In this document: positions 1 through 64,000 of the stretch, piece by piece | Layout of the letters: each line of letters opens with the position of its first letter | Position numbering within the stretch: position 1 is the first letter of the stretch | Assembly (NCBI GenBank): GCA_902800625.1 | Contig: CADCFG010000009.1 | Span: forward strand, 62,001 to 126,000 | Length of the DNA stretch: 64,000 nucleotides | From: an uncultured Eubacteriales bacterium | GTDB taxonomy: Bacteria > Bacillota > Clostridia > Christensenellales > Aristaeellaceae | Direction of reading: 5' to 3' | Translations under genes and position numbers: made by a program | The notes under the pieces: generated by a model | What the model saw: the letters and a program-made list of their open reading frames with translations, nothing else | Databases searched by the model: none | Told to the model about the DNA's origin: nothing

Positions 1-587
1 TTCTCCCCCGCCCGGTTCAGCACAAAGCCCAGGCCCGCGCCCACCGCGCCGCCAGCGATATGGGCCATGTAGGAAACGTTGTCCCGCACGGTGATGGCCT
101 GCCAGACCTGTTGGCCGATATAGAGGATGGCCACCAGCAGGAACGTGACCGGGATCGTGCCCTCGCCGCCGCGGGTGATGGAGGACAGCAGGATCATGGC
201 GAACACGATGCCGCTGGCGCCCAGCAGCATGGTAGACGGGAAGAAGATGAAGTTGATCAGCCCCGTGAGCAGCGCCGCCGCCAGCATCACCAATATCAGG
301 TTCACCGAGCCGTATTTTTCCTCCAGCATCGGGCCCAGCAGCAGTATATACATCATGTTGTTCAGCAGGTGGTTCCAGTCGGCGTGGCCGAAGACATGGC
401 ACACCATGCGCAGCCAGGTGAGCGGGTTCGTCAGCGGCGCGCGGTACACGCTGAACAGCAGCCGGTTGCTCTCGCCGCCGGTGAGCCGGTTCAGCACCAT
501 CGCCAGAAGGCAGATGGCCGCAAAGCCCAGCACCGCCGGGGAGTTGAACGCCAGGCGAACGCCCTTGCGATTGGAGGATGTGGTCAT
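1..587 (-). CDS. Rhomboid-family intramembrane serine protease (3' end cut off)
   Basis: Membrane protease that cleaves substrates inside the bilayer. About 195 residues are visible; the C-terminus lies beyond the window. Seen: several hydrophobic segments, the conserved HVFGHADWNHLLNNM block after the first helix, the serine motif GASGIVFAM holding the nucleophile, and a later AHIAGG motif supplying the catalytic histidine, followed by GAGLGF. This order (HxxxN, GxSG, H) is diagnostic of rhomboids. The start is ATG at 587, just upstream of larC's end on the same strand, so it may be the last gene of the lar transcript. The substrate is unknown. The family call is firm; any link to lactate metabolism is only positional. 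Confidence 0.9.
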   Translation of the reverse strand, partial: MTTSSNRKGVRLAFNSPAVLGFAAICLLAMVLNRLTGGESNRLLFSVYRAPLTNPLTWLRMVCHVFGHADWNHLLNNMMYILLLGPMLEEKYGSVNLILVMLAAALLTGLINFIFFPSTMLLGASGIVFAMILLSSITRGGEGTIPVTFLLVAILYIGQQVWQAITVRDNVSYMAHIAGGAVGAGLGFVLNRAGE

Positions 588-647
588 GGGGCAGGTTCCT
601 TTCGTAGTGGATTGCGCAAAGAAGGGGCATCCGGGCATGCCGCTGCG

Positions 648-1937
648 TCACTCAACCCGGATCTCCCGCACCGCGGCGCCGTCGCGCCTGGCGATCTGGG
701 CCAGGTCGTCAAACTCCGGCTTGACGCGCTCGACGCCATAGCCGAAGGAGCGCTTGGCCCGCACAGGGCCGTGGGAGGTGTTCAGGGTGACGGCCTCGCG
801 GTCCAGGGTGTAGCGCCGCAGGGTCTGCGCGCGCACGCCGATGGTGGTGGTGTGCCTGAGCATCAGGGCGGCGAAATCCCGCTCCCGTTCGCCGCCGCAC
901 AGGCAGGAGAGCTTCGTGCCCGGGCGGCCCTTCTTCATCTGGATGGCCTCCGTCCACACGTCCAGCGCCCCGGCGTCCCGCAGCACATCCGCGGCAAAGG
1001 CGATCTCCTCGCCGGTCATGTCGTCCAGGTTGCAGCACAGCTCAACGACCTCGCCCGCCGCCTCGTCCGTCTCGCCCAGCATCGCGCGCACGCAGTTGGC
1101 CCATTCAAAGTCCTTGGTGCCCATGCCGTAGCCGATCTTCTCAACCGACATGGCGGGTATGGGGCCGAAGGCCGTCGCGAAGTGCTTCAGCAGCGCAGCG
1201 CCGGTGGGGGTACACAGCTCGCCGCGGATCGCGCCGCCGTAGATGGGCACGCCCGCGAGGATCTTCGCCGTGGCCGGGGCTGGCACGGGCAGCACGCCGT
1301 GGGCACAGCGCACCTGGCCGCTGCCCACGTGCACGGGCGAAACCACGATCTTCTCCGGCGCGATCTCCGCCAGCAGCGCGCACACGCCCACCACGTCGGC
1401 CACCGCGTCCAGCGTGCCCACCTCGTGGAAGTGGATGTGTTCCACAGGCGCGCCGTGCACCTCCGACTCCGCCTTCGCGATCAACCCGTACACCGCAGCC
1501 GCGTCCGCCTTCACCTTCTCCGACACCGGCAGGCCGTCGATGATGGCGCGGATGTCGCTCAGGTGGGCGTGGTGGTGATGGTGAGCGTGGGGCTCAGAGT
1601 GTTCATGCTCATGGTCGTGATGATCGTGGTCGTGATGATCGTGGTCGTGATGATGCTCATGCTCATGGCCGTGATCGCGATCATGATCGTGATGGTGTTC
1701 ATGCTCGTGGTCGTGCACGTCCTCGCTGACCTCTTCCTCGCCGTCCACGGTCACGGCGATGTGGGTGCCGGTGACGCCGCACTTCACGGCGCTCTGCCGC
1801 TCAAAGCGCACGCCGGGGATGCCCAGGGCATTCATGCGGTCGATGAAATCCCCGGGGTTGTCGATCAGCTCCGACAGCGCGGACATCAGCATGTCCCCTG
1901 CCGCGCCCATGTTGCATTCGATGTAAAGTGTCTTCAT
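648..1937 (-). CDS. larC: LarC, nickel insertion enzyme for the nickel-pincer cofactor
   Basis: LarC (DUF111 family) is the CTP-dependent cyclometallase that puts nickel into the pyridinium-3,5-bisthiocarboxylate mononucleotide cofactor of lactate racemase. The 429-residue protein begins MKTLYIECNMGAAGDM, typical of LarC, at ATG 1937 with GGAG 8-9 bases upstream; an in-frame extension to 2030 lacks this. Residues about 75-125 form an insert with roughly 29 histidines alternating with Asp and Glu, a plausible nickel store. In Lactobacillus plantarum LarC is made by a frameshift between larC1 and larC2; here the frame is continuous. It follows larE and larB on the same strand. No larA is present in the window. 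Confidence 0.93.
   Translation of the reverse strand: MKTLYIECNMGAAGDMLMSALSELIDNPGDFIDRMNALGIPGVRFERQSAVKCGVTGTHIAVTVDGEEEVSEDVHDHEHEHHHDHDRDHGHEHEHHHDHDHHDHDHHDHEHEHSEPHAHHHHHAHLSDIRAIIDGLPVSEKVKADAAAVYGLIAKAESEVHGAPVEHIHFHEVGTLDAVADVVGVCALLAEIAPEKIVVSPVHVGSGQVRCAHGVLPVPAPATAKILAGVPIYGGAIRGELCTPTGAALLKHFATAFGPIPAMSVEKIGYGMGTKDFEWANCVRAMLGETDEAAGEVVELCCNLDDMTGEEIAFAADVLRDAGALDVWTEAIQMKKGRPGTKLSCLCGGERERDFAALMLRHTTTIGVRAQTLRRYTLDREAVTLNTSHGPVRAKRSFGYGVERVKPEFDDLAQIARRDGAAVREIRVE
1560..1720. repeat. His/Asp codon tandem repeat inside larC
   Basis: Short direct repeats of the type TGATCGTGGTCGTGATGATC run through this stretch. On the minus strand they encode the HDHDHHDH-type insert of LarC. 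They keep the reading frame and are coding, not a separate element; length variation between strains would be expected. Confidence 0.85.
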
Positions 1938-2026
1938 TTCATTTCTCCATTGTCGATATTTACAGCGGGCCGCGTTCCCTTGAAAGGGAAACATGGCGGC
2001 ATGGTCGCCGCCGCCGCAGGCTCGCG

Positions 2027-2068
2027 CCACTATTCCTACTCCCTACTCCCTATTCCCTAATCCCTCCA
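2027..2068. repeat. Pyrimidine-rich intergenic repeat (TACTCCCTACTCCC type)
   Basis: Tandem ACTCCCTA units lie at the junction between larB and larC. Similar tracts occur at about 23499-23545, 31523-31562 and 45205-45237, each beside a gene end. In two of these a purine-rich partner upstream allows a hairpin. Function unknown. Confidence 0.6.
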
Positions 2069-2807
2069 TCTGGTTGATCCGGTTGGCCAGGAACCCGGCC
2101 CCAAAGCCGTTGTCGATGTTCACCACGCTGATGCCGCTGGCGCAGGAGTTCAGCATGCTCAGCAGCGCGGACAGTCCGCCGAAGTTGGCCCCGTAGCCTA
2201 CGGAGGTGGGCACGGCGATCACCGGGCAGTCCACCAGCCCGCCGATGACGCTGGCCAGCGCGCCCTCCATGCCCGCCACGGCCACCACGGCCCGGGCCGC
2301 CTGCAGCTGATCCATGCGGGAAAGCAGCCGGTGCAGCCCCGCCACGCCCACGTCGTACAGGCGCGTGACCCGGCTGCCCAGGCACTCGGCGGTCAGGGCG
2401 GCCTCCTCGCAGACGGGCAGGTCGCTGGTGCCGCCGGAGGCCACCACCACGCTGCCCACCAGCGGTCTTTTCACTTTATTGGCGATGCCCACATGGCTGA
2501 GTTCATCGTAGAACAGCGGCGCGGACTTCGCCACGAACGCCGCCTTTTCCCCGTCCATGCGGGTGATGAGTATGTTCTCGCCCCCCGCCGCGAGCATGCG
2601 CTCCACGATCCCGGCGATCTGCTCCGCGGTCTTGCCCGCGCCGTAGATCACCTCGCCGGAGCCGTTGCGCAGGCCGCGGTGGTGGTCGATCTTGGCATAG
2701 CCGATGTCCTCATAGGGGGCCTGGACGAACAGGCCCAGCGCCGCCTCCGGGGTCATGTCCCCGGCCTGCACCGCCTTCAGGGCGGCGAGAAGTTGATCCC
2801 GATTCAT
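2043..2807 (-). CDS. larB: LarB, pyridinium-3,5-biscarboxylate mononucleotide synthase
   Basis: LarB carboxylates and hydrolyses nicotinic acid adenine dinucleotide, the first step of nickel-pincer cofactor synthesis. The 254-residue size is usual. Seen: an N-terminal helical part ending YAKIDHHRGLRNGSGEVIYG, then a PurE/AIR-carboxylase-like half with VVVASGGTSDLPVCEEAA, VAGMEGALASVIGGL and VPTSVGYGANFGG motifs typical of the family. ATG at 2807 has GGAGG nearby. It lies between larE (45 bases upstream) and larC (about 105 bases downstream) on the same strand, so the three probably form one operon, larE-larB-larC. Confidence 0.93.
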   Translation of the reverse strand: MNRDQLLAALKAVQAGDMTPEAALGLFVQAPYEDIGYAKIDHHRGLRNGSGEVIYGAGKTAEQIAGIVERMLAAGGENILITRMDGEKAAFVAKSAPLFYDELSHVGIANKVKRPLVGSVVVASGGTSDLPVCEEAALTAECLGSRVTRLYDVGVAGLHRLLSRMDQLQAARAVVAVAGMEGALASVIGGLVDCPVIAVPTSVGYGANFGGLSALLSMLNSCASGISVVNIDNGFGAGFLANRINQMEGLGNRE

Positions 2808-2852
2808 ATATGACCCTCCAGAAGGAGAAACGGCCTCTTCCGTGACTTCATC

Positions 2853-3620
2853 CTATCTTTCCTTCAAATCCAAAAGCACCGTCTCGAACCAGGGCAGAAG
2901 CGCCTTCCGGATTGCCTCGCGCCCCTCCACGGCCCGCGCCAGCTGGTCGGCGGGCAGCTGCAGCCGCGCGGCGCCGTTGAAGAGGCGCACGCGAAAGTCG
3001 GTATAGCCCAGGTCGAACAGCGCCGTCTCCGCGCCCTCCACCCGGGAAAGCATTTCCTGGGTGATGGCCGTCCCGGCGGGGATCCGCGTGGCCAGGCAGG
3101 CATAGGCCGGCTTGTCCCAGGTGAACAGCCCGGCCTCACGGGAAAACGCGCGCACCTGCGCCTTGGTCACGCCGCAGAGCCGCAGCGGCGACAGAACGTT
3201 CAGCTCCTTGAGCGCGCGCATGCCCGGGCGGTCCCCGGCGTCGTCGGAGGCGTTGGTGCCGTCCATGACGGCGGCATAGCCATCCCCCCGGGCGGCGTCG
3301 AGCAGCGCGGTAAATATGGCCTGCTTGCAGTAATAGCAGCGGTTTTGCGGGTTTGCCCGCACCGCCTCCACAGACAAAACGTCCAGCGGCACCTCCACCA
3401 TGTCCGCGCCCAGCGTCTCCGCCAGGCGGTGGGCATCAGCGCGCTCAAAGGCGGGCTGGAAGGCCGAGCGGGCGTAGTAGGCCCGCACGTCGCAGCCGCA
3501 GGCGATGGCGGCATACAGCAGGTAGCCGCTGTCCACCCCACCGGAGAAGGCCAGCGCCAGCCGGGGTTGTTCCCGGAAGAAGGCCTGCAGCGCGTCCGGC
3601 ACGGCGATGGTTGGTTTCAT
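2853..3620 (-). CDS. larE: LarE, sulfur transferase for the nickel-pincer cofactor
   Basis: LarE turns the two carboxylates of the LarB product into thiocarboxylates. It has 255 residues with a PP-loop ATP-pyrophosphatase motif FSGGVDSG at 25-32. Cys175, in YACLATRIP, sits where the sacrificial cysteine (Cys176) of the Lactobacillus enzyme lies. In addition C95 and C98 form CYYC, so the protein has the three-cysteine pattern of LarE homologues that hold a [4Fe-4S] cluster and act catalytically instead of sacrificing their own cysteine. It is the first gene of the lar set. The iron-sulfur assignment is inferred from these cysteines only. Confidence 0.92.
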   Translation of the reverse strand: MKPTIAVPDALQAFFREQPRLALAFSGGVDSGYLLYAAIACGCDVRAYYARSAFQPAFERADAHRLAETLGADMVEVPLDVLSVEAVRANPQNRCYYCKQAIFTALLDAARGDGYAAVMDGTNASDDAGDRPGMRALKELNVLSPLRLCGVTKAQVRAFSREAGLFTWDKPAYACLATRIPAGTAITQEMLSRVEGAETALFDLGYTDFRVRLFNGAARLQLPADQLARAVEGREAIRKALLPWFETVLLDLKER

Positions 3621-3704
3621 GGTGATTCCCCTCAGTTTGATTTACCGTAATATCATATCACATTGCTCGGATAATTGCAACGCAGTCATTCGACGGAACA
3701 TAAA

Positions 3705-3797
3705 AGATCCTTCGACTCCGCTGCCGCTCCGCTCAGGATGACAGACAAAGCGTATGTCATTCTGAGCGAAGGCGCAGCCGGAGTCGAAGAATCCGCA
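3705..3797. repeat. Palindromic intergenic repeat, CTTCGAC/TTCTGAGC family
   Basis: A left arm ATCCTTCGACTCCGC..GCTCAGGATGACA and a right arm GTCATTCTGAGCGAAG..GGAGTCGAAGAATC are reverse complements and would fold into a long hairpin. Related copies lie at 17331-17525 (fragmented), 42666-42738, 44125-44242 and 46356-46475. All are intergenic. No coding capacity. Confidence 0.85.
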
Positions 3798-3825
3798 TTT
3801 TATCCGATTGTCGCTGTCCCGGTCA

Positions 3826-5421
3826 TCAGCCCGCCACGTTCAGCGTCACGGGCACGCGGGTGGTCAGCTGGGCCTCGCCCTTGTCGTCCACCACGGTGGT
3901 GACGGCCATGGCCTGGTGAGTGCCGGGCTCCAGGGGCTTGTCCAGGGTGATGCCGTCCAGCGTCTCGCCGGGCTTCACGTTGGTGAGGAACACAGTCTCG
4001 CCATCGTCCAGCACCAGGCTGAGCAGGGCCATGTTGCCGGACAGGTCGCTGTTGGTGTACTGCCAGCTGGCGGTCACGCCGTCCTCGGCCACTTCGATGG
4101 CGTTGTTCACGGCGGTGGCGATGTGGGCCTCGCCGCTGGCGGGATCGCGCTGCACGTGATAGGCCTCCACTTCTTTCAGGCTCTTTTCGTAGGTCGCCTG
4201 GGCGTCGGCCAGCTCGGTGCTCTTGGCCTCGGCATCGGCTTCGGCGGCGGCGAGCTGTTCCTGCAGGTCGGCAAGCGTCGCGGCGTCGGTCTCAGCCTGC
4301 TCTCCCAGGGCCTCAATCTGCGCGTTCAGATCGTCGATGGTGTCCAGCTTCTCCACCAGCTCGCCGGACAGCTGCTCCACCTCGGCCTCGGCGGCCTCCA
4401 GCTGCGCCTGCACCTGGGCCACATCGACTTCGGCTTCCGCGGTCTCCTCGGGCAGTACCTCGGTCAGCTGCTGCTCGATGGCCTGCAGGGCCTCAACCTG
4501 CTCCTCGGCAGTCTTGGTTTCGTCCTCCATGATGGCGGCCACATCCGCCTTCAGGGCCTCCGCGTCCACGGCGGCCACGGCCTCGGGCACCTCTTCCGCC
4601 GCCTGCAGGCCGCTCAGCTGCACCAGCTTGTTCTCCACCTTGGAAACCGCGGTGGTCAGCTCTTCCTTATCCTCGCTCTTGGCCTCGGTATCGCTCTTGG
4701 TCTCGGTATCGCTCTTGGCCTCGGTATCGCTCTTGGTCTCGGTATCGTCGCTCTTGGCATCGGCGTCGGCACCGGCTTCAGGCTCGGGCTTGGCTTCGGT
4801 CTCGTCCTTGGCGGCGTTCAGCGCCTCGATGGTCGCGTCCTTCTCGGTAACCGCGGTCTCCAGTTCGGTGATCTTCGCCGTGGCTCCCTCGGCGGCGGCC
4901 TTGAGCGTCTCGATGTCGGCGTCCTTGGTCTGGACAGTGGTCTCCAGCTCGGCGATCTTCGCCGTGGCTTCCTCGGCGGCAGCCTTGAGCGTCTCGATGT
5001 CGGCGTCCTTGGTCTGGACGGCGGCCTCCAGCTCGGTGATCTTCGCAGAGGCTTCCTCGGCGGCGGTCTCCAGCTCGCTCACCCGGCCGTTGGCGGCGTC
5101 CAGGTCGCCCTGCAGCTGCTCGGCGGCGGCCTTGCCGCTCTCCACCTCGCCGGTGAGGGTCTCCACGCTGGCCTGGGCCTCGGTCAGCTTGCCGCTGACA
5201 TCCTCATAGTCCGTGCGGGCGGTCTCCAGGTCCGCCTTGGTGGCGTCCAGATCCGCCTGCAGGGCCGCGGAGTTCTCCTGCTCCTCGGTCAGCTGCGCCA
5301 TGGTATCGGACAGGGTCGCCTTGCTGGCGTTCAGCTTGTTGTTGAAAAACAGTATGGCTGCGATGGCCAGCACCAGCAGCACCAACAGCACGATCTGCCA
5401 GATTTTGCTTTTGGAATTCAT
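3826..5421 (-). CDS. Membrane-anchored coiled-coil protein of unknown function
   Basis: I do not recognise a family. The 531 residues start with one transmembrane helix (about 8-27) followed by a very long alpha-helical coiled coil rich in Glu, Ala and Lys. Near-identical 28-residue units, KDADIETLKAAAE-type, occur three times. A central hydrophilic tract repeats KSDTEAKSDTET. The last ~100 residues look like a small beta-rich domain (YHVQRDPASGEAHIATAVNN to LTTRVPVTLNVAG), likely outside the cell. A role as an envelope spacer or scaffold is a guess from shape only. It is flanked by a palindromic repeat downstream and mnmA upstream on the same strand. Confidence 0.8.
   Translation of the reverse strand: MNSKSKIWQIVLLVLLVLAIAAILFFNNKLNASKATLSDTMAQLTEEQENSAALQADLDATKADLETARTDYEDVSGKLTEAQASVETLTGEVESGKAAAEQLQGDLDAANGRVSELETAAEEASAKITELEAAVQTKDADIETLKAAAEEATAKIAELETTVQTKDADIETLKAAAEGATAKITELETAVTEKDATIEALNAAKDETEAKPEPEAGADADAKSDDTETKSDTEAKSDTETKSDTEAKSEDKEELTTAVSKVENKLVQLSGLQAAEEVPEAVAAVDAEALKADVAAIMEDETKTAEEQVEALQAIEQQLTEVLPEETAEAEVDVAQVQAQLEAAEAEVEQLSGELVEKLDTIDDLNAQIEALGEQAETDAATLADLQEQLAAAEADAEAKSTELADAQATYEKSLKEVEAYHVQRDPASGEAHIATAVNNAIEVAEDGVTASWQYTNSDLSGNMALLSLVLDDGETVFLTNVKPGETLDGITLDKPLEPGTHQAMAVTTVVDDKGEAQLTTRVPVTLNVAG
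4675..4755. repeat. In-frame tandem repeat encoding KSDTE(A/T)
   Basis: Units of GCCTCGGTATCGCTCTTGG recur several times with small changes and encode the KSDTE-rich hinge of the coiled-coil protein on the minus strand. They are coding and keep frame. Confidence 0.75.
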
Positions 5422-5514
5422 AGAACAGCCTCCCCGTATTGTTTTACATACTTCTAATCATATTATAGCATGAAACGCCGCCCGTGAACAGCCCCCCGGA
5501 CAACTTTTTATGCA

Positions 5515-6588
5515 TCAAATATCGTCGATGATCGCGCCGCCCAGGCAGACCCGGTCCTGATAGAACACCGCGGACTGGCCGGGGGTCACGGCGCGCTGCG
5601 CCACGGGAAATTCCATGAACGCCCGGCCGCCCTTCAGCGTCAGCCGGCAGTCCTGCAGCGGCTGGCGGTGGCGCAGGCGCACCTGGCAGTCATACGTCGC
5701 GCCCTCCCCCGCCGGCGGATGGCCCGCCAGCCAGGTCAAGTCGCTGCCGACGGCCTCGTGGCTGTAGAGCAGCGCCTCGTCCTCGCCCTGGTGCACCACC
5801 AGCACGTTGTTCTTCAAATCCTTCTTCACCACGAACCAGCGCTGGCCGTTGCCGCCCCCGCCGATGCCCAGGCCCCGGCGCTGGCCGAGGGTATAGTACA
5901 TCAGCCCGTCGTGGCGGCCCACCACCTTGCCGTCGGTGGTCACCATGTCCCCCGGCTGGGCCGGCAGGAAGCCGGACAGGAACTGCTTGAAGTTGCGCTC
6001 GCCGATGAAGCACACGCCGGTGGAGTCCTTCTTCTCGCTGACGGGGATGCCTGCGTCCCGGGCGATCTGGCGGATCTCGCCCTTCATCAGCCCGCCCACC
6101 GGGAACAGGGCCTTCGACAGGGCCCGCTGGTCGATCATGTACAAAAAGTAGGTCTGGTCCTTGTTCTCGTCCGCCGCCCGCAGCAGCCGGTACTCGCCGT
6201 CCACCCGGTCGATATTGGCGAAGTGGCCGGTGACCAGCTTCTGGGCGCCCAGCTCCTCGGCGAAATCCAGGAACACATTGAATTTGATCTCCCGGTTGCA
6301 CAGCACATCCGGGTTGGGCGTGCGGCCCTTCTTGTACTCCTCCAGGAAGTGATCGAACACCCGCTCGCGGTACTGCCGGGCGAAGTTCACGGAATAATAG
6401 GGAATGTCCAGCTTGTCGCACACGGCGCGCACGTCGGCCCAGTCGGCCTCGCTGGTGCAAACGCCGTTTTCGTCCTTTTCCTCCCAGTTCTTCATGAACA
6501 CGCCGATCACCTCGTGACCGGCCCGCTTCATCAGCAGCGCCGCCACCGAGCTGTCCACGCCGCCGGACATGCCAACCACCACGCGCAT
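5515..6588 (-). CDS. mnmA: MnmA, tRNA 2-thiouridylase
   Basis: Uses ATP and a persulfide to thiolate U34 of tRNAs for Glu, Gln and Lys in the cytoplasm. It has 357 residues, the family's usual size. Seen: PP-loop GMSGGVDSSVAALL at 6-19, the NPDVLCN motif carrying the first catalytic cysteine, the GVCFIGERNFKQFL motif carrying the second, and a C-terminal beta-barrel (CQVRLRHRQP). ATG at 6588 gives the standard MRVVVGMSGGVDS start. It stands alone between unrelated genes; no sulfur-donor cysteine desulfurase is adjacent. Confidence 0.97.
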   Translation of the reverse strand: MRVVVGMSGGVDSSVAALLMKRAGHEVIGVFMKNWEEKDENGVCTSEADWADVRAVCDKLDIPYYSVNFARQYRERVFDHFLEEYKKGRTPNPDVLCNREIKFNVFLDFAEELGAQKLVTGHFANIDRVDGEYRLLRAADENKDQTYFLYMIDQRALSKALFPVGGLMKGEIRQIARDAGIPVSEKKDSTGVCFIGERNFKQFLSGFLPAQPGDMVTTDGKVVGRHDGLMYYTLGQRRGLGIGGGGNGQRWFVVKKDLKNNVLVVHQGEDEALLYSHEAVGSDLTWLAGHPPAGEGATYDCQVRLRHRQPLQDCRLTLKGGRAFMEFPVAQRAVTPGQSAVFYQDRVCLGGAIIDDI

Positions 6589-6719
6589 ATCGTCACCTCA
6601 CAATGATTTCCGGCGAAGTTCTGCATCCTCCGCCGGACCGCGCAACCGCTCGCTGCGCTCGCCGGTTCGCTAATCATTCAAAATTACAGCGGCAGCGCTT
6701 GCGCCGCCGCTGCGGATTA

Positions 6720-7283
6720 TTACGATACCAGCACCTCGGTCTCCAGGCCGCCTTCGTCGCCCTCGGGCTCCACCAGCACGGTCTTCTGCTGCATGCCGAT
6801 GATCTTCCACTCGCCGCCAACCTTTACCAGCGTCACGTCGTACCGGCCACCCACCCACTTGGGGATCCGCTCGGAAACCTCGCTGCGGCGGGAGGAGATG
6901 ACGCTGCCGTTGATGGTGGGCACGCGCTCCACCACGGTGCAGTTGGCATAGCTGTCCCAGGGCCAGGCCCACAGCTTTTCGATGGTCAGCTGATAGTCAA
7001 AGCCGGTGATATTGTAATCGGAATAGGCGCTCATGCCGTTCAGCGCGCCCTCCAGCGCCTCGTCCGCGATCAGGAAATCGGCGTGGAAATACTTGTTCAA
7101 CTCCTCGGCTTGCTGGCGGGTGAGGATCACGTCCACCCGCTTCTCCATGCCTTCGTTCAGCACCACATAGATGTTGGCGCCGTTCAGGGCCATGAAGAAG
7201 CCGCATACCAGCATGCCCAGAAGCACGCAGATCAGTATCATCTTCCCGGCAACAAACCAGGTAAAGCGGCGAATGTATTGCAC
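6720..7283 (-). CDS. Small membrane protein, last gene of the MotA/MotB-like operon
   Basis: Unrecognised 187-residue protein. One N-terminal transmembrane helix (about 13-34, LICVLLGMLVCGFFMAL) precedes a soluble domain that ends GRYDVTLVKVGGEWKIIGMQQ, a strand pattern common in NTF2-like folds; I give that only as a possibility. It starts four bases after the OmpA-like gene on the same strand, so it is almost certainly co-transcribed with it and with the MotA-like genes upstream. If that operon is a motor or a defence system, this is a candidate accessory part. Confidence 0.75.
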   Translation of the reverse strand: MQYIRRFTWFVAGKMILICVLLGMLVCGFFMALNGANIYVVLNEGMEKRVDVILTRQQAEELNKYFHADFLIADEALEGALNGMSAYSDYNITGFDYQLTIEKLWAWPWDSYANCTVVERVPTINGSVISSRRSEVSERIPKWVGGRYDVTLVKVGGEWKIIGMQQKTVLVEPEGDEGGLETEVLVS

Positions 7284-7287
7284 GGTA

Positions 7288-8313
7288 TCAGTCTCCTGTG
7301 TTTTCCAATATATTCTTCAGCTGCTGGATCATCTGCTCGTCGGTGAGGCGGAACTTGAACACCACGCGGCGGGAGGCGTCCATGTCCTCCAGGCCGTTGG
7401 CGTCCAGCACCGGATCACTGAAGGAGCGGCCATTGGCCGTGGTCACCTTGCGCAGCTGCTTTTTCTGGTCGGCGGTAATGGCCCGATAGCCGTCGTCCAG
7501 CACGTAGCTGGCCACCGCCAGGGCGCGCTGCTGGGACAGCTCCAGGTTGTCGATGTAGCTGCCCAGGGAGTCGGTATGGCCCTCGATGATGATCTCGGAC
7601 ACGTAATCCCGGTACTCGTCGGAGAACAGCACGTTCAGGTAGACCGGCAGGAAGCGGTCGATGAAGGCCTCGCCTCGGTCGGACAGGTTGTACCGGCCCA
7701 GCTCGAACAGCACGTCGCTCTCCAGGGCGATGGAGCCGTTGGTGGGGTCCACCTGGGCGGAGATGTTGGCCTCCTTCAGCGCGCTGGACAGGGACGTGAT
7801 GATCCGGGTGCGCAGGCCCACCAGCGCCTCCAGCTGCTGCTGCTGGTCGTCCAGGGCCTTCTGCTGGGCGTCGATCTGGGTCTGCTGGTTGCCCAGCTGG
7901 ATGCTCAGGGCGTCCAGCTGCTCCTGTTGGGCGGCGATCTCGTCTTCCTTTTCCTCAAGCAGCGACTGGGCCTCGGCAAGCTCTTCCTGCTGGGCAGCCA
8001 GAATCTCCTGGGCGTCGTCCAGGTCGGACTGGGCGGCATTCAGCCGGATCTGCTGGGCCACCATCTGGGCCTCGGCGGCGGTGAGCTTGGTCTTCTGCTC
8101 GTCCAGCGAGGCGTTGGCCTGGTCCAGGTCGTACTGCTGGCGGGCGATCTCCGCCATGTTGATCTCATACATATCGAAATACTGATACATGATGTAGAAC
8201 ATGATCAGTATGAATATCAGCAACAGCGCGCTCATCAAGTCCGAAAAGCTGAGCCACTGCACCCCGCTGCCCCCCGGGCGGCGATGGGATACGCGTTGGC
8301 GCGTGTTTCGCAT
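7288..8313 (-). CDS. MotB/OmpA-like peptidoglycan-binding membrane protein (ZorB-like)
   Basis: Stator-type partner of a MotA-like channel. The 341 residues contain a short basic N-terminus, one transmembrane helix (SFSDLMSALLLIFILIMF, with the aspartate that in MotB/ZorB carries the ion), a long Gln/Ala/Leu coiled coil and a C-terminal OmpA domain with EIIIEGHTDSLGSYIDNLELSQQRALAVASY split over its motifs. ATG at 8313 has AGGAAG 8 bases upstream; an in-frame extension to 8418 runs through a structured repeat and is unlikely. The long coiled coil separates it from classical flagellar MotB. Downstream of the MotA-like pair. Confidence 0.87.
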   Translation of the reverse strand: MRNTRQRVSHRRPGGSGVQWLSFSDLMSALLLIFILIMFYIMYQYFDMYEINMAEIARQQYDLDQANASLDEQKTKLTAAEAQMVAQQIRLNAAQSDLDDAQEILAAQQEELAEAQSLLEEKEDEIAAQQEQLDALSIQLGNQQTQIDAQQKALDDQQQQLEALVGLRTRIITSLSSALKEANISAQVDPTNGSIALESDVLFELGRYNLSDRGEAFIDRFLPVYLNVLFSDEYRDYVSEIIIEGHTDSLGSYIDNLELSQQRALAVASYVLDDGYRAITADQKKQLRKVTTANGRSFSDPVLDANGLEDMDASRRVVFKFRLTDEQMIQQLKNILENTGD

Positions 8314-8335
8314 GGGATACTTCCTTTCAGCATAC

Positions 8336-8542
8336 TTGCCGGGAGTATCGGGGGCGGCAGCGCCCCGATGTTCGATCGTTGTCGGCGACATGCGCGGCGA
8401 CAACGGGGCTTTTTTCACGCCGGGAAACCTGTCGACCAGAGTGAAAAAAGCTGCCTTGCAGATTTTGTGGCCGGAACCCTTCAGGGTTCAAACAAAATCT
8501 GGAGGGGGTGGCAGTGGCGGGGGAGCTTGCTCCCCCGTCCAC
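8336..8542 (-). repeat. Structured intergenic element, copy A (possible RNA)
   Basis: About 205 bases with five hairpins: 8347-8369, 8377-8384 with 8398-8405, 8408-8418 with 8441-8451 (11 perfect pairs), 8459-8468 with 8492-8501 (10 perfect pairs) holding an inner GAACCC/GGGTTC, and 8518-8526 with 8529-8537. A second copy lies at 29800-30008. Many paired positions differ between copies yet still pair. Here it begins six bases past the stop of the coiled-coil tail gene and ends before the MotB-like start, so it is transcribed within an operon on the minus strand. Confidence 0.85.
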
Positions 8543-8547
8543 ATCCA

Positions 8548-9420
8548 TCATCCCCGATAGATCCTGTCCGCAGTGACCTCCAGCGCCCGCTGGGCCTGCA
8601 CCATGGCGTCGGTGAGGCGGTCCACCTGGTCGAGGAAGCGGTTGTTGGTGTCAGCCACGGCGTCGGGCAGGCCGTCCAGCGAACGGGAGATGTTGCTGGC
8701 CAGGTAGTCCACGCGCTGGGTGAACTGGTTGACATAGTCGCGATAGGCGTCCATGGTGCTGGAGAACTCCTCCTGCAGGTCCTTGCTGGCCTGCATGTGC
8801 ACCTTTTCGATGCTGGAAGCCGAGCCGCGCAGGTCTCCGGCGGCCTTCTGCATGGCCTCGCTGATGCGGGTGAGGTCCGCTTGCATGCTGCTGACGGTCT
8901 TCAGGTAGTTGTTCTGCTGGCGGGACACCAGCTCCATCTGCTCCACGGTGCCGGCCACGCGCATATAGGCGTCGTCGGACTGCTTGCGGGCCTCCTCCAG
9001 CTGCTGGGCATAGCCGGACAGGCCGGTGAGGATCTCCCGGCTCAGCCGCTGCATCTGCTGCAGGTCCTCCAGGGCGTCCTTGGCCCCGGTCAGGCTGGCC
9101 CGCACCACCACGCAGTTCTCCTGCTGCAGGCGGCTGGTCTCGTCCAGCACCTCGCCGAACGCCTTGAGCTTGTCGCGCAGGGTGTCGTCCAGCCGGTCGG
9201 CGAACCGCTGCATCACCGCGTCCATGAAGCGCATCTGCTCCTTGGTGGTGACGTTGACGAAGCTGTGGAAGGCGGTGTTCAGCGGCTCCACGGCCTCGCG
9301 CACGGCGGCGGCCATGTTCTCGGTGAAGGCGCCGTTCAGGTCCTTGGCCATGGTCTGGATCAGGGCGGTCTGCTCCTGCTGGTAGATGGCGATCTGGGTC
9401 ATCGGGTCCACGCTCAGCAC
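8548..9420 (-). CDS. Helical tail protein, probable C-terminal half of a ZorA-like MotA protein
   Basis: Entirely helical protein of up to 290 residues with no membrane segment, for example MRFMDAVMQRFADRLDD and later heptads. It begins in the -1 frame relative to the MotA-like gene, overlapping its stop by seven bases (GTG at 9420), or at ATG 9402. Neither start has a good ribosome site. MotA/ZorA-like proteins of this type usually carry such a cytoplasmic tail in one chain; 201 plus 290 residues would give a typical total. So this is either a coupled separate subunit or the result of a frameshift, real or from sequencing. Confidence 0.75.
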   Translation of the reverse strand: MLSVDPMTQIAIYQQEQTALIQTMAKDLNGAFTENMAAAVREAVEPLNTAFHSFVNVTTKEQMRFMDAVMQRFADRLDDTLRDKLKAFGEVLDETSRLQQENCVVVRASLTGAKDALEDLQQMQRLSREILTGLSGYAQQLEEARKQSDDAYMRVAGTVEQMELVSRQQNNYLKTVSSMQADLTRISEAMQKAAGDLRGSASSIEKVHMQASKDLQEEFSSTMDAYRDYVNQFTQRVDYLASNISRSLDGLPDAVADTNNRFLDQVDRLTDAMVQAQRALEVTADRIYRG

Positions 9421-10019
9421 GCCGGCGCGTAGAAGGACTTGAGCGTATGCTCGCTGGAGCCGTACACCGCGCGGGTGATCAGCGTGAACAGCACGCTGCC
9501 CACCACGCCGAAGATGGACGTGGTGAAGGCGTAGCGCATGCCGGGGATCAGCGTGACGATGGACTGCTGCACGGCGGCGGAGTCCGTCATGTTGAAGCCG
9601 GACAGGCCCTGGGCCAGGCCGATCAGCGTACCCAGGAAGCCCAGCGAGGTCATCAGCCCCGGCAGGGCGTCGGCAAAGGACGCGCGGCCCGGGCCGTACA
9701 TCACCGTCTCCTCGTTGATGTAGTCCTCCACGTTGGAGGCATTGTGGTACACGCCGTCGGCGAAGAACAGGTTGTTCAGGTACTCGCTCCAGTGGGGAAA
9801 CAGCGTGCCCTTGCCCAGGAAGTCGTCCTGCTGCCAGGCGTACTTGTCACCGCTGGAGCGGATGCTGCGCACCGCGCGCCGCAGGGTGTTGCGGGTGGCC
9901 ATCACGGGCGCGATGCACCGAATGAACCCCACCACGAACAGCGCCACGATGCCGGCATAGACCAGCAGATTCGATATGCCGCTGAGGGCATTTGAAAAAA
10001 ACGAGTGAAAAAAATCCAT
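9414..10019 (-). CDS. MotA/TolQ/ExbB-type proton channel protein (ZorA-like)
   Basis: Ion-channel subunit of stator-like machines. The 201 residues hold three membrane segments: about 16-36, PGLMTSLGFLGTLIGLAQGLS and AFTTSIFGVVGSVLFTLIT. The PGL.TSLG.LGT.IGL..GLSGF block is the signature of the ZorA/MotA/TolQ channel family. ATG 10019 is chosen over GTG 10025 because GGAGG lies five bases upstream. It heads an operon with a helical tail gene, a MotB/OmpA-like gene and a small membrane protein. Zorya anti-phage systems use ZorA and ZorB of this kind, but no zorC, zorD or zorE is nearby, so function stays open. Confidence 0.85.
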   Translation of the reverse strand: MDFFHSFFSNALSGISNLLVYAGIVALFVVGFIRCIAPVMATRNTLRRAVRSIRSSGDKYAWQQDDFLGKGTLFPHWSEYLNNLFFADGVYHNASNVEDYINEETVMYGPGRASFADALPGLMTSLGFLGTLIGLAQGLSGFNMTDSAAVQQSIVTLIPGMRYAFTTSIFGVVGSVLFTLITRAVYGSSEHTLKSFYAPAC

Positions 10020-10195
10020 GCGCACCTCCGGTTTCGTCTCGGATTGCCTATTTGTTCAGACGCGGCCGGCGCCGCCCCGGTTCCATTTCCTGCCATGGGT
10101 GGGAACTCTACCCCACCCTGTATATATTTATTCGTATACCAGTATAGCATTACAATGGAGTTTTAATGGGTAGAAATGTTGACATAATAATGACA

Positions 10196-10226
10196 AATGG
10201 GCCGCGCGAACGCGGCCCATTTGCCA
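10196..10226. terminator. Bidirectional-type hairpin terminator
   Basis: AAATGGGCCGCG and CGCGGCCCATTT pair perfectly around a CGAA loop, just past the stop of the dehydrogenase gene on the minus strand, followed in that direction by a T-rich run. It separates the dehydrogenase from the MotA-like operon. Confidence 0.75.
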
Positions 10227-10232
10227 ACCATC

Positions 10233-11021
10233 CTATTTCCCATACAGCAGGAACAGCAGCCACCGCACCATGCGGCAGGGCAGCAGGCTGTCCAGCAGCA
10301 CCAGCAGCTTGTAGGAGAAGCCGATGGTGTACTCCGGCTTCACCCGCCGCTTCTGCAGCGCCACGCGCACGATGGTCTTCGCGGCGTCGGCGGGGGCCAT
10401 GCCGTTCTGCTCGTCCTTTTCCATCTTCTGAACGGACGCCGAGATGCGCCCGCCGTATTCGCTGTCCCCCGCCACGCTCTTCTGCCGCGCGGCGGTGAAG
10501 CCGGTCCTGATGTCCCCGGGCAGCACGCTGGCCACCTGGATGCCGTAGGGCGCCACCTCGTTGTAAAGCGCCATGGTCATGGAGCGCACGGCGGCCTTGG
10601 AGATGGAATACCAGGCCTGGAAGGGTATGGCGAACACACCGGCCACGCTGGAGATGTTCACGATGCGGCCCGAGCCGGCCTTCCTCATGTGGGGCAGCAC
10701 GGCACGGATGGTGTTGTTCATGCCGAACAGGTTCACCTCCATCAGCCGATGGGCGTCCGCCGATTCGGTGAACTCCATCGCGCCGGAGATGCCGAAGCCC
10801 GCATTGTTGATCAGCAGGTCGATCCGCCCCTCCTTCTCAAACACCGCGTCCACCGCCGCCTTCACCGCGGCCTCGTCCGTCACGTCCACGCTGAAATGCA
10901 TCGGGTCCGCCGCGTTCCGGCGGCTGAACTCGTACACCCGGCAGCCCTTTTCCCGCAGCAATGCCACCGTGGCCGCGCCGATGCCGCTGGTCCCGCCGGT
11001 GAGTATGACGACCTTCTCCAT
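10233..11021 (-). CDS. Short-chain dehydrogenase/reductase
   Basis: NAD(P)-dependent oxidoreductase of the SDR superfamily, 262 residues, cytoplasmic. Seen: nucleotide-binding TGGTSGIG near the start, the NNAG motif (LLINNAGFGISG), catalytic serine in NISSVAG and the YxxxK pair in WYSISKAAV. ATG 11021 is chosen because GGAGGGG lies close upstream and the protein then opens directly with the first strand, MEKVVILTGG. Substrate cannot be read from the sequence. It is transcribed away from the XRE/ligase locus and stands alone. Confidence 0.9.
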   Translation of the reverse strand: MEKVVILTGGTSGIGAATVALLREKGCRVYEFSRRNAADPMHFSVDVTDEAAVKAAVDAVFEKEGRIDLLINNAGFGISGAMEFTESADAHRLMEVNLFGMNNTIRAVLPHMRKAGSGRIVNISSVAGVFAIPFQAWYSISKAAVRSMTMALYNEVAPYGIQVASVLPGDIRTGFTAARQKSVAGDSEYGGRISASVQKMEKDEQNGMAPADAAKTIVRVALQKRRVKPEYTIGFSYKLLVLLDSLLPCRMVRWLLFLLYGK

Positions 11022-11178
11022 GGTATCCCCTCCGAAAATGTTGTTGATACAATTATACATGAAACGTTCCCGGATTTCCACCTCATATTTTGCGCTTTCA
11101 AAAGCCTTCCCCTTGAGGGGAAGCCATTGGGCATGTGTCCTTCATAATAAGCATCAGCGGCCCGCGTCATGCGGGTCG

Positions 11179-11391
11179 CTATACGTTTCTCTCCGGCCTG
11201 TCCGTCTGCCTGAGCAAATAGTCGATGCTGACCTTGTAATAATCCGCCAGCTTCACCAGTATCTCATCCGTCAACTGCTGGGTACCAGTCTCCAGGTAGC
11301 TGTACTTGCGCTGGGTGATGCCGATGGCGTCGGCGAGCTTCTGCTGGGTCAGGTCGTGGTCCTCCCGTAAATCCCGTATTCTGTTGCGCAA
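11179..11391 (-). CDS. Small XRE-family DNA-binding regulator
   Basis: A single helix-turn-helix domain: NRIRDLREDHDLTQQKLADA, then ITQRKYSYLETGTQQ as recognition helix, then ILVKLADYYKVSIDYLL. About 70 residues. The start is probably TTG 11391, which has AGGGGG four bases upstream and gives the usual short N-terminus; ATG 11412 in the same frame is possible. It is divergent from the acyl-CoA ligase, and the space between holds a perfect palindrome inside the ligase promoter, so it most likely represses that gene and perhaps itself. Confidence 0.88.
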   Translation of the reverse strand: MRNRIRDLREDHDLTQQKLADAIGITQRKYSYLETGTQQLTDEILVKLADYYKVSIDYLLRQTDRPERNV

Positions 11392-11437
11392 TCCACCACC
11401 CCCTGCCGGCATCAGGGAAACTATAGCATAGACAAAA

Positions 11438-11474
11438 TTTATCTATTGACATTTAGATAATATTTATCTAAAAT
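11438..11474 (+). promoter_or_regulatory. Promoter with overlapping palindromic operator for the acyl-CoA ligase
   Basis: TTGACA (11446-11451), a 17-base spacer and TAAAAT (11469-11474) form a near-consensus promoter. The spacer holds a perfect palindrome TTTAGATAA-TAT-TTATCTAAA (11452-11472) running into the -10 box. A further half site TTTATCTA starts at 11438. Binding here would block RNA polymerase; the neighbouring XRE regulator is the obvious ligand. Confidence 0.8.
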
Positions 11475-11513
11475 CATACTCGAAGCCCAATTTGAGTATG
11501 CGGAGGAAAGACC

Positions 11514-13220
11514 ATGACCCAGAAAACCGGCTACCCGTCCATCGACAGGCCCTGGCTTAAATACTACAGCGAGGAAGCCATTAACGCCCCGCTGCCGGAA
11601 TGCACGATTTATGAATATCTATGGCGGCAAAACAAGGATTATTTGAATCGAATTGCCCTCAACTACTTTGACAACCGAATTGCGTTTCGTGAACTGTTCC
11701 GTAACATTGATCGAACCGCGGCAGCCTTTGCCGTTCTGGGCGTAAAGGCGGGCGACATTGTGGTCATTGCCAGCGTCACCACGCCCGAGACCATCTACGC
11801 ATTCTATGCTCTAAACCGTTTGGGAGCCGTCTCCAACATGGTCGACCCGCGCACCAGCGCCGAGGGCATCCGCGAATACATCCGCGAAGTGAACGCCACA
11901 GTAGTCATGGTGCTGGATGCTACATATGGAAAAATCAAAGAGGCGATTCGCGGTACCAATGTCAAAAAGATCGTCATAGTCTCTCCCGCAGATTCTCTGC
12001 GCGGCATCAAGCGTCTGGGTTATCGGCTGACCAAACCCGCGCCAAAGCTGGATGAAAACTGCGTATCGTGGCGCGATTTCATTGAAGTCGGACGCGGCAA
12101 GACCTATGACGAGGAACCCTATCGAAAAGATCGCTGCTGCCTGATTGTGCATACGGGCGGCACCACGGGCTCTCCGAAGGGCGTCATGCTGAGCGACGAC
12201 AACCTGAACGCGCTGGTACAGCAATCCATACTCACCGGCATTGATATGCAACGGATTCATACATGGATGGACATTATGCCGCCTTTTATCGCTTATGGAT
12301 TGGGTATGGGCGTATGCCTGCCGCTGGTCATTGGCATGGAAACCATTTTGATTCCTTCCTTCGATCCAAAGAAATTCGACGAACTGATCATCAGACACAG
12401 GCCTGTCCACATGGTTTTCGTTCCATCCTATTGGGGCACAATCATCCGTAGCAAGAAGATGGACAGAATTGATCTTTCAAATATCGTCTTAGCCGCGGTA
12501 GGCGGCGATTCCCTGGATATTGAATTGGAAAAAGCTGCGAACGCATTTTTAAAGATGCACGGAAGCAAACACGCGGTGACGAAAGGCTACGGAATGTCAG
12601 AGGTTTGCGCCGCCGTGACCGCAACGATTGATGCAAATAATGAAATTGGAAGCGTTGGAATACCCTACGTTCATACAACTATTTCCATCTTTGACCCCGA
12701 AACCGGCGAAGAACTGACTTACAACCAGCGCGGCGAAGTCTGTATCACAGGGCCGAACGTGATGCTCGGTTACTATGGCAATCCTGAGGCGACGAACGCC
12801 ATCCTGCGTCGCCACGCGGACGGACGCCTCTGGATTCACTCCGGGGACATTGGGTATATGAATGAAAACGGCAGCCTTTTCATCGTGGACAGGATGAAGC
12901 GCATGATCGTTCGCCACGACGGCTTCAAGGTATTCCCATCCCAGATCGAGAAAACTGTTGCCCGACACAACTCGGTAGAAAGCTGTTGCACGGTTGGAAC
13001 GAGAGACACAGCGCACAGCCAGGGAAAGCTGCCCGTCGTGTTTGCCGTATTGAAACCGCATGCGGATGCTCAGCAAACAGAAGCGGAACTGCGAAGGCTT
13101 TGTCTGTTGGAGCTTCCCGAATACGCGCAGCCGATTCAGTATCGGTTTATTGACGCGCTGCCGCTGACCCCAATCGGCAAAATCGACTACCGTGCGTTGG
13201 AAACGGCGGCCAATCAATAA
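11514..13220 (+). CDS. AMP-forming acyl-CoA synthetase / ligase
   Basis: Class I adenylate-forming enzyme that activates a carboxylic acid as acyl-AMP and transfers it, usually to CoA. The 568 residues carry the P-loop motif VHTGGTTGSPKGVMLS, the A5-type GYGMSE, the hinge region HSGDIGYMNENGSLFIVDR and the C-terminal catalytic lysine in LTPIGKIDYRALE. GGAGG lies eight bases before ATG 11514. The gene is visibly poorer in G+C and uses more A/T-ending codons than its neighbours, suggesting transfer together with its XRE regulator. The acid substrate cannot be told. Confidence 0.9.
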   Translation: MTQKTGYPSIDRPWLKYYSEEAINAPLPECTIYEYLWRQNKDYLNRIALNYFDNRIAFRELFRNIDRTAAAFAVLGVKAGDIVVIASVTTPETIYAFYALNRLGAVSNMVDPRTSAEGIREYIREVNATVVMVLDATYGKIKEAIRGTNVKKIVIVSPADSLRGIKRLGYRLTKPAPKLDENCVSWRDFIEVGRGKTYDEEPYRKDRCCLIVHTGGTTGSPKGVMLSDDNLNALVQQSILTGIDMQRIHTWMDIMPPFIAYGLGMGVCLPLVIGMETILIPSFDPKKFDELIIRHRPVHMVFVPSYWGTIIRSKKMDRIDLSNIVLAAVGGDSLDIELEKAANAFLKMHGSKHAVTKGYGMSEVCAAVTATIDANNEIGSVGIPYVHTTISIFDPETGEELTYNQRGEVCITGPNVMLGYYGNPEATNAILRRHADGRLWIHSGDIGYMNENGSLFIVDRMKRMIVRHDGFKVFPSQIEKTVARHNSVESCCTVGTRDTAHSQGKLPVVFAVLKPHADAQQTEAELRRLCLLELPEYAQPIQYRFIDALPLTPIGKIDYRALETAANQ

Positions 13221-13281
13221 CCAAAAGCAGGAAACCGCCCCCGCGGCGTCGAAAAATTGACGCGACGGAGGCGGTATTTAT

Positions 13282-13815
13282 ATGAAGAAACGGGCCCGAC
13301 AGATCGCGGTGAGCGGCATGATGGTGGCGCTGGCCGTGGCAATACTGATGATGGGCGGGGTGATCCCGGCGGCCACGTTCGTGGGCCCGGCGCTGGCGGG
13401 GCTGATGCTGATCCCGGTGTTCGCCGAGGGCGGCCAGAAGCTGGCGCTGGGGGCATGGCTGGCCATCAGCGCGCTGGGGCTGATGCTGAGCGCCGACAAG
13501 GAGGCCGCGCTGCTGTTTGCGTTCCTGGGCTGGTATCCGGCGATGAAGTGGAAGCTGGACATGAAGCTGCCCGGATGGAAGGGCGTGCCGGTGAAGCTAG
13601 TGATCTGGAACGCCTGCGCTGGGGCCATGGCGGCGATGATCTTCTTCGTGCTGCGCATGGACCAGGTGATGGCCGAGTACCGGGAGATGGGCCGGGCGAT
13701 GCTGATCGGCTTCATCGTGCTGGCCAACATCACGCTGCTGGTGTATGACCGGCTGCTGGGGATCATGGCGGTGGTGTACGTGAAGAAGCTGCGGCCAAAG
13801 GTGTTTAAACAATGA
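13282..13815 (+). CDS. Polytopic membrane protein, possibly ECF-type S component
   Basis: A 177-residue protein with five or so hydrophobic helices and a basic N-terminus (MKKRARQIAVSGMMVALAVA). The opening helix followed by GGVIPAATFVGPALAGLMLIP resembles small integral S components of ECF vitamin transporters, but no ATPase or T component is adjacent and no substrate motif is visible, so the family is tentative. GGAGG lies ten bases before the ATG. It follows the ligase by 61 bases and may be read through from it, though base composition returns to the high-GC norm here. Confidence 0.65.
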   Translation: MKKRARQIAVSGMMVALAVAILMMGGVIPAATFVGPALAGLMLIPVFAEGGQKLALGAWLAISALGLMLSADKEAALLFAFLGWYPAMKWKLDMKLPGWKGVPVKLVIWNACAGAMAAMIFFVLRMDQVMAEYREMGRAMLIGFIVLANITLLVYDRLLGIMAVVYVKKLRPKVFKQ

Positions 13816-14084
13816 GGAATGTGGAGTGAGGAATGAGGAATTCTGGAAGAAATCCTTGCGGATTTCCCGGATTCAAAGGGACCCGGATTGCCACGGCCTT
13901 CGGCCTCGCAATGACGCGGCGGTTCACGCAGGCGGCTTTCTATTGAAATGAAGCGCTGCGATTCCGGCTGTGTCATTGCGAGGAAGCCCACGGGCCGACG
14001 TGGCAATCCGGGTCTTTTTCAATCAAATCCGTCAGGATTTGCACCGCAATTCCTCATTCCTCATTTCCAATTCCTAATTCATTA
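13814..14084. repeat. Nested palindromic intergenic repeats
   Basis: Outer arms GAGGAATGAGGAATTC (about 13830) and GAATTCCTCATTCC-like (about 14049) pair, as do CCCGGATTGCCACG.. (about 13880) and ..CGTGGCAATCCGGGT (about 14005), with the GTCATTGCGAGG motif known from many bacterial intergenic repeats. The whole gap between the membrane protein and glycogen phosphorylase is this element. Confidence 0.8.
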
Positions 14085-16337
14085 TCAGAGCCCCCAAATC
14101 TCCCCGTTGTACTGTTCGATGGTGCGATCGGAAGAGAAGAAGCCCGCCCTGGCGATGTTGACCAGGGCCTTTTTCGTCCAGGCGGTCTCATCGGCCATGT
14201 CGGCCAGGGCGCGGTCCTTCACGCGGCAGTAGTCGGAGAAGTCCGGGAAGGTCATGAACCAGTCCTTGCCCGTCAGCTCGCCGCGCAGGCGCTCCAGGCG
14301 CTCCCGGTCGCCCACCCGGAGCATGGCCTCGCCGGTGAGGAAGTCCACCGCCGCGGCCAGCTCGCCGTCGGCGTTCAGGTAGGCCCGGGGGTCGTAGTCG
14401 CCCTGGCGATAGCGTTCGATCACCTGGTCGGAGGACGCGCCGAAGGTGTAGATGTTGTCCCGGCCCACCAGCTCGGCGATCTCCACGTTCGCGCCGTCCA
14501 TGGTGCCAAGGGTCACGGCGCCGTTGAGCATGAACTTCATGTTGCCGGTGCCGCTGGCCTCCTTGGAGGCCAGGGAGATCTGCTCGGACAGGTCGCAGGC
14601 GGGGATCAGCTTCTCGGCGGCGGAGACATTGTAGTTCTCCACCATCACCACCTTCAGCCACTTGCTCGCCGCCGGATCGGCGTCGATCACATCGCCCAGG
14701 CAGAGGATGGCGTGGATGATGTCCTTGGCGATGGTGTAGGCCGGGGCGGCCTTCGCGCCGAAGATTGCCGTCACGGGCCGCGCGGGCACGAGGCCCTCCC
14801 GGATGCGCTGGTACTGGCGGATGATCCACAGCAGGTTCAGCTGCTGGCGCTTGTACTCGTGCAGCCGCTTCGACTGCACGTCGAACACGGAATCCGGGTC
14901 GATCACCGCGCCCTGGTGCTGATAGAGCCACTCGGCGAACCGCCGCTTGTTCACCCTTTTTACGCAGGCCACCAGCCTCAAAAGCTCCGGGTCGTCCAGG
15001 TGATCCAGCAGCTTCTCCAGCTCCCCGGCGTCCCTGCGCCAGCCGCTGCCGATGGTGCCGTCGATCAGGCAGGCCAGGTCCTGGTTGCAGCTCATCAGCC
15101 AGCGGCGGAAGGTGATGCCGTTGGTCTTGTTGTTGAACTTCTTGGGATAGACGGCATAGAACGGCGCCAGCTCGGACTTCTTCAGGATCTCGGTGTGCAG
15201 CTTCGCCACGCCGTTGACGGAATGGCTGTAGTGGATGTCCAGGTTGGCCATGTGGACGCAGTCGTTGTCGTCGATGATCCACAGGAAGGGGTCGTCGTGC
15301 TCGGTTCGCACCCGCGCGTCCAGCCGCCGGATGATGGGCATCAGGTGGGGTACGGTGCGCTCCAGGTAGGATATGGGCCACTTCTCCAGCGCCTCCGCCA
15401 GGATGGTGTGGTTGGTGTAGGCGCAGACCTTCGTGACGATCCGGGTGGCCTCGTCCTCGCGGATGCCCCGCTCTATCAGCAGCCGGATCAGCTCCGGGAT
15501 CACCAGCGTGGGATGGGTGTCGTTGATCTGCACGGCCGCGTAATCGTAGAGGTCGTGCAGGCTGCTGCCCCGCTCCACGCACTCATCCAGAATCAGCCGC
15601 GCGGCGTTGGCCGCCATGAAGTACTCCTGGTACACCCGCAGCAGCCGGCCCGCGTCGGTGCTGTCGTCGGGATAGAGGAAGAGCGTCAGGTTCCTGGCGA
15701 TGTCCGCCTGGTCGAAGTTTATGCCGGACTTGATCAGCCGCTCGTCGGCGGTGTCCACGTCGAAAAGGCGCAGCCGGCCGCACTTGCCCTCGTAGCCGGT
15801 GACCTCGATCTCGTACATCGTGGAGCGCAGGGTCATGTCGCCGAAGGGGATGTCGTAGTGCACGCCCGTGCGGTGCATCCAGCTCTCCGTGCCCCAGCGC
15901 AGCCAGCCGTCCGGGGTCTCGTACTGCTTCCGATCCACGAAGCTCTGCCTGAACAGGCCGCAGTGATAGGCCAGGCCCACGCCGTCGGCGCACAGGCCCA
16001 GCGTGGCCAGGCTGTCCAGGAAGCAGGCGGCCAGCCTGCCCAGCCCGCCGTTGCCCAGGGAGGGCTCATTCTCGAACTCTTCCAGCTCGGACAGCGCCAC
16101 CCCCGCGGCGGAGAGCTGGCGGCTGACCTCGTCGTACAGGCCCAGGTTGATCAGGTTGTTGCTCAGCAGCTTGCCGATCAGGAACTCGGCAGAGATGTAG
16201 TACAGCTTCTTCTTGCCCTCGTTGTGCCCCTTTGCCCGGGCTGCGTCGTCCGTCCACCTCAAAAGGGCGTTGAACAGCTCCAGCTTCGTGCATTCCTCCA
16301 GGGGCTTGCCGGTGTATTCACAAAGGTTTTTGCGCAT
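14085..16337 (-). CDS. glgP: Glycogen/starch/maltodextrin phosphorylase
   Basis: GT35 enzyme releasing glucose-1-phosphate from alpha-1,4-glucans in the cytoplasm. It has 750 residues, slightly short of the usual ~800. Seen: AEFLIGKLLSNNLINLGL, ENEPSLGNGGLGRLAACFLDS, and the pyridoxal phosphate lysine motif KEASGTGNMKFMLNGA followed by TLGTMDGANVEIAE. ATG 16337 has GGAGG eight bases upstream; a longer TTG frame overlaps that site. It is divergent from an AraC regulator and stands beside a maltodextrin-type ABC operon, so imported oligosaccharides are a likely substrate. Confidence 0.96.
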   Translation of the reverse strand: MRKNLCEYTGKPLEECTKLELFNALLRWTDDAARAKGHNEGKKKLYYISAEFLIGKLLSNNLINLGLYDEVSRQLSAAGVALSELEEFENEPSLGNGGLGRLAACFLDSLATLGLCADGVGLAYHCGLFRQSFVDRKQYETPDGWLRWGTESWMHRTGVHYDIPFGDMTLRSTMYEIEVTGYEGKCGRLRLFDVDTADERLIKSGINFDQADIARNLTLFLYPDDSTDAGRLLRVYQEYFMAANAARLILDECVERGSSLHDLYDYAAVQINDTHPTLVIPELIRLLIERGIREDEATRIVTKVCAYTNHTILAEALEKWPISYLERTVPHLMPIIRRLDARVRTEHDDPFLWIIDDNDCVHMANLDIHYSHSVNGVAKLHTEILKKSELAPFYAVYPKKFNNKTNGITFRRWLMSCNQDLACLIDGTIGSGWRRDAGELEKLLDHLDDPELLRLVACVKRVNKRRFAEWLYQHQGAVIDPDSVFDVQSKRLHEYKRQQLNLLWIIRQYQRIREGLVPARPVTAIFGAKAAPAYTIAKDIIHAILCLGDVIDADPAASKWLKVVMVENYNVSAAEKLIPACDLSEQISLASKEASGTGNMKFMLNGAVTLGTMDGANVEIAELVGRDNIYTFGASSDQVIERYRQGDYDPRAYLNADGELAAAVDFLTGEAMLRVGDRERLERLRGELTGKDWFMTFPDFSDYCRVKDRALADMADETAWTKKALVNIARAGFFSSDRTIEQYNGEIWGL

Positions 16338-16395
16338 GGTGCGTGCCTCCAATTCTCATGGTGGATGTATTATAGTACGATAATCTGCGAAAATC

Positions 16396-16425
16396 TTGCA
16401 GGATCGGCGTATATTATGGTACAAT
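16396..16425 (+). promoter_or_regulatory. Promoter of the AraC-type regulator
   Basis: TTGCAG (16396-16401), 18-base spacer, TACAAT (16420-16425), 25 bases before the regulator's ATG. On the opposite strand a TATAAT-like box near 16373-16378 could serve glgP, so the 113-base gap is a divergent control region. Confidence 0.65.
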
Positions 16426-16450
16426 ACTATCATAAGAGGGAGGTGAGCCC

Positions 16451-17332
16451 ATGGAACTCGAACAATACACCCAATACCAGGAGACCCGTCTGCACGAGCA
16501 GCCGGGGTTTGCCTACAACACCTACCTGTGCACCATCCCCCAGGACTTCGACCGGGTGAACCCCCACTGGCACGAGCAGATGGAGCTGATTTACATCAAG
16601 AAGGGCTCGGGCACGGTGTCGGTGAACCTGGAGAACTACCCGGTGTCGGCGGGCTGCGTGGTGCCGGTGCTGCCGGGGGAGCTGCACGCCATCGAGGGCG
16701 ACGAGGGCGTGCGCATGGAGTATGAGAACATCATCTTCTCCCTGGGGCTGCTGGACAGCACGGAGGCGGACGACTGGTGCCGCGGCGTGCTGAACCGGCT
16801 GCGCAGCGGCGCGCTGCGGTTCGAGCGGCCCATCCGCCCGGGCACGGAATTCCACCGGGCTGTGTCCGCGGCGCTGGACGGGGCGGACGCCGCCTGCGAG
16901 GCGAAGGAGCAGGGCTATGCGCTGCTGGTGAAGAGCCAGCTGTTCATGCTGCTGCACGCGCTGCACACCCACCGGCTTTCAGACGAGGCCCCCCATCCAA
17001 AGGAGGACGCGGATAAGCTGAAGGGGCTGATCGCCTATGTGAAGGAGCACTTCCGCGAGGGCATCTCCGTGGCGGACGCCGCCGCCGTGGCGGGCTACAG
17101 CCCCTCCCACTTCATGCGCATCTTCCGCCAGGTGACGGGCCGCACATTCGTGGACTACCTGACGGACTACCGGCTGAGCGCGGCGGTGTACTATCTGAAG
17201 GAGACCGACGAGGACATCGGCGCGGTGGCCGCCAACTGCGGCTTTGAGAACATCAGCTACTTCATCCGCCGCTTCCGGCGCAAGTACGGCACGTCGCCCG
17301 GGCGGTACCGGAAGAACCCGAAGGGAGTGTAG
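16451..17332 (+). CDS. AraC-family transcriptional regulator with cupin sensor
   Basis: A 293-residue regulator. The N-terminal half is a cupin fold (PHWHEQMELIYIKKGSGTVSV, then AGCVVPVLPGELHAIEGD) that binds a sugar ligand in this family. The C-terminal ~100 residues hold two helix-turn-helix units: ISVADAAAVAGYSPSHFMRIF and DEDIGAVAANCGFENISYFIR, ending with the P..YR tail motif SPGRYRK. GGGAGGTGA precedes the ATG. Position between glgP and the malEFGK-like genes suggests control of maltodextrin use. Confidence 0.92.
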   Translation: MELEQYTQYQETRLHEQPGFAYNTYLCTIPQDFDRVNPHWHEQMELIYIKKGSGTVSVNLENYPVSAGCVVPVLPGELHAIEGDEGVRMEYENIIFSLGLLDSTEADDWCRGVLNRLRSGALRFERPIRPGTEFHRAVSAALDGADAACEAKEQGYALLVKSQLFMLLHALHTHRLSDEAPHPKEDADKLKGLIAYVKEHFREGISVADAAAVAGYSPSHFMRIFRQVTGRTFVDYLTDYRLSAAVYYLKETDEDIGAVAANCGFENISYFIRRFRRKYGTSPGRYRKNPKGV

Positions 17333-17530
17333 ATTCTTCGACTCCGGCTTCGCCTCCGCTCAGAATGACAATGGGCCGGGCTGTGGCCATTCCCGACGAA
17401 AGGCCGGCAAAGTTGAGCCCCTCCCTGTCATCCGGGAGAAGCCACCTCTGCCACTCCGGGCAGCCCATCAGCGGAGCCAACCCCCTCCCCTGTCATCCCT
17501 GGCGGAGCGCAGCGAAGTCGAGGGAACTTC
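17331..17530. repeat. Fragmented CTTCGAC-family intergenic repeat
   Basis: Arms ATTCTTCGACTCCGGC and GCTCAGAATGACA are followed by TGTCATCC..., GCGGAGCGCAGCGAAGTCGAG. Several partial repeats appear stacked between the AraC gene and the transport operon. No coding signal. Confidence 0.7.
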
Positions 17531-17574
17531 TCATTTTTAGCACTTTCCTATCACAGGACAAAAAAATCCTACCA

Positions 17575-17603
17575 ACCTGCCAAAAATGGCAGGATTTCTT
17601 TTG
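17575..17603 (+). terminator. Intrinsic terminator before the maltodextrin operon
   Basis: CCTGCC and GGCAGG pair around AAAAAT and are followed by ATTTCTTTT. It ends upstream transcription directly before the operon promoter. Confidence 0.65.
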
Positions 17604-17629
17604 ACATTTTGTTAAACGGGTGCTATAAT
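17601..17629 (+). promoter_or_regulatory. Consensus promoter of the maltodextrin transport operon
   Basis: TTGACA at 17601-17606, a 17-base spacer and TATAAT at 17624-17629: an exact sigma-A consensus in both boxes with ideal spacing. The first gene starts 57 bases after the -10 box. Confidence 0.85.
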
Positions 17630-17685
17630 ATGATTGAATGAAAACGGCGCGCCGTCAGCGCGTCGAATCAAAAGGAGGAACTACC

Positions 17686-18885
17686 ATGAAGAAACTGTTT
17701 GCTCTGGTGCTGGCCCTGGCGCTGGCGCTGACCCTGTGCTCCGCGTTCGCGGAGGGCTACAGCGGCGAACTGAAGGTGTGGGTGCCGGATGCTGCCGTGG
17801 ACTTCACCGCCCAGCAGGTTGATGCCTTCAAGGCCGCCTATCCCGAGTTTGCCGACATGACCGTGAACATCGAGCCCGTGGGCGAGGGCGACGCCGCCAG
17901 CAAGGTCATCACCGACGTGGATGCCGCCGCGGACGTGTTCAACTTCGCGCAGGACCAGCTGGCCCGCCTGGTGGCCGCCGGTGCCGTGGAAGTGGTCGAG
18001 GAGAACAACGCCGAGGTCGTCAAGGCCGAGAACGACGCCGGCTCCGTGGCCGCCGCCACCGTGGGCGACACCCTGTACGCCTATCCGCTGACCAGCGACA
18101 ACGGCTATTTCATGTACTACGACAAGAGCGTCGTCACCGATCCCACCGATCTGGACAAGGTGCTGGCCGACTGCGAGGCCGCCGGCAAGAGCTTCTACAT
18201 GGAGATCAACTCCGGCTGGTATCAGACCGCCTTCTTCTTCGGCGCGGGCTGCACCCTGACCTATGATTCCGACAACGACGGCAACCTGACCGCCTGCAAC
18301 GCCGATTATGCCTCCGAGAACGGCCTGAAGGCCCTGAAGAGCATGATCAAGCTGGCCAAGAGCCCCGCCTTCCAGAACGGCTCCTCCGTCTCCAACGCCA
18401 CCAACGTGGGCGCCATCGTGGACGGCACCTGGGACGCCGTTGCCGCGCAGGAGCTGTTCGGCGAGAACTACGCCGCTGCCAAGCTGCCCGTGTGCGACGG
18501 CTATCAGCTGTCCGGCTTCGGCGGCTTCAAGCTGCTGGGCGTGAAGCCCCAGGAAGACGAAGCCAAGCTGGCCGCCTGCGACGCGCTGGCCGCGTGGCTG
18601 TCCTCCGGCGATGTGCAGCTGGCCCGCTACGAGGCGCTGGGCTGGGGTCCCTCCAACCTGGAGGCCCAGAAGAGCGAAGCCGTGCAGGCTGACGTGGCGC
18701 TGTCCGCCCTGGGCGAGCAGCTGGCCTTCACCATCCCGCAGGGCCAGTATCCCGGCGACTACTGGAGCCTGGCCACCGGCCTGGGCGACAGGATCATCGG
18801 CAAGGAATTCGACGATGCGGACGACGACACCCTGATGGGCGTCCTCACCGAGTTCCAGGATACCTGCGCTTCCTACGTCGGCTAA
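17686..18885 (+). CDS. Sugar ABC transporter substrate-binding protein (MalE/MdxE-like)
   Basis: Extracytoplasmic binding protein of a maltose/maltodextrin-type ABC importer, 399 residues. Signal peptide MKKLFALVLALALALTLCSAFA with a probable type I cleavage before EG; no good lipobox is visible, which is unusual for a Gram-positive binding protein. Mature start GELKVWVPDAAVDFTAQQVD and the DVFNFAQDQLARLV stretch fit the MalE class. ATG 17686 has AAGGAGG eight bases upstream. It is followed by a hairpin and then two permease genes and an ATPase gene, with glgP and an AraC regulator upstream. Confidence 0.9.
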   Translation: MKKLFALVLALALALTLCSAFAEGYSGELKVWVPDAAVDFTAQQVDAFKAAYPEFADMTVNIEPVGEGDAASKVITDVDAAADVFNFAQDQLARLVAAGAVEVVEENNAEVVKAENDAGSVAAATVGDTLYAYPLTSDNGYFMYYDKSVVTDPTDLDKVLADCEAAGKSFYMEINSGWYQTAFFFGAGCTLTYDSDNDGNLTACNADYASENGLKALKSMIKLAKSPAFQNGSSVSNATNVGAIVDGTWDAVAAQELFGENYAAAKLPVCDGYQLSGFGGFKLLGVKPQEDEAKLAACDALAAWLSSGDVQLARYEALGWGPSNLEAQKSEAVQADVALSALGEQLAFTIPQGQYPGDYWSLATGLGDRIIGKEFDDADDDTLMGVLTEFQDTCASYVG

Positions 18886-18897
18886 TCCGACCGTCAG

Positions 18898-18927
18898 ACG
18901 GACCGGGGCTGAACCCCGGTCCGTTTT
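18898..18927 (+). terminator. Intra-operon terminator-like hairpin
   Basis: ACGGACCGGGG and CCCCGGTCCGT pair perfectly around CTGAA and are followed by TTTT. Lying between the binding-protein gene and the first permease gene, it probably lowers readthrough so that more binding protein than permease is made. Confidence 0.8.
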
Positions 18928-18967
18928 AGATCGAACCAACGACTTTCGGAAATAAGGGGCAGTACAT

Positions 18968-20390
18968 ATGGTTGATTTGGACTATCTCAAGATGAGCAAG
19001 CCCCAGAAGTTCATCCACAACCTGGGCAAGTTCTTCATGTCGCTGCCAGGCAGGATCGGCGGCGGCTTTGTGAAGCTGGGGCGCTCGATCGGCGGCTTCT
19101 TCAAGGGCATCGCCCTGGCCATCGCAGACCTGTTCACCACGTTCAAAAACGGCGACTGGAAGACCCGCCTCTCCTATCTGGTGATGGGCTCGGGCAGCAT
19201 GGCGCGCGGCCAGTGGGGGCGCGGCCTGCTGTTCTTCCTGTTCCAGACGGTTTTCAACCTCTACATGGTGAACTTCGGCATGGCCTACCTCTCCAAGCTG
19301 GGCACGCTGGGCACCGTGGCCACCGAGAAGGTGGGCCGCAAAACCGTCTATGGCGACAATTCCTTCCTGATCCTGCTGTACGGCGTGTTGACGCTGTTCT
19401 TCGTGCTGGCGTTCATCTACACCTGGTACATGAACATCAAGCAAAACCGGATCGCCCAGCAGATCGAGGCCTCCGGTCGAAAGCTGAAGAGCACCAAGGA
19501 GGATCTGCAGTCCCTGGCGGACAGCCAGTTCCACAAGACGCTGCTGGCGCTGCCCACGCTGGGCGTGTTCGTGTTCACGATCCTGCCCATCTTCTTCATG
19601 ATCCTGGTGGCGTTCACCAACTTCGACTACAACCACCAGCCCCCCGCCAAGCTGTTCACCTGGGTGGGCTTTGAAAACTTCAAGACGCTGCTGTCCTCCG
19701 GCTCGGCCAGCTATGGCGACACGTTCCGCCAGGTGCTGTTCTGGACGCTGGTATGGGCCTTCTTCGCCACGTTCCTCAACTACTTCCTGGGCATGTTCGT
19801 GGCCATCATGATCAACAAGAAGGGCATCAAGCTGAAGAAGGTCTGGCGCACGATCCTGGTGATGACCATCGCCATCCCCCAGTTCGTGTCCCTTTTGTAC
19901 GTCTCGAAGATGTTCGCGGCGGACGGCCTGATCAACACCTATCTGATGAAATGGCACTGGATCAGCCAGCCGATTCCCTTCTGGACCGACCCCGGCTGGG
20001 CCAGGTTCACCATCATACTCATCAACATCTGGATCGGCATCCCCTACCTGATGCTGATCGCCACGGGCATACTGATGAACATCCCGGCGGATCTGTACGA
20101 ATCCGCCCGCATCGACGGCGCCAACGCCATGCAGATGTACGGCAAGATCACCCTGCCCTACATGCTGTTCGTCACCGGGCCCTACCTGCTGACGAGCTTC
20201 ACCGGCAACATCAACAACTTCCGGCCACACGGATTTGCTGATCACCTGGCTGTACCGCATGACCGTTTCCGACACCAACTACAAGATCGCCGCCGTCATC
20301 GGCATCATGGTGTTCGTGGTGCTGGCTGTGATCAACCTGGTGGTCTACAACCTGATACCGTCCGTGAAGAATGAGGAGGATTTCCAGTAA
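18968..20390 (+). pseudogene. MalF/MdxF-type sugar permease, broken by deletion and frameshift
   Basis: Inner-membrane permease of the maltodextrin importer. It reads normally from ATG 18968 through the EAA loop (YESARIDGANAMQMYGKITLP) to SFTGNINNF at 20221. There the frame is lost. The +1 frame resumes with GHTDLLITWLYRMTVSDTNYK and a last membrane helix, and ends in TAA at 20388-20390, overlapping the next gene's ATG by one base, as expected of the original. The usual NNF..LLTGGGP stretch, roughly 15-20 codons, is missing. Read straight, the protein ends out of frame at 20374 without its final helix. Real mutation and assembly collapse are both possible. Confidence 0.85.
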
Positions 20391-21715
20391 TGACGAATAA
20401 CGCAAACGTGGCTGCGGGCCAGCAGAAGCTGCGCAGCAAGAAGGGCCACGAGCGCCGGGTGAACGGCACGATCTACACGGTTCTGACCGTGATGAGCATC
20501 GTGTGGCTCATTCCCTTCGTGTTCCTGGTCCTCCAGTCCTTCCGAAGCTACAAGCTGGAGAAGGGCGGCATGGTGGATTACCTGCTCCCCAAGCACTTTT
20601 CCCTGGACAACTACGCCTTCCTGTTCGAGGGCAGCAACTTCTTCTCCTGGCTGGGCAAGGCGCTGATCGTGGCGCTGGTGGCCGCCGCGGTGGCCGCCGC
20701 GCTGATCCACGTGTGCGCCAAGCTGCTGGACAGGGGCGAGGACAGCCGCGGGCGGCGCATCGCGCTGATCGGCGGCAGCCTGCTGGTGGGCTTCGTCGCA
20801 CTGGTGGCCATGACCATGGCCATGCAGGGCTTCACCCTGGCGGGCAGCTGGAAAAACCTTGTGATCTCGCTTCTGCTGTACGCGCTGGCGGGCTGGATCA
20901 TGGCCCGGGTGTATTTGAAGCAGGACAGCAAGCTGCTGCGCACCATCCCCGGCTATATGGTGGAGGACAGGCACCAGGGCATCAAAAAATTCTGCGCGAT
21001 GTTCGCGGAATTCGGCGCGCTGGCGCTGATCATCCAGTGCATCCTCGCGCCCATGACCATGAGCCAGTACGTGCGCTGGTACGGCAACACGCTGACCATC
21101 GCGCTATTCACCGCCGTGATCCAGACGGCCATCGTGCTGTCCGTCAGCTATTCGCTGTCCCGCCTGCGCTTCAAGGGCCGCAAGCTGATCATGAACGTGG
21201 TGCTGATCCTGGGCCTGTTCCCCGGCTTCCTCACCATGATCACGCTGTACTTCCTGCTGAAGCAGCTGGGCCTGACCCAGGCCGGCGCGGTGCCCGGGCT
21301 GATTTTAATCTACTGTGCTTCCTCGGGCATGGGCTATTACATCTCCAAGGGCTTCTTCGACACGATCCCCAAGTCCCTGGACGAATCCGCCCGCATCGAC
21401 GGTGCCACCCGCTTCCAGGTGTTTTTGAAGATCATCATGCCGCTGGCCAAGCCCATCGTGATCTACACGATCCTGATGGCCTTCATGGCCCCCTGGGGCG
21501 ACTACGTGTTCGCCAGCTATGTGGCCTTCGGCCACCAGGACGGCTACAACGTGGCGGTGGGCCTTTACAACTGGGTGAACACCAACGACTTCCAAAACTA
21601 CTTCACCCGCTTCTGCGCGGGCGGCGTGCTGGTGGCGGTGCCGATCACGGCGCTGTTCCTGGCGCTGCAGAAGTACTATGTCGAAGGCGTCACCGGCGGC
21701 GCGGTGAAGGGATAA
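20390..21715 (+). CDS. MalG/MdxG-type sugar permease
   Basis: Second permease of the maltodextrin-type importer, 441 residues, longer than the usual ~280. An N-terminal extension adds extra hydrophobic segments (LIVALVAAAVAAALIHVC, IALIGGSLLVGFVALVAM, LVISLLLYALAGWIM) before the standard core. The core has the EAA loop SLDESARIDGATRFQVFLKIIMP and the closing TGGAVKG. The ATG overlaps the stop of the preceding gene (TAATG), showing coupling. With the upstream permease damaged, its partner may be lacking. Confidence 0.92.
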   Translation: MTNNANVAAGQQKLRSKKGHERRVNGTIYTVLTVMSIVWLIPFVFLVLQSFRSYKLEKGGMVDYLLPKHFSLDNYAFLFEGSNFFSWLGKALIVALVAAAVAAALIHVCAKLLDRGEDSRGRRIALIGGSLLVGFVALVAMTMAMQGFTLAGSWKNLVISLLLYALAGWIMARVYLKQDSKLLRTIPGYMVEDRHQGIKKFCAMFAEFGALALIIQCILAPMTMSQYVRWYGNTLTIALFTAVIQTAIVLSVSYSLSRLRFKGRKLIMNVVLILGLFPGFLTMITLYFLLKQLGLTQAGAVPGLILIYCASSGMGYYISKGFFDTIPKSLDESARIDGATRFQVFLKIIMPLAKPIVIYTILMAFMAPWGDYVFASYVAFGHQDGYNVAVGLYNWVNTNDFQNYFTRFCAGGVLVAVPITALFLALQKYYVEGVTGGAVKG

Positions 21716-21717
21716 GA

Positions 21718-21840
21718 CGCCCTGCCACAAGCCTCCCTCTCCGAGGGGGGTGGCAGCCGCAAAGCGGCTGACGGAAGGAGTCGACTCCCTCAATCTGCTC
21801 CCCCGGAGCAGACAGCTCCCTCAAAGAGGGAGCCCTGGAT
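21718..21840. repeat. CTCCCTC palindromic intergenic repeat
   Basis: Arms GCCTCCCTCTCCGAGGGGGG, GGCAGCCGCAAAGCGGCTG, CTGCTCCCCCGGAGCAG and CTCCCTCAAAGAGGGAG form a row of small hairpins between the permease and ATPase genes. It resembles repeats seen in many gut Clostridia. Confidence 0.75.
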
Positions 21841-21873
21841 ATTGTCTCGCCCATAGATTGGAGGATTAGCAAT

Positions 21874-23007
<1,134 letters not shown>

Positions 23008-23021
23008 TGCCGGAACGCAAA

Positions 23022-23062
23022 AGATGCCGGAGCGACCAATGGTCGCCCCGGCATCTCTTTTA
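23022..23062 (+). terminator. Strong intrinsic terminator after the ATPase gene
   Basis: AGATGCCGG-A-GCGACC and GGTCGC-C-CCGGCATCT pair around AAT, followed by CTTTT. It closes the maltodextrin operon. Confidence 0.85.
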
Positions 23063-23135
23063 TGGAAGAGCGTTTTTCGGAACCCTTCCCGAAGCAGTTT
23101 CAGGAGGGGAACCGGGGAACGGTTCTTTTTTGGTT
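23063..23135. other. Hairpin-rich flank of the 88-bp palindromic element
   Basis: GGAACCCTTCCCGAAG...GGGGAACCGGGGAACGGTTC can fold on itself and resembles the bases just before the second copy at 50018-50073. It appears to belong to the same composite repeat, now separated from its core by a nested insertion. Confidence 0.5.
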
Positions 23136-23292
23136 CTTCACGGAAAGTTGGGGGATGACAAACACCTCATCCGCCCCTTCGGGGCACCTTCCCCTCAAGG
23201 GGAAGGCTTAGCGCAGAAAGGCTTCCCCCTGGGGGGAAGCTGTCACCGTAGGTGACTGATGAGGGGGAAATCCCACAACTTTCCGTGAAGAG
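23136..23292. repeat. Nested palindromic insertion with terminal inverted repeats
   Basis: Terminal arms CTTCACGGAAAGTTG (from 23139) and CAACTTTCCGTGAAG (to about 23290) are perfect inverted repeats. Inside are CACCTCATCCGCCCCTTCGG, CCTTCCCCTCAAGGGGAAGG, GCTTCCCCCTGGGGGGAAGC and GTCACCGTAGGTGAC hairpins. Comparison with the 50.1 kb copy suggests this ~155-bp block inserted into a pre-existing repeat. No transposase is encoded. Confidence 0.7.
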
Positions 23293-23298
23293 CCTCTT

Positions 23299-23478
23299 TT
23301 TTGGCGGCCTGCGCTAGCTGTTCAGTGAAGCTTCGCGTTCGGCACCCTGCACCGAGCCGCTCGCTTCAATTCACGACTCGGCGGGCCGCCGCTGCATCGG
23401 GGAGCAGCGAGGGAGCATGGCAGTCCTGTATGGGAAACTCCCCCCAGCGCTTCGCGCCACCTCCCTCATGGAGGGAGG
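23299..23478. repeat. 88-bp palindromic element, copy 1
   Basis: Core from GGCGGCCTGCGCTAGCTG to CGGGCCGCC (about 23303-23390) with complementary ends. Nearly identical to 50078-50165; similarity continues for about 80 more bases through AGCGCTTCGCGCCACCTCCC. Intergenic, no ORF. Confidence 0.8.
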
Positions 23479-23527
23479 CTTTTGGTTTGCGCGTCAGCCA
23501 CTATTCCTACTCCCTACTCTCTACTCC

Positions 23528-24124
23528 CTACTCCCTACTCCCGCTCGCGCGGATCACATGGAACCCGCTGCCCCGGTCGATGACCTCGGCCTCGGCGTAG
23601 ATCTCCTTCAGGTACTTCAGCGCGGACGGCGCGCCCTGCTGCTTGCGGATGACGATATACAGCGCGCCGCCGGGGTTCAGGAAGTCCCGCGCCTGGCTGA
23701 ACAGGCCGTAGATCACGGCCTTGCCCGCGCGGATGGGCGGATTGGTGACGATGGCGTCGAATGTGCCTGTGACGGACGCGAAGCCGTCGCCCTGCACGGC
23801 CTTGGCCTTCACGCCGTTTTGCGCCAGGTTGCGCCGGGCCAGGTCCACGGCCCGCTGGTTGATGTCGGTCATCACGATGTCCAGCGACGGGTACTTCTTC
23901 CCCAGCGCCACGCCCACCGCGCCCCAGCCGCAGCCCAGGTCCAGCACACGGCCGGTCAGCACCGGCAGCGCCTCCAGCAGCACCTCCGTGCCCCGGTCCA
24001 GGCCGTCCCGGGAGAACACCCCCGCGTCGGTGGTGAAGACCAGCTCGTTTCCCAGCGCGCGGAGCGTCACCTGCCGCTCGTCGTGGGCGGAGGCGGGGTT
24101 TTGCGTGTAGTAATGCTCGGTCAT
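23528..24124 (-). CDS. Class I SAM-dependent methyltransferase (RsmC-like)
   Basis: Probable guanine-N2 methyltransferase acting on rRNA, 198 residues. Seen: the SAM-binding VLDLGCGWGAVGVALG, the acidic ribose-binding strand IVMTDINQRAVDLA and the catalytic NPPIR motif (DAIVTNPPIRAGK), the combination found in RsmC/RlmG and the single-domain YbxB-type proteins of Firmicutes. The N-terminus HYYTQNPASAHDE is also family-typical. It lies downstream of the pseudouridine synthase gene on the same strand, ten bases away, so both likely serve ribosome modification. Confidence 0.9.
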   Translation of the reverse strand: MTEHYYTQNPASAHDERQVTLRALGNELVFTTDAGVFSRDGLDRGTEVLLEALPVLTGRVLDLGCGWGAVGVALGKKYPSLDIVMTDINQRAVDLARRNLAQNGVKAKAVQGDGFASVTGTFDAIVTNPPIRAGKAVIYGLFSQARDFLNPGGALYIVIRKQQGAPSALKYLKEIYAEAEVIDRGSGFHVIRASGSRE

Positions 24125-24134
24125 GATCTGCTCC

Positions 24135-24851
24135 TCACTCTTCTTCCATCCCGCAGAGCCGCTTCAGCCCCGCCGTCTCGTTCTGCGTCAGCATCCGCCA
24201 AGCCCCACTCTCAAGGGCCGGGTCCAGCCCGACGCAGCCGATGCGCAGGCGCTCGAGTGAAATCAGCGGATGGCCCACGGCGGCAAACATCCGCTTGACC
24301 TGGTGGAACTTCCCCTCGGTCAGCACCACGTCCGAAAGCGACGTCTCCCCCGCCTCAATGATCTGCAGCCGGGCCGGCTTCGCGGTGAAGTCCGACAGCG
24401 CCAGGCCCTCCGCGAACGCCGCCACATGCGCCTGGGTCAGCATGCCCTCGCAGCGGGCGCGGTAGAGCTTCTCCGCCTTCCACTTCGGCGAGATCAGCCG
24501 GTGGGCCAGCTGGCCGTCGGTGGTCAGCAGCACCAGCCCGGTCACGTCCTTGTCCAGCCGCCCCACGGGGCCAAGGCCCTTGCGGCGCAGCGGCTCCGGC
24601 AGCAGGTCCAGCACGGTTTCGGCCCGCCTGTCCTCTGTGGCGGTGATGACCCCGGCGGGCTTGTTCACCATGATGTACAGCTCCCCCGGCGCCTGCACCG
24701 CCGCGCCGTCCACGGTGACGCTGGCCGGATCCACCTGCATGGCGGCGTCCCGGGCGGGCGCTCCGTCCACCAACACGCGGCCCGCCGCGATGGCCTTCCG
24801 GGCCTCGCCGCGGGTCAGTCCCGCCAGCGCGGTGGCCTTGTCCAATCGCAT
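24135..24851 (-). CDS. RsuA/RluB-family rRNA pseudouridine synthase
   Basis: Isomerises a uridine of rRNA. About 238 residues. An S4 RNA-binding domain covers about 1-60 (MRLDKATALAGLTRGEARKA). The catalytic motif GRLDKDVTGLVLLTTDG carries the active aspartate, followed by KLYRARCEG and the family's LTEGKFHQVKRMF block. ATG 24851 is preferred since AAGG lies eight bases before it; ATG 24866 adds five residues. RsuA (16S U516) is the closest type by length but RluB/E relatives cannot be excluded. Confidence 0.9.
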   Translation of the reverse strand: MRLDKATALAGLTRGEARKAIAAGRVLVDGAPARDAAMQVDPASVTVDGAAVQAPGELYIMVNKPAGVITATEDRRAETVLDLLPEPLRRKGLGPVGRLDKDVTGLVLLTTDGQLAHRLISPKWKAEKLYRARCEGMLTQAHVAAFAEGLALSDFTAKPARLQIIEAGETSLSDVVLTEGKFHQVKRMFAAVGHPLISLERLRIGCVGLDPALESGAWRMLTQNETAGLKRLCGMEEE

Positions 24852-25091
24852 TTTCGTTGCCTTCATTTCCAGTTTATCCCATCTTTGGAAGATTTTTACA
24901 GCGGCGCAAGTTATGATTTTCCTGTGTCAATAAACCGCAACTTATCGCAATTTTGTCCCGTCTTAGTACCGCAAAAATGATAGATACACCGCCGGCCAAG
25001 TGCTTATAATGAGGTAGTGTATCAGGCCAACCAGCGGCCTTTATCAGTATAAACCGTAAACCGCGGCACGTCAAGACGAGGAGGGTTTCCC

Positions 25092-26285
25092 ATGAGCAAG
25101 AAGAAAAATCGCAGGTGCAGGCGCGATTCACTGGGCCGGATCACGGCGGTGCTGGCCGTGCTGATCTTCTGCGGCGCGGCGTCGATCCCGGTGCTGCTGA
25201 CCCTCGTTGAACACACCCAGCAGGCCCAGCCTGCCCTGCCGGATGTCCCGGACGACGGCATGACCCACACCGATCTGGGCCTGGCGGACGTGGTCGCCCC
25301 GGTGGTCACCCTGGCGCCGGAGCCCACCGCCGAGCCCACGGCGGAGCCGACTCCCGCGCCCACTCCCGAGCCGACCCTGGCGCCCACCCCCGAGCCCACG
25401 CCCTTCACCTACCTGCCCGTGGTCTATCGCGGCCACACCGAGAAGAAGCGCATCGCCGTCACCGTGGATGACTGCTACCAGAAGGAGAATCTGCAGACCA
25501 TCGTGGACCTGGCCGTGGAAAACGGCGCGAAGCTCACGCTGTTCCCGGTGGGCGAGACGCTGAAAAACCACGGCATGCCGGAGCTGTTGCAGCGCTGTGC
25601 CTTCGAGCTGGGCTTTGAGATCGAGAACCACACCTACTCCCACGCCCGCATCTTCCGCCTGCCGGAGGAGGAGATGGCGGCGGAGATCTGGAACCAGCGC
25701 CAGGCGCTGAACGAGGCCCTGGGCGTGGATTGGAACCAGCACTTCCTGCGGCTGATGGGCGGCGACGGCGAGACCGACCAGCGCACCCACAACTACCTGA
25801 AGCAGCTGGGCTACTTCGGCATCGCCAAGTGGAGCGTGTCCGGTTCGGATTCCGACCTGGAGCACATCGAAAGCGCGCTGTCCCCCGGGCAGATCTACCT
25901 GTTCCACACCACCGACGCCGACACGAAGAAGCTGCAGGAATTCATCCCCTGGGCGGTGGAACAGGGCTACGAGCTGGTGACGATGAACGAGCTGCTGGGC
26001 CTGACGGCCAACGAGACCGCGCCGCTGACCGAGCAGAGCATGCCCGTCCCCGCCGGCTTCATCGACGACCACCACACCCAGAAGCTGGGCGATTACACCT
26101 GGGTGGTGCTTCAGCTGCAGGACGCGCTGCGCAGCCAGGGCTACCTGGTGATGGACGGCCCCAGCACCGGTTACTATGGCGAAAAGACCGCCCAGGCCGT
26201 ATCCGCCTTCCAGGCCGACCACGGGCTGGAGGCCTCCGGCGAAGCCGACGGCGCGACACAGGATATGATCCTGGCGCAGGGATAA
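25092..26285 (+). CDS. Polysaccharide deacetylase with peptidoglycan-binding domain
   Basis: Envelope enzyme of the NodB/CE4 class, 397 residues. Order: basic N-terminus and one membrane anchor (about 18-38), a Pro/Thr/Glu-rich linker with APTPEPT repeats, the NodB domain (about 115-300) opening RIAVTVDDCYQKE and containing the metal-binding ENHTYSH, and a C-terminal PG_binding_1 domain (LQLQDALRSQGYL.. TAQAVSAFQADHGL). Metal site Asp plus two His is present, so deacetylase activity on cell-wall glycan is plausible. GGAGGG lies six bases before the ATG. A TATAAT-like box at about 25006 may be its promoter. Confidence 0.9.
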   Translation: MSKKKNRRCRRDSLGRITAVLAVLIFCGAASIPVLLTLVEHTQQAQPALPDVPDDGMTHTDLGLADVVAPVVTLAPEPTAEPTAEPTPAPTPEPTLAPTPEPTPFTYLPVVYRGHTEKKRIAVTVDDCYQKENLQTIVDLAVENGAKLTLFPVGETLKNHGMPELLQRCAFELGFEIENHTYSHARIFRLPEEEMAAEIWNQRQALNEALGVDWNQHFLRLMGGDGETDQRTHNYLKQLGYFGIAKWSVSGSDSDLEHIESALSPGQIYLFHTTDADTKKLQEFIPWAVEQGYELVTMNELLGLTANETAPLTEQSMPVPAGFIDDHHTQKLGDYTWVVLQLQDALRSQGYLVMDGPSTGYYGEKTAQAVSAFQADHGLEASGEADGATQDMILAQG

Positions 26286-26289
26286 GCAT

Positions 26290-26520
26290 AAGGGGCTGTC
26301 TCAGAATGAGGCAGCCCCAATGAATTGCGCCGATGCACACCAGCGCGTGAATTGCCCTTCGGGCATGAGAAGGCGCAATTCAAATCATGCGCCGCAGGTG
26401 CAAATCATGACTGCGCAGCAGTCAATTCATGGCGCGAAGCGCCTATTCATTTGCCTCTTGCCCTGATACCCTGTGCAAAGGCACAATGGGGGGGCTGTCT
26501 CAAAAGAGACAGCCCCCCAT
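26290..26520. repeat. Array of mini-hairpins framed by GGGGCTGTCTC palindromes
   Basis: GGGGCTGTCTCAGAATGAGGCAGCCCC starts the region in two arms of under 12 bases, and a longer GGGGGGCTGTCTC/GAGACAGCCCCCC hairpin (26490-26518) ends it. Between are four or more tiny hairpins, GCCCTTCGGGC, GCGCCGCAGGTGC, GACTGCGCAGCAGTC and GGCGCGAAGCGCC, separated by AAATCAT/AATTCAT spacers. This fills the gap between two convergent genes and may also terminate transcription. Confidence 0.8.
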
Positions 26521-26525
26521 TCATT

Positions 26526-27443
26526 TCAGCCCGTATACGTGGACCAGTCGATCTCGGTGATGACGTTGTTATCGTCCACCCACAGGTTGATGCAGGAATC
26601 GTGCCCGTTGGCATCGGCAAAGGGCGCGTCCGCGGCGGCCTTGTGCTCGTAGGTCAGGCCGTTGACGGAATCCACGTAATCCAGGCCCGCGGCGTTCAGC
26701 CAGGCCATGGCGGCGTTGGCGTTCATGCCCACGCTCACGCCGTAGACCTCGTAGCCGGCCCCGTAGACCACGATGTTCTCCACGTTCTGGTTGCCCGCCA
26801 GGATCAACGCGTCGTTGTAGTACTGATAGGGCACCTCGGACTCCACCTGCCGATAGGAGATCAGGCCGATCTCGTTGGCAGCGGTGACCAGGTCGGCGCG
26901 GTAGTAGGTGGACAGCTCCACCGGCTTGGCGTCGGCTGAGATGTCGATGAAGGACATGAGGGTCGGCGCGGGCTCTTTCTCCGGTTCGGATTCAGGCGCC
27001 GCCTCGGGCAGGGTGCCGGTGTCCTGGTTCAGACCGTCGACGAACAGTCCCCCGGCGTTCAGCGCGGGCAGGGCCGCCTGGCCATCTCCGGCGGGCGCCT
27101 GGGTGGGCTGCGGCGCGGGCGCGGCGGTGGGCGCCGCCGTGGGCGCGGCGGTGGGCGCCGCCTGCGACTCCTCCCCCTCCAGCACAGAATACACGGAGGA
27201 CACCCAGCCGGTGTGCTTGCCGTCGGTCACCTTGTACCAGGCCACGGGGCGGTCATCCATCTTCGTCTCGCCCAGGTAGGTCAGCTTCTTGCCTGCGGAA
27301 AAGCTGGTGACGATCTCATAATTCTTGCCCGGGCCGGACCGCATGTTCACGCTGGCGGTGGTGCGCACGTCCGCCAGGGCCATGGCGCAGGCCAGCAGCA
27401 TGACCAGCGCCAACGCAAGCGTCCTCAAAGTGCGCTTTTTCAT
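26526..27443 (-). CDS. Secreted SH3-domain protein of unknown function
   Basis: Signal peptide MKKRTLRTLALALVMLLACAMALA, then a bacterial SH3 domain (ASVNMRSGPGKNYEIVTSFS to GWVSSVYSVLEG, about 28-90), an Ala/Pro/Thr linker of APTAAPTAA units, and a C-terminal domain of ~140 residues that I do not recognise. SH3b domains usually bind peptidoglycan, so a wall-associated location is likely. ATG 27443 has GGAGG nine bases upstream; an in-frame extension to 27476 is not needed. It is convergent with the deacetylase gene. Confidence 0.85.
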   Translation of the reverse strand: MKKRTLRTLALALVMLLACAMALADVRTTASVNMRSGPGKNYEIVTSFSAGKKLTYLGETKMDDRPVAWYKVTDGKHTGWVSSVYSVLEGEESQAAPTAAPTAAPTAAPAPQPTQAPAGDGQAALPALNAGGLFVDGLNQDTGTLPEAAPESEPEKEPAPTLMSFIDISADAKPVELSTYYRADLVTAANEIGLISYRQVESEVPYQYYNDALILAGNQNVENIVVYGAGYEVYGVSVGMNANAAMAWLNAAGLDYVDSVNGLTYEHKAAADAPFADANGHDSCINLWVDDNNVITEIDWSTYTG

Positions 27444-27663
27444 ATGTAAATACCTCCTCTGGAAATCCAAATCCATCCTTTGACGCGAAAAAGGCCAAAC
27501 AGGTTCACATCCAGTATAGCATTTCCCCCGCTTTTTATCAACACGCCGCAGAAAAATTCATCCACGCGCCGCAGTTTTTTCCGGCCGTGGTATATTTTGC
27601 GAAAAAGCGCCCATGCTATAACCACAACGCCGGGGAACCGGCCAAGAGAAGGAGATGTTTTTC

Positions 27664-27873
27664 ATGCTGGATCGCATTTCACTGGTGCTGAGCATCATCG
27701 GCGGCATCAACTGGCTGCTGGTGGGCCTGTTCCGCTTCGACCTGGTGGCCTATCTGTTTGGCGGCCAGGCGGCCACGATCAGCCGCGTCATCTATACCAT
27801 CGTGGGCGTGGCGGCGCTGTGGTGCATTTCGCTGCTGTTCCGCGAGCGCGCGGACGAGCCCATCGGCGAATGA
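27664..27873 (+). CDS. DUF378-family small membrane protein
   Basis: A 69-residue protein with two membrane helices. The opening LDRISLVLSIIGGINWLLVGLF is the DUF378 signature. Function is not known for the family. ATG 27664 is preferred to ATG 27655 because AGAAGGAG sits eight bases before it. A bidirectional terminator follows immediately. Confidence 0.85.
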   Translation: MLDRISLVLSIIGGINWLLVGLFRFDLVAYLFGGQAATISRVIYTIVGVAALWCISLLFRERADEPIGE

Positions 27874-27875
27874 TT

Positions 27876-27904
27876 GAAAACGGCGGGATCCCCGCCGTTT
27901 TCTT
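27876..27904. terminator. Bidirectional terminator between DUF378 gene and mntP
   Basis: AAAACGGCGGG and CCCGCCGTTTT form a perfect hairpin with A- and T-tracts on either side, placed between two convergent gene ends. Confidence 0.85.
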
Positions 27905-27905
27905 G

Positions 27906-28487
27906 TTATACGTTTTTGATGAATATCTCCACGCCGATCAGCAGCAGTATCGCGCCACCCAGCAGGCTGGCTTTCCCGGCCAGGCGGGTGCCGAATTTCC
28001 GGCCGATGCACAGCCCGCCCAGGCAGATGGCCAGTGTGACCGCGGCGATGATGGCGGATGCCGCCAGCGCCTGCGCGGCGCCGTAGCGCTCGATGGTGAA
28101 GCCCACGGACAGCGCGTCGATGGACGTGGCCACGCCCTGCATCAGAAGGGTGCCGCCGCCCAGGCCGCTCTCGTCCTCGCCGACGGCCTTTCCCGTCGCG
28201 CCTTCATACAGCATCTTGCCGCCGATGTACCCCAGCAGCGCCAGGGCGATCCACGGCACGGCCCTCTGGAACGCCGCGAAGGCCTGGGCCACCGTGCGCA
28301 CGCAGGCCCAGCCCGCCACTGGCATCAGGAACTGGAAGAACGCGAAGGTGCCCGCGATGCGCAGCATCTGGCCCTTCCCCATGCCCGGGTCGTTCAGGCC
28401 GTTGGCCAGCGACACGGAAAAGGCGTCCATGGCCAGGCCCACGCCCAGCAGCGCGGCGTTGAGAAAAAAAGAAAAGCTCCAGTCCAT
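27906..28487 (-). CDS. mntP: MntP-type manganese efflux pump
   Basis: Six-helix membrane exporter, 193 residues. The two inverted halves carry the conserved aspartate motifs GVGLAMDAFSVSLANG (first half) and GVATSIDALSVGFTIE (second half), diagnostic of the MntP/DUF204 family. It lowers toxic cytoplasmic manganese. In many bacteria mntP is controlled by a yybP-ykoY riboswitch; the 115 bases upstream show no clear one here. ATG 28487. Confidence 0.93.
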   Translation of the reverse strand: MDWSFSFFLNAALLGVGLAMDAFSVSLANGLNDPGMGKGQMLRIAGTFAFFQFLMPVAGWACVRTVAQAFAAFQRAVPWIALALLGYIGGKMLYEGATGKAVGEDESGLGGGTLLMQGVATSIDALSVGFTIERYGAAQALAASAIIAAVTLAICLGGLCIGRKFGTRLAGKASLLGGAILLLIGVEIFIKNV

Positions 28488-28561
28488 CGGCGCGGCCTCC
28501 GTAGGTCGTATTGGGTTTGTCCATTATAGCACCGGCCCGCAGGCTTGTCAATGCGGATAAG

Positions 28562-28600
28562 GAAGCCTTCCCCCCACGGGGGAAGGCCCTGTTTTTATCA
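28562..28600. terminator. Hairpin at the end of the dap operon
   Basis: GCCTTCCCCC and GGGGGAAGGC pair around CAC with a T-run on the plus-strand side and TTCCTTAT on the other. It lies three bases past the M20 gene's stop and may end the dap transcript. Confidence 0.55.
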
Positions 28601-28602
28601 TC

Positions 28603-29754
28603 CTATGCTCCCAAAAACGCCTCGATCACCGCGCAGTGCACGGTGGCGGCGATGGCGGCGGCGCGATCGTCCGGCAGGAAGGAAGGGTTGTGCAGCGGCA
28701 GATCCCCGCCCACGCCGATGTGGTAGAAGCTGCCGGGCCGCTCCATCAGGAAATAGCCGAAGTCCTCGGTGGTCATGGTGGGCCGGTCGATCACCCGCAC
28801 CCGGCCGTCCCCCAGCAGCCCCCGGGCGGCGCGCTCGGCCAGGGCCGTCATGGCGTCGTCGTTCACCACGCCGGGATAACTCTCCCGCAATTCGATCTCC
28901 GCCGTCGCGCCCCAGTCGTCCAGCGCGGCGTTAGCGGCTTCGCGGAAGCGCCGCTTCAGGTCCGCCCGGGCCTCCGGCCCCAGGGTGCGCAGGATGCCTG
29001 TCAACTCCGCCCGGTCCGCCAGGGCGTTTTCCGCCGTGCCGGCGTGGAGGGTGCCCACCGTCAGGACGCCCGTCTCGCCGGGGGCCAGCGCCTTCGGCAG
29101 CGCGATCAGCCGGGTGGCCATGTCTGCCGCCGCGCCAAGGGCGTCGATGCCCTTTTCCCGCTCGGCGGCGTGAGCGCCCTTGCCGTGGACGATTATTTTG
29201 AACGTGTCCGACGCGGCATAGAACTTGCCGTAGCGCACGCCCACGTGCCCCAGGGGCAGCTCCGGCGACACATGCGCGCCGAACACCGCGTCCACGCCCT
29301 CCAGCGCGCCTGCCGCGATCATCCGCTCGGCCCCGCCCCGGCCCTCCTCGTCGGGCTGGAACAGGAACACCACCGTGCCGCGCAGGCTCTCCCGCCGCGC
29401 CGCCAGCAGCCGCGCCGCGCCCAGGGCCGCGGTCATGTGCACGTCGTGGCCGCAGGCATGCATGCAGCCGGGGTTCTCCGAGGCGAAATCCGCCCCGGTG
29501 GCCTCCGTCAGCGGCAGGGCATCCATGTCCGCGCGCAGCGCCACGGTCTTCCCGGGCAGGCCGCCCGCCAGCGTGCCCACCACCGCCGTGTCCAGCATCC
29601 GCGCCGTGGGAATACCCAAACCGCGCAGATAAGTTTCGATCCGCGCCGCGGTCTGATGCTCTCGGTTCCCCAATTCCGGATAGCGGTGGAACGCGTGGCG
29701 CAGCTCGGCAAGCTCGCCGGCGATTGCGTCGGCCCGGGTGAGATAGTCGGTCAT
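28603..29754 (-). CDS. M20-family deacetylase, probable N-acetyldiaminopimelate deacetylase
   Basis: Zinc-type amidohydrolase, 383 residues. Seen: GNREHQTAARIE, the metal site MHACGHDVHMTAALGAARLL with Cys/His/Asp, DEEGRGGAERMIAAG, and the C-terminal TTEDFGYFL motif, all of the M20D subgroup that includes N-acetyldiaminopimelate deacetylase and hippurate hydrolase. On sequence alone the substrate is open. As the last gene after dapA-dapB-dapH, whose product is acetylated, deacetylation of N-acetyl-LL-diaminopimelate is the best reading. A structured repeat separates it from dapH. Confidence 0.88.
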   Translation of the reverse strand: MTDYLTRADAIAGELAELRHAFHRYPELGNREHQTAARIETYLRGLGIPTARMLDTAVVGTLAGGLPGKTVALRADMDALPLTEATGADFASENPGCMHACGHDVHMTAALGAARLLAARRESLRGTVVFLFQPDEEGRGGAERMIAAGALEGVDAVFGAHVSPELPLGHVGVRYGKFYAASDTFKIIVHGKGAHAAEREKGIDALGAAADMATRLIALPKALAPGETGVLTVGTLHAGTAENALADRAELTGILRTLGPEARADLKRRFREAANAALDDWGATAEIELRESYPGVVNDDAMTALAERAARGLLGDGRVRVIDRPTMTTEDFGYFLMERPGSFYHIGVGGDLPLHNPSFLPDDRAAAIAATVHCAVIEAFLGA

Positions 29755-29799
29755 GATAACCCTCCAAATTTCAAGGCAAAGCGTATGAAAAACACTATA

Positions 29800-30008
29800 T
29801 TGCCAGGGGAATCGGGGGCGGCAGCGCCCCGATATTCAATCGTCGCCGGCGACATGTGCGGCGGCAACGTGACTGTTTTTGCGGCGGGAAGCCTGTCGGC
29901 CAGAGCAAAAACCGTTTCCTTGCAGATTCACCGCCCGGAAATCGCCTGCGATTTCAGGTGAATCTGTCAAAGGGGTGGTAATGGCGGGGGAAGCAGGTCC
30001 CCCGCCAT
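29800..30008 (-). repeat. Structured intergenic element, copy B (possible RNA)
   Basis: Second copy of the element at 8336-8542, same orientation. Stems: 29816-29832 region identical to copy A; 29841-29848 with 29862-29869; 29872-29882 with 29905-29915 (10 of 11); 29923-29932 with 29957-29966 (perfect) holding inner GAAATCG/CGATTTC; 29981-29991 with 29998-30008 (11 perfect). The stem sequences differ from copy A, but partners change together. It starts right after the dapH stop and ends about 45 bases before the M20 gene. Confidence 0.85.
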
Positions 30009-30009
30009 T

Positions 30010-30702
30010 TCACAGATTCCTCAGCGCTGCCTCCAGGGCGGTCTTCTGCGTGGTGCCCTCGTCCTTTTTCTTGATGACCCGGGCGGGGCAGCCTGCGACC
30101 ACCATGCCGGCGGGCACATCCTCGATGACCACGGCTCCGGCGGCCACCACGGCGTTTTCACCGATGTGCACGCCCTCGATCACCACGGCGTTGGCGCCGA
30201 TCAACACGCCGTCCTCCACGACGACGGGCTTTGCCGAGGCGGGCTCGATCACCCCGGCCAGCACCGCACCGGCACCCACGTGGCAGTTCTTTCCAACCGT
30301 GGCCCGGCCGCCCAGCACCGCGCCCATGTCGATCATGGTGCCGTCGCCGATGATGGCGCCAATGTTGATCACCGCGCCCATCATGATTACGGCGTTTTTG
30401 CCGATGGTCACATTGTCGCGGATCAGCGCGCCGGGCTCGATGCGGGCCTGCACGCCCTTCATGTCCAGCAGCGGCACCGCGCTGTTGCGCCGGTCGTTCT
30501 CGATGACGATGTCCGCAATCTTGTCCCGGTTGGCCTCGATGATCGGGGAAAGCTCGCTCCAGTCCCCGAACACCACCTTGTCCCCCGCGCCAAACACCTT
30601 GGCCGCGCCGTAGTCGATGGGGGCGTTTTCCTTCACATACAGCTTCACCGGCGTCTTCTTCGGGGCGGTGGCGATGTAGTTGATCAAGTCCTGTGCGTTC
30701 AT
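30010..30702 (-). CDS. dapH: DapH, tetrahydrodipicolinate N-acetyltransferase
   Basis: Acetylates tetrahydrodipicolinate in the acetylase branch of lysine/diaminopimelate synthesis. The 230 residues comprise an N-terminal helical domain ([19 protein letters not shown]) and a left-handed beta helix of hexapeptide repeats such as [20 protein letters not shown], with the conserved [28 protein letters not shown] 30702 is favoured over GTG 30708: AGGAGG lies seven bases before it, and dapB's stop falls between. Next in operon after dapB. Confidence 0.95.
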
Positions 30703-30704
30703 AT

Positions 30705-31445
30705 TCACGCCTCCTGTTCCACGATGTCCTTCATGTCGTAAAGCCCGGGGGCCTTGCCCAGCAGGTACTCCGCCGCAACCACCGCGCCGCCGGCGAACAG
30801 GGCGCGGCTCTCGGCCTCGTGCTTCAGGGTGAGGGTCTCGCTGCCGTTGGCGATGATGATCTCATGGGTGCCCACTTCGTTGCCGTAGCGCAGGGAGTGG
30901 ATGCCGATCTCGGTGGCGGTGCGCTTGCCGTTCTCGTGGCGGCCGATCACCAGCTCCGCCTCCGGACGCACCTCCTGGATGCGCCGGGCCAGCAGCAGCG
31001 CAGTGCCGCTGGGCACGTCCAGCTTCTGGTCGTGGTGGCGCTCGATGATCTCGATCTCGGCGTTCGGGAACATGGCGGCGGCCTTCTTCGCCAGGTCCGC
31101 CAGCACCGCGATGCCCAGGGACATGTTGCCCGACAGGAACACCGGCACGGACTGCGCCGCGCCCCGGATCAGCGCCATCTCCTCCTCCGTCTGGCCCGTG
31201 GTGCCGATCACCACCGGCAGGCCGCGCTCCGCGCAGTATTCCGTCACGGCGGCCGTGGCGGTGTGGTTCGAAAAGTCGATCACCATGTCCGCCGGGCCCT
31301 CGTACTGCTTCAGCTCGGAAAGGCCGTCTCCGGCGGCATAACTCCAGTCCACCTTCGCGGCCACGCCGTGGACGCCGCCCTGCTCGATGACCTCGGTCAG
31401 CATCCTTCCCATGCGCCCGCAGGCGCCGTTGATGATGATGTTCAT
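30705..31445 (-). CDS. dapB: DapB, 4-hydroxy-tetrahydrodipicolinate reductase
   Basis: Reduces the DapA product with NAD(P)H. The 246 residues carry the N-terminal GACGRMGRM nucleotide-binding loop and the catalytic block [21 protein letters not shown] with the His-His and Lys of the family. ATG 31445. It lies between dapA and dapH on one strand. The stop codon is two bases before the dapH ATG, giving tight coupling. Confidence 0.96.
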
Positions 31446-31470
31446 GGGGTACCTCCGTCTTCTGTTGTGC

Positions 31471-31562
31471 GTTCAGGGAGCAGGCAGTAGGGAGCAGGAA
31501 ATGCCAGGGAACGCGGCAGCTGCTGTTCCTACTCCCTGCTCCCTCTTCCCTGCTCCCTCAAC
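31471..31562. repeat. AGGGAGCAGG / CCTGCTCCCT inverted intergenic repeat
   Basis: AGGGAGCAGGCAGTAGGGAG and CTACTCCCTGCTCCCT face each other across a GCAGCTGC centre, between dapA and dapB. Similar arrangement at 45166-45237. Confidence 0.7.
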
Positions 31563-31564
31563 TC

Positions 31565-32452
31565 TTAAATCAGCTTGTGTCCCTTCATGATCGCTTCCAG
31601 CTTCTGCCAATGCGCCTCCTCCATGGGAGTCAGCGGCAGGCGGACGAAGTTTTCGCACCAGCCCATGGCGGCCATGGCGGCCTTCACGGGGATGGGGTTC
31701 ACCTCGCTGAACAGCGCGTTGATCAGGGGCAGCAGGTCCATCTGCATGCGGGCGCTGCCGGCCACGTCGCCGTCAAAGAACTTCTGGCACATCTCGTGGG
31801 TCGCCGCGGGCATCACGTTGCTCAGCACCGAGATCACGCCGCTGCCGCCCATGCTCAGAAGCGGCACCACCTGGTCGTCGTTGCCGGAGTAGATGTCCAT
31901 GGTGTCGCCCACCAGCATGGCCGTCTCCACCACCTTGGAGATGTTGCCGCTGGCCTCCTTGATGCCCACGATGTTGGGGTGCTTGGCAAGCTCGGCATAA
32001 GTGGCGGGCTCGATATTCACGCCCGTGCGGGAGGGCACGTTGTAGAGGATGATGGGCCGGTCCACCGCGTCGGCGATGGCGAAGTAGCTGGCGATCAGGC
32101 CCTTCTGGGTGGCCTTGTTGTAGTAGGGCGTCACCACCAGCAGCGCGTCGGCCCCCGCCCGGCAGGAGAACTTCGACAGCGTGATGGCTCGATTGGTGTC
32201 GTTGGAGCCGGAGCCGGCGATGATCGGCACGCGGCCCGCCGCCCGCTCCACCGCGAAGCGGATGCACTCCTCGTGCTCCTGATAGGTCAGCGTCGCGCCC
32301 TCGCCGGTGGTGCCGGCGATGACCAAGCCGTCGATGCCCTGAGCGATCTGCCAGTCGATGAGCTTGCCAAAGGCCTCGTAATCCACGCCGCTCGCGTTCA
32401 GGGGCGTGATCAGCGCCGTGGCGGCGCCGCGAAAGACGGTCTGCTTCTTCAT
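31565..32452 (-). CDS. dapA: DapA, 4-hydroxy-tetrahydrodipicolinate synthase
   Basis: Condenses pyruvate with aspartate semialdehyde, the committed step of lysine synthesis. The TIM-barrel protein has 295 residues, opening FRGAATALITPLNASGVDYE. Seen: GTTGEGATLTYQEH, the catalytic tyrosine in LLVVTPYYNKATQKG and the Schiff-base lysine in PNIVGIKEASGN. ATG 32452 has GAGGTG nine bases upstream; the longer open frame upstream is the riboswitch leader, not protein. First gene of dapA-dapB-dapH-M20. Confidence 0.96.
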   Translation of the reverse strand: MKKQTVFRGAATALITPLNASGVDYEAFGKLIDWQIAQGIDGLVIAGTTGEGATLTYQEHEECIRFAVERAAGRVPIIAGSGSNDTNRAITLSKFSCRAGADALLVVTPYYNKATQKGLIASYFAIADAVDRPIILYNVPSRTGVNIEPATYAELAKHPNIVGIKEASGNISKVVETAMLVGDTMDIYSGNDDQVVPLLSMGGSGVISVLSNVMPAATHEMCQKFFDGDVAGSARMQMDLLPLINALFSEVNPIPVKAAMAAMGWCENFVRLPLTPMEEAHWQKLEAIMKGHKLI

Positions 32453-32477
32453 GTCAATGCACCTCACTCGTTCGGTA

Positions 32478-32512
32478 TAAAAATTCAGCCAATACACGCC
32501 GTGCATTGACTG
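32478..32512 (-). terminator. dapA leader: Terminator of the dapA riboswitch expression platform
   Basis: On the minus strand CAGTCAAT and ATTGGCTG pair (one G-U) around a GC-rich loop, followed by AATTTTTAT, 25 bases before the dapA ribosome site. It is the expected off-state of a transcriptional riboswitch. Confidence 0.8.
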
Positions 32513-32569
32513 TGGCCCCCGCGCCGGACGCAGCCCGACCCGGGAAATCACAATTAATCCATAGCGCTC

Positions 32570-32735
32570 CACAAAAGTGGCAGTCAAACGGATGTTGTCC
32601 GTTTGCCCAGGGGCGGGTTCGCGCTCCCTCCCCTTCGGCAGCGGCCCCTTTCGTTCCCGGCAACGGCCTGCGAAGCCTTGCGCGCCGGGCCTACTGATGA
32701 CAGCTGCGCCTCTATCCTTTAATTGCGGTATTCGA
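32570..32735 (-). ncRNA. Lysine riboswitch (L-box) upstream of dapA
   Basis: On the minus strand the leader has GGATAGAGGCGCAG, ATCAGTA, GAAAGGGGCCGCTGCCGAAG, CTGGGC and a closing AAACGG/CCGTTT hairpin, in the order and spacing of the lysine aptamer. CAGTC near the 5' end can pair with GACTG at the 3' end as P1. A promoter stands directly before it and an intrinsic terminator directly after, so high lysine should end transcription before dapA. Confidence 0.92.
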
Positions 32736-32745
32736 CTGTAGTGGC

Positions 32746-32774
32746 ATGGTATCACAAAAAAGCACGGCTGTCAA
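32746..32774 (-). promoter_or_regulatory. Promoter of the dap operon
   Basis: On the minus strand TTGACA (32774-32769), 17-base spacer, TACCAT (32751-32746). The predicted start of transcription falls at the 5' edge of the lysine riboswitch. Confidence 0.8.
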
Positions 32775-32839
32775 TCCCGGAAGGGTTAATATTATTATAG
32801 CCGCTTCCATGTGGAAATGCAACCGGAACGGACGCGACC

Positions 32840-32930
32840 GGCGGTAGAAGGCGCATGATTCGCTTTGCGCCTCCCCGCTCACCGCGGCGCAAAGCATTGG
32901 GGCTGCCTCGCTTTGAGGCAGCCCCTGTCC
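32840..32930. repeat. GCGCAAAG and GGGGCTGCCTC palindromes
   Basis: GAAGGCGCATGATTCGCTTTGCGCC and GGGGCTGCCTC/GAGGCAGCCCC (32899-32925) form two hairpins between the Dabb gene end and the dap promoter. The second is of the same GGGGCTGTCTC type as at 26290 and 26490, and may serve as terminator for the Dabb gene. Confidence 0.65.
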
Positions 32931-32942
32931 CCTGATCGCAGG

Positions 32943-33230
32943 TCAATAGTGGTCGAAGGTCGCCTTGTCCTCGACGAACTCCAGGATCTTGCCGCGCAGC
33001 TTCTCCACCTGGGGCAGGGCCTGGTATTCGGCCACCTGGCTCTCCTTCTCCAGCTCGAAGGACGCCATCAGGTCGAAGCTGGCCCCGGTGCCCTCGCAGC
33101 GACGGCAGACCATGGGCCGGTTCAGCCAGTCCAGTTCGTCGTCCAGCTTGCGAAACGTCTTCATGATCTTCTCCTGGATCTCCACCGGGTCCGTACCGGC
33201 CTTGAGCTTGATGAGCATGATGTGTTTCAT
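32943..33230 (-). CDS. Dabb-family stress-responsive A/B-barrel protein
   Basis: A 95-residue single-domain protein, MKHIMLIKLKAGTDPVEIQ to VEDKATFDHY, with the dimeric alpha/beta-barrel pattern of the Dabb family. These are small cytoplasmic proteins of mixed or unknown function. ATG 33230 has GGAGG close upstream. It follows the HPr-LDH fusion gene by 41 bases on the same strand and may share its transcript. Confidence 0.85.
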   Translation of the reverse strand: MKHIMLIKLKAGTDPVEIQEKIMKTFRKLDDELDWLNRPMVCRRCEGTGASFDLMASFELEKESQVAEYQALPQVEKLRGKILEFVEDKATFDHY

Positions 33231-33271
33231 GGGGAATCCTCCTTTTGTTTTTCTCTGTCTGTTCCTGCTTG

Positions 33272-34573
33272 CTATGCCCTGACCTCCGCCGCGCCCAGGT
33301 CGACGCCCTCGTTGAAGCGGCGGGCGTTTTCCAGCGTCTCGGCGGCGATGGCCTGCAGCGCCTCCCGGGTGAAGAAAGCCTGGTGGGAGGTCATCACCAC
33401 ATTGGGGAACATCTGCAGCCGCGCGGTCACGTCGTTGTTCAAAAACTCGGTGGAGCGGTCGGTGTACACGTTGGCGTCCTCGCCCTCGTACACGTCCAGG
33501 CCCACGGCGTGGAACTTGCCGCTCTTCAGCGCGTCGATCAGCGCCTCGGTGTCGATGAGTCCGCCCCGGGCGGTGTTCACCAGCATGGCGGTGTCCTTCA
33601 TGCGGGCGATGGCCGCGGCGTCGATCAGGTGGTATGTGCCGCCGGGGCCGTCGATCAGCGGCGCGTGCAGGGAGATCAGGTCCGAGCGCTCCAGGAGCTC
33701 CTCCCAGGGCACGTAGCTCAAAAGGCCCTCCTCCTCAAGCGCCCTGTTGGGATAGGCGTCCCAGGCGATCACCGACATGCCGAAGCCCTTGCAGATGCGG
33801 GCCATGCACTGGCCGATCTTGCCCGTGCCCACGATGCCTGCCACCTTGTTGTGCAGGTCAAGGCCCAGGAGACCCGACAGCGCGAAGTTGTTGTCCCGCA
33901 CCTTGTTCACGGCCTTGTGCAGGCGGCGGTTGGCGGTCATGACGAGGCTCATCGCGTGCTCGGCCACGGCATAGGGCGAATAGGCCGGCACCCGGGCCAC
34001 CTTGATGCCCCGCTCCTTGCAGGCCTGCAGGTCCACGTTGTTGAACCCGGCGCAGCGCAGCAATATCAGCCGCACGCCGACCTCCGCCAGCGTCTCCACC
34101 GCCGCCCGGGGCAGCTCGTCGTTCACGAACACGCACACCGCGTCGAAGCCCCTGGCCAGGTTGGCGGTCTCCGGCGTCAGGCGGCAGCTGTAGTACTTGA
34201 TGGAGCAGTTGTAGGTGCCCTCGCCCCGGTCCCTGGCCAGCTCGCTGAAGAACAGCCGGTCGTAGTCATGGGTGCCGAAGAAGGCGATGTGCAGGAGGGG
34301 CGTCCTGCGCCTGTCCCACATCTTCTCCCGCAGCACGCGGTACACCTCGTTCAGCGCGGCCTGCTCGTCGCCGCCCTCGGCGCAGATCTCCAGCACCGCG
34401 CCCTTCCCGGCGCGCAGGGCGAGCAGCTCCAGCACATTGGAGCCGCTGGCGGTCCGGCCGTCGTACTTCACGGTGATCTGGGAGGCCAGGCCCACACAGG
34501 TCTGGGCCAGGAACGCCGCCGGGCGGGCATGCAGCCCCAGCGCGCCGGTGACTTCATAATTCATGATGGTCAT
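33272..34573 (-). CDS. HPr-like domain fused to D-lactate dehydrogenase
   Basis: A 433-residue two-domain protein. Residues 1-88 align without gaps to PTS phosphocarrier HPr: the phospho-acceptor His falls exactly at position 15 in LGLHARPAAF, and KG at 57-58. Position 46, the regulatory serine of HPr, is Asn (GSN, with Ser at 45). Residues 93-433 are a D-2-hydroxyacid dehydrogenase of the D-lactate type: GxGxxG at 249-254, NAD-ribose Asp272, catalytic Arg336 (NTARGG), Glu in DVYEGE (361-365) and His397 (TSHQAFFT). Start ATG 34573 has GGGGA eight bases upstream. Pyruvate-to-D-lactate activity is likely; phosphorylation by PTS enzyme I is inferred. Confidence 0.9.
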   Translation of the reverse strand: MTIMNYEVTGALGLHARPAAFLAQTCVGLASQITVKYDGRTASGSNVLELLALRAGKGAVLEICAEGGDEQAALNEVYRVLREKMWDRRRTPLLHIAFFGTHDYDRLFFSELARDRGEGTYNCSIKYYSCRLTPETANLARGFDAVCVFVNDELPRAAVETLAEVGVRLILLRCAGFNNVDLQACKERGIKVARVPAYSPYAVAEHAMSLVMTANRRLHKAVNKVRDNNFALSGLLGLDLHNKVAGIVGTGKIGQCMARICKGFGMSVIAWDAYPNRALEEEGLLSYVPWEELLERSDLISLHAPLIDGPGGTYHLIDAAAIARMKDTAMLVNTARGGLIDTEALIDALKSGKFHAVGLDVYEGEDANVYTDRSTEFLNNDVTARLQMFPNVVMTSHQAFFTREALQAIAAETLENARRFNEGVDLGAAEVRA

Positions 34574-34683
34574 GGTGAACTTCCCCTTTGTCTCCTTAGC
34601 TGTCATTTTACTATATTTCCGCCGGAAAGTAAAGCAAACCGGCGCGCCTGATTCGCGTTTTTCTTCAATATAATTTCAGTCAA
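34574..34683. other. Divergent intergenic region, HPr-LDH and rnf
   Basis: AT-richer spacer between two divergent transcripts. No repeat or small ORF is evident. An in-frame extension of the HPr-LDH gene to 34606 is possible but lacks support. Confidence 0.5.
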
Positions 34684-34713
34684 TTGCCATTTACAAACCC
34701 CTTTAAATATGAT
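34684..34713 (+). promoter_or_regulatory. Probable promoter of the rnf-nrfA-ccs cluster
   Basis: TTGCCA (34684-34689), 18-base spacer, TATGAT (34708-34713), about 100 bases before rnfC. The long leader holds no obvious riboswitch. Confidence 0.6.
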
Positions 34714-34811
34714 AGAATTAATTTGTAGGATTATACTGTGGGCGGAATATGCAATCATGTCCGTTCGCGGCACATTCCAGTTAACAAAAAAACACGAGGA
34801 GGTCGAGGACC

Positions 34812-36158
34812 TTGAAGCACACCTTTCGCGGCGGAGTGCATCCGGCCGGGCACAAAGAGCTGAGCCGGGAAATGCCGCTGCGCGACTTTCTGCCCGCGGG
34901 CGAGATGGTCTTCCCGCTTTCGCAGCACATCGGGAAGCCCGCCAAGCCCATTGTGAAGAAGGGCGACAGCGTGCTGGTGGGCCAGCGCATCGCCGAGGCG
35001 GACGGCTATATCTCCGCCAACATCGCTTCCTCCTGCTCCGGCACGGTGAAGGCCATCGAGAAGCGCCGGGTACTGACCGGCGCCATGGCGGACTGCATCG
35101 TCATCGAAAACGACGGCCAGTTCACCCCCGCGGAGGACTATACCCGCCGGCAGGAGCCCGACAGCGTCTCCAACGAGCAGATCATCAGCCGCGTCCAGGA
35201 GGCCGGCGTGGTGGGCCTGGGCGGCGCAGGCTTCCCCACCTGCGTGAAGCTCAAGCCCAAGGACCCGCAGGCCATCCGCGTGGTGATCGCCAACGGCGCG
35301 GAGTGCGAGCCGTACCTGACCTGCAACGACCAGCTGATGCGCACCAAGGCCCCGGAGATTATCGAGGGCCTGGAGCTGGTACTGAGGCTGTTCCCCCGGG
35401 CCAAGGGCGTGGTGGCCATCGAGGACAACAAGCCCGAGGCCATCGCCGCCATGCGGCAGGCCGCGACCGGCAAGGAAAAGATCGAAGTGCGCGCCATGAA
35501 GACCAAGTACCCCCAGGGCGGCGAGCGCAGCCTGATCCAGGCCATCGCCGGGGTGGACTTCCCGCTTTCCCAGCTGCCCGCGGACGTGGGCTGCATCGTG
35601 GACAACGTGGGCACCCTGTACGCCATCCAGCGGGCGGTGCTGTACAACGAGCCGCTGTATTCCCAGTGCCTCACTCTCACCGGCGAGGCGGTGAAGAATC
35701 CCGGCAACTATATCGTGCGGGACGGCACCAGCTTTGCGGAGCTGCTGAACCACGCCGGCGGCCTGAAGGAAGGCGTCAACCTCAAAAAGGCCATGGTGGG
35801 CGGCCCGATGATGGGCTTCGCCATGAGCGAGTTGAACGTGCCCATCCAGAAGCAGAACAACGGACTGACGCTGCTGGCGGAGGACCCCAATGAAAAAGCC
35901 GAGGCCCAGATGACCGCCTGCCTGCGCTGCGGGCGCTGCACCACGGTCTGCCCCGTGGGCCTGCTGCCCCAGCTGATGAGCGAGGCCATCTTCATGGGCA
36001 ACCTGGAGCGCTATGAAAAGAAGCTCTACGGCCTGGAGTGCATCCAGTGCGGCTCCTGCACCTATGTATGCCCGGCCAAGCGGCCTTTGATGCAGGAATT
36101 CAAGCAGGCCAAGGCCGAAATCCTGGCGCGCAGGCGCGCGGAAGGGGGCGGAAAGTAA
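34812..36158 (+). CDS. rnfC: RnfC, NADH/flavin- and Fe-S-containing subunit of the Rnf complex
   Basis: Peripheral subunit where NAD(H) is thought to react in the ferredoxin:NAD oxidoreductase that pumps Na+ or H+. The 448 residues open KHTFRGGVHPAGHK, contain GLGGAGFPTCVKL and GAECEPYLTCND, and end with two [4Fe-4S] motifs, CLRCGRCTTVCP from residue 370 and CIQCGSCTYVCP from 410. The start is TTG at 34812 with GGAGG nine bases before it. It begins the cluster C-DG-E-A-B-nrfA. Confidence 0.95.
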   Translation: MKHTFRGGVHPAGHKELSREMPLRDFLPAGEMVFPLSQHIGKPAKPIVKKGDSVLVGQRIAEADGYISANIASSCSGTVKAIEKRRVLTGAMADCIVIENDGQFTPAEDYTRRQEPDSVSNEQIISRVQEAGVVGLGGAGFPTCVKLKPKDPQAIRVVIANGAECEPYLTCNDQLMRTKAPEIIEGLELVLRLFPRAKGVVAIEDNKPEAIAAMRQAATGKEKIEVRAMKTKYPQGGERSLIQAIAGVDFPLSQLPADVGCIVDNVGTLYAIQRAVLYNEPLYSQCLTLTGEAVKNPGNYIVRDGTSFAELLNHAGGLKEGVNLKKAMVGGPMMGFAMSELNVPIQKQNNGLTLLAEDPNEKAEAQMTACLRCGRCTTVCPVGLLPQLMSEAIFMGNLERYEKKLYGLECIQCGSCTYVCPAKRPLMQEFKQAKAEILARRRAEGGGK

Positions 36159-36159
36159 C

Positions 36160-37746
36160 ATGCTCACCAATCAAAACGAACTGAACCTGTCCTCCAGCCC
36201 CCATGCGAGGGACCGCTGGTCCACCGCGTTCATCATGCGCGTGGTGGTGCTGTCGCTGATGCCGGCCACCATCGTGGGCGTCGTCGTGAACGGCCTGCAC
36301 TCGCTGCTGGTGGTGCTGAGCGCCGTGCTGGCGGCGGTGCTGTCGGAATTCGTGTTCGACAAGATCGCCCATAAGAAGGACACCTGGAAGGACGGCAGCG
36401 CCGTGGTCACAGGCCTGATGCTGGCCCTGTCGCTGTCCCCCTCCGTGCCCATCAGCATGCCCATCATCGGCAGCGTGTTCGCCATCATCGTGGTGAAGTG
36501 CTGCTTCGGCGGCCTGGGCAAGAATTTTTTGAACCCGGCGCTGGCGGCGCGGTGCTTCCTGCTGATCTCCTTCGGCGCCACCATGTCCACCTACCGGGTC
36601 GTGGACGGCGTCACCTCCGCCACGCCCATGGCGCTTCTGAAGAGCGGCGAGGCCGTGAACATCACGAGCCTTTTCCTGGGCACGGCCAACGGCGTCATCG
36701 GCGGCTCCGCGCTGGCGCTGCTGGTGGGCGGCCTGGCGCTGTGGGCCATGGATATCATCCACGGCCAGATCTGCTTCTCCGTGCTGGGCGCGTTCACGCT
36801 GTGCATGGGCCTGTTCGGCGGCCAGGGCTTTGACCCGATGTTCCTGCTGGCGCACCTGCTGGGCGGCGGCGTAATCATGGGGGCGTTCTTCATGGCCACC
36901 GACTATGCCACCAGCCCCGTCGGCCGCCTGGGCCAGACGGTCTACGGCGTGCTGATCGGCGCGCTGGGCGCGCTGTTCCGCATCAAGGGCGGCGCGGCGG
37001 ACTCCTTCAGCTATTCCATCATCAGCGCCAACCTGTTCGTGCCGCTGATCGACATGTACGTCATCCCCAAGCCCTTCGCCTTCCGCAAGGGCATCTCCCA
37101 CGAATATAAGGAAGAAAAGCCGCTGATGCAGCGGATCCCCAAGCCCGTGATCGTGCTGACCGTGATCACGCTGATCGCCGGCCTGGCGCTCTCCGGCGTG
37201 TTCACCATGACCAAGGACACCATCGAGGACCAGAAGCGGGCGGCCAGCGCGGCCTCCTACCAGGTGGTGGTTCCCGACGCGGACCACTTCGACGTGGACG
37301 AGGCGCTGGACAAGGCCGTGGCCGACCTGGACGGCCAGGTCTACGGCTCCGACTACGGCCGCGTGAAGATCAACGAGGCCTTCGTGGGCAAGACCGCGGC
37401 GGACGAGGTGGCGGGCTACGCCATCAGCGTCACCACCTCCGACGGCTTTGACGGCGACGTCACCGTGGCGGTGGGCATCGCGCCAGACGGCACCGTGAAC
37501 GGCATCTCCTTTACCGAGCTGCACGAGACGCCCGGCATGGGCATGCGGGTGGACGAGGACGAGTTCAAGGGCCAGTTCAGCGGCAGGAACGTGGAAAAGT
37601 TCACGCTGAACAAGGCCGGCGGCTCCACCGAGGACGACCAGATCGACACCGTTTCCGGCGCTTCCACCACCTCCGGGGCCGTGGTCAACGCCGTGAACGC
37701 CGCGCTGGACTTCTTCCGCGCCACCGTGAAGGGAGGCAACGCCTGA
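36160..37746 (+). CDS. RnfD-RnfG fusion protein
   Basis: One 528-residue chain joins two membrane flavoproteins of the Rnf complex that are normally separate genes. Residues about 1-325 are RnfD: many membrane helices and the covalent flavin site DGVTSATP at 149-156. A linker (YKEEKPLMQRIPKP) leads to RnfG at about 335-528: one helix, then an FMN-binding domain with SGASTTSG at 499-506, the ApbE-type acceptor. No stop or frameshift separates them and the frame is clean. It begins two bases after rnfC and overlaps rnfE by one base. No apbE flavin transferase lies in the window. Confidence 0.93.
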   Translation: MLTNQNELNLSSSPHARDRWSTAFIMRVVVLSLMPATIVGVVVNGLHSLLVVLSAVLAAVLSEFVFDKIAHKKDTWKDGSAVVTGLMLALSLSPSVPISMPIIGSVFAIIVVKCCFGGLGKNFLNPALAARCFLLISFGATMSTYRVVDGVTSATPMALLKSGEAVNITSLFLGTANGVIGGSALALLVGGLALWAMDIIHGQICFSVLGAFTLCMGLFGGQGFDPMFLLAHLLGGGVIMGAFFMATDYATSPVGRLGQTVYGVLIGALGALFRIKGGAADSFSYSIISANLFVPLIDMYVIPKPFAFRKGISHEYKEEKPLMQRIPKPVIVLTVITLIAGLALSGVFTMTKDTIEDQKRAASAASYQVVVPDADHFDVDEALDKAVADLDGQVYGSDYGRVKINEAFVGKTAADEVAGYAISVTTSDGFDGDVTVAVGIAPDGTVNGISFTELHETPGMGMRVDEDEFKGQFSGRNVEKFTLNKAGGSTEDDQIDTVSGASTTSGAVVNAVNAALDFFRATVKGGNA

Positions 37747-38426
37747 TGAACAAGTATCTTGAACGGCTTTACAACGGCCTGATCAAGGAGAACCCCACGC
37801 TGATCCTGATGCTGGGCATGTGCCCCACGCTGGCGGTGTCCACCCGGGCCATGAACGGCATCGGCATGGGCCTGTCCACCACGGCGGTGCTGATCTTCTC
37901 CAACCTGGTGATCAGCCTGCTGCGCAAGGCCATCCCCGACCAGGTGCGCCTGCCCGCCTACATCGTGATCGTGGCCAGCCTGGTGACGGTGACGGAGCTG
38001 CTGATCGAGGCCTACCTGCCCTCGCTGTATGAGGCGCTGGGCATCTATATCCCGCTGATCGTGGTCAACTGCATCATCCTGGGCCGCGCGGAGGCCTATG
38101 CCAACAAGCACAGCGTGGGCCTTTCCGTGATGGACGCCATCGGCATGGGCCTGGGCTTCACCGTGGCGCTGACCCTGGCCGGCCTGCTGCGCGAGATGCT
38201 GGGCAACGGCACCGCCTTCGGCGCGCAGATCCTGCCCGCCGGCGTGGAGCCCCTGGGCATCTTCATCCAGCCTCCGGGAGCGTTCCTGATCATCGCGCTG
38301 ATCATTGCGGTGCAGAATGCCATCGGTATCAAGACCCGCCAGCGCCACCTGGTGGACGGCGGCTGCGACGGGATGTGCTCCAAGTGCACTTCTGAATGCA
38401 AAACCGGGGAGGTGAGCACCAAGTGA
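37746..38426 (+). CDS. rnfE: RnfE, membrane subunit of the Rnf complex
   Basis: A 226-residue polytopic protein, NPTLILMLGMCPTLAVSTRA opening and IYIPLIVVNCIILGRAEAYA as conserved core with the cysteine thought to bind the membrane [2Fe-2S] centre with RnfA. A C-terminal tail GGCDGMCSKCTSECK adds four cysteines not in the standard core. TGATG overlap couples it to the fusion gene before it. Confidence 0.95.
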   Translation: MNKYLERLYNGLIKENPTLILMLGMCPTLAVSTRAMNGIGMGLSTTAVLIFSNLVISLLRKAIPDQVRLPAYIVIVASLVTVTELLIEAYLPSLYEALGIYIPLIVVNCIILGRAEAYANKHSVGLSVMDAIGMGLGFTVALTLAGLLREMLGNGTAFGAQILPAGVEPLGIFIQPPGAFLIIALIIAVQNAIGIKTRQRHLVDGGCDGMCSKCTSECKTGEVSTK

Positions 38427-39001
38427 AGAGCCTGATCCTCATCGTCATCGGCAGCGCCCTGATCAACAACGTGGTGCTGAACCAGTTCCTGGGCATCTGC
38501 TCGTTCCTGGGCGTGTCCAAGCAGATCAAGGCCTCCGCCAGCCTGGGCGGCGCGGTGATCTTCGTCATCACCATCGCGAGCGCCGTGGCCAGCCTGCTGT
38601 ACGACTACGTGCTGGCGCCCTTGGGCCTGGACTACATGAAGACCATCGTGTTCATACTGGTCATCGCGGCCCTGGTACAGGTGGTGGAGATGTTCCTGAA
38701 GAAGACCTCCCCCGCCATCTACAAGGCGCTGGGCATCTACCTGCCCCTGATCACCACCAACTGCGCGGTGCTGGGCGTGGCCCTGACCAACGTGCAGGAC
38801 GGCTACAACTTCATCGAAAGCGTGCTGTCCGGCTTCGGCACCGCGGTGGGCTACACCCTGGCCATCGTGCTGCTGGCCAGCATCCGCAGCCGCATCCACG
38901 AGGACGACGTACCGGCTCCCCTGCGCGGCGCGCCCGTCGTGCTGATCGCCGCGGCGCTGATGTCCATCGCGTTCATGGGCTTCTCCGGCCTGTCGCTGTA
39001 A
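38423..39001 (+). CDS. rnfA: RnfA, membrane subunit of the Rnf complex
   Basis: A 192-residue six-helix protein homologous to RnfE and inverted in the membrane. Seen: LINNVVLNQFLGICSFLGVSK near the start and IYLPLITTNCAVLGVALTN, each holding one of the cysteines of the shared iron-sulfur centre. The start is GTG 38423, overlapping the rnfE stop (GTGA) with GGAGG ten bases upstream; an ATG-like in-frame extension inside rnfE is not needed. Confidence 0.95.
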   Translation: MKSLILIVIGSALINNVVLNQFLGICSFLGVSKQIKASASLGGAVIFVITIASAVASLLYDYVLAPLGLDYMKTIVFILVIAALVQVVEMFLKKTSPAIYKALGIYLPLITTNCAVLGVALTNVQDGYNFIESVLSGFGTAVGYTLAIVLLASIRSRIHEDDVPAPLRGAPVVLIAAALMSIAFMGFSGLSL

Positions 39002-39013
39002 TGGAGGTGCCAA

Positions 39014-39814
39014 ATGCAGACGATTCTCATTACAACGCTGGTGATCGCCGTGATCGGCATCGTGGTCGGCGCGGGCCTGGTCTACACCGGCAAAAAGTTT
39101 TATGTGAAGGTGGACGAGCGGGAGAGCGCCGTGCGCGAGGTCCTGCCCGGAAACAACTGCGGCGCCTGCGGCTTCGCGGGCTGTGACGCGCTGGCAGCGG
39201 CCGTCGCCAAGGGCGAGGCCCCGGCCAACGCCTGCCCCGTGGGCGGCATGCCCGTGGCGAAGCAGGTGGCGGCCATCATGGGCGTGGAGGCCGAGAACGT
39301 GGAGCGCAAGGTGGCCTTCGTCCGCTGCAAGGGCAGCTGCGACGTGACCCGCAACCAGGGCTACTACGTGGGCATCCAGGACTGCCGCAGCGCGGTGCTG
39401 TCCGGCCTGAACGTCACCGAGTGCGCCTACGGCTGCCTGGGCCTGGGCTCCTGCGTGAAGGCCTGCCCCCAGGACGCCATCCGCGTGGTGGACGGCGTGG
39501 CCATGGTGAACCGCAAGAAGTGCGTGGGTTGCGGGCTGTGCGCCAAGGCCTGCCCCCGGGGCTTGATCGAGCTGGTGCCCGAGAGCAAGCGGGTCTCCGT
39601 GCAGTGCTCCAACCACGACAAGGGGCCCATGGTAAAGAAGTCCTGCGCGGCGGGCTGCATCGGCTGCGGCATCTGCCAGAAGCAGTGCGAGTCCGACGCC
39701 ATCCATGTGACGAACTTCCTGGCCGCCGTGGACTACGACAAGTGCACCCAGTGCGGCAAGTGCGTCGAAAAGTGTCCCGCCAAGGTCATCACCCCGCCGC
39801 CGGTCAATCCTTGA
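39014..39814 (+). CDS. rnfB: RnfB, ferredoxin-like entry subunit of the Rnf complex
   Basis: Accepts electrons from reduced ferredoxin. The 266 residues have one N-terminal helix (about 3-25), a Fe-S domain with GNNCGACGFAGCDALA and NACPVGG, then several 4Fe-4S motifs: CLGLGSCVKACP, CVGCGLCAKACP, CIGCGICQKQCE and CTQCGKCVEKCP. It is last of the Rnf genes, 32 bases before the flavin-NrfA fusion gene. Confidence 0.96.
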   Translation: MQTILITTLVIAVIGIVVGAGLVYTGKKFYVKVDERESAVREVLPGNNCGACGFAGCDALAAAVAKGEAPANACPVGGMPVAKQVAAIMGVEAENVERKVAFVRCKGSCDVTRNQGYYVGIQDCRSAVLSGLNVTECAYGCLGLGSCVKACPQDAIRVVDGVAMVNRKKCVGCGLCAKACPRGLIELVPESKRVSVQCSNHDKGPMVKKSCAAGCIGCGICQKQCESDAIHVTNFLAAVDYDKCTQCGKCVEKCPAKVITPPPVNP

Positions 39815-39846
39815 CGGACGGCCATTGAAGAAGGGATGATAGATAT

Positions 39847-42645
39847 ATGGAAAAAAAGACGATAACCAAGCTGGTCGCCTCCGCGGCGATCCTGGGCCTG
39901 TCGGTCTGGGGCGCCAGCGGATGGGTGGGCGGCCACGACGTGGCCTATCAGAAGCCCGGCCCCTATACCGCCGAGGCCACCAATGATTTCAGCACCGTGC
40001 AGGTGGACGCGACCATCAAGGGCCAGGAGATCACTGACTGCGTCATCACCTCCTCCGGCGACAACGACCTGATGACCGACGCCATCCGCCAGGAGTGGGC
40101 CCAGGCCATCGTCGACGCCCAGTCCGCCGACACGGACGTGATCACCGGCGCGAGCCTGAAGTTCTCCGCCGCGTCCGTGAAGGAGTGCGTGGACGACATC
40201 CTCGTCCAGGCCGGCATCAAGGACGCCAGCGAGATCGAAGCGCCCGCCGAGGCGCCCTCGGAAAAGGCCCCCGCCGAGGTTGAAGAGCCCGCGACGGAGG
40301 AAGGCGCCGATGCGCCCGCGGAGGCCGGGGCCTATGCCGACGGCAGCTATTCCGCCGAGGCCGCCAACGATTTCAGCACCGTGAAGGTGGACGCGACCAT
40401 CGAGGGCGGCAAAATCGCCGACTGCGCCATCACCTCGTCCGGCGACAACGACCTGATGACCGACGCCACCCGCCAGGAGTGGGCCCAGGCCATCGTCGAC
40501 GCCCAGTCCGCCGACGCGGACGCCATCACCGGCGCGACGCTGACCTTCTCCGCCGCTTCCGTGAAGGAATGCGTGGATGACATTCTCGCCCAGGCCTCCG
40601 GCGATACTGGAACGCCCGCCGAGGGCAGCGACGATGAGCGCATCGCCGAGCTGGAGGCGCGCGTGGCGGAGCTTGAAGCTGCCGCCAGCCAGGCCGAGGC
40701 CCGCGTCGCCGAGCTGGAGGCTGCCGCCGCCAGCGGCATCAGCGTGGACGCCATGAAGTACATGCGCCCGCGTCCGGTGTTTGAGGCAGCAGCTTCCATC
40801 GAGGAAGCACCCGCTGAGGAAACCGCTTCCGAGGACAGCGCGGTCGAGGCCGACCCCGCCATGAAGTACATGAGACCCAGGCCCTCCTTCGCCGCTGGTT
40901 CCGCCGAGAAAGCCGAGGAAGCGCCTGCCCAGGACAGCGCAGCCGAGGCCGATCCCGCCATGAAGTATATGCGCGAGCGTCCCGCCTTCGCCGCCGCTTC
41001 CGCTGAGGAAGCATCTTCCGAAGGCAGCGCGGTCGAGGCCGATCCCGCCATGAAGTACATGCGCGAGCGCCCCGCCTTCGCCGCGGCTTCCACCGGGGAA
41101 GCCGCGGAAGCAACCGACGAATCCCCCGTCGCGTCCGCCGACGCCATGAAGTACATGCGCCAGCGTCCCGCCTTCGCCGCGGCTTCCGCCGAGGAAGCGC
41201 CCGCCGAGGAAGCGACCGACGAATCCCCCGCCGTGTCCGGCGACGCCATGAAGTACATGCGTGAGCGTCCCGCCTTCGCCGCGGCTTCTGAAGAGGAAGC
41301 GTCCGTTGAAGAAACGGCCGACGAATCCCCCGCCGTGTCCGCCGACGCCGTGAAGTACATGCGTGAGCGCCCCGCCTTCGCCGCGGCTTCTGAAGAGGAA
41401 GCGCCCGTTGAAGAAACGGCCGACGAATCCCCCGTCGCATCCGCCGACGCCATGAAGTACATGCGCCAGCGTCCCGCCTTCGCCGCGGCTTCTGAAGAGG
41501 AAGCGCCTGCCGAGGAGGCCGCCGAGGAAGCATCCGCCGAGGAAGCCGTCGAAACGGCCTCTGCCGACGCGGACCTGTCCGCCGCCCTGCCCGCCATCGT
41601 GGTGTCCATGGGCGCAAACAGGGAGAACAGCTACGTGACGGACTACCTGGAGCAGGACCCCTACCTGGTGAACATCTACGAGGGCTACGGCTTCGCCAAG
41701 GACTACGGCAGCGCCCGCGGCCACGAGTACACCCTGGAGGACGTGGCCAAGACCCAGCGCCCCCATCCCAAGGCCAACTGCCTGACCTGCAAGACGCCGG
41801 ACTTCCACAAGCTGGTGGAGCAGGAGGGCCTGGGCGTTTACTCCATGCCCTTTGACGACGTGATGGCCCAGATGACCACCAACATCAACTGCTACACCTG
41901 CCACGGCGACGACGCGGGCAACGGCGGCGCGCTGGTGGTCACCCACCAGTATGTGAACGAGGCCCTGGGCGGGAACGTGGGCACCATCAACCCCGCCACG
42001 CTGTCCTGCGGCCAGTGCCACATCGAATACTACTTCACCCCCTCCGACAGCGAGACCATGATGCCCTACGACAGCGTCGAGGCCATGGCTCCCGAGGCGA
42101 TCCTGGCCTACTACGACAAGATGGACTTTGCCGACTGGACCCAGGAGAGCACCGGCACCCGGCTGCTCAAGGCCCAGCACCCCGAGATGGAGACCTTCCT
42201 GGCCGGCAAGCACGCCAATTTCCTGTCCTGCGCGGACTGTCATATGCCCATGGAGACCACGGACACCGGCGTGGCCTATCACAGCCACGAGCTGGTCAGC
42301 CCGCTTCAGAGCGAGGCGCTGCTTCAGACCTGCGCCGCCTGCCACCGGGACACCGACATGGTGGAACTCGTCCACGGCATCCAGGAGAAGGTCACCGCCC
42401 GGGAGACCGAGGTGGGCAACAAGCTCAGCGGCATGAAGGACAAGCTGGCCGAGGCTGTGGCCTCCGGCACCTGGTCCGAGGAGGACCTGAACGCCGTGCG
42501 CACGCTGCACCGTCAGGCCCAGTGGTACTTTGACTTCTGCTACGTGGAGAACTCCGAGGGTGCGCACAACAGCGAGCTGGCCATGCGCTGCCTGGACACC
42601 TCCGACGCGCTGATCGACGAGGCCCTCAAGCTGCTGGACAAGTAA
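39847..42645 (+). CDS. FMN-binding domains fused to pentaheme NrfA-type cytochrome c nitrite reductase
   Basis: A 932-residue exported protein. N-terminal signal/anchor (about 8-28). Two FMN_bind domains: residues about 38-118 with ITGASLK at 99-105 and about 165-250 with ITGATLT at 227-233; only the second keeps Thr at the usual flavin-acceptor place. A short coiled coil (about 262-292) follows, then eight repeats of MKYMR(P/E/Q)RPAFAAAS in an acidic Ala/Glu/Pro linker (298-574). Residues about 578-932 are NrfA: CLTCK at 645 (lysine-ligated active heme), CYTCH 682, CGQCHIEYYF 721, AQHPEMETF then CADCHMP 795, CAACH 829. It likely reduces nitrite to ammonium, or a related oxyanion, with electrons from Rnf via flavins. 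Confidence 0.93.
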   Translation: MEKKTITKLVASAAILGLSVWGASGWVGGHDVAYQKPGPYTAEATNDFSTVQVDATIKGQEITDCVITSSGDNDLMTDAIRQEWAQAIVDAQSADTDVITGASLKFSAASVKECVDDILVQAGIKDASEIEAPAEAPSEKAPAEVEEPATEEGADAPAEAGAYADGSYSAEAANDFSTVKVDATIEGGKIADCAITSSGDNDLMTDATRQEWAQAIVDAQSADADAITGATLTFSAASVKECVDDILAQASGDTGTPAEGSDDERIAELEARVAELEAAASQAEARVAELEAAAASGISVDAMKYMRPRPVFEAAASIEEAPAEETASEDSAVEADPAMKYMRPRPSFAAGSAEKAEEAPAQDSAAEADPAMKYMRERPAFAAASAEEASSEGSAVEADPAMKYMRERPAFAAASTGEAAEATDESPVASADAMKYMRQRPAFAAASAEEAPAEEATDESPAVSGDAMKYMRERPAFAAASEEEASVEETADESPAVSADAVKYMRERPAFAAASEEEAPVEETADESPVASADAMKYMRQRPAFAAASEEEAPAEEAAEEASAEEAVETASADADLSAALPAIVVSMGANRENSYVTDYLEQDPYLVNIYEGYGFAKDYGSARGHEYTLEDVAKTQRPHPKANCLTCKTPDFHKLVEQEGLGVYSMPFDDVMAQMTTNINCYTCHGDDAGNGGALVVTHQYVNEALGGNVGTINPATLSCGQCHIEYYFTPSDSETMMPYDSVEAMAPEAILAYYDKMDFADWTQESTGTRLLKAQHPEMETFLAGKHANFLSCADCHMPMETTDTGVAYHSHELVSPLQSEALLQTCAACHRDTDMVELVHGIQEKVTARETEVGNKLSGMKDKLAEAVASGTWSEEDLNAVRTLHRQAQWYFDFCYVENSEGAHNSELAMRCLDTSDALIDEALKLLDK
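40741..41570. repeat. Eight in-frame repeats of the MKYMRxRPAF unit
   Basis: GCCATGAAGTACATGCGC-type segments recur eight times at intervals of about 84-105 bases within the flavin-NrfA gene. They keep frame and vary mostly in the acidic spacer. The repeated basic-aromatic motif between acidic spacers is of unknown role. Confidence 0.9.
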
Positions 42646-42665
42646 ACCAAGCCCAATACACAATA

Positions 42666-42738
42666 ACAGATCCTTCGCTGCGCTCAGGATGACAACGATG
42701 CGATACCTGTCATCCTGAGCCAAGCGGAGGATCTTGTT
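42666..42738. repeat. CTTCGC-type palindromic repeat between nrfA fusion and resB
   Basis: ACAGATCCTTCGCTGCGCTC..AGGATGACA and TGTCATCCTGAGC..GCGGAGGATCT are complementary arms. Member of the family at 3705. Confidence 0.85.
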
Positions 42739-42760
42739 CATTCCAACGGGAAGCAATCCT

Positions 42761-44068
42761 ATGAAAGCAATCAAGAAAACCTGGAAATTTCTCTGCTCCA
42801 TGCGCTTCGCCATCATCCTGCTGGTGGTGCTGGCCATCGCCTGCTCCGTGGGCAGCCTGGTCACCCAGGGGCAGAGCTACGACTGGTACGCTCAGCGCTA
42901 TTCCGAGCGCACGGCGGGGCTGATCGTCGCGCTGGGGCTGGACGACGCCTTCCACAGCATCTGGTTCATCGTCATCACGGCCTTCCTGTGCCTGAACCTT
43001 CTGCTGTGCAACCTGACCCGCCTGCCCCAGCTGATCCGCCGCACACAGGCGGAGGGCAAGCCGGACGGCGCGCTGCGCACCCAGGGCGACGTGACCAGCG
43101 AGCGCGTCCCGGACCCCGAAGCCGCCTTCGCCCGGCTGCGCATGCCCAGGCCCGAGCCCTGCAAGACGGAGGACGGCCGGAAGGCGCTGTTTTCATCGAA
43201 GCACCGCGCGGGCCTGTGGGGCGCGTGGGTGTGCCACCTGGGCATCCTGCTGCTGATCCTGGGCTTCGGCCTGGGGCAGATGACCCAGAAGCAGTACACG
43301 GTCTACGGCGTGCCCGGGGACGCAAAGCCCATCGGCGACACCGGCTGGATGCTTGAAATCGACGACTTCACCATCGGCCTGCGGGAGGATGCCACCGTGG
43401 AGCAGTATACCGCGGCCATCAGCGTGTACAGCCCGGAGGGCGGCGATGCGACCCGCGAGAGCGCCGAGATCAGCGTGAACCACCCGGCCACCCTCAAGGG
43501 CCTGAAGTTCTACCAGAACTCCACCGGCTGGGCCACGCGGGTGAACGTGCTGAAGGACGGCGCGCCGCTGCAGGACGCCGTGGTCTGCGCCGGGGATTTC
43601 CTGCCCGTGGCGGACAAGCCGGACCTGGTGGTGTACCTGAACGCCTTCTATCCGGATTACGTGCTCACCCCGGGCGTCGGCCCCTCCACCGCCTCCGCGG
43701 ACATGAACAACCCCGCCTGGCTGTATTCCGTGTACTATCAGGGCCGGCTGCTGGGCATGAACGCGCTGATGGACGGTGAGGAGCTGACCGTGGACGAGTA
43801 CACCTTCACCTTCACCGACACCCAGAACTTCACCCTGATCCAGATCAAGGAGGATCACTTCGCGTGGCTGGCCCTGCTGGGCGGCATCGCCACGATGCTG
43901 GGCCTGTTGCTGGCGTTCTACGTGCAGCCGGCCAGGGTCTGGGCCGTGCAGGAGACGGACGGCAGCTGGACGCTGCACGGCGCCTGCCGCAAGGGCGGGA
44001 CGATCTTCAGGGAGAAGTTCGCGCAGGCCGCCGGCGGCAGGGAAGGAACGGCAGAGGAAGAACCCTAA
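42761..44068 (+). CDS. ResB-like cytochrome c assembly protein
   Basis: Part of the system II (Ccs) machinery that carries heme outward and attaches it to c-type cytochromes. The 435 residues open with SMRFAIILLVVLAIACSVGSLV, have a second and third helix (IWFIVITAFLCLNLLLCNLTRLPQL and WGAWVCHLGILLLILGFGLGQ), a large external domain containing KGLKFYQNSTGW, typical of ResB, and a last helix FAWLALLGGIATMLGLLLAFYV. ATG 42761. It serves the multiheme protein encoded just upstream and works with the CcsA-like protein encoded downstream. Confidence 0.9.
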   Translation: MKAIKKTWKFLCSMRFAIILLVVLAIACSVGSLVTQGQSYDWYAQRYSERTAGLIVALGLDDAFHSIWFIVITAFLCLNLLLCNLTRLPQLIRRTQAEGKPDGALRTQGDVTSERVPDPEAAFARLRMPRPEPCKTEDGRKALFSSKHRAGLWGAWVCHLGILLLILGFGLGQMTQKQYTVYGVPGDAKPIGDTGWMLEIDDFTIGLREDATVEQYTAAISVYSPEGGDATRESAEISVNHPATLKGLKFYQNSTGWATRVNVLKDGAPLQDAVVCAGDFLPVADKPDLVVYLNAFYPDYVLTPGVGPSTASADMNNPAWLYSVYYQGRLLGMNALMDGEELTVDEYTFTFTDTQNFTLIQIKEDHFAWLALLGGIATMLGLLLAFYVQPARVWAVQETDGSWTLHGACRKGGTIFREKFAQAAGGREGTAEEEP

Positions 44069-44124
44069 AACGCGCACAAAGGGCGCATCGTGTGCTGTGA
44101 TATGCCCTCAAATGCCGCATACAG

Positions 44125-44242
44125 ATCCTTCGACTGCGCCTTGCTGGCCGCAAAGCTCCGCTCAGGATGACAAGCGATGCGCTGTGCCGTCATTCTGAGC
44201 GAAGTCCGGCCGCAGGCGGGACGGAGTCGAAGAATCTACAGC
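44125..44242. repeat. CTTCGAC-family palindromic repeat with internal insert
   Basis: AGATCCTTCGACTGCGCC..GCTCAGGATGACA faces GTCATTCTGAGCGAAG..GGAGTCGAAGAATCT. Each arm is interrupted by a short extra GC-rich piece. Between resB-like and ccsA-like genes. Confidence 0.85.
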
Positions 44243-44305
44243 ATCTATTGAACGACTTACCCTCACCATCCCCAATCCCCCATCGCGTCAAAGGAGAATT
44301 GATCC

Positions 44306-45121
44306 ATGCTTCAAGTCGAAAACACCCAGTTCACCATCGTCATGCTGCTGTATTTCGCGTCGATGCTGCTCTACTTCGCGTTCATCGCGGTGAAGAAGGA
44401 TGGCGTGGCCAAGGTGGCCGTGGGGCTGCAGATCGCGGGCCTGGCGCTGCACACGGCGGCGCTCATCTGCCGGGGAATCGGCGCGGGGCGGCTGCCGCTG
44501 ACCAACCAGTATGAGTTCGCCACGTCCTTCGCCTGGGGGCTGTGCCTGGTCAGCCTGATCTTCGTGTTGAAGTTCAAGTTCCCGGTGCTGGGGGCGTTTT
44601 CCGCGCCGGTGGTATTTTTGATCATCGGCTATGCCGCCATGCAGAGCAAGGAGGTCAAGAACCTGATGCCCGCCCTGCGCAGCAACTGGCTGGGGTTCCA
44701 CGTGTCCACGGCCATCATCGCCTACGGGGCCTTCGGCGTCAGCTTCGTGCTGGGCGTCATCTTCCTGCTGCGGCAGCGGATGCGCGACAGCGGCTTCCTG
44801 GACCAGCACATCCCCAAGCGGGAGAAGCTGGACGTGATCGCCTATCGCAGCGTGTCGCTGGGACTGCTGTTTCTGACGTTCACCATCGTCACCGGCGCCA
44901 TCTGGGCCGAGCGCGCCTGGGGCAGTTACTGGTCCTGGGACCCGAAGGAGACCTGGTCGCTGGTCACCTGGATCATCTACGCCGCCTATTTGCACCTGCG
45001 CCTGCGCCGGGGCTGGGAGGGCCGCGCCGCCGCCATATTCGCGGTGATCGGCTTCGTCTGCGTGATCTTCACCTACATCGGCGTGAACACGTTCCTGCCG
45101 GGAATACACAGCTACGCCTAA
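44306..45121 (+). CDS. CcsA/ResC-like cytochrome c assembly protein
   Basis: Heme-handling membrane partner of ResB, 271 residues with about eight helices. The tryptophan-rich WWD-type motif reads WGSYWSWDPKETWSLVTW, and conserved histidines sit in NWLGFHVSTAI and YLHLRLRRGWEG. ATG 44306 with GGAG upstream. It closes the rnf-nrfA-ccs cluster and is followed by a terminator. Confidence 0.94.
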   Translation: MLQVENTQFTIVMLLYFASMLLYFAFIAVKKDGVAKVAVGLQIAGLALHTAALICRGIGAGRLPLTNQYEFATSFAWGLCLVSLIFVLKFKFPVLGAFSAPVVFLIIGYAAMQSKEVKNLMPALRSNWLGFHVSTAIIAYGAFGVSFVLGVIFLLRQRMRDSGFLDQHIPKREKLDVIAYRSVSLGLLFLTFTIVTGAIWAERAWGSYWSWDPKETWSLVTWIIYAAYLHLRLRRGWEGRAAAIFAVIGFVCVIFTYIGVNTFLPGIHSYA

Positions 45122-45132
45122 TTGACAAACAA

Positions 45133-45162
45133 ATAGACCCCAAAAGGGGTCTTTTTGTTTGC
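45133..45162 (+). terminator. Intrinsic terminator of the rnf-nrfA-ccs cluster
   Basis: AGACCCC and GGGGTCT pair around AAAA and are followed by TTTTTGTTT, 15 bases after the ccsA-like stop. Confidence 0.9.
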
Positions 45163-45163
45163 C

Positions 45164-45237
45164 AGGGAATAGCAGGGAGCAGAATATGCCGCAGATACGC
45201 GGCAGCAGCTATTCCTACTCCCTACTCCCTCTTCTTA
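45164..45237. repeat. AGGGAGCAG / CTACTCCCT inverted intergenic repeat
   Basis: AATAGCAGGGAGCAG and ATTCCTACTCCCTACTCCCT face each other around GCCGCAGATACGCGGC. Same type as 31471-31562. Confidence 0.7.
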
Positions 45238-46263
45238 CCTTATCCCGATCTCCGCGTCCGTCTCCGTCACGTCGCTGTGGGCCTTGATGTAGTCCACCAG
45301 CGGGTCGATCTCGGTGAAGGCCATGGCCAGGTAGGTGTCCGCCGCGCCATAGTAGATGGCGATGCGGCCGGTGTCGGGGTCCTGCAACGTGGCGCAGGGG
45401 AAGCAGACGCTGGGCACGAAGCCCTTCTCCTCGTACCACTCCTCGGGGGTAATGAGGAAGTTCTCGCAGCGGTACTTCACCTTGCTGGGCTCGTCGATGT
45501 CCAGGATCGCCGCGCCGAAGGAGTACACGAAGCCGGAGCAGGTGCTGGACGCGCCGTGGTAGAACAGCAGCCAGCCTTCGCTGGTCTCGATGGGGGCCGC
45601 GCCGGAGCCGATCTTCACGCTCTCCCACCACTTGCTGCCCGAGGACATCACATGGCGGTGCATGCCCCAGAACTTCATGTCCGGGCTCTGGCTGAGCCAG
45701 ATGTCGCCAAAGGGCGTGTGGCCGCTGTCAGAGGGCCGGGAGAGCAGCTGGTAGCGCCCGTTCACCTTCCGGGGAAACAGCACGGCGTTGCGGTTGAAGG
45801 GGATGAAGGGGTTCTCCAGGCGGGTAAACGTCTTGAAATCCTTCGTCTTCGCCATGCCGATGGACGCGCCGTAGTTGTCCTGGCACCACATGGCGTACCA
45901 GGTGTCCTCCACCTTCACCAGGCGGGGATCGTAGGCATAGCGGGGCATCAGCGGTTGGCCGGCCTCGTCGGTGAAGGGCACCATCTCCGGGTCGATGTCC
46001 CAGTGGATGCCATCCTGGCTCTTGCCCAGATAGATCATCGGGATGCCGTTGGTGCGCTCGCCGCGGAACAGGGCGATGAATCCGCCCTCATAAGGCGCGG
46101 CGGCGCTGTTGAACACCCGTGCCACGCCGGGGATGGGGTTGCGGCCAATGATGGGGTTTTCGCTGTAGCGCCAGACGGGCGCATCGTGGGTATCGCCGGC
46201 CGGCCGATCCTGCCAGGGGATGTTGGGCAGGCTCGGGCAGTTCAGGATTTTGACCTTGGACAT
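45235..46263 (-). CDS. GH130 family beta-mannoside phosphorylase-type enzyme
   Basis: Five-bladed beta-propeller enzyme, 342 residues, of the family that phosphorolyses beta-1,4-mannosides to mannose-1-phosphate. Seen: NPIIGRNPIPGVARVFNSAA, FIALFRGERTNG, YAYDPRLVKVEDTWYAMWC with the catalytic aspartate, RNAVLFPRKVNGRYQLLSRPSD and GSGAAPIETSEGWLLFYHG. The subfamily (mannosylglucose versus mannooligosaccharide phosphorylase) cannot be fixed by eye. ATG 46263 is chosen for GAAGG eight bases upstream. It ends an operon with a sugar importer. Confidence 0.9.
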   Translation of the reverse strand: MSKVKILNCPSLPNIPWQDRPAGDTHDAPVWRYSENPIIGRNPIPGVARVFNSAAAPYEGGFIALFRGERTNGIPMIYLGKSQDGIHWDIDPEMVPFTDEAGQPLMPRYAYDPRLVKVEDTWYAMWCQDNYGASIGMAKTKDFKTFTRLENPFIPFNRNAVLFPRKVNGRYQLLSRPSDSGHTPFGDIWLSQSPDMKFWGMHRHVMSSGSKWWESVKIGSGAAPIETSEGWLLFYHGASSTCSGFVYSFGAAILDIDEPSKVKYRCENFLITPEEWYEEKGFVPSVCFPCATLQDPDTGRIAIYYGAADTYLAMAFTEIDPLVDYIKAHSDVTETDAEIGIR

Positions 46264-46355
46264 ACGCATTACCTTCTTCATGCTTATTGAGAAAAATAGA
46301 TCAGTGCTTCAGAAGCCGCCTGCCATCATCTGGAATGCGCCTTCAAAGCGCATCG

Positions 46356-46475
46356 GACAGATCCTTCGACTGCGCCCTGCCAGTCGCAGGGCTCCGCTCA
46401 GGATGACAGCAGTACAATACGCTGTCATTCTGAGCGAAGTGAAGCCGAAGGCGGAACGGAGTCGAAGAATCCGCA
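46356..46475. repeat. CTTCGAC-family palindromic repeat
   Basis: AGATCCTTCGACTGCGCC..GCTCAGGATGACAG and GTCATTCTGAGCGAAG..GGAGTCGAAGAATCC are complementary arms, between the permease and GH130 genes. Confidence 0.85.
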
Positions 46476-46559
46476 CATGACCTGGCGCTGGCATTGATTG
46501 TATGACGCGCCAGCTCTTCATCATCGCCGATTCCCCGCTCCCCATTCCCAACAGGCGCC

Positions 46560-47435
46560 TTAGCCCTTCACGGCGCCGTTGGCCAGGCCCGCGTAGACCT
46601 GCTTCTGGAAGAACAGGAAGATCAGCAGCGAGGGGATCAGCGTCAGCAGAACGCCCGCGCAGATGATGTTGTAGCTGCTCTTGAAGGGGCCGGAGAAGGA
46701 ATACAGCGCCGTGGATATGGTCCGCCAAGTGTTGGACTGGAGGTACAGGTTGGCGTTGTAGTACTCGTTGTACACGCCCACGCCCTTCAGCACGGCGACG
46801 GTCACGATGGCCGGCTTGGTCAGCGGCAGCAGGATCTTGAAGAACACGCCGAAGTAGGTGCAGCCCTCCAGCACGGCGGATTCGTCCAGCGCCACGTTCA
46901 GGTTCTCGAAGAACTGCAGGAATATGTAGATGGATATGACGTCCGTGCCGCTCATCAGGATCATGTAGCCCACGATGCTGTTCAGCAGGCCGAAGTTCTT
47001 CATGATCTGATAGGTGGTCACCTGCATGGCGATGCCGGGGATCAGCGTGGCGATCATGAACAGGTTGCGGATCAGGTTGTTGCCCGGGAAGGCAAAGCGG
47101 TTCAGCACGTAGGCCAGCATGGAGCCCATCATCACGCTGACGATGACCACCACCACGACCACGCTGAAGGACGTCAGGAAGGCCCGCAGCATGTCGCCGT
47201 CCACCCACACCTGGCGATAGTTTTCAAAGTTCAGCCAGTTTTGCGGCGGGGTCATGGCGTTGGTGGAAGCGTATTCCGCGTTCGTCTTGAAGGAGATCAT
47301 GAACGAGGAAATGATGGGCAGCAGCGCCACGAAGGACGCAAAGATCAGCGCAAAGTACTCCAGGAACTTGATGACGCCCCGCTTGACGCGCGCGGAGGTG
47401 TTGGAAGCGGTGACGGAAGTGGTATTGTTTGCCAT
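46560..47435 (-). CDS. Sugar ABC transporter permease (MalG type)
   Basis: Inner-membrane permease with six helices, 291 residues. The EAA loop is VALDESAVLEGCTYFGVFFK followed by ILLPLTKPA, and the end GLANGAVKG is typical. It is co-directional with the other permease (18 bases away) and the binding protein upstream, and with GH130 downstream. No ATPase gene is present in this operon. Confidence 0.93.
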   Translation of the reverse strand: MANNTTSVTASNTSARVKRGVIKFLEYFALIFASFVALLPIISSFMISFKTNAEYASTNAMTPPQNWLNFENYRQVWVDGDMLRAFLTSFSVVVVVVIVSVMMGSMLAYVLNRFAFPGNNLIRNLFMIATLIPGIAMQVTTYQIMKNFGLLNSIVGYMILMSGTDVISIYIFLQFFENLNVALDESAVLEGCTYFGVFFKILLPLTKPAIVTVAVLKGVGVYNEYYNANLYLQSNTWRTISTALYSFSGPFKSSYNIICAGVLLTLIPSLLIFLFFQKQVYAGLANGAVKG

Positions 47436-47453
47436 AGTCTCTGCCTCCCTTCC

Positions 47454-48416
47454 TTACCACAGCGCCTTGGCCTTGTTCGACTTGGCGGAGAAGGTATTGT
47501 CGGAATCCTTCATCGCAAAGCGGAAGAACAGGCGCTGGCCGGCGGTGAATATCAGAATCAGCACCATCAAGACCATGGCCATGGCGCAGGCCTGGCCCAC
47601 CTTGCCCGAGACGTGGGCCATCTGGTGGATCTTGATGAAGAAGGTGGCCGTGCCGTTGGCGCCCATGCCCGCGACCACGTAGGCAGGCTCAAACGCCGAC
47701 AGCGAGCCGGTGATGGACAGGATCAAATTCAGCATGAACACGGTCTTGATGCCCGGCAGGATGATATGCAAAAACTGCTGCCAGCGGTTCGCGCCGTCGA
47801 TGGTGGCCGCCTCGTAGAGGGTGGGGTCGATGGAGGCGATGGCGCCGATGAACAGGATCATGTTCTGGCCGCAGTACTTCCACAGGCTGGTGAACACCAG
47901 CGACCAGTTGTTGATGGACTGGTCGCGCAGCCAGTAGGGCAGGCTCTCCAGCGGTATGCCCACCGCTTGCAGCACCGTGTCCAGCACGAAGCCGCGGGTG
48001 TAGAAGAATTTGAAGATATAGCCGATGGCGATGCCGTTCACCAGGAAGGGGAAGAACATGGCGGACTTGAAGAAGCCCGCGCCGCGGATCTTTTCCAGGC
48101 TGAGTATGGAGGCGAAGAACAACGCCAGCGAAAGCTGCACCACCGCGCCGGCCATGTAGTAAAGGCTCAGCAGCATCGCGCCCACGTATTCGCTCTTGCC
48201 GAACACGCGCAGATAGTTCTGCCAGCCCACGAAGCCCTTGTTCTTGGTGTAGCTCATATTGTAGAAGCTGAACTGGATCATCTTGGCAAAGGGCACATAG
48301 GTGAAGATGATCAGCAGGGCGAGGGGCACAATGCCGAAGGCGAGGATCACCGCCACCTTTTGCCAGTTGATCCGCCTGCCGCCCGGGACATAGGAAGCGG
48401 ATTTGCTCGTGGACAA
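47454..48416 (-). CDS. Sugar ABC transporter permease (MalF/UgpA type)
   Basis: First permease of the GH130-linked importer, about 320 residues. Six helices and EAA loop LYEAATIDGANRWQQFLHI followed by ILPGIKTVF. The likely start is TTG 48416, with AAGGAGG eight bases upstream; in-frame codons up to 48464 add residues with no ribosome site. It sits about 105 bases after the binding protein gene. Confidence 0.9.
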   Translation of the reverse strand: MSTSKSASYVPGGRRINWQKVAVILAFGIVPLALLIIFTYVPFAKMIQFSFYNMSYTKNKGFVGWQNYLRVFGKSEYVGAMLLSLYYMAGAVVQLSLALFFASILSLEKIRGAGFFKSAMFFPFLVNGIAIGYIFKFFYTRGFVLDTVLQAVGIPLESLPYWLRDQSINNWSLVFTSLWKYCGQNMILFIGAIASIDPTLYEAATIDGANRWQQFLHIILPGIKTVFMLNLILSITGSLSAFEPAYVVAGMGANGTATFFIKIHQMAHVSGKVGQACAMAMVLMVLILIFTAGQRLFFRFAMKDSDNTFSAKSNKAKALW

Positions 48417-48520
48417 GAGGAGCACCTCCTTAATTTGCTTTGGGATGGAAGAGGGCGGAGCCATGAGACTCGCTCGTGACTCCGCCCCATCATCAGATCA
48501 ACCCGATGTCAGTGGGTTCC

Positions 48521-49867
48521 TTATTCGTTGACCTCGACACCCAGGCTCTCCTGAGCATCGCTCCAGGCCTGGTTCCACTCGGCCATGATGTCCTCGAAGG
48601 ACTCGTCGCCGTTGAAGGCATGCTCAACGATGGCCTGAACCTTGGTGTTGCCGCCAGCGTTGAAGTTCAGCTCGGACTCGCTGTTCAGCTCGCTCAGCAG
48701 GGTCTCCTCGCCGGGCAGGGCGTCGGCGTCGGACACCATGTCGATGCCCTCGAAGGCCGCGTACAGGTCGGGATACTCGCCGTCCTTGGCGATCGGCAGG
48801 CCGCCTTCGCTGTAGGAGAAGCCGCTCTCCTCGGTGAGCCACTTCAGGTAGTACATGGAGGCCAGCTTCTGCTCGTAGGTCGCCTGCACATTGATGCCGA
48901 AGTTGTAGTCGCCGCCGGCGGGAGCATACTGCTTGCCGTCGATGGTGATCGGGAACGCCATGTAGCCAACATCCTCGGGATGCTCGCCGCCCTCGGCGTC
49001 ACGCATCTGGGTGAAGGCCCAGCTGCCCAGGACCATGGTGGCGATCTCGCCGTTGTTCAGCATGGGCTTGCAGCCTTCCCAGTCGGTGGTGGAGTAGTCT
49101 TCCTCGATCAGGCCGTTGGCAACCGCGTCATACAGGATCTTGTAGACGGCGGCGGGGCCGGTGCCATCCTCGTTGGGGGTGAAGGGATCCTTGGCATGCA
49201 GGAACTCCTGGTTCATGTACTCGGCCTTGCCGGTGGCGGCCACGCCGATGTAGGCATCCCAGGCGCCCATGGTCCAGCCAGCAGCGTAGTTGGTGTACAG
49301 CGGGATGGCGTCGGTGTTTTCCTTGACCAGCTTCAGAGCCGCGATGAACTCATCGGGGGTCTTGGGCAGCTCGGTCACGCCGGCTTCCTGGAAGATGCGC
49401 TTGTTGTACAGCACGCCCTGGGCCGCAGCCGTGGAGGGGATGCCGTAGCAGGTGCCGTCATAGGCCCAGCTGCTCATGAAGTTGTACAGGCCGTCCAGGG
49501 TCTCGAGGCTTCCCAGCGGGATGAAGTAGTTGGGCAGCTCGTCCTTGTCGACGGTGGGGATGCCCATGATGGTCCAGTCGTTGTTGCCGATGCGCAGCAG
49601 GGCGTTCTCGGCGAAGTCGGTGATCAGCTCATACTCGATGTTGATGTTGGGATAGGTCTCCTGGAACTGCTTCACATAGCCAGCCAGCTTGCCGTCGTCA
49701 CCGGCCAGGTCGGTGCGGTGATAGACAAAGTGGATGTCGGCGGCCAGGTCGGTGTTCTCGCCGAGAACGATCTGGTCGAAGGTGGGCAGCTCTTCCTCCG
49801 CGGACGCGAAGGCAAAGCAGCTGATTGCGAGCAGGGCGCACAGCGCCAGAGCCAGCAGCTTCTTCAT
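48521..49867 (-). CDS. Sugar ABC transporter substrate-binding protein
   Basis: Extracellular solute-binding protein type 1, 448 residues. Signal peptide MKKLLALALCALLAISCFAFASA; AISC is at best a weak lipobox, and type I cleavage after ASA is as likely. Mature part includes KFQETYPNINIEYE-like QFQETYPNINIEYELITDF and GEIATMVLGSWAFTQMRD, typical of the class. GGAGG lies eight bases before ATG 49867. A strong promoter and a LacI regulator lie upstream; beta-mannosides are the likely cargo from the GH130 link. Confidence 0.92.
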   Translation of the reverse strand: MKKLLALALCALLAISCFAFASAEEELPTFDQIVLGENTDLAADIHFVYHRTDLAGDDGKLAGYVKQFQETYPNINIEYELITDFAENALLRIGNNDWTIMGIPTVDKDELPNYFIPLGSLETLDGLYNFMSSWAYDGTCYGIPSTAAAQGVLYNKRIFQEAGVTELPKTPDEFIAALKLVKENTDAIPLYTNYAAGWTMGAWDAYIGVAATGKAEYMNQEFLHAKDPFTPNEDGTGPAAVYKILYDAVANGLIEEDYSTTDWEGCKPMLNNGEIATMVLGSWAFTQMRDAEGGEHPEDVGYMAFPITIDGKQYAPAGGDYNFGINVQATYEQKLASMYYLKWLTEESGFSYSEGGLPIAKDGEYPDLYAAFEGIDMVSDADALPGEETLLSELNSESELNFNAGGNTKVQAIVEHAFNGDESFEDIMAEWNQAWSDAQESLGVEVNE

Positions 49868-49893
49868 GGTAACTTCCTCCATTTGTCAGTTTT

Positions 49894-49957
49894 GAACAAT
49901 GTTTTACGCTCCATTGTTCGATGTACCAATTATAACATTACCGCTATGTTTCGTCAA
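49894..49957 (-). promoter_or_regulatory. Promoter and leader inverted repeat of the GH130 importer operon
   Basis: On the minus strand TTGACG (49957-49952), 17-base spacer, TATAAT (49934-49929). Downstream, in the leader, GAACAATG and CATTGTTC (49919-49912 and 49901-49894) form a perfect inverted repeat with a 10-base spacer. It may be the operator of the adjacent LacI-type regulator or a leader hairpin. Confidence 0.8.
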
Positions 49958-50017
49958 TAGCTTAGAGGCTTACTTTATAAATTAAGTTACTAAAAATCGA
50001 AAAATTAACATTGAAAA

Positions 50018-50256
50018 ACCGTTCCCCGGTTCCCTTTCCGAATCTGTTTCCGAAGGGGACGAGGAACGTTTCTTTTTGGCGGCCTGCGCTCGCTGTTCAG
50101 TGAAGCTTCGCGCTCGGCACCCTGCGCCGAGCCGCTCGCTTCAATTCACGACTCGGCAGGCCGCCCTGTGATTGGAGAACAGCGATAGAGGTGACATTCC
50201 TGAATGGGGTGCCCCACCAGCGCTTCGCGCCACCTCCCCATCGAGATGGGGAGGCA
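50018..50256. repeat. 88-bp palindromic element, copy 2, with flanks
   Basis: Core GGCGGCCTGCGCTCGCTG to CGGCAGGCCGCC (50078-50165), nearly identical to 23303-23390. A hairpin-rich left flank (50018-50073) and a right flank through AGCGCTTCGCGCCACCTCCC are also shared. It lies between the LacI gene end and the importer promoter. Confidence 0.8.
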
Positions 50257-50408
50257 TGATGACGAAGCCTCATCCGACTTCGCTCCGCTCGGCCACCTTC
50301 CCCAATGGGGAAGGCTTTGGGCGGCACAACGCCGCCCCTGCAACAAGTGAAATCCGGATTGGCGCCGGGAAAGCAAGGCGGGCGGCAGGATGCCGCCCGC
50401 CTGATCCT
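50257..50408. repeat. Palindromic repeats CCTTCCCCAATGGGGAAGG and GGGCGGCACAACGCCGCCC
   Basis: Two clear hairpins and TCCGACTTCGCTCCGCTCGG-like pieces fill the rest of the gap before the LacI gene's end. No coding signal seen. Confidence 0.65.
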
Positions 50409-50410
50409 GT

Positions 50411-51427
50411 CTACTTCCTTCCCAGCCGCTCGCCGGTGTTGAGGTCCATCACGGAATCCCGCTCCACGAACCAGCCGCCCACGGAGGTGCGCAGCGGCCC
50501 CTCCATGCCCTCGCGCACGCGGTTGCGCAGCCGCCGCACGGTGACCTGGGCCATGCGCTGCTGGTCCACGGCATAGGTGGTAACGGGCCGGGCGTGCTTG
50601 CCGTAGACGAAGTCGTCGAAGCCCACCACCGACACGTCCTCCGGCACCCGCAGGCCCCGGGCCTCTATCGCCTCGGCCACCCGGCAGGCCACCATGTCGT
50701 TGTTGCAGACAAAGGCAGTGGGCAGCTCGTCCGGCAGGGCGACCTCCTCGAAGTAGCGGCCCTCGATGTCGCTGTCCGGCACCACCCACTTGGGGTTCAC
50801 GTCCAGCTTCTCCAGCAGCATCGCCCGCAAAAAGCCGCTGTAGCGGTCCATGATGCTGGTGGTGCGGTTGACGCGGCCCACGAAGCCGATGTTCCTGTGG
50901 CCGTGCTCCAGCAGGTAGCGGGTCAGTATGAAGCAGCCGGTCTGGCCGTCGCTGACCACCGCGTCCACGTCCGGGCCGTCGCAGGTGAAGTCCAGCAGCA
51001 CGCTGGGCAGACCCGTGTCCAGGATCGCGGACACGTAGTCCGTGGAGAACTGGCCCAGCAGCACGAAGGCCGACGCCCGTTGGATCGTGGCCGACACCGG
51101 CATCACAAGCCCGGCCTCGTCCGCGTCGGAGACCACCTCCAGCACGCCCAGCATGCCCGCCTCCGCCAACTCCCGCAGCAGCTCCCTGTACATGGAAAAA
51201 TAGAAGCTGGGGGCGCTGAAAAAGCGGTCGGCGATCAGTATGCCGATGATGCGGCCGGTGTCGTCCGCCTGGGGGGCGCTGTAGTGATAGCCCATCTGCC
51301 TGGCGGTCTCGATGATCTTCTCCCGCACCGCGTCGCTGACGCCCTCCTTGCCGCTGAGGGCCTTGGAGATCGTGACGGTGCTGACGCCCAGCGCCGCGCC
51401 GATGTCCCGCATGGTGACGTTTTTCAT
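50411..51427 (-). CDS. LacI-family transcriptional regulator
   Basis: A 338-residue repressor. The N-terminal helix-turn-helix reads VTMRDIGAALGVSTVTISKA followed by the hinge ETARQMGYHYS. The rest is a periplasmic-binding-protein fold with IIGILIADRFF, TGCFILTRYLLEHGHRNIGFVG and CNNDMVACRVAEAIEARGL. AGGAGG precedes ATG 51427. It is upstream of and co-directional with the GH130 importer operon, its probable target; the inducer is unknown. Confidence 0.94.
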   Translation of the reverse strand: MKNVTMRDIGAALGVSTVTISKALSGKEGVSDAVREKIIETARQMGYHYSAPQADDTGRIIGILIADRFFSAPSFYFSMYRELLRELAEAGMLGVLEVVSDADEAGLVMPVSATIQRASAFVLLGQFSTDYVSAILDTGLPSVLLDFTCDGPDVDAVVSDGQTGCFILTRYLLEHGHRNIGFVGRVNRTTSIMDRYSGFLRAMLLEKLDVNPKWVVPDSDIEGRYFEEVALPDELPTAFVCNNDMVACRVAEAIEARGLRVPEDVSVVGFDDFVYGKHARPVTTYAVDQQRMAQVTVRRLRNRVREGMEGPLRTSVGGWFVERDSVMDLNTGERLGRK

Positions 51428-51452
51428 GGGATAACCTCCTGGCTCAATCAGC

Positions 51453-52370
51453 TCAGAACCGCTCGTTGATATACCGGCACGCCGCCAGGGCCGCGGTGGC
51501 GCCGTCGGCCACGGCGGTGGTCAGCTGGCGCACGCCCTTGCTGCGGCAGTCCCCCGCCACGAACACGCCGGGGGTCTTCGTCAGGCAGCGCTCGTCGGAA
51601 TCGAAATAGCCCCAGTCGTTCAGCTCCGCCAGCGCGGCGAAGGGGCCGTTTTCCGGGATCAGGCCGATGGCCACGAACAGGCCGTCGCAGGGGATCGTCT
51701 GCCCCTCGCCGGTGGTGCGGCTGGAGATCTCCACGCCCTTGAAGTCGCCGCCCCCGGTGATGAGGCCGTCGATCTTCGTGTCGCAGATCACCCGCACGTT
51801 CCCCCGGGCCGCCAGCACGTCCTGCAGCTTCTGCTCGCCGGTCAGCGCGGGCAGGTCCTGGAGGATGACCACTTCGCTGCACTTTTCCGCCAGCAGTATG
51901 GCCTCCTGCAGCGCGGAGTTGCCGCCGCCGGCCACGCACACCTTCTGGCCGCTGTAGAAGTCGCCGTCGCAGACCGCGCAGAAGGAGATGCCCTCCCCCA
52001 CCAGCTCGTCCTCGCCGGGCAGGCCCAGCATGCGATGCTTCACGCCGGTGGCGATCACCACGGCGCGGCCCTCGAAGCGGCTGCCCTCCTCGGTGACGAC
52101 CACCTTCGTGTCGCCGTGATCCTCCACGGCGCAGGCGGTCTCGATCTCGATCTCGGCGCCCTGGGCCAGGATCTGGTCCAGCATACTGTCCGCGAACTGG
52201 TTGCCGCTCATCTGCAGCGTACCGGGATAGTTCTCCACCTTCGGGGAGTGGGTGATCTGCCCGCCGAAGCCGGCCTTCTCGATGACCAGCGCGCTCTTGC
52301 CGTTGCGCTGGGCGTACAGCGCCGCCGTCATGCCCGCCGGGCCGCCGCCGATGACGATGATGTCATGCAT
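51453..52370 (-). CDS. trxB: Thioredoxin reductase
   Basis: FAD/NADPH enzyme reducing thioredoxin, 305 residues. FAD motif IVIGGGPAGMTAALYA, redox pair C131-A-V-C134 in FCAVCDGDF, NADPH loop VAGGGNSALQEA and C-terminal GVFVAGDCRSKGVRQL. ATG 52370. The gene follows the fic remnant by 15 bases on the same strand. In anaerobes it may also serve ferredoxin-type partners, but the NADPH loop here looks canonical. Confidence 0.95.
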   Translation of the reverse strand: MHDIIVIGGGPAGMTAALYAQRNGKSALVIEKAGFGGQITHSPKVENYPGTLQMSGNQFADSMLDQILAQGAEIEIETACAVEDHGDTKVVVTEEGSRFEGRAVVIATGVKHRMLGLPGEDELVGEGISFCAVCDGDFYSGQKVCVAGGGNSALQEAILLAEKCSEVVILQDLPALTGEQKLQDVLAARGNVRVICDTKIDGLITGGGDFKGVEISSRTTGEGQTIPCDGLFVAIGLIPENGPFAALAELNDWGYFDSDERCLTKTPGVFVAGDCRSKGVRQLTTAVADGATAALAACRYINERF

Positions 52371-52385
52371 GGTGATAACCTCGAT

Positions 52386-52576
52386 TCATAGTTCTTCTGT
52401 CCTGTACTGATTGTAGCCCTCGTATCGATAGCTGGCGTCCACGCCCCGCATGAACACCGCGCGATCTCATCCAGCGCGCCGCTCTCAAACAGCGCCTTCG
52501 CCTGCCGCTTGCTGATGCGCTCCTCTTCGGCCTCATAGGCCGCGCCGGTCAGGCCCAGCTTGTTCTGAAGCTCCAT
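52386..52576 (-). pseudogene. Fic-family protein gene with internal deletion
   Basis: The 5' end after ATG 52576 (GGGGAGG six bases before) encodes MELQNKLGLTGAAYEAEEER, then ISKRQAKALFESGALDEI, the standard N-terminus of Fic cell-filamentation proteins. From about 52460 the frame shifts and encodes VFMRGVDASYRYEGYNQYRT and EEL stop at 52386, which matches the extreme C-terminus of the same proteins. The middle, about 150 residues with the HPFxxGNGR AMP-transferase motif, is absent. It is a clear internal deletion and cannot be active. Confidence 0.85.
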
Positions 52577-52597
52577 GCGCACCTCCCCGGCAAAACA

Positions 52598-53254
52598 TTA
52601 AGGTTTGTTCCCACTTTCCGTTCTCTGCTGCATCTCTTCTACAATCCGTTGTTGTATTGTCATCAATTCGTCCCAAGACATCCCAGATAGATCAATAGCG
52701 TCAGCAGTTGTCTTTCCATATAGGGAATTATATGCGTGAATACCATCCTGAATAGTTACATCCGAATGATAGATCTCTGCAATATACTTAAATACCTCTT
52801 CAAAGAACTTCTTCGCACCATCCTCATATCTCTTTGCTGCAAAGTCATCCTCTAAATACAGGTCGAACATTTCCTTTATTGTGGCAGCAGGAAGCAATGG
52901 TTCTAAGCCTTCCCCTGGACAGGCATAATAATCATCGTCCTGTATGGCCAACAACAGTAAAAACCCGTTATTCTTTTCGCTATCCCCAATTCCCCACTTG
53001 TTGAAAAGCTTTATGCTGTATTCTTCTGAACTGTACTTGCCTGTGCTGTTGATAATCGCAACGACAATCTGCGCTCCACAATCATCATACAACAGCTTGT
53101 TTGAATAGAATATCTCACCCTTTGTTTCTTCGCTGAGTATGCCAACTTCATCATAATAGTAGAAGTCTGCTTCTGGGGAGATAATTTCTTCAGCATGAGC
53201 ACCAAATAAAGTCAGCATAAGGATTAGTAATAGTATTGCTATTGTATTCTTCAT
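52598..53254 (-). CDS. TPM-domain secreted protein
   Basis: A 218-residue protein with signal peptide MKNTIAILLLILMLTLFGAHA and a TPM (YgcG-type) domain: YYYDEVGILSEETKGEIFYS, IVVAIINSTGKYSSEEYS, NKWGIGDSEKNNGFLLLLAIQDDD and ACPGEGLEPLLPAATI. No C-terminal anchor is visible. The gene is clearly more AT-rich than the surroundings. GGAGGG lies before ATG 53254, and a promoter stands at 53286-53314. Function of TPM proteins outside photosynthesis is poorly known. Confidence 0.88.
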   Translation of the reverse strand: MKNTIAILLLILMLTLFGAHAEEIISPEADFYYYDEVGILSEETKGEIFYSNKLLYDDCGAQIVVAIINSTGKYSSEEYSIKLFNKWGIGDSEKNNGFLLLLAIQDDDYYACPGEGLEPLLPAATIKEMFDLYLEDDFAAKRYEDGAKKFFEEVFKYIAEIYHSDVTIQDGIHAYNSLYGKTTADAIDLSGMSWDELMTIQQRIVEEMQQRTESGNKP

Positions 53255-53285
53255 ATTATCCCTCCTTATTCCTTATGCTCAAGTT

Positions 53286-53314
53286 ATTATAACAGTTTTC
53301 ACACTTGTTGTCTA
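53286..53314 (-). promoter_or_regulatory. Promoter of the TPM-domain gene
   Basis: On the minus strand TAGACA (53314-53309), 17-base spacer, TATAAT (53291-53286). Confidence 0.75.
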
Positions 53315-53384
53315 CCGATTGATATTATAATAAATCATGCCTTCATTCATTGTCTGGTACCCAAAGAATGAAGGCATCATCGCG

Positions 53385-53660
53385 CTATCCTCTTGGCAGG
53401 TTCAGGAGATTATCCCATCCATTTTGATTTGGACTCGAACGAACATATTTCTCCCCGTATTTGCTCGTCATTGGGATGACATCAGGATAAGGAGCTATGT
53501 TCACTTGGATTGTGCCTGGATTAGCTTCCAAATAGTCATGAAGAACTTCTTTTTTAAAGTAACCAGGGTTGTCACAGCCTCTAATATAGATTTCATCAAT
53601 TTCCGTCAGGTTTTGAGAGTAATAGCATCCTGCTCTCATCTTAATCATAGTGGCAATCAT
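53385..53660 (-). CDS. DUF3892-like small protein
   Basis: A 91-residue protein, AT-rich. The pattern IDEIYIRGCDNPGYFKKEVL, then KYVRSSPNQNGWDNLLNLPR resembles DUF3892 proteins, which end in xVRS..N...DNLL.LP. Function unknown. GGAGG lies nine bases before ATG 53660; a TTGACA box about 50 bases upstream may be its promoter. With the TPM gene it forms a low-GC island. Confidence 0.7.
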   Translation of the reverse strand: MIATMIKMRAGCYYSQNLTEIDEIYIRGCDNPGYFKKEVLHDYLEANPGTIQVNIAPYPDVIPMTSKYGEKYVRSSPNQNGWDNLLNLPRG

Positions 53661-53899
53661 TGTTTTGCCTCCTCTATATATTTATTTACAAACTGGAGGC
53701 TGGAAACGTGTCAACAGAAATTTCTCTTGCAAAGTTTTGTCAAGCATGCTATACTAATCATGTGTTTAGCGACAACGTGATTTAGCATTTGACTATGCTC
53801 AGTCCGTTGAACACAGGAGAGCAATGTTTGTGAGTACCAGTCACTTGCGTTGCTCTTTTCCTTTTCCAGATTTGTACTTAGTATTGTTATCGGGACTTG
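53661..53899. other. AT-rich intergenic region
   Basis: Low-GC spacer between the DUF3892-like gene and the nrdD terminator. It holds two TTGACA/TTGACAAA boxes on the minus strand (about 53710 and 53740). No ORF with a ribosome site was found. Confidence 0.5.
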
Positions 53900-53926
53900 T
53901 GGCGGAGGATTATATCCTCCGCCACT
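53900..53926. terminator. Terminator of nrdD
   Basis: GTGGCGGAGGAT and ATCCTCCGCCAC form a perfect 12-pair hairpin around a TAT loop, nine bases past the nrdD stop. Confidence 0.85.
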
Positions 53927-53934
53927 TCTATGTT

Positions 53935-56466
53935 TTAGTGCCTGCTCATCAGCCAACCCTTGATGTCGCTGACGCCGCGATACTTCTCGAAGCTGTCGCC
54001 GTGGCGCAGCACCAGGGTGGGAGCCTGCTTGATGCCGTACTGGGCGGTCAGGTCCCGGGCGTCGGCGGCGTTCACGGTCTCATAGTGCACGCCGGCCCGA
54101 TCCAGCAGGGCCATGGCGGCCTTGCAGTTGGGGCAGGTCGGGGACTTGAACAGGATGGTGTCCGCGTCCTTCAGGTCCACGGTCTCCTGCATCTGCTGCA
54201 CATGGGCGGCGACGGGCACGGCCTGGGCGACCTTGGCTTCCGCGGCCTTCTCGGCCTCGGCGGCGCGCTGTTCCACTGTCCCGGGCTTCATCAGCACCTG
54301 TGCCGGCTCGCAGCAGCCGCGCTCCTGAGTGGCTTCCCAGGCGGCGTCGGCGTTGGTCGCGCCGATGGTGGTCACCGGGCCGCTGTGGGTCAGATGGGAG
54401 TGGCCGATGTCATAGACCTTGCGGTCCTTGAACTCCTGGGCCTTGCCGTCGTTCCAGTTCTGCACCGGGCGATAGTAGCCGGTGATGCGGCTGTAGACCT
54501 CCGTCTTCTGGCCGCAGTGGGGGCAGGTATACTGCTCGCCCACCAGGTATCCATGGTCCTTGCACACGCTGTAGGTGGGGCTCATGGTGTAGTAGGGCAG
54601 CTTGTAGTTCTCGGCAATCTTGCGCACCAGCGTGGCCGCAGCCTTCCAGTCGGGCAGCTTCTCGCCCAGGAATGCGTGGAACACGGTGCCAGAGGTGTAC
54701 AGGGTCTGAAGGTCGTCCTGGATATCCAGCGCAGAGAACACGTCCTCGGTGAAGCCCACGGGCAGGTGGGAGGAGTTGGTGTAGTAGGGCGTGCCGTTCA
54801 TGTTCGCGGTAATGATGTCCGGGAACTGGTCCTTGTCGTGCTTGGCGAAGCGATAGGTGGTGCTCTCCGCCGGGGTGGCCTCCAGGTTGTACAGGTCGCC
54901 GTACATCTCCTGGTAGTCGCTCAGGCGCTCGCGCATGTGGTTCAGCACGTCCTGGGCGAACTTCTGGGTGCGGGCGTCGGTCAGGTCGGCGCGCAGCCAC
55001 TTGGCGTTCAGGCCCACTTCGTTCATGCCGATCAGGCCGATGGTGGAGAAGTGGTTGTTGAAGGTGCCCAGATAGCGCTTGGTGTAGGGATACAGGCCCT
55101 GCTCCAGCAGCTTGGTGATGACGGTGCGCTTCACCTTCAGGCTGCGGGCGGCGATGTCCATCAGGCCGTCCAGCCGCTTGTAGAAGTCGGCCTCGTCCGC
55201 CGCCAGATAGGCGATGCGGGGCAGGTTGATGGTCACCACGCCGATGGAGCCGGTGGATTCACCGCTGCCGAAGAAGCCGCCGGACTTCTTGCGCAGCTCG
55301 CGCAGGTCCAGGCGCAGGCGGCAGCACATGCTGCGCACGTCGCTGGGCTCCATGTCGCTGTTGATGTAGTTGGAGAAGTAGGGCGTGCCGTACTTCGCGG
55401 TCATCTCAAACAGCAGCTTGTTGTTCTCGGTCTCCGACCAGTCGAAGTCCCGGGTGATGGAGTAGGTGGGGATGGGATACTGGAAGCCGCGGCCGTTGGC
55501 GTCGCCCTCGATCATGATCTCGATGAACGCCTTGTTCACCATGTCCATTTCCTTCTGGCAGTCGCCGTAGGTGAAGTCCATCTCCTTGCCGCCCACGATG
55601 GCCGGCAGGTTCTTCAGGTCGCCCGGCACGGTCCAGTCCAGCGTGACGTTGCTGAAGGGCGCCTGGGTGCCCCAGCGGGAGGGGGTGTTCACGCCGTATA
55701 TGAAGCTCTGGATGCACTGCTTGACTTCCTTCTGGCTCAGGTTGTCCACGCGCACAAAGGGGGCCAGGTACGTGTCGAAGGAGGAGAACGCCTGGGCGCC
55801 GGCCCACTCGTTCTGCATGATGCCCAGGAAGTTGACCATCTGGTTGCACAGGGTGGACAGGTGGCTGGCCGGGGAGGAGGTGATCTTCCCGGGCACGCCG
55901 CCCAGGCCCTCCTGGATCAGCTGCTTCAGGCTCCAGCCGGCGCAATAGCCGGTGAGCATGCTGAGGTCGTGCAGGTGGATGGCGGCGGAGCGGTGGGCCT
56001 CGGCGATCTCCTCGTCATAGACCTCGCTGAGCCAGTAGTTGGCGGTGATGGCGCCGCTGTTGGACAGGATCAGGCCGCCCACGGAGTAGGACACCGTGGA
56101 ATTCTCCTTAACGCGCCAGTCGTTGATCTGCAGATAGTTGTCCACCAGGTCCTTGTAGTTCAGCAGGGTGGAGTTGATGTTGCGCACCTTCTCGCGCTGC
56201 TTGCGGTAGAGGATATAGGCCTTGGCCACGTCCGCATAGCCGGACTCGCTCAGCACCTTCTCCACGCTGTCCTGGATATCCTCAACGGCGATCTTGCCGT
56301 CCTTGATCTTCTTGTCAAAGTCCGACGTCACGTGCAGCGCCAGCAGCTCGATCACGCTGGGATGGAACTGCTTGCCGGTGGCCGCGAAGGCCTTGGTGAT
56401 GGCCGCACTGATCTTGGCGATGGAGAAATCCACCGTCTTGCCGTCTCGCTTGAGTACCTCGTACAT
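53935..56466 (-). CDS. nrdD: Anaerobic ribonucleotide reductase NrdD with C-terminal glutaredoxin-like domain
   Basis: Glycyl-radical class III enzyme making deoxynucleotides without oxygen. The 843 residues start with an ATP-cone (KRDGKTVDFSIAKISAAITKAF). Active-site block SMCCRLRLDLREL, zinc-type CPHC near 647, glycyl radical Gly663 in RITGYYRPVQNWNDGK. Instead of ending about 20 residues later, it continues through a Cys-Cys pair and an Ala/Glu linker into residues ~770-843, a thioredoxin-fold domain with CPNC at 778-781, KQAPTLVLRHG and a final helix. The tail may supply reductant in cis. Two NrdR-type boxes precede the gene and the activase is encoded upstream. Confidence 0.95.
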   Translation of the reverse strand: MYEVLKRDGKTVDFSIAKISAAITKAFAATGKQFHPSVIELLALHVTSDFDKKIKDGKIAVEDIQDSVEKVLSESGYADVAKAYILYRKQREKVRNINSTLLNYKDLVDNYLQINDWRVKENSTVSYSVGGLILSNSGAITANYWLSEVYDEEIAEAHRSAAIHLHDLSMLTGYCAGWSLKQLIQEGLGGVPGKITSSPASHLSTLCNQMVNFLGIMQNEWAGAQAFSSFDTYLAPFVRVDNLSQKEVKQCIQSFIYGVNTPSRWGTQAPFSNVTLDWTVPGDLKNLPAIVGGKEMDFTYGDCQKEMDMVNKAFIEIMIEGDANGRGFQYPIPTYSITRDFDWSETENNKLLFEMTAKYGTPYFSNYINSDMEPSDVRSMCCRLRLDLRELRKKSGGFFGSGESTGSIGVVTINLPRIAYLAADEADFYKRLDGLMDIAARSLKVKRTVITKLLEQGLYPYTKRYLGTFNNHFSTIGLIGMNEVGLNAKWLRADLTDARTQKFAQDVLNHMRERLSDYQEMYGDLYNLEATPAESTTYRFAKHDKDQFPDIITANMNGTPYYTNSSHLPVGFTEDVFSALDIQDDLQTLYTSGTVFHAFLGEKLPDWKAAATLVRKIAENYKLPYYTMSPTYSVCKDHGYLVGEQYTCPHCGQKTEVYSRITGYYRPVQNWNDGKAQEFKDRKVYDIGHSHLTHSGPVTTIGATNADAAWEATQERGCCEPAQVLMKPGTVEQRAAEAEKAAEAKVAQAVPVAAHVQQMQETVDLKDADTILFKSPTCPNCKAAMALLDRAGVHYETVNAADARDLTAQYGIKQAPTLVLRHGDSFEKYRGVSDIKGWLMSRH

Positions 56467-56577
56467 AAAAAAATCCCCCTCATTGGATTGGTATTCGATT
56501 CAGGTCCGCGCGGCGTCCCCCGCCAAACGGAGCAGAATAAAAGTACCACAAAATATGGGGAAAGTCAAGGGGCTCAA

Positions 56578-56625
56578 AATCAATATGTTGTGTCCGAGAT
56601 TTATTAAAAACGTCATATATTGTGT
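56578..56625 (-). promoter_or_regulatory. Tandem NrdR boxes upstream of nrdD
   Basis: AATCAATATGTTGTGT (56578-56593) and ACGTCATATATTGTGT (56610-56625) match the NrdR consensus ACACNATATATNGTGT and lie 32 bases apart, three helical turns, as known for NrdR pairs. A TTGACT...TACTTT promoter follows toward nrdD. A third box, GCACAATATGTTGTGG, is at 56814-56829. Confidence 0.75.
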
Positions 56626-56813
56626 TTCCCGACTTCGGTTTGGTTTGCGATTCCCCCGCTCCCGCCGCCCTTTTGGCGCGCCCCCTTGCGCCCATTGGAT
56701 TACAGAATTGTGACACCCACCCCGCTTTAAAAGATTGCGACAAATTTGTGTTTTTTGGGCAAAGGGATAGAGGGGCTTTTTTCGCATATGTGGGGGTAAC
56801 GATGTAATCGGCA

Positions 56814-56829
56814 GCACAATATGTTGTGG
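56814..56829. promoter_or_regulatory. Additional NrdR-type box
   Basis: GCACAATATGTTGTGG holds the palindrome CACAA-TATG-TTGTG. A weaker CATATGTG site 32 bases away (about 56782) could be its partner. It lies between the terminator after the activase gene and the nrdD boxes, a 250-base GC-mixed stretch without an ORF. Confidence 0.6.
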
Positions 56830-56835
56830 TTGACG

Positions 56836-56874
56836 GGACAGGGGCCTTCCCTTTGGGGAAGGCCCCTGTCCCGT
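56836..56874. terminator. Hairpin after the nrdG-type gene
   Basis: GACAGGGGCCTTCC and GGAAGGCCCCTGTC form a perfect 14-pair stem around CTTTGG, 12 bases past the activase stop. It has no clear T-run but is strong. Confidence 0.65.
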
Positions 56875-56884
56875 GGGTCATCCG

Positions 56885-57577
56885 TCATTCCACGCCCCGC
56901 AGGCTGGTGTCCGGCACGTGCTTTCTCGCGATTTGGGCGTACTGCCGCATCTTCTCGTCGCTGGGCGCGTGCAGGCCGGCGAAGGGCACGGAGTCCCGGT
57001 CGGTGAAGGCCTGGAGGAAGTAGCGCCGCGCGCCGGCGATCCACTGGCCGATGGCCTCGAAATCCGCCGCATCGTGCAGCTCGTCCACCACGGTGGTGCG
57101 AAACTCGTAGTCCGTCTCCCCCGCCATCAGCAGCGACACACATTCGCGGATGGGCTCCAGGTCCACGCTCGCCAGCCCCACGGTTTGAGCGTACTTCTCC
57201 GGGCTGTTCTTGATGTCCATGGACACGTAGTCGGCCAGGCCCTCGGACAGGATCTTCTCCAGCCGGTCGGGATGGCCGCCGTTGGTGTCCAGCTTCACGG
57301 CGTAGCCCATGTCCCGGATATGCCGCATCAGCTCCGGCAGGTCGGGCCGCAGCGTGGGCTCGCCGCCGGTGATGGCCACGCCGTCCAGCAGGCCCCGCCG
57401 CTTCTCCAGGAAGGCGTACAGCTCCCCCTCCTCCATGATGGCCGGGGCGCTGCCGTCCACCAGCTCGAAATTGTGGCAGTAGGGGCAGCGGAAGTCGCAG
57501 CCGCCCAGGAACACCGTGCAGGCCACCCGGCCGGGGAAGTCCAGCAGGGTCATCTTTTGCAGGCCGTGAATCTTCAT
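56885..57577 (-). CDS. nrdG: Anaerobic ribonucleotide reductase activating protein (NrdG type)
   Basis: Radical SAM enzyme that installs the glycyl radical on NrdD. The 230 residues carry CDFRCPYCHN (CxxxCxxC) near residue 27, GITGGEPTL-like AITGGEPTLRPDL, and LDTNGGHPDRL. It opens GLQKMTLLDFPGRVACTVFLG, standard for the family. It is upstream of nrdD on the same strand but separated by a hairpin and NrdR boxes, so the two may be transcribed separately. Confidence 0.92.
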   Translation of the reverse strand: MKIHGLQKMTLLDFPGRVACTVFLGGCDFRCPYCHNFELVDGSAPAIMEEGELYAFLEKRRGLLDGVAITGGEPTLRPDLPELMRHIRDMGYAVKLDTNGGHPDRLEKILSEGLADYVSMDIKNSPEKYAQTVGLASVDLEPIRECVSLLMAGETDYEFRTTVVDELHDAADFEAIGQWIAGARRYFLQAFTDRDSVPFAGLHAPSDEKMRQYAQIARKHVPDTSLRGVE

Positions 57578-57589
57578 ATTGGCTCCTTT

Positions 57590-57758
57590 ACACAGACGGG
57601 AACTGTCTCAAAACGCATACTCATACAATGGCTATGAATTTGCAGGGGCGGTGTTGCGTCGCCCACCGGGCAGGACGATGCGATTCATGCCTGAGCGGGC
57701 GCCGAAACGGCGCCCCTGCACCTGTTTCATCCATGCGCATTCATTTTGAGACAACCCT
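57590..57758. repeat. Long inverted repeat TGTCTCAAAA / TTTTGAGACA
   Basis: TGTCTCAAAA (57604-57613) and TTTTGAGACA (57744-57753) bracket an inner GCAGGGGCGG...GGCGCCCCTGC stem and a GGGCGCCG/CGGCGCCC hairpin. It fills the gap between the macrodomain gene end and the activase gene start. Confidence 0.75.
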
Positions 57759-57761
57759 GTG

Positions 57762-58577
57762 TCACGCTCTCAACAGCGTTTGATAAATCCTCAAATCCTC
57801 GTCCCTGAACACGTTGAACACCACCCGGTCCATGGCGGCGGGGTTCGCCGCCAGCCAGTCCGCCACGGTCCGAACGGCGATTTCCGCCGCCCGGCCCGCC
57901 GGAAAGCGGAACACGCCGGTGGAGATGCAGCAGAAGGCCACGCTGCGAAGGCCGCTGTCCCGGCACAGGTCCAGGGTGTTTTTGTAGCAGTCCGCCAGGT
58001 CCTTCTCCAGCGCCGGGGTCAGGGCATCCTCCACGATGGGGCCCACCACGTGGACCACCTTTTTCGCCGGCAGGTTGTAGGCGTCCGTCAGCATGGGCAC
58101 GGCGGTGGGCTGCTCATAATCCGGGCCCTTCTCCCCCATCCTGCGGGCACACTCCAGCCGCAGCTGCACCCCGGCAAAGCTGTGGATGCAGTTGTCGATG
58201 CAGCCGTGCAGCGGCACGAAACAGCCCAGCATCCGGCTGTTGGCGGCGTTGACGATGGCGTCCAGCGCAAGCCGGGTGATGTCCCCCTGCCAGATGGAGA
58301 TCCGATCGGCGCAGGGCAGATTGCAGCCATAGGCTTCCCTTGCGGTGGGGATGTCGGAAAGCCCCACCACGCCGACCGCCACCGACCGCGCCTGCAGGTA
58401 CTCGTCCTGCAGCGCCAGCGTCTCCGGGTCCATGCGCCGGGGCGGGCGCACGTTCATCAGCGCGCGGATGGCCCGCTCTTGGGTGGCAGGCTCCCGGGGC
58501 ACGTCCCAGTCCCGGTACTCGCCGGAGTCAGCCTTGAACCGCTCCAGCAGCTCCGTCAATCGCTTGAATTCCGCCAT
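57762..58577 (-). CDS. Zinc-containing macrodomain ADP-ribose hydrolase
   Basis: Removes ADP-ribose from proteins. The 271 residues have an N-terminal helical part and a macrodomain from about 90: IWQGDITRLALDAIVNAANS, then GCFVPLHGCIDNCIHSFAG with Cys/His/Cys set as zinc ligands, and CISTGVFRFPAG. This zinc type is usually encoded beside a SirTM sirtuin and lipoate-carrier genes; none is here. It is followed upstream in the same direction by the GH29 gene, three bases away, so both may be co-transcribed. Confidence 0.9.
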   Translation of the reverse strand: MAEFKRLTELLERFKADSGEYRDWDVPREPATQERAIRALMNVRPPRRMDPETLALQDEYLQARSVAVGVVGLSDIPTAREAYGCNLPCADRISIWQGDITRLALDAIVNAANSRMLGCFVPLHGCIDNCIHSFAGVQLRLECARRMGEKGPDYEQPTAVPMLTDAYNLPAKKVVHVVGPIVEDALTPALEKDLADCYKNTLDLCRDSGLRSVAFCCISTGVFRFPAGRAAEIAVRTVADWLAANPAAMDRVVFNVFRDEDLRIYQTLLRA

Positions 58578-58580
58578 GGC

Positions 58581-60044
58581 TCAGTCCACGTCGATCCGGA
58601 ACGCCACGGGCATGTCCGTATCGGTGCGGTACTCCAGGCGCAGGCCCTCGCCGTCCCGGGTGAAGGGCACCTGCGCGCCGCTCTCCAGCGCGGTGACACC
58701 GCGAATGATGCCGTGGAAGTTGGTGGGCTTGCCGGGGTCCTGCTCGCCCAGGGAGCGAATCAGGTACTTCCCGTCTTCGCTGGCCTTCAGCACGATGGCG
58801 TACACCGCGCCCTTCGACGTGGTGAAGCGGATGTCGGCGCTGGTAAAGTCCTTCTTGATGCCGTCGGTGAACCGGGCCTCGGCGATCTGGGTCGGGCCCT
58901 CGCCGTACTTGCGCCAGGGCCGCGCACCGTAGATGGCCTCGCCGCTGTGGCGCATCCAGCCGCCGATCTTCTCCAGGATCGCCGCGTCCTCCTCCGGGAT
59001 GGTGCCGTCCGCCCGGGGCCCGATGTTCAAGAGCAGGCAGCCATTCTTGCTGACGATGTCCACCAGGTCGCGCACCAGGTCGAAGGCCTCGCGGTACTCG
59101 TTGCCCTCGGTGTGGCACCAGGAATTCAGCGCCACGGCGGTGTCCGTCTGCCAGAAGTAGGGCTTCACGTCGGCGAACTGGCCCCGCTCCACGTCCGGCA
59201 CGGCGCAGCCGAACAGGTAGGCGTCGTGCTTGTAGTTGATGACGACCTCGATGCCCCACTCCGCGGCGCGGTTGTAGTAGTAGGCGGCCAGCTTGCGGAT
59301 CCAGGGCTTGGCGGCGGCGTGCTCGATCCACCAGTCAAAGTAGAGCACGCGGGGGCGATAGCGGTCGATCAGCTCGCAGGTGCGCTCCAGCCAGTCCTCC
59401 ATGAACTCGTCCGTGGGCGCGGGCTCGCTGAACAGGTCGTCGAAGTTGCCTTCGGGCATGGCCGGCCAGTAGAGGTCGCCCTTTTGAAGCGGCTCGTGGA
59501 TGTCGCTGTCGAAGTCCCGGCCATGGCCCATGAAGAACCAGTGCTCGATGCGGTGGGACGAGCAGCCGATGGTCAGCCCCCGGGCCTCGCAAGCGGCCTT
59601 CAGCTCGCCCAGGGTGTCCCTGTGCGGGCCCATCTCGAAGGCGTTGAAGTGGGAGAGGTCGCTTCTGTACATCTGGAAGCCGTCGTGATGCTCCGCCACG
59701 GGCACCACGTACTTCGCCCCGGCCCGCTCGAACAGGCTCGCCCAGGCCTGCGGGTCGAACTTCTCGGCCTTGAACATGGGGATGAAGTCCTTGTAGCCGA
59801 AGTCCTTGTGGTTGCCATAGGTGGCGATGTGGTGCTCGTAGGCCTTGGAGCCGGGCATGTACATGTTGCGGGGATACCACTCGTTGTCGAAGGCTGGCAC
59901 GCTGTACACGCCCCAGTGGATGAAGATGCCAAATTTGGCGTCGCGGTACCACTCCGGCACGCGATAGTTCGACAGCGATTCCCAGGTGTCGGCATAGGGC
60001 CCCTGGGCGATGACCTTTTCAATGGCGGCGAGGCGTTCGTTCAT
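58581..60044 (-). CDS. GH29 alpha-L-fucosidase
   Basis: Cytoplasmic retaining fucosidase, 487 residues, no signal peptide. Seen: KFGIFIHWGVYSVPAFDNEWY, YVVPVAEHHDGFQMYRSDLS, catalytic nucleophile region RPRVLYFDWWIEH (Asp) and LVDIVSKNGCLLLNIGPRADG. A C-terminal beta domain follows. ATG 60044 with GGAGG upstream. Beside GH31 and GH8 genes, fucose-capped xyloglucan or similar oligosaccharides are a possible substrate. Confidence 0.93.
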   Translation of the reverse strand: MNERLAAIEKVIAQGPYADTWESLSNYRVPEWYRDAKFGIFIHWGVYSVPAFDNEWYPRNMYMPGSKAYEHHIATYGNHKDFGYKDFIPMFKAEKFDPQAWASLFERAGAKYVVPVAEHHDGFQMYRSDLSHFNAFEMGPHRDTLGELKAACEARGLTIGCSSHRIEHWFFMGHGRDFDSDIHEPLQKGDLYWPAMPEGNFDDLFSEPAPTDEFMEDWLERTCELIDRYRPRVLYFDWWIEHAAAKPWIRKLAAYYYNRAAEWGIEVVINYKHDAYLFGCAVPDVERGQFADVKPYFWQTDTAVALNSWCHTEGNEYREAFDLVRDLVDIVSKNGCLLLNIGPRADGTIPEEDAAILEKIGGWMRHSGEAIYGARPWRKYGEGPTQIAEARFTDGIKKDFTSADIRFTTSKGAVYAIVLKASEDGKYLIRSLGEQDPGKPTNFHGIIRGVTALESGAQVPFTRDGEGLRLEYRTDTDMPVAFRIDVD

Positions 60045-60104
60045 GGGGAGACCTCCTTGTGTGTGTGGAGTTTCGAGTGTGGAATTGAGTCAGCGGGAGG
60101 CAAT

Positions 60105-60129
60105 GCCTTCCCCTTTGGGGAAGGCTCAT
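60105..60129. terminator. CCTTCCCC/GGGGAAGG hairpin
   Basis: GCCTTCCCCTTTGGGGAAGGC lies four bases past the GH31 stop, between it and the GH29 start. Similar to 56836. Confidence 0.5.
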
Positions 60130-60133
60130 ATGC

Positions 60134-62353
60134 CTACCTGTGCACGATCAGCTTATACGGCTTTTCGCAATCGGTCTGGACGGTGGTCTTGCCGTTTGCC
60201 GTGCGCACCACGTAGGTCGCGGCGACGCGGCCCTTCAGATCGGGCACGGTGACGGTGATCTCGCCGTCCTCGGGCTGATAGACGTGCAGCTCCAGGCCAT
60301 CGGTATAGTCGTAGTCGGGCCGCTCCTCGCAGGCGCCCATGGGGATGACGCTGTTGGGGCGCGCCATCAGCGGCAGCGACAGGAAGTCGTGCGTCTCCCG
60401 CCGCCAGGTGTCGCCCTCGGCCTTTTCGCCGGAGAGGATGCTGGTCCAGGTGCCCGCGGGCAGGTAGTAATCCACGTGGCCGTCCGCGTGCATCACCGGA
60501 GCCGCCAGCAGGTTCGCGCCCAGCATATACTGCCGGTCGCAGGTTTCGCAGGCGATGCTGTCCGGGAACTCGATGAGCATGGGCCGGAGCACCGGCACGC
60601 CGTGCTCGTGCGCTTCCACCGCCGCGCCGTACAGGTAGGGCATCAGGCGGTTCTTGAGCCGGGCGAACTTCTTGACCACCTCGTTGGCCTCGTCGTCGAA
60701 CAGCCACGGCACCCGATAGCTGGACGAGCCGTGCAGGCGGCTGTGGCTGGACAGCAGCCCGAACACCGCCCAGCGCTTGTACACGTCGGCAGTGGCGGTC
60801 TGCTCGAAGCCGGCGATGTCGTGGCTCCAGAAGCCAAAGCCGCTGTGGCCGATGGACAGGCCGCTTCTGAGTGTCTCCGCCATGCTGCGGAAGGAGGCGC
60901 TGGAATCGCCGTTCCAGTGCACCGGGAACTTCTGGCCGCCCACGGTGGCGCTTCGGGCGAACACCACGGCGTCGCCCTCGCCCTTCACTTCCTCGATGGT
61001 CTCGAACACCAGCTTATTATACAGATAGGTATAGTAATTGTGCATCCGCAGCGGGTCGCTGCCGTCGAAGTATTTGATGCCCCGCACCGGGATGCGCTCG
61101 CCGAAGTCGGTCTTGAAGGCGTCCACGCCCATGGCCATCAGCCTGCGCAAGCGCTCGGCATACCACTCCCGGGCCGCGGGGTTGGTCACATCCAGGATCG
61201 CCGTGCCCGGCTGCCACATGTCCGTCTGCCAGGGGTCGCCGTTCTCCTTTTGGATGAAGAAGCCCTTTTCCACGCCCTCGTCGAACATGTTGCTCTCCTG
61301 GCTGATGTAGGGGTTCAGCCAGCAGCAGATGTGCAGCCCCCGGGCCTTCAGCTTTTTGAGCAGCCCCTCCGGGTCCGGGAACACGTCCGGGTCCCAGGTC
61401 AAATCTGTCAGGTGGTTCTCCTTCATCCAGAAGCAGTCGAAGTGGAACACGGAAAGGGGGATGTCCCGCTGGGCCATGCCGTCGATGAAGCTGGTCACGG
61501 TGGCCTCGTCATAGCTGGTAGTAAAGCTCGTGGACAGCCACAGCCCGAAGCTCCAGGCCGGGGGCAGCGCCGGGCGGCCCGTGAGGGCGGTGTATTTGTC
61601 CAGGATGCCCTTGGGCGTTTCGCCGTAGATCACGTCATAGGTCATGCTCTGGCCCTGCAGGCTGAACTGCACCCGCTCCACCTTTTCGCTGGCCACCTCG
61701 AAGCGCACGTCGCTGCTGGATTCCACCAGCACGCCGTAGCCCCGGTTGGTCATGTAGAAGGGCACGTTCTTGTAGGCCATCTCGCTGGCCGTGCCGCCGT
61801 CGCCGTTCCAGATGTCGATGGACTGGCCGTTCTTCACATACTCGGTAAAGCGCTCGCCCAGGCCGTACACCCGCTCGCCCACGTCCAGGTCCAGGGAGTC
61901 GATCATGTAGTCGACGCCGCTTTCCCTGTGGTGGGCGTGGGCCATGCCGTGGTACTCGGATTCAGTCAGCAGCTTCCCGTCGCCCTCGTAGCGCACGCGC
62001 CAGCCCCGCTTTTTCTTGCTGACCACGGCCCGGGCGCGACCGCTCTCAAAGATATAAGCGTCCTCCGTCTCGGTGATGACGGGCCTGACCGGGCTCTCGT
62101 ACAGTTCAAAGCTCGGGCCGGGATCCTGCTGGCCGCGGAAGTGCTCCACCTGCACGCGGATAATATCCGGCATGGGGGCGGTGAAGGTGACGGTGAGGGT
62201 GGCGTGGTTCAGCAGGTCGCCCCGGCCCTCGATGGGCACGGTGGCGCAGACCACCCGCAGCGCGTTATCCGTCATGGACGCGGTAAAACTCTGTATGGCG
62301 AAGTTGAAGTCATAGTCGGGCTTGTTCAGCCAGTAGCCGTCGGTGAATTTCAT
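60134..62353 (-). CDS. yicI: GH31 alpha-xylosidase (YicI type)
   Basis: Releases alpha-xylosyl ends, as in xyloglucan fragments. The 739-residue protein resembles E. coli YicI along its length: GVGERVYGLGERFTEYVKNG-type block, AYKNVPFYMTNRGYGVLVE, FHFDCFWMKE, nucleophile motif DAFKTDFGERIP, VFARSATVGGQKFPVHWNGD and FGFWSHDIAGFE. These motifs (FERIP after KTD, acid Asp in GD) favour alpha-xylosidase over alpha-glucosidase. No signal peptide. It overlaps the stop of a small gene upstream by four bases. Confidence 0.93.
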   Translation of the reverse strand: MKFTDGYWLNKPDYDFNFAIQSFTASMTDNALRVVCATVPIEGRGDLLNHATLTVTFTAPMPDIIRVQVEHFRGQQDPGPSFELYESPVRPVITETEDAYIFESGRARAVVSKKKRGWRVRYEGDGKLLTESEYHGMAHAHHRESGVDYMIDSLDLDVGERVYGLGERFTEYVKNGQSIDIWNGDGGTASEMAYKNVPFYMTNRGYGVLVESSSDVRFEVASEKVERVQFSLQGQSMTYDVIYGETPKGILDKYTALTGRPALPPAWSFGLWLSTSFTTSYDEATVTSFIDGMAQRDIPLSVFHFDCFWMKENHLTDLTWDPDVFPDPEGLLKKLKARGLHICCWLNPYISQESNMFDEGVEKGFFIQKENGDPWQTDMWQPGTAILDVTNPAAREWYAERLRRLMAMGVDAFKTDFGERIPVRGIKYFDGSDPLRMHNYYTYLYNKLVFETIEEVKGEGDAVVFARSATVGGQKFPVHWNGDSSASFRSMAETLRSGLSIGHSGFGFWSHDIAGFEQTATADVYKRWAVFGLLSSHSRLHGSSSYRVPWLFDDEANEVVKKFARLKNRLMPYLYGAAVEAHEHGVPVLRPMLIEFPDSIACETCDRQYMLGANLLAAPVMHADGHVDYYLPAGTWTSILSGEKAEGDTWRRETHDFLSLPLMARPNSVIPMGACEERPDYDYTDGLELHVYQPEDGEITVTVPDLKGRVAATYVVRTANGKTTVQTDCEKPYKLIVHR

Positions 62354-62511
62354 CCTCTGTCGTCCTCCGTTTGTGACTTGTTCGTCTTCTCCTGTTCCTC
62401 CCGGCGGCGCTTCAGCTCGTCCCGCCGCTTTTGCGACTTGATGTACACGTACAGCGCGTCGAAGGGGCCGATCACGAGGCAGACCAGCAGCGCGATCCAG
62501 TACCAGGGCAA
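62350..62511 (-). CDS. Small single-helix membrane protein
   Basis: About 53 residues: one helix (WYWIALLVCLVIGPFDALYVYI) and a very basic, then acidic tail (KSQKRRDELKRRREEQEKTN). TTG 62511 is the likely start, having AAGGAGG eight bases upstream; the frame is open to 62574. Its stop overlaps the GH31 start (ATGA), a typical coupling. Function unknown. Confidence 0.65.
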   Translation of the reverse strand: MPWYWIALLVCLVIGPFDALYVYIKSQKRRDELKRRREEQEKTNKSQTEDDRG

Positions 62512-62570
62512 CGCCACCGCCTCCTTGTGCTTTCGTGCCGAGTTGATTGTACCATCGCGCCCGGGGGGCG

Positions 62571-63674
62571 TCAAGATGGGTTCGGAGATTTATCCATCCA
62601 GTTCACATACCGCCCGGCGCACATCAGCAGGCTGAAGAAATACAGGCAGTTATCGTAGTACCGCCGCGCGCCCTTGCGGGGCCCGGCGTCCCACAGGCGC
62701 CTGACCCAGTCCAGGTCCCCGGTGGCCAGGGACGCCGCCGCGGTGGTGGCCAGCAGACCCAGCGGGTGCATCACCGGCGTGCCCTCCAGGCTGCCGTCCA
62801 GCTGGCAGGCGGTCTCAAGCAGCTCCGGATTGTTGGCGACGGTCGCCTGCAGCCGCCGGGCTGCGTCGGTCAGCGCCGCCGTCGGGCCGAACCAGGCGGC
62901 GTCCAGGCCGATGTTCATGCCCACGCGATAGGCGTCGGAGAAGAAGGCCATGTTCTTGCCGAACAGCAGCTTGGTGGAGCCGTCGTATTCGGCGTACTCC
63001 GGTGCAAGGCCCGTCACCGGGTGGCAGGATTTGGCGATGTATTCCCGGCTGGCCGCCGCCGCGGCGCGCCAGAATTCCCGGTCCTCCGGGTCGCAGCCCT
63101 GGGCGAACAGCGCGTAGAAGTGGGGCAGGTGGTAGGACGGATCGGAGAAATCCACCTCCGGGATGAACCGGATCAGCTTGTTCTCCGGGTCCCACATGGC
63201 GCAGCCATTCTCGTTCAGCGCATCCTGGTGCACGCAGTGCCGCAGGATCTGACGGGCGGCATCGGCGTAGTCGCCGCCCCAGCGTGCCGCCGCGAACAGC
63301 AGCGCCATGGCGTAATACTCCTCGCCGTCCGGCGCGGGGCCCTCGGCATTGTGGCTGCCGTCGGGCTTCACCGACCAGGCGAAGTAGCCTGCGTGGCGGC
63401 CGGAGCGCAGCAGCATGTAGTCGCAGGAGAACCGCCACAGCCTGTCGAAGATGTCTTGCCGATCCATCTGCACGGCCATCATCATGCCGTAGCTCATGCC
63501 CTCGGTGCGGGCGTCGATGTTGCCGGTGTCCAGCATGTAGCCGTGAAGGTCATCCGGCTCGAAGTAGAAGCGCTCGGTTTCATCCTCGAAGATGGCACGA
63601 AACGCCGCACTGACCTTGGCGTCGATCTCGGCCTCGGTCTTGCCGATTTGGGCAAACATGTTGGGATACTTCAT
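62571..63674 (-). CDS. GH8 reducing-end xylose-releasing exo-oligoxylanase type
   Basis: Inverting enzyme with an (alpha/alpha)6 barrel, 367 residues, cytoplasmic. Seen: DTGNIDARTEGMSYGMMMAVQMDR with the catalytic acid Glu, GYFAWSVKPDGS, APDGEEYYAMALLFAA with the second acid region, and FFSDAYRVGMNIGLDAAWFG. This set is that of Rex enzymes that trim xylose from the reducing end of xylooligosaccharides. ATG 63674 is chosen as GGAGG lies seven bases upstream. Confidence 0.9.
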   Translation of the reverse strand: MKYPNMFAQIGKTEAEIDAKVSAAFRAIFEDETERFYFEPDDLHGYMLDTGNIDARTEGMSYGMMMAVQMDRQDIFDRLWRFSCDYMLLRSGRHAGYFAWSVKPDGSHNAEGPAPDGEEYYAMALLFAAARWGGDYADAARQILRHCVHQDALNENGCAMWDPENKLIRFIPEVDFSDPSYHLPHFYALFAQGCDPEDREFWRAAAAASREYIAKSCHPVTGLAPEYAEYDGSTKLLFGKNMAFFSDAYRVGMNIGLDAAWFGPTAALTDAARRLQATVANNPELLETACQLDGSLEGTPVMHPLGLLATTAAASLATGDLDWVRRLWDAGPRKGARRYYDNCLYFFSLLMCAGRYVNWMDKSPNPS

Positions 63675-63676
63675 GT

Positions 63677-64000
63677 TCATTCCTCCAGGATAAAGGTGTC
63701 GTCGTCCATGAGGCGCAAGGTCACATCCGCCGGGGCGGACTTCTCCAGGCACAGGCGGGCGTTTTCCATGTCGTTTTCCACCATGGCCCGCGCCGCCTCC
63801 GGCGGCTTGCCGGTGGACAGGTGCCGCGCCAGCAGCCGCCCCCGCAGACGCTCCGGGTCGGCGGTGATGAATACGGTATAGTCGGCGTACTTCCGCAGTT
63901 CCCGCCATCCAGGTTCGTCCAGCAGAAGGTAGTTGCCCTCGATGAGCGCGATCTCCCCCGTCACCCGCAGCGCGCCCTCCACCGGGTCGTGCAGCGTGCG
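63677..64000 (-). CDS. Nucleoside/sugar kinase of the P-loop uridine-kinase-like group (5' end cut off)
   Basis: Only the last ~107 residues are in the window. EIALIEGNYLLLDEPGWREL, then RLRGRLLARHLSTGKPPEAA resembles YggC/FrcK-type kinases, in which IxEGNYLLL follows the Walker B region and the R..R motifs form the lid. The Walker A is beyond the edge. It is directly upstream of the GH8 gene (2-3 bases) and so probably in the same operon; a sugar or nucleoside substrate cannot be told. Confidence 0.8.
   Translation of the reverse strand, partial: RTLHDPVEGALRVTGEIALIEGNYLLLDEPGWRELRKYADYTVFITADPERLRGRLLARHLSTGKPPEAARAMVENDMENARLCLEKSAPADVTLRLMDDDTFILEE

What the first reader, a model, noticed from the sequence alone, without database searches (positions are those of the whole stretch)
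33272..34573. D-lactate dehydrogenase with an N-terminal HPr domain
The first 88 residues align gap-free with HPr, with active His at exactly position 15, but Ser46 is Asn. The rest is an intact D-LDH. Inference: the enzyme may be controlled by PTS phosphorylation at His15 (sugar supply sets lactate output) and be blind to HPr kinase. I know of no described HPr-LDH fusion.
Basis: partly seen in the sequence, partly recalled or inferred. Interest (0 to 1): 0.85.

Follow-up and report, generated by a model that had tools for sequence, protein, structure and literature searches.

The report
Lactate dehydrogenase fused to HPr
A lactate-making enzyme of gut bacteria carries, as its own first domain, the sugar-uptake signalling protein HPr; the fusion is real, arose once and is kept in more than fifty genomes, so sugar transport probably controls lactate production directly in these bacteria, which nobody seems to have described or tested.

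Summary
On the minus strand (34573 down to 33272) one intact frame encodes an 88-residue HPr domain, a short variable linker and a complete D-lactate dehydrogenase of the tetrameric, allosteric LdhA class. It is no assembly artefact: about 54 genomes carry it, including isolates of Mitsuokella, Selenomonas and Faecalibacillus. The LDH halves form one clade (support 100/100), so the fusion arose once and spread patchily among gut Bacillota. His15 and Arg17 are invariant (54/54); position 46 is never Ser. The HPr half is under purifying selection. Enzyme I is present here and in 40 of 44 carrier genomes searched; in four sister species the fusion gene lies directly behind EIIBCA and ptsI. The genome has no L-LDH and no second LDH of this class.

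'Blind to HPr kinase' is likely right yet not special: the fusion descends from clostridial His-only HPrs that already lacked Ser46; this genome's free HPr has Gln46. Best model: enzyme I phosphorylates His15, and the phosphorylation state sets LDH activity, the dephosphorylated form (sugar flowing in) being more active. No description was found in the searched literature.

The parts
33272..34573 (-). HPr-D-LDH fusion gene, 433 aa plus stop
   Evidence: single open frame, start ATG with AAAGGGG about 9 nt upstream; a longer in-frame start at 34606 is possible
34319..34573 (-). HPr domain (residues 1-85)
   Evidence: PTS-HPr 65.9 bits; confident model, pLDDT 91-95
34529..34531 (-). His15 codon (CAT), phosphorylation site for enzyme I
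   Evidence: His in 54/54 fusions, written CAT in 32 and CAC in 22
34436..34438 (-). Asn46 codon (AAT), position of the HPr-kinase serine
   Evidence: Asn in 50/54, Asp 2, Arg 2, Ser 0
34295..34318 (-). linker (residues 86-93), variable in sequence and slightly in length
33275..34294 (-). D-lactate dehydrogenase (residues 94-433), starting where unfused enzymes start
   Evidence: 48% identical to P. aeruginosa LdhA structure 5z20/6abj; unfused relatives begin with MKIAFF at the same point
33566..33568 (-). catalytic Arg336
   Evidence: invariant
33479..33481 (-). catalytic Glu365
   Evidence: nearly invariant; Gln in L080 and L088
33383..33385 (-). catalytic His397
   Evidence: invariant
34208..34222 (-). 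fusion-specific 5-residue insertion (residues 118-122, EGTYN)
   Evidence: in 52/52 fused, absent in 87-96% of 46 unfused LDHs
33644..33652 (-). fusion-specific 3-residue insertion (residues 308-310)
   Evidence: in 52/52 fused, 0/46 unfused LDHs
32943..33230 (-). downstream Dabb (A/B barrel) protein, kept next to the fusion in six genus members

Best explanation
The gene encodes a D-lactate dehydrogenase with a built-in PTS sensor. Enzyme I, using PEP, phosphorylates His15 of the N-terminal HPr domain; EIIBCA (or exchange with free HPr) drains the phosphate when sugar is imported. The phosphorylation state changes the activity of the attached, inherently allosteric LDH: in sugar influx (HPr dephosphorylated, low PEP/pyruvate) the LDH is favoured and surplus pyruvate goes to D-lactate; when sugar is scarce (His15-P) it is held back. 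With Asn at position 46 the domain cannot be switched by HPr kinase. Shown: architecture, conservation, single origin, purifying selection, co-occurrence and gene order with EI/EIIBCA, lack of other LDHs. Inferred: phosphorylation of His15, any effect on LDH, and its direction (dephospho = active, the least certain step).
For: Both domains intact and far above cut-offs. His15, Ala16, Arg17 54/54. HPr-domain dN/dS 0.04-0.52, below 0.16 in 11 of 15 pairs, while the linker drifts. LDH tree: 52 fused rows one clade, 100/100. EI in 40/44 carriers and intact in this genome, where EIIBCA-EI is an adjacent pair on contig C1. In four sister species EIIBCA, EI, HPr-LDH and Dabb are contiguous on one strand. 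No L-LDH/MDH-family gene in this genome or in 29 of 44 carriers, and no second LdhA-class D-LDH in this genome. Closest solved enzymes are the P. aeruginosa and F. nucleatum D-LDHs, which are tetrameric and respond to effectors such as fructose 1,6-bisphosphate and Mg2+ (PMC4230899). Precedent for control of an enzyme by dephospho-HPr: V. vulnificus PykA (PMC5987630).
Against: No biochemical data exist. EI was not found in 4 of 44 carriers (G118, G126, G134, G135; completeness not reported, some probably incomplete MAGs), and G135 also shows no free HPr. Outside the genus no PTS gene is adjacent and no neighbour is conserved. The AlphaFold models give confident domains but pTM only 0.72-0.73, so no domain contact is shown. 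Two fusions (L080, L088) have Gln for the catalytic Glu.
Confidence: 0.55

Rival explanations
1. The HPr domain is a working phosphocarrier first: the fusion is an HPr for the EIIBCA/EI pair, and the LDH is attached for co-expression or equal dosage, with no allosteric control.
For: In the four EIIBCA-EI-(HPr-LDH) loci no separate ptsH lies in the cluster, whereas several fusion-free sister species have EIIBCA-ptsH-EI. In this genome the free HPr lies in an ascorbate-type PTS cluster instead.
Against: Free HPr is present in nearly all carriers. Some fusion-free species also lack ptsH in that cluster. The LDH half carries fusion-specific insertions and many fusion-specific residues, as if adapted to the HPr half.
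Confidence: 0.2
2. Localisation or channelling: the HPr domain docks the LDH on enzyme I or the membrane EII, near the place where EI releases pyruvate from PEP.
For: EI makes pyruvate, the LDH substrate; HPr binds both EI and EIIA (established PTS biochemistry); gene order.
Against: Pyruvate diffuses fast and is made mostly elsewhere; nothing in the sequence speaks for it specifically.
Confidence: 0.1
3. The HPr domain is a dead structural add-on.
For: No direct test of phosphorylation; some HPr-like proteins in these genomes have lost His15.
Against: GxHAR with His15 and Arg17 in 54/54 and purifying selection on the HPr half across families.
Confidence: 0.08
4. Assembly or frameshift artefact joining two genes.
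For: Most carriers are metagenome-assembled.
Against: About 54 genomes, isolates included, with one open frame and a monophyletic LDH half.
Confidence: 0.01

Closest known systems
LdhA-class fermentative D-lactate dehydrogenases (P. aeruginosa, F. nucleatum, E. coli)
   Same: 48%/46%/45% identity over the LDH half, same fold, catalytic Arg/Glu/His and NAD site; the class is tetrameric with allosteric behaviour (PMC4230899)
   Different: Extra N-terminal HPr domain; two fusion-specific insertions (residues 118-122 and 308-310) and many clade-specific residues
Free HPr (ptsH), especially the clostridial His-only HPrs
   Same: HPr fold, GxHARP site, sister group in the tree (joint clade 96/94), no Ser46
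   Different: Covalently joined to a metabolic enzyme; only about 35-44% identical to the nearest free HPr
HPr-regulated pyruvate kinase PykA of Vibrio vulnificus (PMC5987630)
   Same: HPr phosphorylation state proposed to set the activity of an enzyme at the pyruvate node
   Different: There HPr is a separate protein that binds PykA; here it is part of the enzyme
PTS multi-phosphoryl-transfer proteins (FPr, DhaM, EI-HPr-EIIA fusions; PMC2405797)
   Same: HPr as one domain of a larger protein
   Different: Partners there are PTS phosphotransfer domains; here a redox enzyme outside the PTS
Sigma-54 activators with HPr domains in Clostridiales (PMC6615313)
   Same: HPr domain as a regulatory input module
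   Different: The output there is transcription, here catalysis

Membership tests
HPr (PTS-HPr, PF00381) | Sequence match over the family cut-off and HPr fold | tested here: met
   65.9 bits vs 23; TIGR01003 58.5 vs 47.9; model pLDDT 91-95 with the HPr order of strands and helices
HPr (PTS-HPr, PF00381) | Active-site His15 with Arg17 | tested here: met
   54/54 fusions
HPr (PTS-HPr, PF00381) | Regulatory Ser46 (Gram-positive HPr/Crh) | tested here: not met
   Asn here; 0/54 fusions have Ser; many free clostridial HPrs lack it too, so it does not define the whole family
HPr (PTS-HPr, PF00381) | Accepts phosphate from enzyme I at His15 | not testable with these tools
   EI is encoded; needs a phosphotransfer assay
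D-lactate dehydrogenase (LdhA class) | Full-length 2-Hacid_dh fold closest to verified D-LDHs | tested here: met
D-lactate dehydrogenase (LdhA class) | Catalytic Arg/Glu/His and NAD-specific Asp | tested here: met
   R336, E365, H397, D272
D-lactate dehydrogenase (LdhA class) | Reduces pyruvate to D-lactate; tetramer | not testable with these tools
   inferred from relatives only (PMC4230899)
PTS multi-phosphoryl-transfer protein | HPr fused to EI and/or EIIA domains | tested here: not met
   only HPr and 2-Hacid_dh domains found
HPr-regulated metabolic enzyme (PykA type) | Activity depends on HPr phosphorylation state | not testable with these tools
   works-like hypothesis; needs enzyme kinetics

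The most novel reading that the evidence does not exclude
A fermentation enzyme that is itself a component of the phosphotransferase relay: the PTS phosphorylates the D-LDH on its own HPr domain and so couples sugar import to lactate output within one protein, insulated from HPr kinase; a covalent, single-protein form of HPr control not described before, spread by gene transfer among rumen and gut bacteria.
Probability: 0.5. Interest if true: 0.8.

Novelty: new variant of a known kind. Interest (0 to 1): 0.66.

Why it matters
HPr is known to regulate a few enzymes by transient binding, which is hard to study. Here evolution has made the interaction permanent in what appears to be the only lactate dehydrogenase of the cell. 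That gives a clean, testable system for how the PTS steers pyruvate, and a handle on D-lactate formation in the rumen and gut, where lactate build-up matters. It would also extend the list of HPr partners from transporters, regulators and PTS proteins to a covalently joined fermentation enzyme.

Tried and rejected
Assembly artefact: rejected, many independent genomes. Independent fusions in different lineages: rejected, one clade. Ser46 loss as an adaptation to the fusion: rejected as an explanation, because the sister His-only HPrs already lack Ser46. Conserved operon across all carriers: not found; neighbours outside the genus vary and the gene looks free-standing. EIIBCA-EI-(HPr-LDH) as replacement of ptsH: inconclusive, since some fusion-free species also lack ptsH in that cluster. 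Structure models: good domains, but the mutual placement is not reliable and no coordinates could be measured. The first extraction of free HPr sequences misread minus-strand hits and was redone.

Full report
Observation. The finding lies on the minus strand. From ATG at 34573 to the stop at 33272-33274 one frame encodes 433 residues without a break; an in-frame ATG 11 codons earlier (34606) is possible, but AAAGGGG stands about 9 nt before 34573, and most other fusions match from about that point. Pfam finds PTS-HPr (65.9 bits), 2-Hacid_dh (100.4) and 2-Hacid_dh_C (166.3), all well above cut-off; NCBIfam's HPr family model also passes. Residue 15 is the His of GLHARP and residue 46 is Asn. 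The LDH half is complete: unfused relatives start with MKIAFF or similar exactly where the linker ends, and Arg336, Glu365, His397 and Asp272 are present (their roles are taken from knowledge of the D-LDH family). Its closest solved structures are the D-LDHs of P. aeruginosa and F. nucleatum.

It is real and old. A search of 84,980 species genomes returned about 54 fusions; all complete ones but one (L072, frame-broken) have a single open frame. Carriers are mostly rumen and gut Bacillota: close relatives of this genome, Lachnospiraceae, Oscillospiraceae, Erysipelotrichaceae/Solobacterium, Faecalibacillus faecis and F. intestinalis, Mitsuokella multacida and M. jalaludinii, Selenomonas bovis and S. 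montiformis. It is nevertheless rare: 3 of 398 genomes drawn evenly from the phylum, this one included. In the tree of the LDH halves all 52 fused rows form one clade with support 100/100, apart from 46 unfused ones: one origin, then transfer between classes.

The HPr half is kept as a working HPr. Gly13, His15, Ala16, Arg17, Ala20 and Ala23 are identical in 54 of 54; position 46 is Asn in 50, Asp in 2, Arg in 2, Ser in none. His15 is written CAT in 32 and CAC in 22. In 15 close pairs dN/dS of the HPr half is 0.04-0.52, mostly under 0.16, while the linker drifts. AlphaFold2 gives a confident HPr domain and LDH domain (mean pLDDT 86, pTM 0.73; the Mitsuokella multacida protein 83 and 0.72), but the placement of one on the other is not reliable.

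Ser46. This genome has HPr kinase. But its free HPr (L001) has His15 and Gln46, while a Crh-like protein (L003) and another (L004) have Ser46 and no His15. Among the free HPrs fetched from carrier genomes the same split is common in Clostridia (His15 with Lys/Gln46 versus Glu/Asp15 with Ser46), whereas the Selenomonadaceae and Erysipelotrichia have the usual His15/Ser46 form. In the HPr tree the fusion domains (81/77) join the His-only clostridial HPrs (96/94), even when the host is a Selenomonad or an Erysipelotrichaceae (90 columns only, so resolution is limited). The loss of Ser46 therefore most likely predates the fusion.

Link to the PTS. Enzyme I is encoded here and in 40 of 44 carriers tested. 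In this genome EIIBCA (617 aa) and EI (560 aa) are adjacent on contig C1, away from the fusion. In four sister species (L038-L041) the order is EIIBCA, EI, HPr-LDH, Dabb on one strand, with about 165-190 bp between EI and the fusion. The window keeps HPr-LDH followed by Dabb (32943-33230) but not EIIBCA-EI; in two of the four sister loci (L038, L041) RnfC stands upstream of EIIBCA as it stands upstream of the fusion here, so the pair was moved or lost at this place, or inserted in the others. Fusion-free species of the genus have EIIBCA-HPr-EI or EIIBCA-EI-Dabb. The free HPr here sits in an ascorbate-type PTS cluster (EIIA_2, EIIC-GAT, lactonase-like protein; the substrate is inferred). Outside the genus no neighbour is conserved.

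Physiology. No gene of the L-LDH/MDH family was found in this genome (94.8% complete) or in 29 of 44 carriers in all, and no second D-LDH of the LdhA class in this genome. Here the fusion appears to be the only fermentative LDH.

Mechanism. The enzyme class is tetrameric and allosteric; effectors such as fructose 1,6-bisphosphate and Mg2+ enhance the F. nucleatum and P. aeruginosa enzymes (PMC4230899). In Vibrio vulnificus dephosphorylated HPr, formed when glucose is present, binds PykA and lowers its Km for PEP (PMC5987630). I infer that here HPr plays such a role in cis. The direction (dephospho favours lactate) follows from that precedent and from metabolic sense, not from data. The fused LDHs carry two insertions absent from nearly all unfused ones (residues 118-122 and 308-310) and many clade-specific residues, which may be adaptations to the HPr domain or only ancestry.

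Known or new. HPr fusions are known with PTS domains (PMC2405797) and with sigma-54 activators (PMC6615313; an HPr-sigma-54 frame was also seen here next to ptsH in Selenomonadaceae). Searches of 5.39 million open papers found no HPr-LDH fusion; subscription papers and preprints were not searched. I rate it a new variant of a known kind: known parts and a known principle (HPr-state control of an enzyme), in a new covalent form.

Noticed in passing
window 39847-42645 (+): A 932-aa protein downstream of the Rnf genes joins an FMN-binding domain, about seven 102-bp tandem repeats (KYMRxRPAFAAAS units) and a cytochrome c552 (NrfA-like nitrite reductase) domain.
   Followed up: partly
G000: L001, L003, L004; carrier genomes: HPr functions are split in these Clostridia: His15-only HPrs (Lys/Gln46) and Ser46-only Crh-like proteins (Glu/Asp/Thr15); this genome also encodes HPr kinase.
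   Followed up: partly
L119 1-1215 and the 563-583 aa frames with HPr matches in G130, G131, G132, G136, G141: In Selenomonadaceae a sigma-54 activator whose frame also matches HPr is encoded next to ptsH-ptsI.
   Followed up: partly
window 32943-33230 (-); L038-L041, L156, L157, L164: A small Dabb-domain protein follows the PTS genes or the fusion across the genus, with or without the fusion; its role is unknown.
   Followed up: no
L155 (G000:C9:146000-162000), about 1740-8486: The free HPr is encoded in an ascorbate-type PTS cluster with a DeoR-like regulator rather than beside ptsI.
   Followed up: partly
L080, L088: Two of the most divergent fusions have Gln in place of the catalytic Glu365, so their activity may differ.
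   Followed up: no

Follow-up and report, generated by a model that had tools for sequence, protein, structure and literature searches.

An in-frame fusion of FMN_bind domains with the pentaheme nitrite reductase NrfA, encoded in the Rnf operon of a Christensenellales bacterium

The DNA analysed here is a stretch of 64,000 nucleotides (the window) from a MAG of a ruminant-gut bacterium; the genome is 94.8% complete. Between positions 34812 and 45121 the gene order is rnfC - rnfD/rnfG - rnfE - rnfA - rnfB - fusion - resB - ccsA (Table 1). RnfA, B, C, D, E, and G are all encoded together, and rnfC is the only RnfC_N match in the genome; the Rnf of the window is the sole Rnf of this organism's genome. 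Since one cluster of promoter matches and one terminator flank the genes, rnfC through ccsA, with the fusion included, are predicted to form a single transcription unit. RnfD and RnfG are joined in one 528-aa protein, and the same joining is seen in every related cluster where RnfD was found. The RnfG part carries its own FMN_bind domain. The NrfA fusion protein has no match to TIGR01947 (RnfG); RnfG is a separate entity, the C-terminal half of 36160-37746.

Table 1. Features of the Rnf-NrfA locus (positions in the window)
Feature	Position	Strand	Basis or remark
Clustered sigma-70-like promoter matches before rnfC	34684..34737	+	consensus matches only
rnfC	34812..36158	+	TIGR01945 5e-150
rnfD-rnfG fusion	36160..37746	+	TIGR01946 aa 13-306, TIGR01947 aa 331-520; FMN_bind 5.5e-18
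rnfE	37746..38426	+	TIGR01948 1.7e-73
rnfA	38396..39001	+	TIGR01943 4.5e-78; 5' end of the ORF overlaps rnfE; the actual start may lie further downstream
rnfB	39014..39814	+	TIGR01944 2.5e-32 and Rnf-like Fe-S families
FMN_bind x2 - repeat linker - NrfA fusion protein, 932 aa	39847..42645	+	ORF, Pfam, NCBI family, PDB matches
Hydrophobic N-terminal segment, aa 9-27	39871..39927	+	hydropathy only
FMN_bind domain 1, ~aa 37-128	39955..40230	+	82% identical to domain 2; no separate Pfam call
Flavinylation motif DVITGAS, domain 1, predicted acceptor Ser103	40135-40155	+	
FMN_bind domain 2, ~aa 165-255	40339..40611	+	PF04205 1.7e-6 (aa 178-236); PDB 8p2a 9.5e-5
Flavinylation motif DAITGAT, domain 2, predicted acceptor Thr231	40519-40539	+	
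Coiled-coil-like RIAELEARVAELEAAASQAEARVAELEAAA, aa 265-294	40639..40728	+	sequence and 21-nt periodicity; coiled coil inferred
Eight copies of A(M/V)KYMRxRPxF in acidic Ala-rich linker	40750..41481	+	sequence
NrfA (pentaheme cytochrome c nitrite reductase) domain	41572..42642	+	PF02335 1.7e-77; PDB 3ubr 2.6e-49, 1gu6 5e-47
Heme motif CLTCK (heme 1)	41779-41793	+	
Heme motif CYTCH	41890	+	
Heme motif CGQCH	42007	+	
Heme motif CADCH	42229	+	
Heme motif CAACH	42331	+	
resB (system II cytochrome c maturation)	42734..44068	+	PF05140 1.4e-55
ccsA-type heme handling protein	44306..45121	+	TIGR03144 2.5e-80 (NCBI name CcsB)
Terminator-like hairpin with T-run, just past ccsA	45135..45152	+	

The gene between rnfB and resB is one uninterrupted frame with no internal stop. 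Its first half encodes, from the N-terminus, a hydrophobic segment, FMN_bind domain 1, an acidic Pro/Ala/Glu linker, and FMN_bind domain 2. These are followed by a coiled-coil-like stretch, an acidic Ala-rich repeat region, and NrfA (aa 576-932). The hydrophobic segment is a probable membrane anchor or signal, and stand-alone NrfA relatives carry a segment of the same kind. The original prediction, which placed FMN_bind domains and NrfA in a single polypeptide, is confirmed as an observation by the intact frame, the domain matches, and the motifs. That prediction did not include the eight-copy AMKYMRxRPxF array, the stretch resembling a coiled coil, or the setting in an Rnf operon.

A frameshift or missed stop at 41570-41600 was checked for and is unsupported, as the in-frame join recurs in independent MAGs and the dN/dS at the junction is 0.31 and 0.41. 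The identical join is present in two independent MAG loci, L057 (97% NrfA identity) and L058 (90%), and fused NrfAs constitute a clade of 27 members; hence, the fusion is not an assembly error. In comparison with L057 and L058 the dN/dS is 0.21-0.24 for NrfA, 0.31-0.41 for the junction, 0.12-0.30 for the repeat region, and 0.39-0.91 for the FMN domains. Purifying selection acts on the whole fusion frame, with the flavin domains being the least constrained.

The Pfam Cytochrom_C552 match covers aa 594-926 of the fusion (E=1.7e-77). The nearest solved structures are 3ubr (2.6e-49), which we take to be NrfA of Shewanella, and 1gu6 of E. coli (5e-47). The five heme motifs expected from the original prediction, one CLTCK and four CxxCH, are all located and are invariant in relatives; the CGQCHIEYYF motif is also present, with its Glu-Tyr pair conserved in the alignment to E. 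coli NrfA. In the alignment to 1gu6 and 3ubr, the Arg of RGH, the Glu and Tyr of HIEYYF, the Lys, Gln, and His of KAQHPE, and the Lys of heme 1 are all kept, and the active-site residues are nearly all invariant among relatives. With the roles assigned from E. coli NrfA, Arg, Tyr, and His are presumably catalytic, and Glu, Tyr, Lys, and Gln presumably form the calcium site. Four further histidines (RGH, GKH, SHE, and AHN), aligned with conserved NrfA histidines, are invariant in 14 relatives and would suffice as the distal ligands of the four bis-His hemes. The E. coli C-terminal extension is absent from the fusion's NrfA family in the alignment. The fusion has the sequence hallmarks of an NrfA, and activity from nitrite to ammonium is predicted. 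It shares with the E. coli (1gu6) and Shewanella (3ubr) enzymes the five hemes, the CxxCK of heme 1, and the catalytic and calcium-site residues. However, unlike them, it has a shorter C-terminus, a probable membrane anchor, fused FMN_bind domains, no NrfH, and a place in an Rnf operon.

Two N-terminal FMN_bind domains had been proposed. Pfam calls only the second of them; since the first shares 82% identity with it over 85 aa, both are real. The fusion matches the covalent-FMN structures SaFMN3-D2 (8p2a, 9.5e-5) and CbFMN4-D1 (8p2b, 1.1e-3), whose proteins likewise have tandem FMN_bind domains, the DxxS/TGAT motif, and an N-terminal anchor; unlike the window fusion, they have no heme domain. 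The motif recognized by ApbE is D-x-x-S/T-G-A-S/T with the last S/T taking the FMN, and Ser works less well than Thr as the acceptor (PMC12052999; PMC10339131). With an A to V change in the motif about 50% of flavinylation remains in a model protein (PMC12052999). ApbE is encoded in the window's genome (G000:C2:41567-42388, 281.7 bits). Among 72 FMN domains of the fused relatives the motif is canonical in 46, has the A to V change in 17, and the G to S change in 8; in some relatives all motifs are altered (TSAS/TSSS in L058, SGVT in L061-L064). Given the state of the motifs and the ApbE gene, covalent flavinylation is likely in the window protein and less sure in relatives such as L058.

The eight repeats of the linker follow A(M/V)KYMR(P/E/Q)RP(V/S/A)F, begin across aa 302-535, and are basic within an acidic surround. 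The consensus of 58 copies aligned from ten proteins is R/K - F/Y/L - M - R - P/x - R - P - A/V, of which the search pattern required R, R, and P and left the other positions unconstrained. MRxRP arrays occur in the window's genus, and the pattern search found none in ten other genera of the order; a reversed control pattern finds none. Species differ in which extracytosolic redox protein bears the array, FMN-NrfA fusions being among the carriers. We suggest that the repeats may act as a docking module to a partner shared by several extracytosolic redox proteins. In L046 (8538-9779, minus strand) and L047 (8131-9519, minus strand) the array belongs to an FMN_bind-like protein that lacks NrfA and is encoded next to an FMN-FAD reductase. 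It forms the tail of a triple-RnfG protein in L048 (9085-11121, minus strand), within a second Rnf-like cluster, and the tail of a stand-alone NrfA in L081 (7674-9665).

GTDB genomes were scanned with a 14-row NrfA alignment, which gave 79 loci, nearly all from ruminant-gut MAGs. Of the 79, 69 have rnfB upstream of nrfA, usually within 100 bp, 77 encode ResB downstream, and 60 have a complete rnf set. Most of these loci encode a stand-alone, N-terminally anchored NrfA of ~426-435 aa. This NrfA is present in 13/297 genomes of the order. Across the class any NrfA is found in only 5/391 genomes, and among those five only the window's frame is long (938 aa, versus 410-451 aa). In a tree of 91 NrfA rows, built with a quick method, the FMN-fused NrfAs group in a single clade (27 rows, SH-aLRT 99) that is surrounded by stand-alone NrfAs, and the fused state changes twice. 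Within this clade 0-5 FMN domains precede NrfA and 0-4 follow it. The second fused case on the tree is L122 (6153-9071), where FMN_bind, FAD_binding_2, and NrfA are joined in a single polypeptide. It retains before the heme domain the PEATSxDGT segment of stand-alone NrfAs, which suggests an independent fusion. A single clade for all fused NrfAs, with L122 included, is not rejected (p-AU 0.09), so that a second origin, although likely, is unproven. On the simplest history the Rnf-NrfA pair would have come first, and flavin domains, in some cases also a second reductase, would have been added to it later. Inside the main clade, L113 (755-4411) has FMN_bind, a fumarate-reductase-like FAD_binding_2 domain, and NrfA in one chain, and L145 (1483-4065, minus strand), cut at its 5' end, has the FAD and NrfA parts only. 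Chains of FMN_bind, FAD_binding_2, and NrfA hold two terminal reductases in one polypeptide.

NrfA usually receives electrons from NrfH or NrfB, and the original prediction was that flavins replace that partner here. No member of the NrfH family (PF03264) is found in the window's genome or in 24 relatives. The window's genome also has no UbiA-type quinone prenyltransferase, by a search positive in 14/14 control genomes, and no VitK2_biosynth of the futalosine pathway. The ordinary quinol-NrfH-NrfA route thus appears to be missing, and with ApbE present and the flavinylation motifs intact, flavins are plausible donors to NrfA. This part of the prediction holds, but in most relatives the rnf-nrfA-resB-ccsA cluster contains an NrfA without any FMN domain. 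Hence, the replacement of NrfH is more likely the Rnf complex itself, and the FMN domains are more likely a later addition. The sole molybdopterin oxidoreductase of the genome looks formate-dehydrogenase-like from its sequence, and no Nar- or Nap-type nitrate reductase is seen in this 94.8% complete MAG, so nitrite would have to come from outside.

We suggest that the fusion is a membrane-anchored, multi-cofactor terminal nitrite reductase of Rnf that is fed via flavins, and we regard this reading as fairly probable. The Rnf operon setting suggests that nitrite is respired straight from Rnf, independently of quinones. Reduced ferredoxin and/or NADH would deliver electrons to RnfB/RnfC, and across the membrane these electrons would reach the FMNs that the RnfD-RnfG fusion carries. 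The next carriers would be the covalent FMNs of the NrfA fusion, followed by the five hemes of its NrfA domain, which would convert nitrite to ammonium on the outside of the membrane. With the long acidic linker, the flavin domains may be able to move back and forth between RnfG and NrfA, and the basic MRxRP repeats probably dock the fusion to a partner. The hemes would be attached by ResB and CcsA, and the flavins by ApbE.

Precedents for such wiring exist. The closest tested case of an rnf-operon cytochrome fed by Rnf is MmcA of Methanosarcina acetivorans (PMC11024163), also a multi-heme cytochrome; however, it is archaeal, heptaheme, kin to octaheme tetrathionate reductases, reduces methanophenazine, and has no FMN_bind fusion. 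In Listeria FrdA (PMC8238504) an FMN_bind domain links an extracytosolic reductase with the chain in the membrane within one polypeptide, but catalysis there is by an FAD flavoprotein domain instead of a cytochrome. Counted against the proposed chain are the altered FMN motifs of some fused relatives, the weaker constraint on the FMN domains than on NrfA, the apparent lack of a Nar- or Nap-type nitrate reductase, and the ~5% incompleteness of the MAG. Since most Rnf-linked NrfAs do without fused FMN domains, the principle cannot depend on them.

The main competing view is direct reduction of NrfA by RnfG, with the fused FMN domains partly redundant and working to buffer electrons, to keep a distance, or to hold the protein at the membrane. 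If Rnf is the donor in the stand-alone relatives, RnfG must reduce NrfA in this way there. Direct transfer is consistent with the predominance of clusters with a stand-alone TM-NrfA, with the degraded motifs and weaker selection just mentioned, and with the number and side of the FMN domains varying freely (N0-5, C0-4). However, all 27 members of the clade keep the fused state, repeated gains of FMN domains suggest use, and both flavinylation motifs are intact in the window. We consider direct transfer unlikely for the fusion. Less probable still is a general Rnf-linked extracytosolic platform whose flavin domains also feed other reductases or extracellular acceptors, with NrfA mainly detoxifying nitrite, NO, or hydroxylamine. 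FMN_bind-FAD_binding_2 reductases are encoded between rnfB and nrfA in L077 (5700-7769) and L134 (3278-5425), suggesting a second Rnf-fed acceptor, and are fused to NrfA in L113 and L122; bifurcated flow to alternative acceptors was proposed by Meheust et al. 2021 (PMC8238504). Yet the window operon has no FAD reductase and its NrfA active site is complete; we consider this platform improbable. An assembly or frameshift artefact, for which the MAG origin and a repetitive linker prone to collapse or expansion (eight may be an inexact copy number) would speak, is rejected as extremely improbable, because many independent MAGs from different studies show the same join with divergent linkers, the fused clade has 27 members, and dN/dS is below 1 across the join.

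The original prediction knew of no described protein with exactly this order. Multi-flavinylated 'RnfGs' with a multi-heme cytochrome domain were reported in Christensenellales by Meheust et al. 2021 (PMC8238504, Fig. 6H). These share with the window fusion several FMN_bind domains, a multi-heme domain, an RNF cluster, and the taxonomic order, and almost certainly belong to the same family, so the combination of FMN_bind and multi-heme domains is not itself new. Meheust et al. treat the protein as RnfG and do not identify its heme domain as NrfA, whereas in the window RnfG is separate and fused to RnfD. They mention neither a stand-alone ancestor, nor the repeats, nor the FAD fusions. We found no description of an Rnf-NrfA pairing in the literature searched (preprints and most subscription papers lay outside its scope). 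Apparently undescribed, therefore, are the complete NrfA with a separate RnfG, the Rnf-NrfA operon with stand-alone NrfA, the MRxRP repeats, and the FAD-reductase-NrfA fusions.

More broadly, we lean slightly towards a widespread undescribed quinone-independent chain in ruminant-gut Clostridia, in which Rnf would act as a ferredoxin/NADH:nitrite oxidoreductase with NrfA as its dedicated extracytosolic terminal subunit, and which would have acquired covalent flavin tethers together with a docking module of repeats, specific to the genus and common to several extracytosolic redox proteins. The established role of Rnf is that of a ferredoxin:NAD ion pump. If the proposal is true, the conserved Rnf-NrfA operon makes Rnf a direct, energy-conserving, nitrite-respiring dehydrogenase that works without quinones, in bacteria usually classed as fermenters. 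Nitrite reduction in the rumen competes for the electrons that methanogenesis uses and spares the host nitrite poisoning, hence both the bacteria and their mechanism are relevant to nitrate feeding for methane mitigation. In addition, the fusion is a test case in which electron transfer between covalent flavins and hemes could be studied within one chain.

Two further arrangements were seen among the related loci. L048-L050 and L052 carry a second, divergent cluster with a multi-flavin RnfG, rnfC, D, E, and A, no RnfB match, and often apbE nearby. In L094 (7788-10220), an Rnf cluster labelled Solobacterium, two NrfAs are joined in an 811-aa tandem with ten heme motifs.
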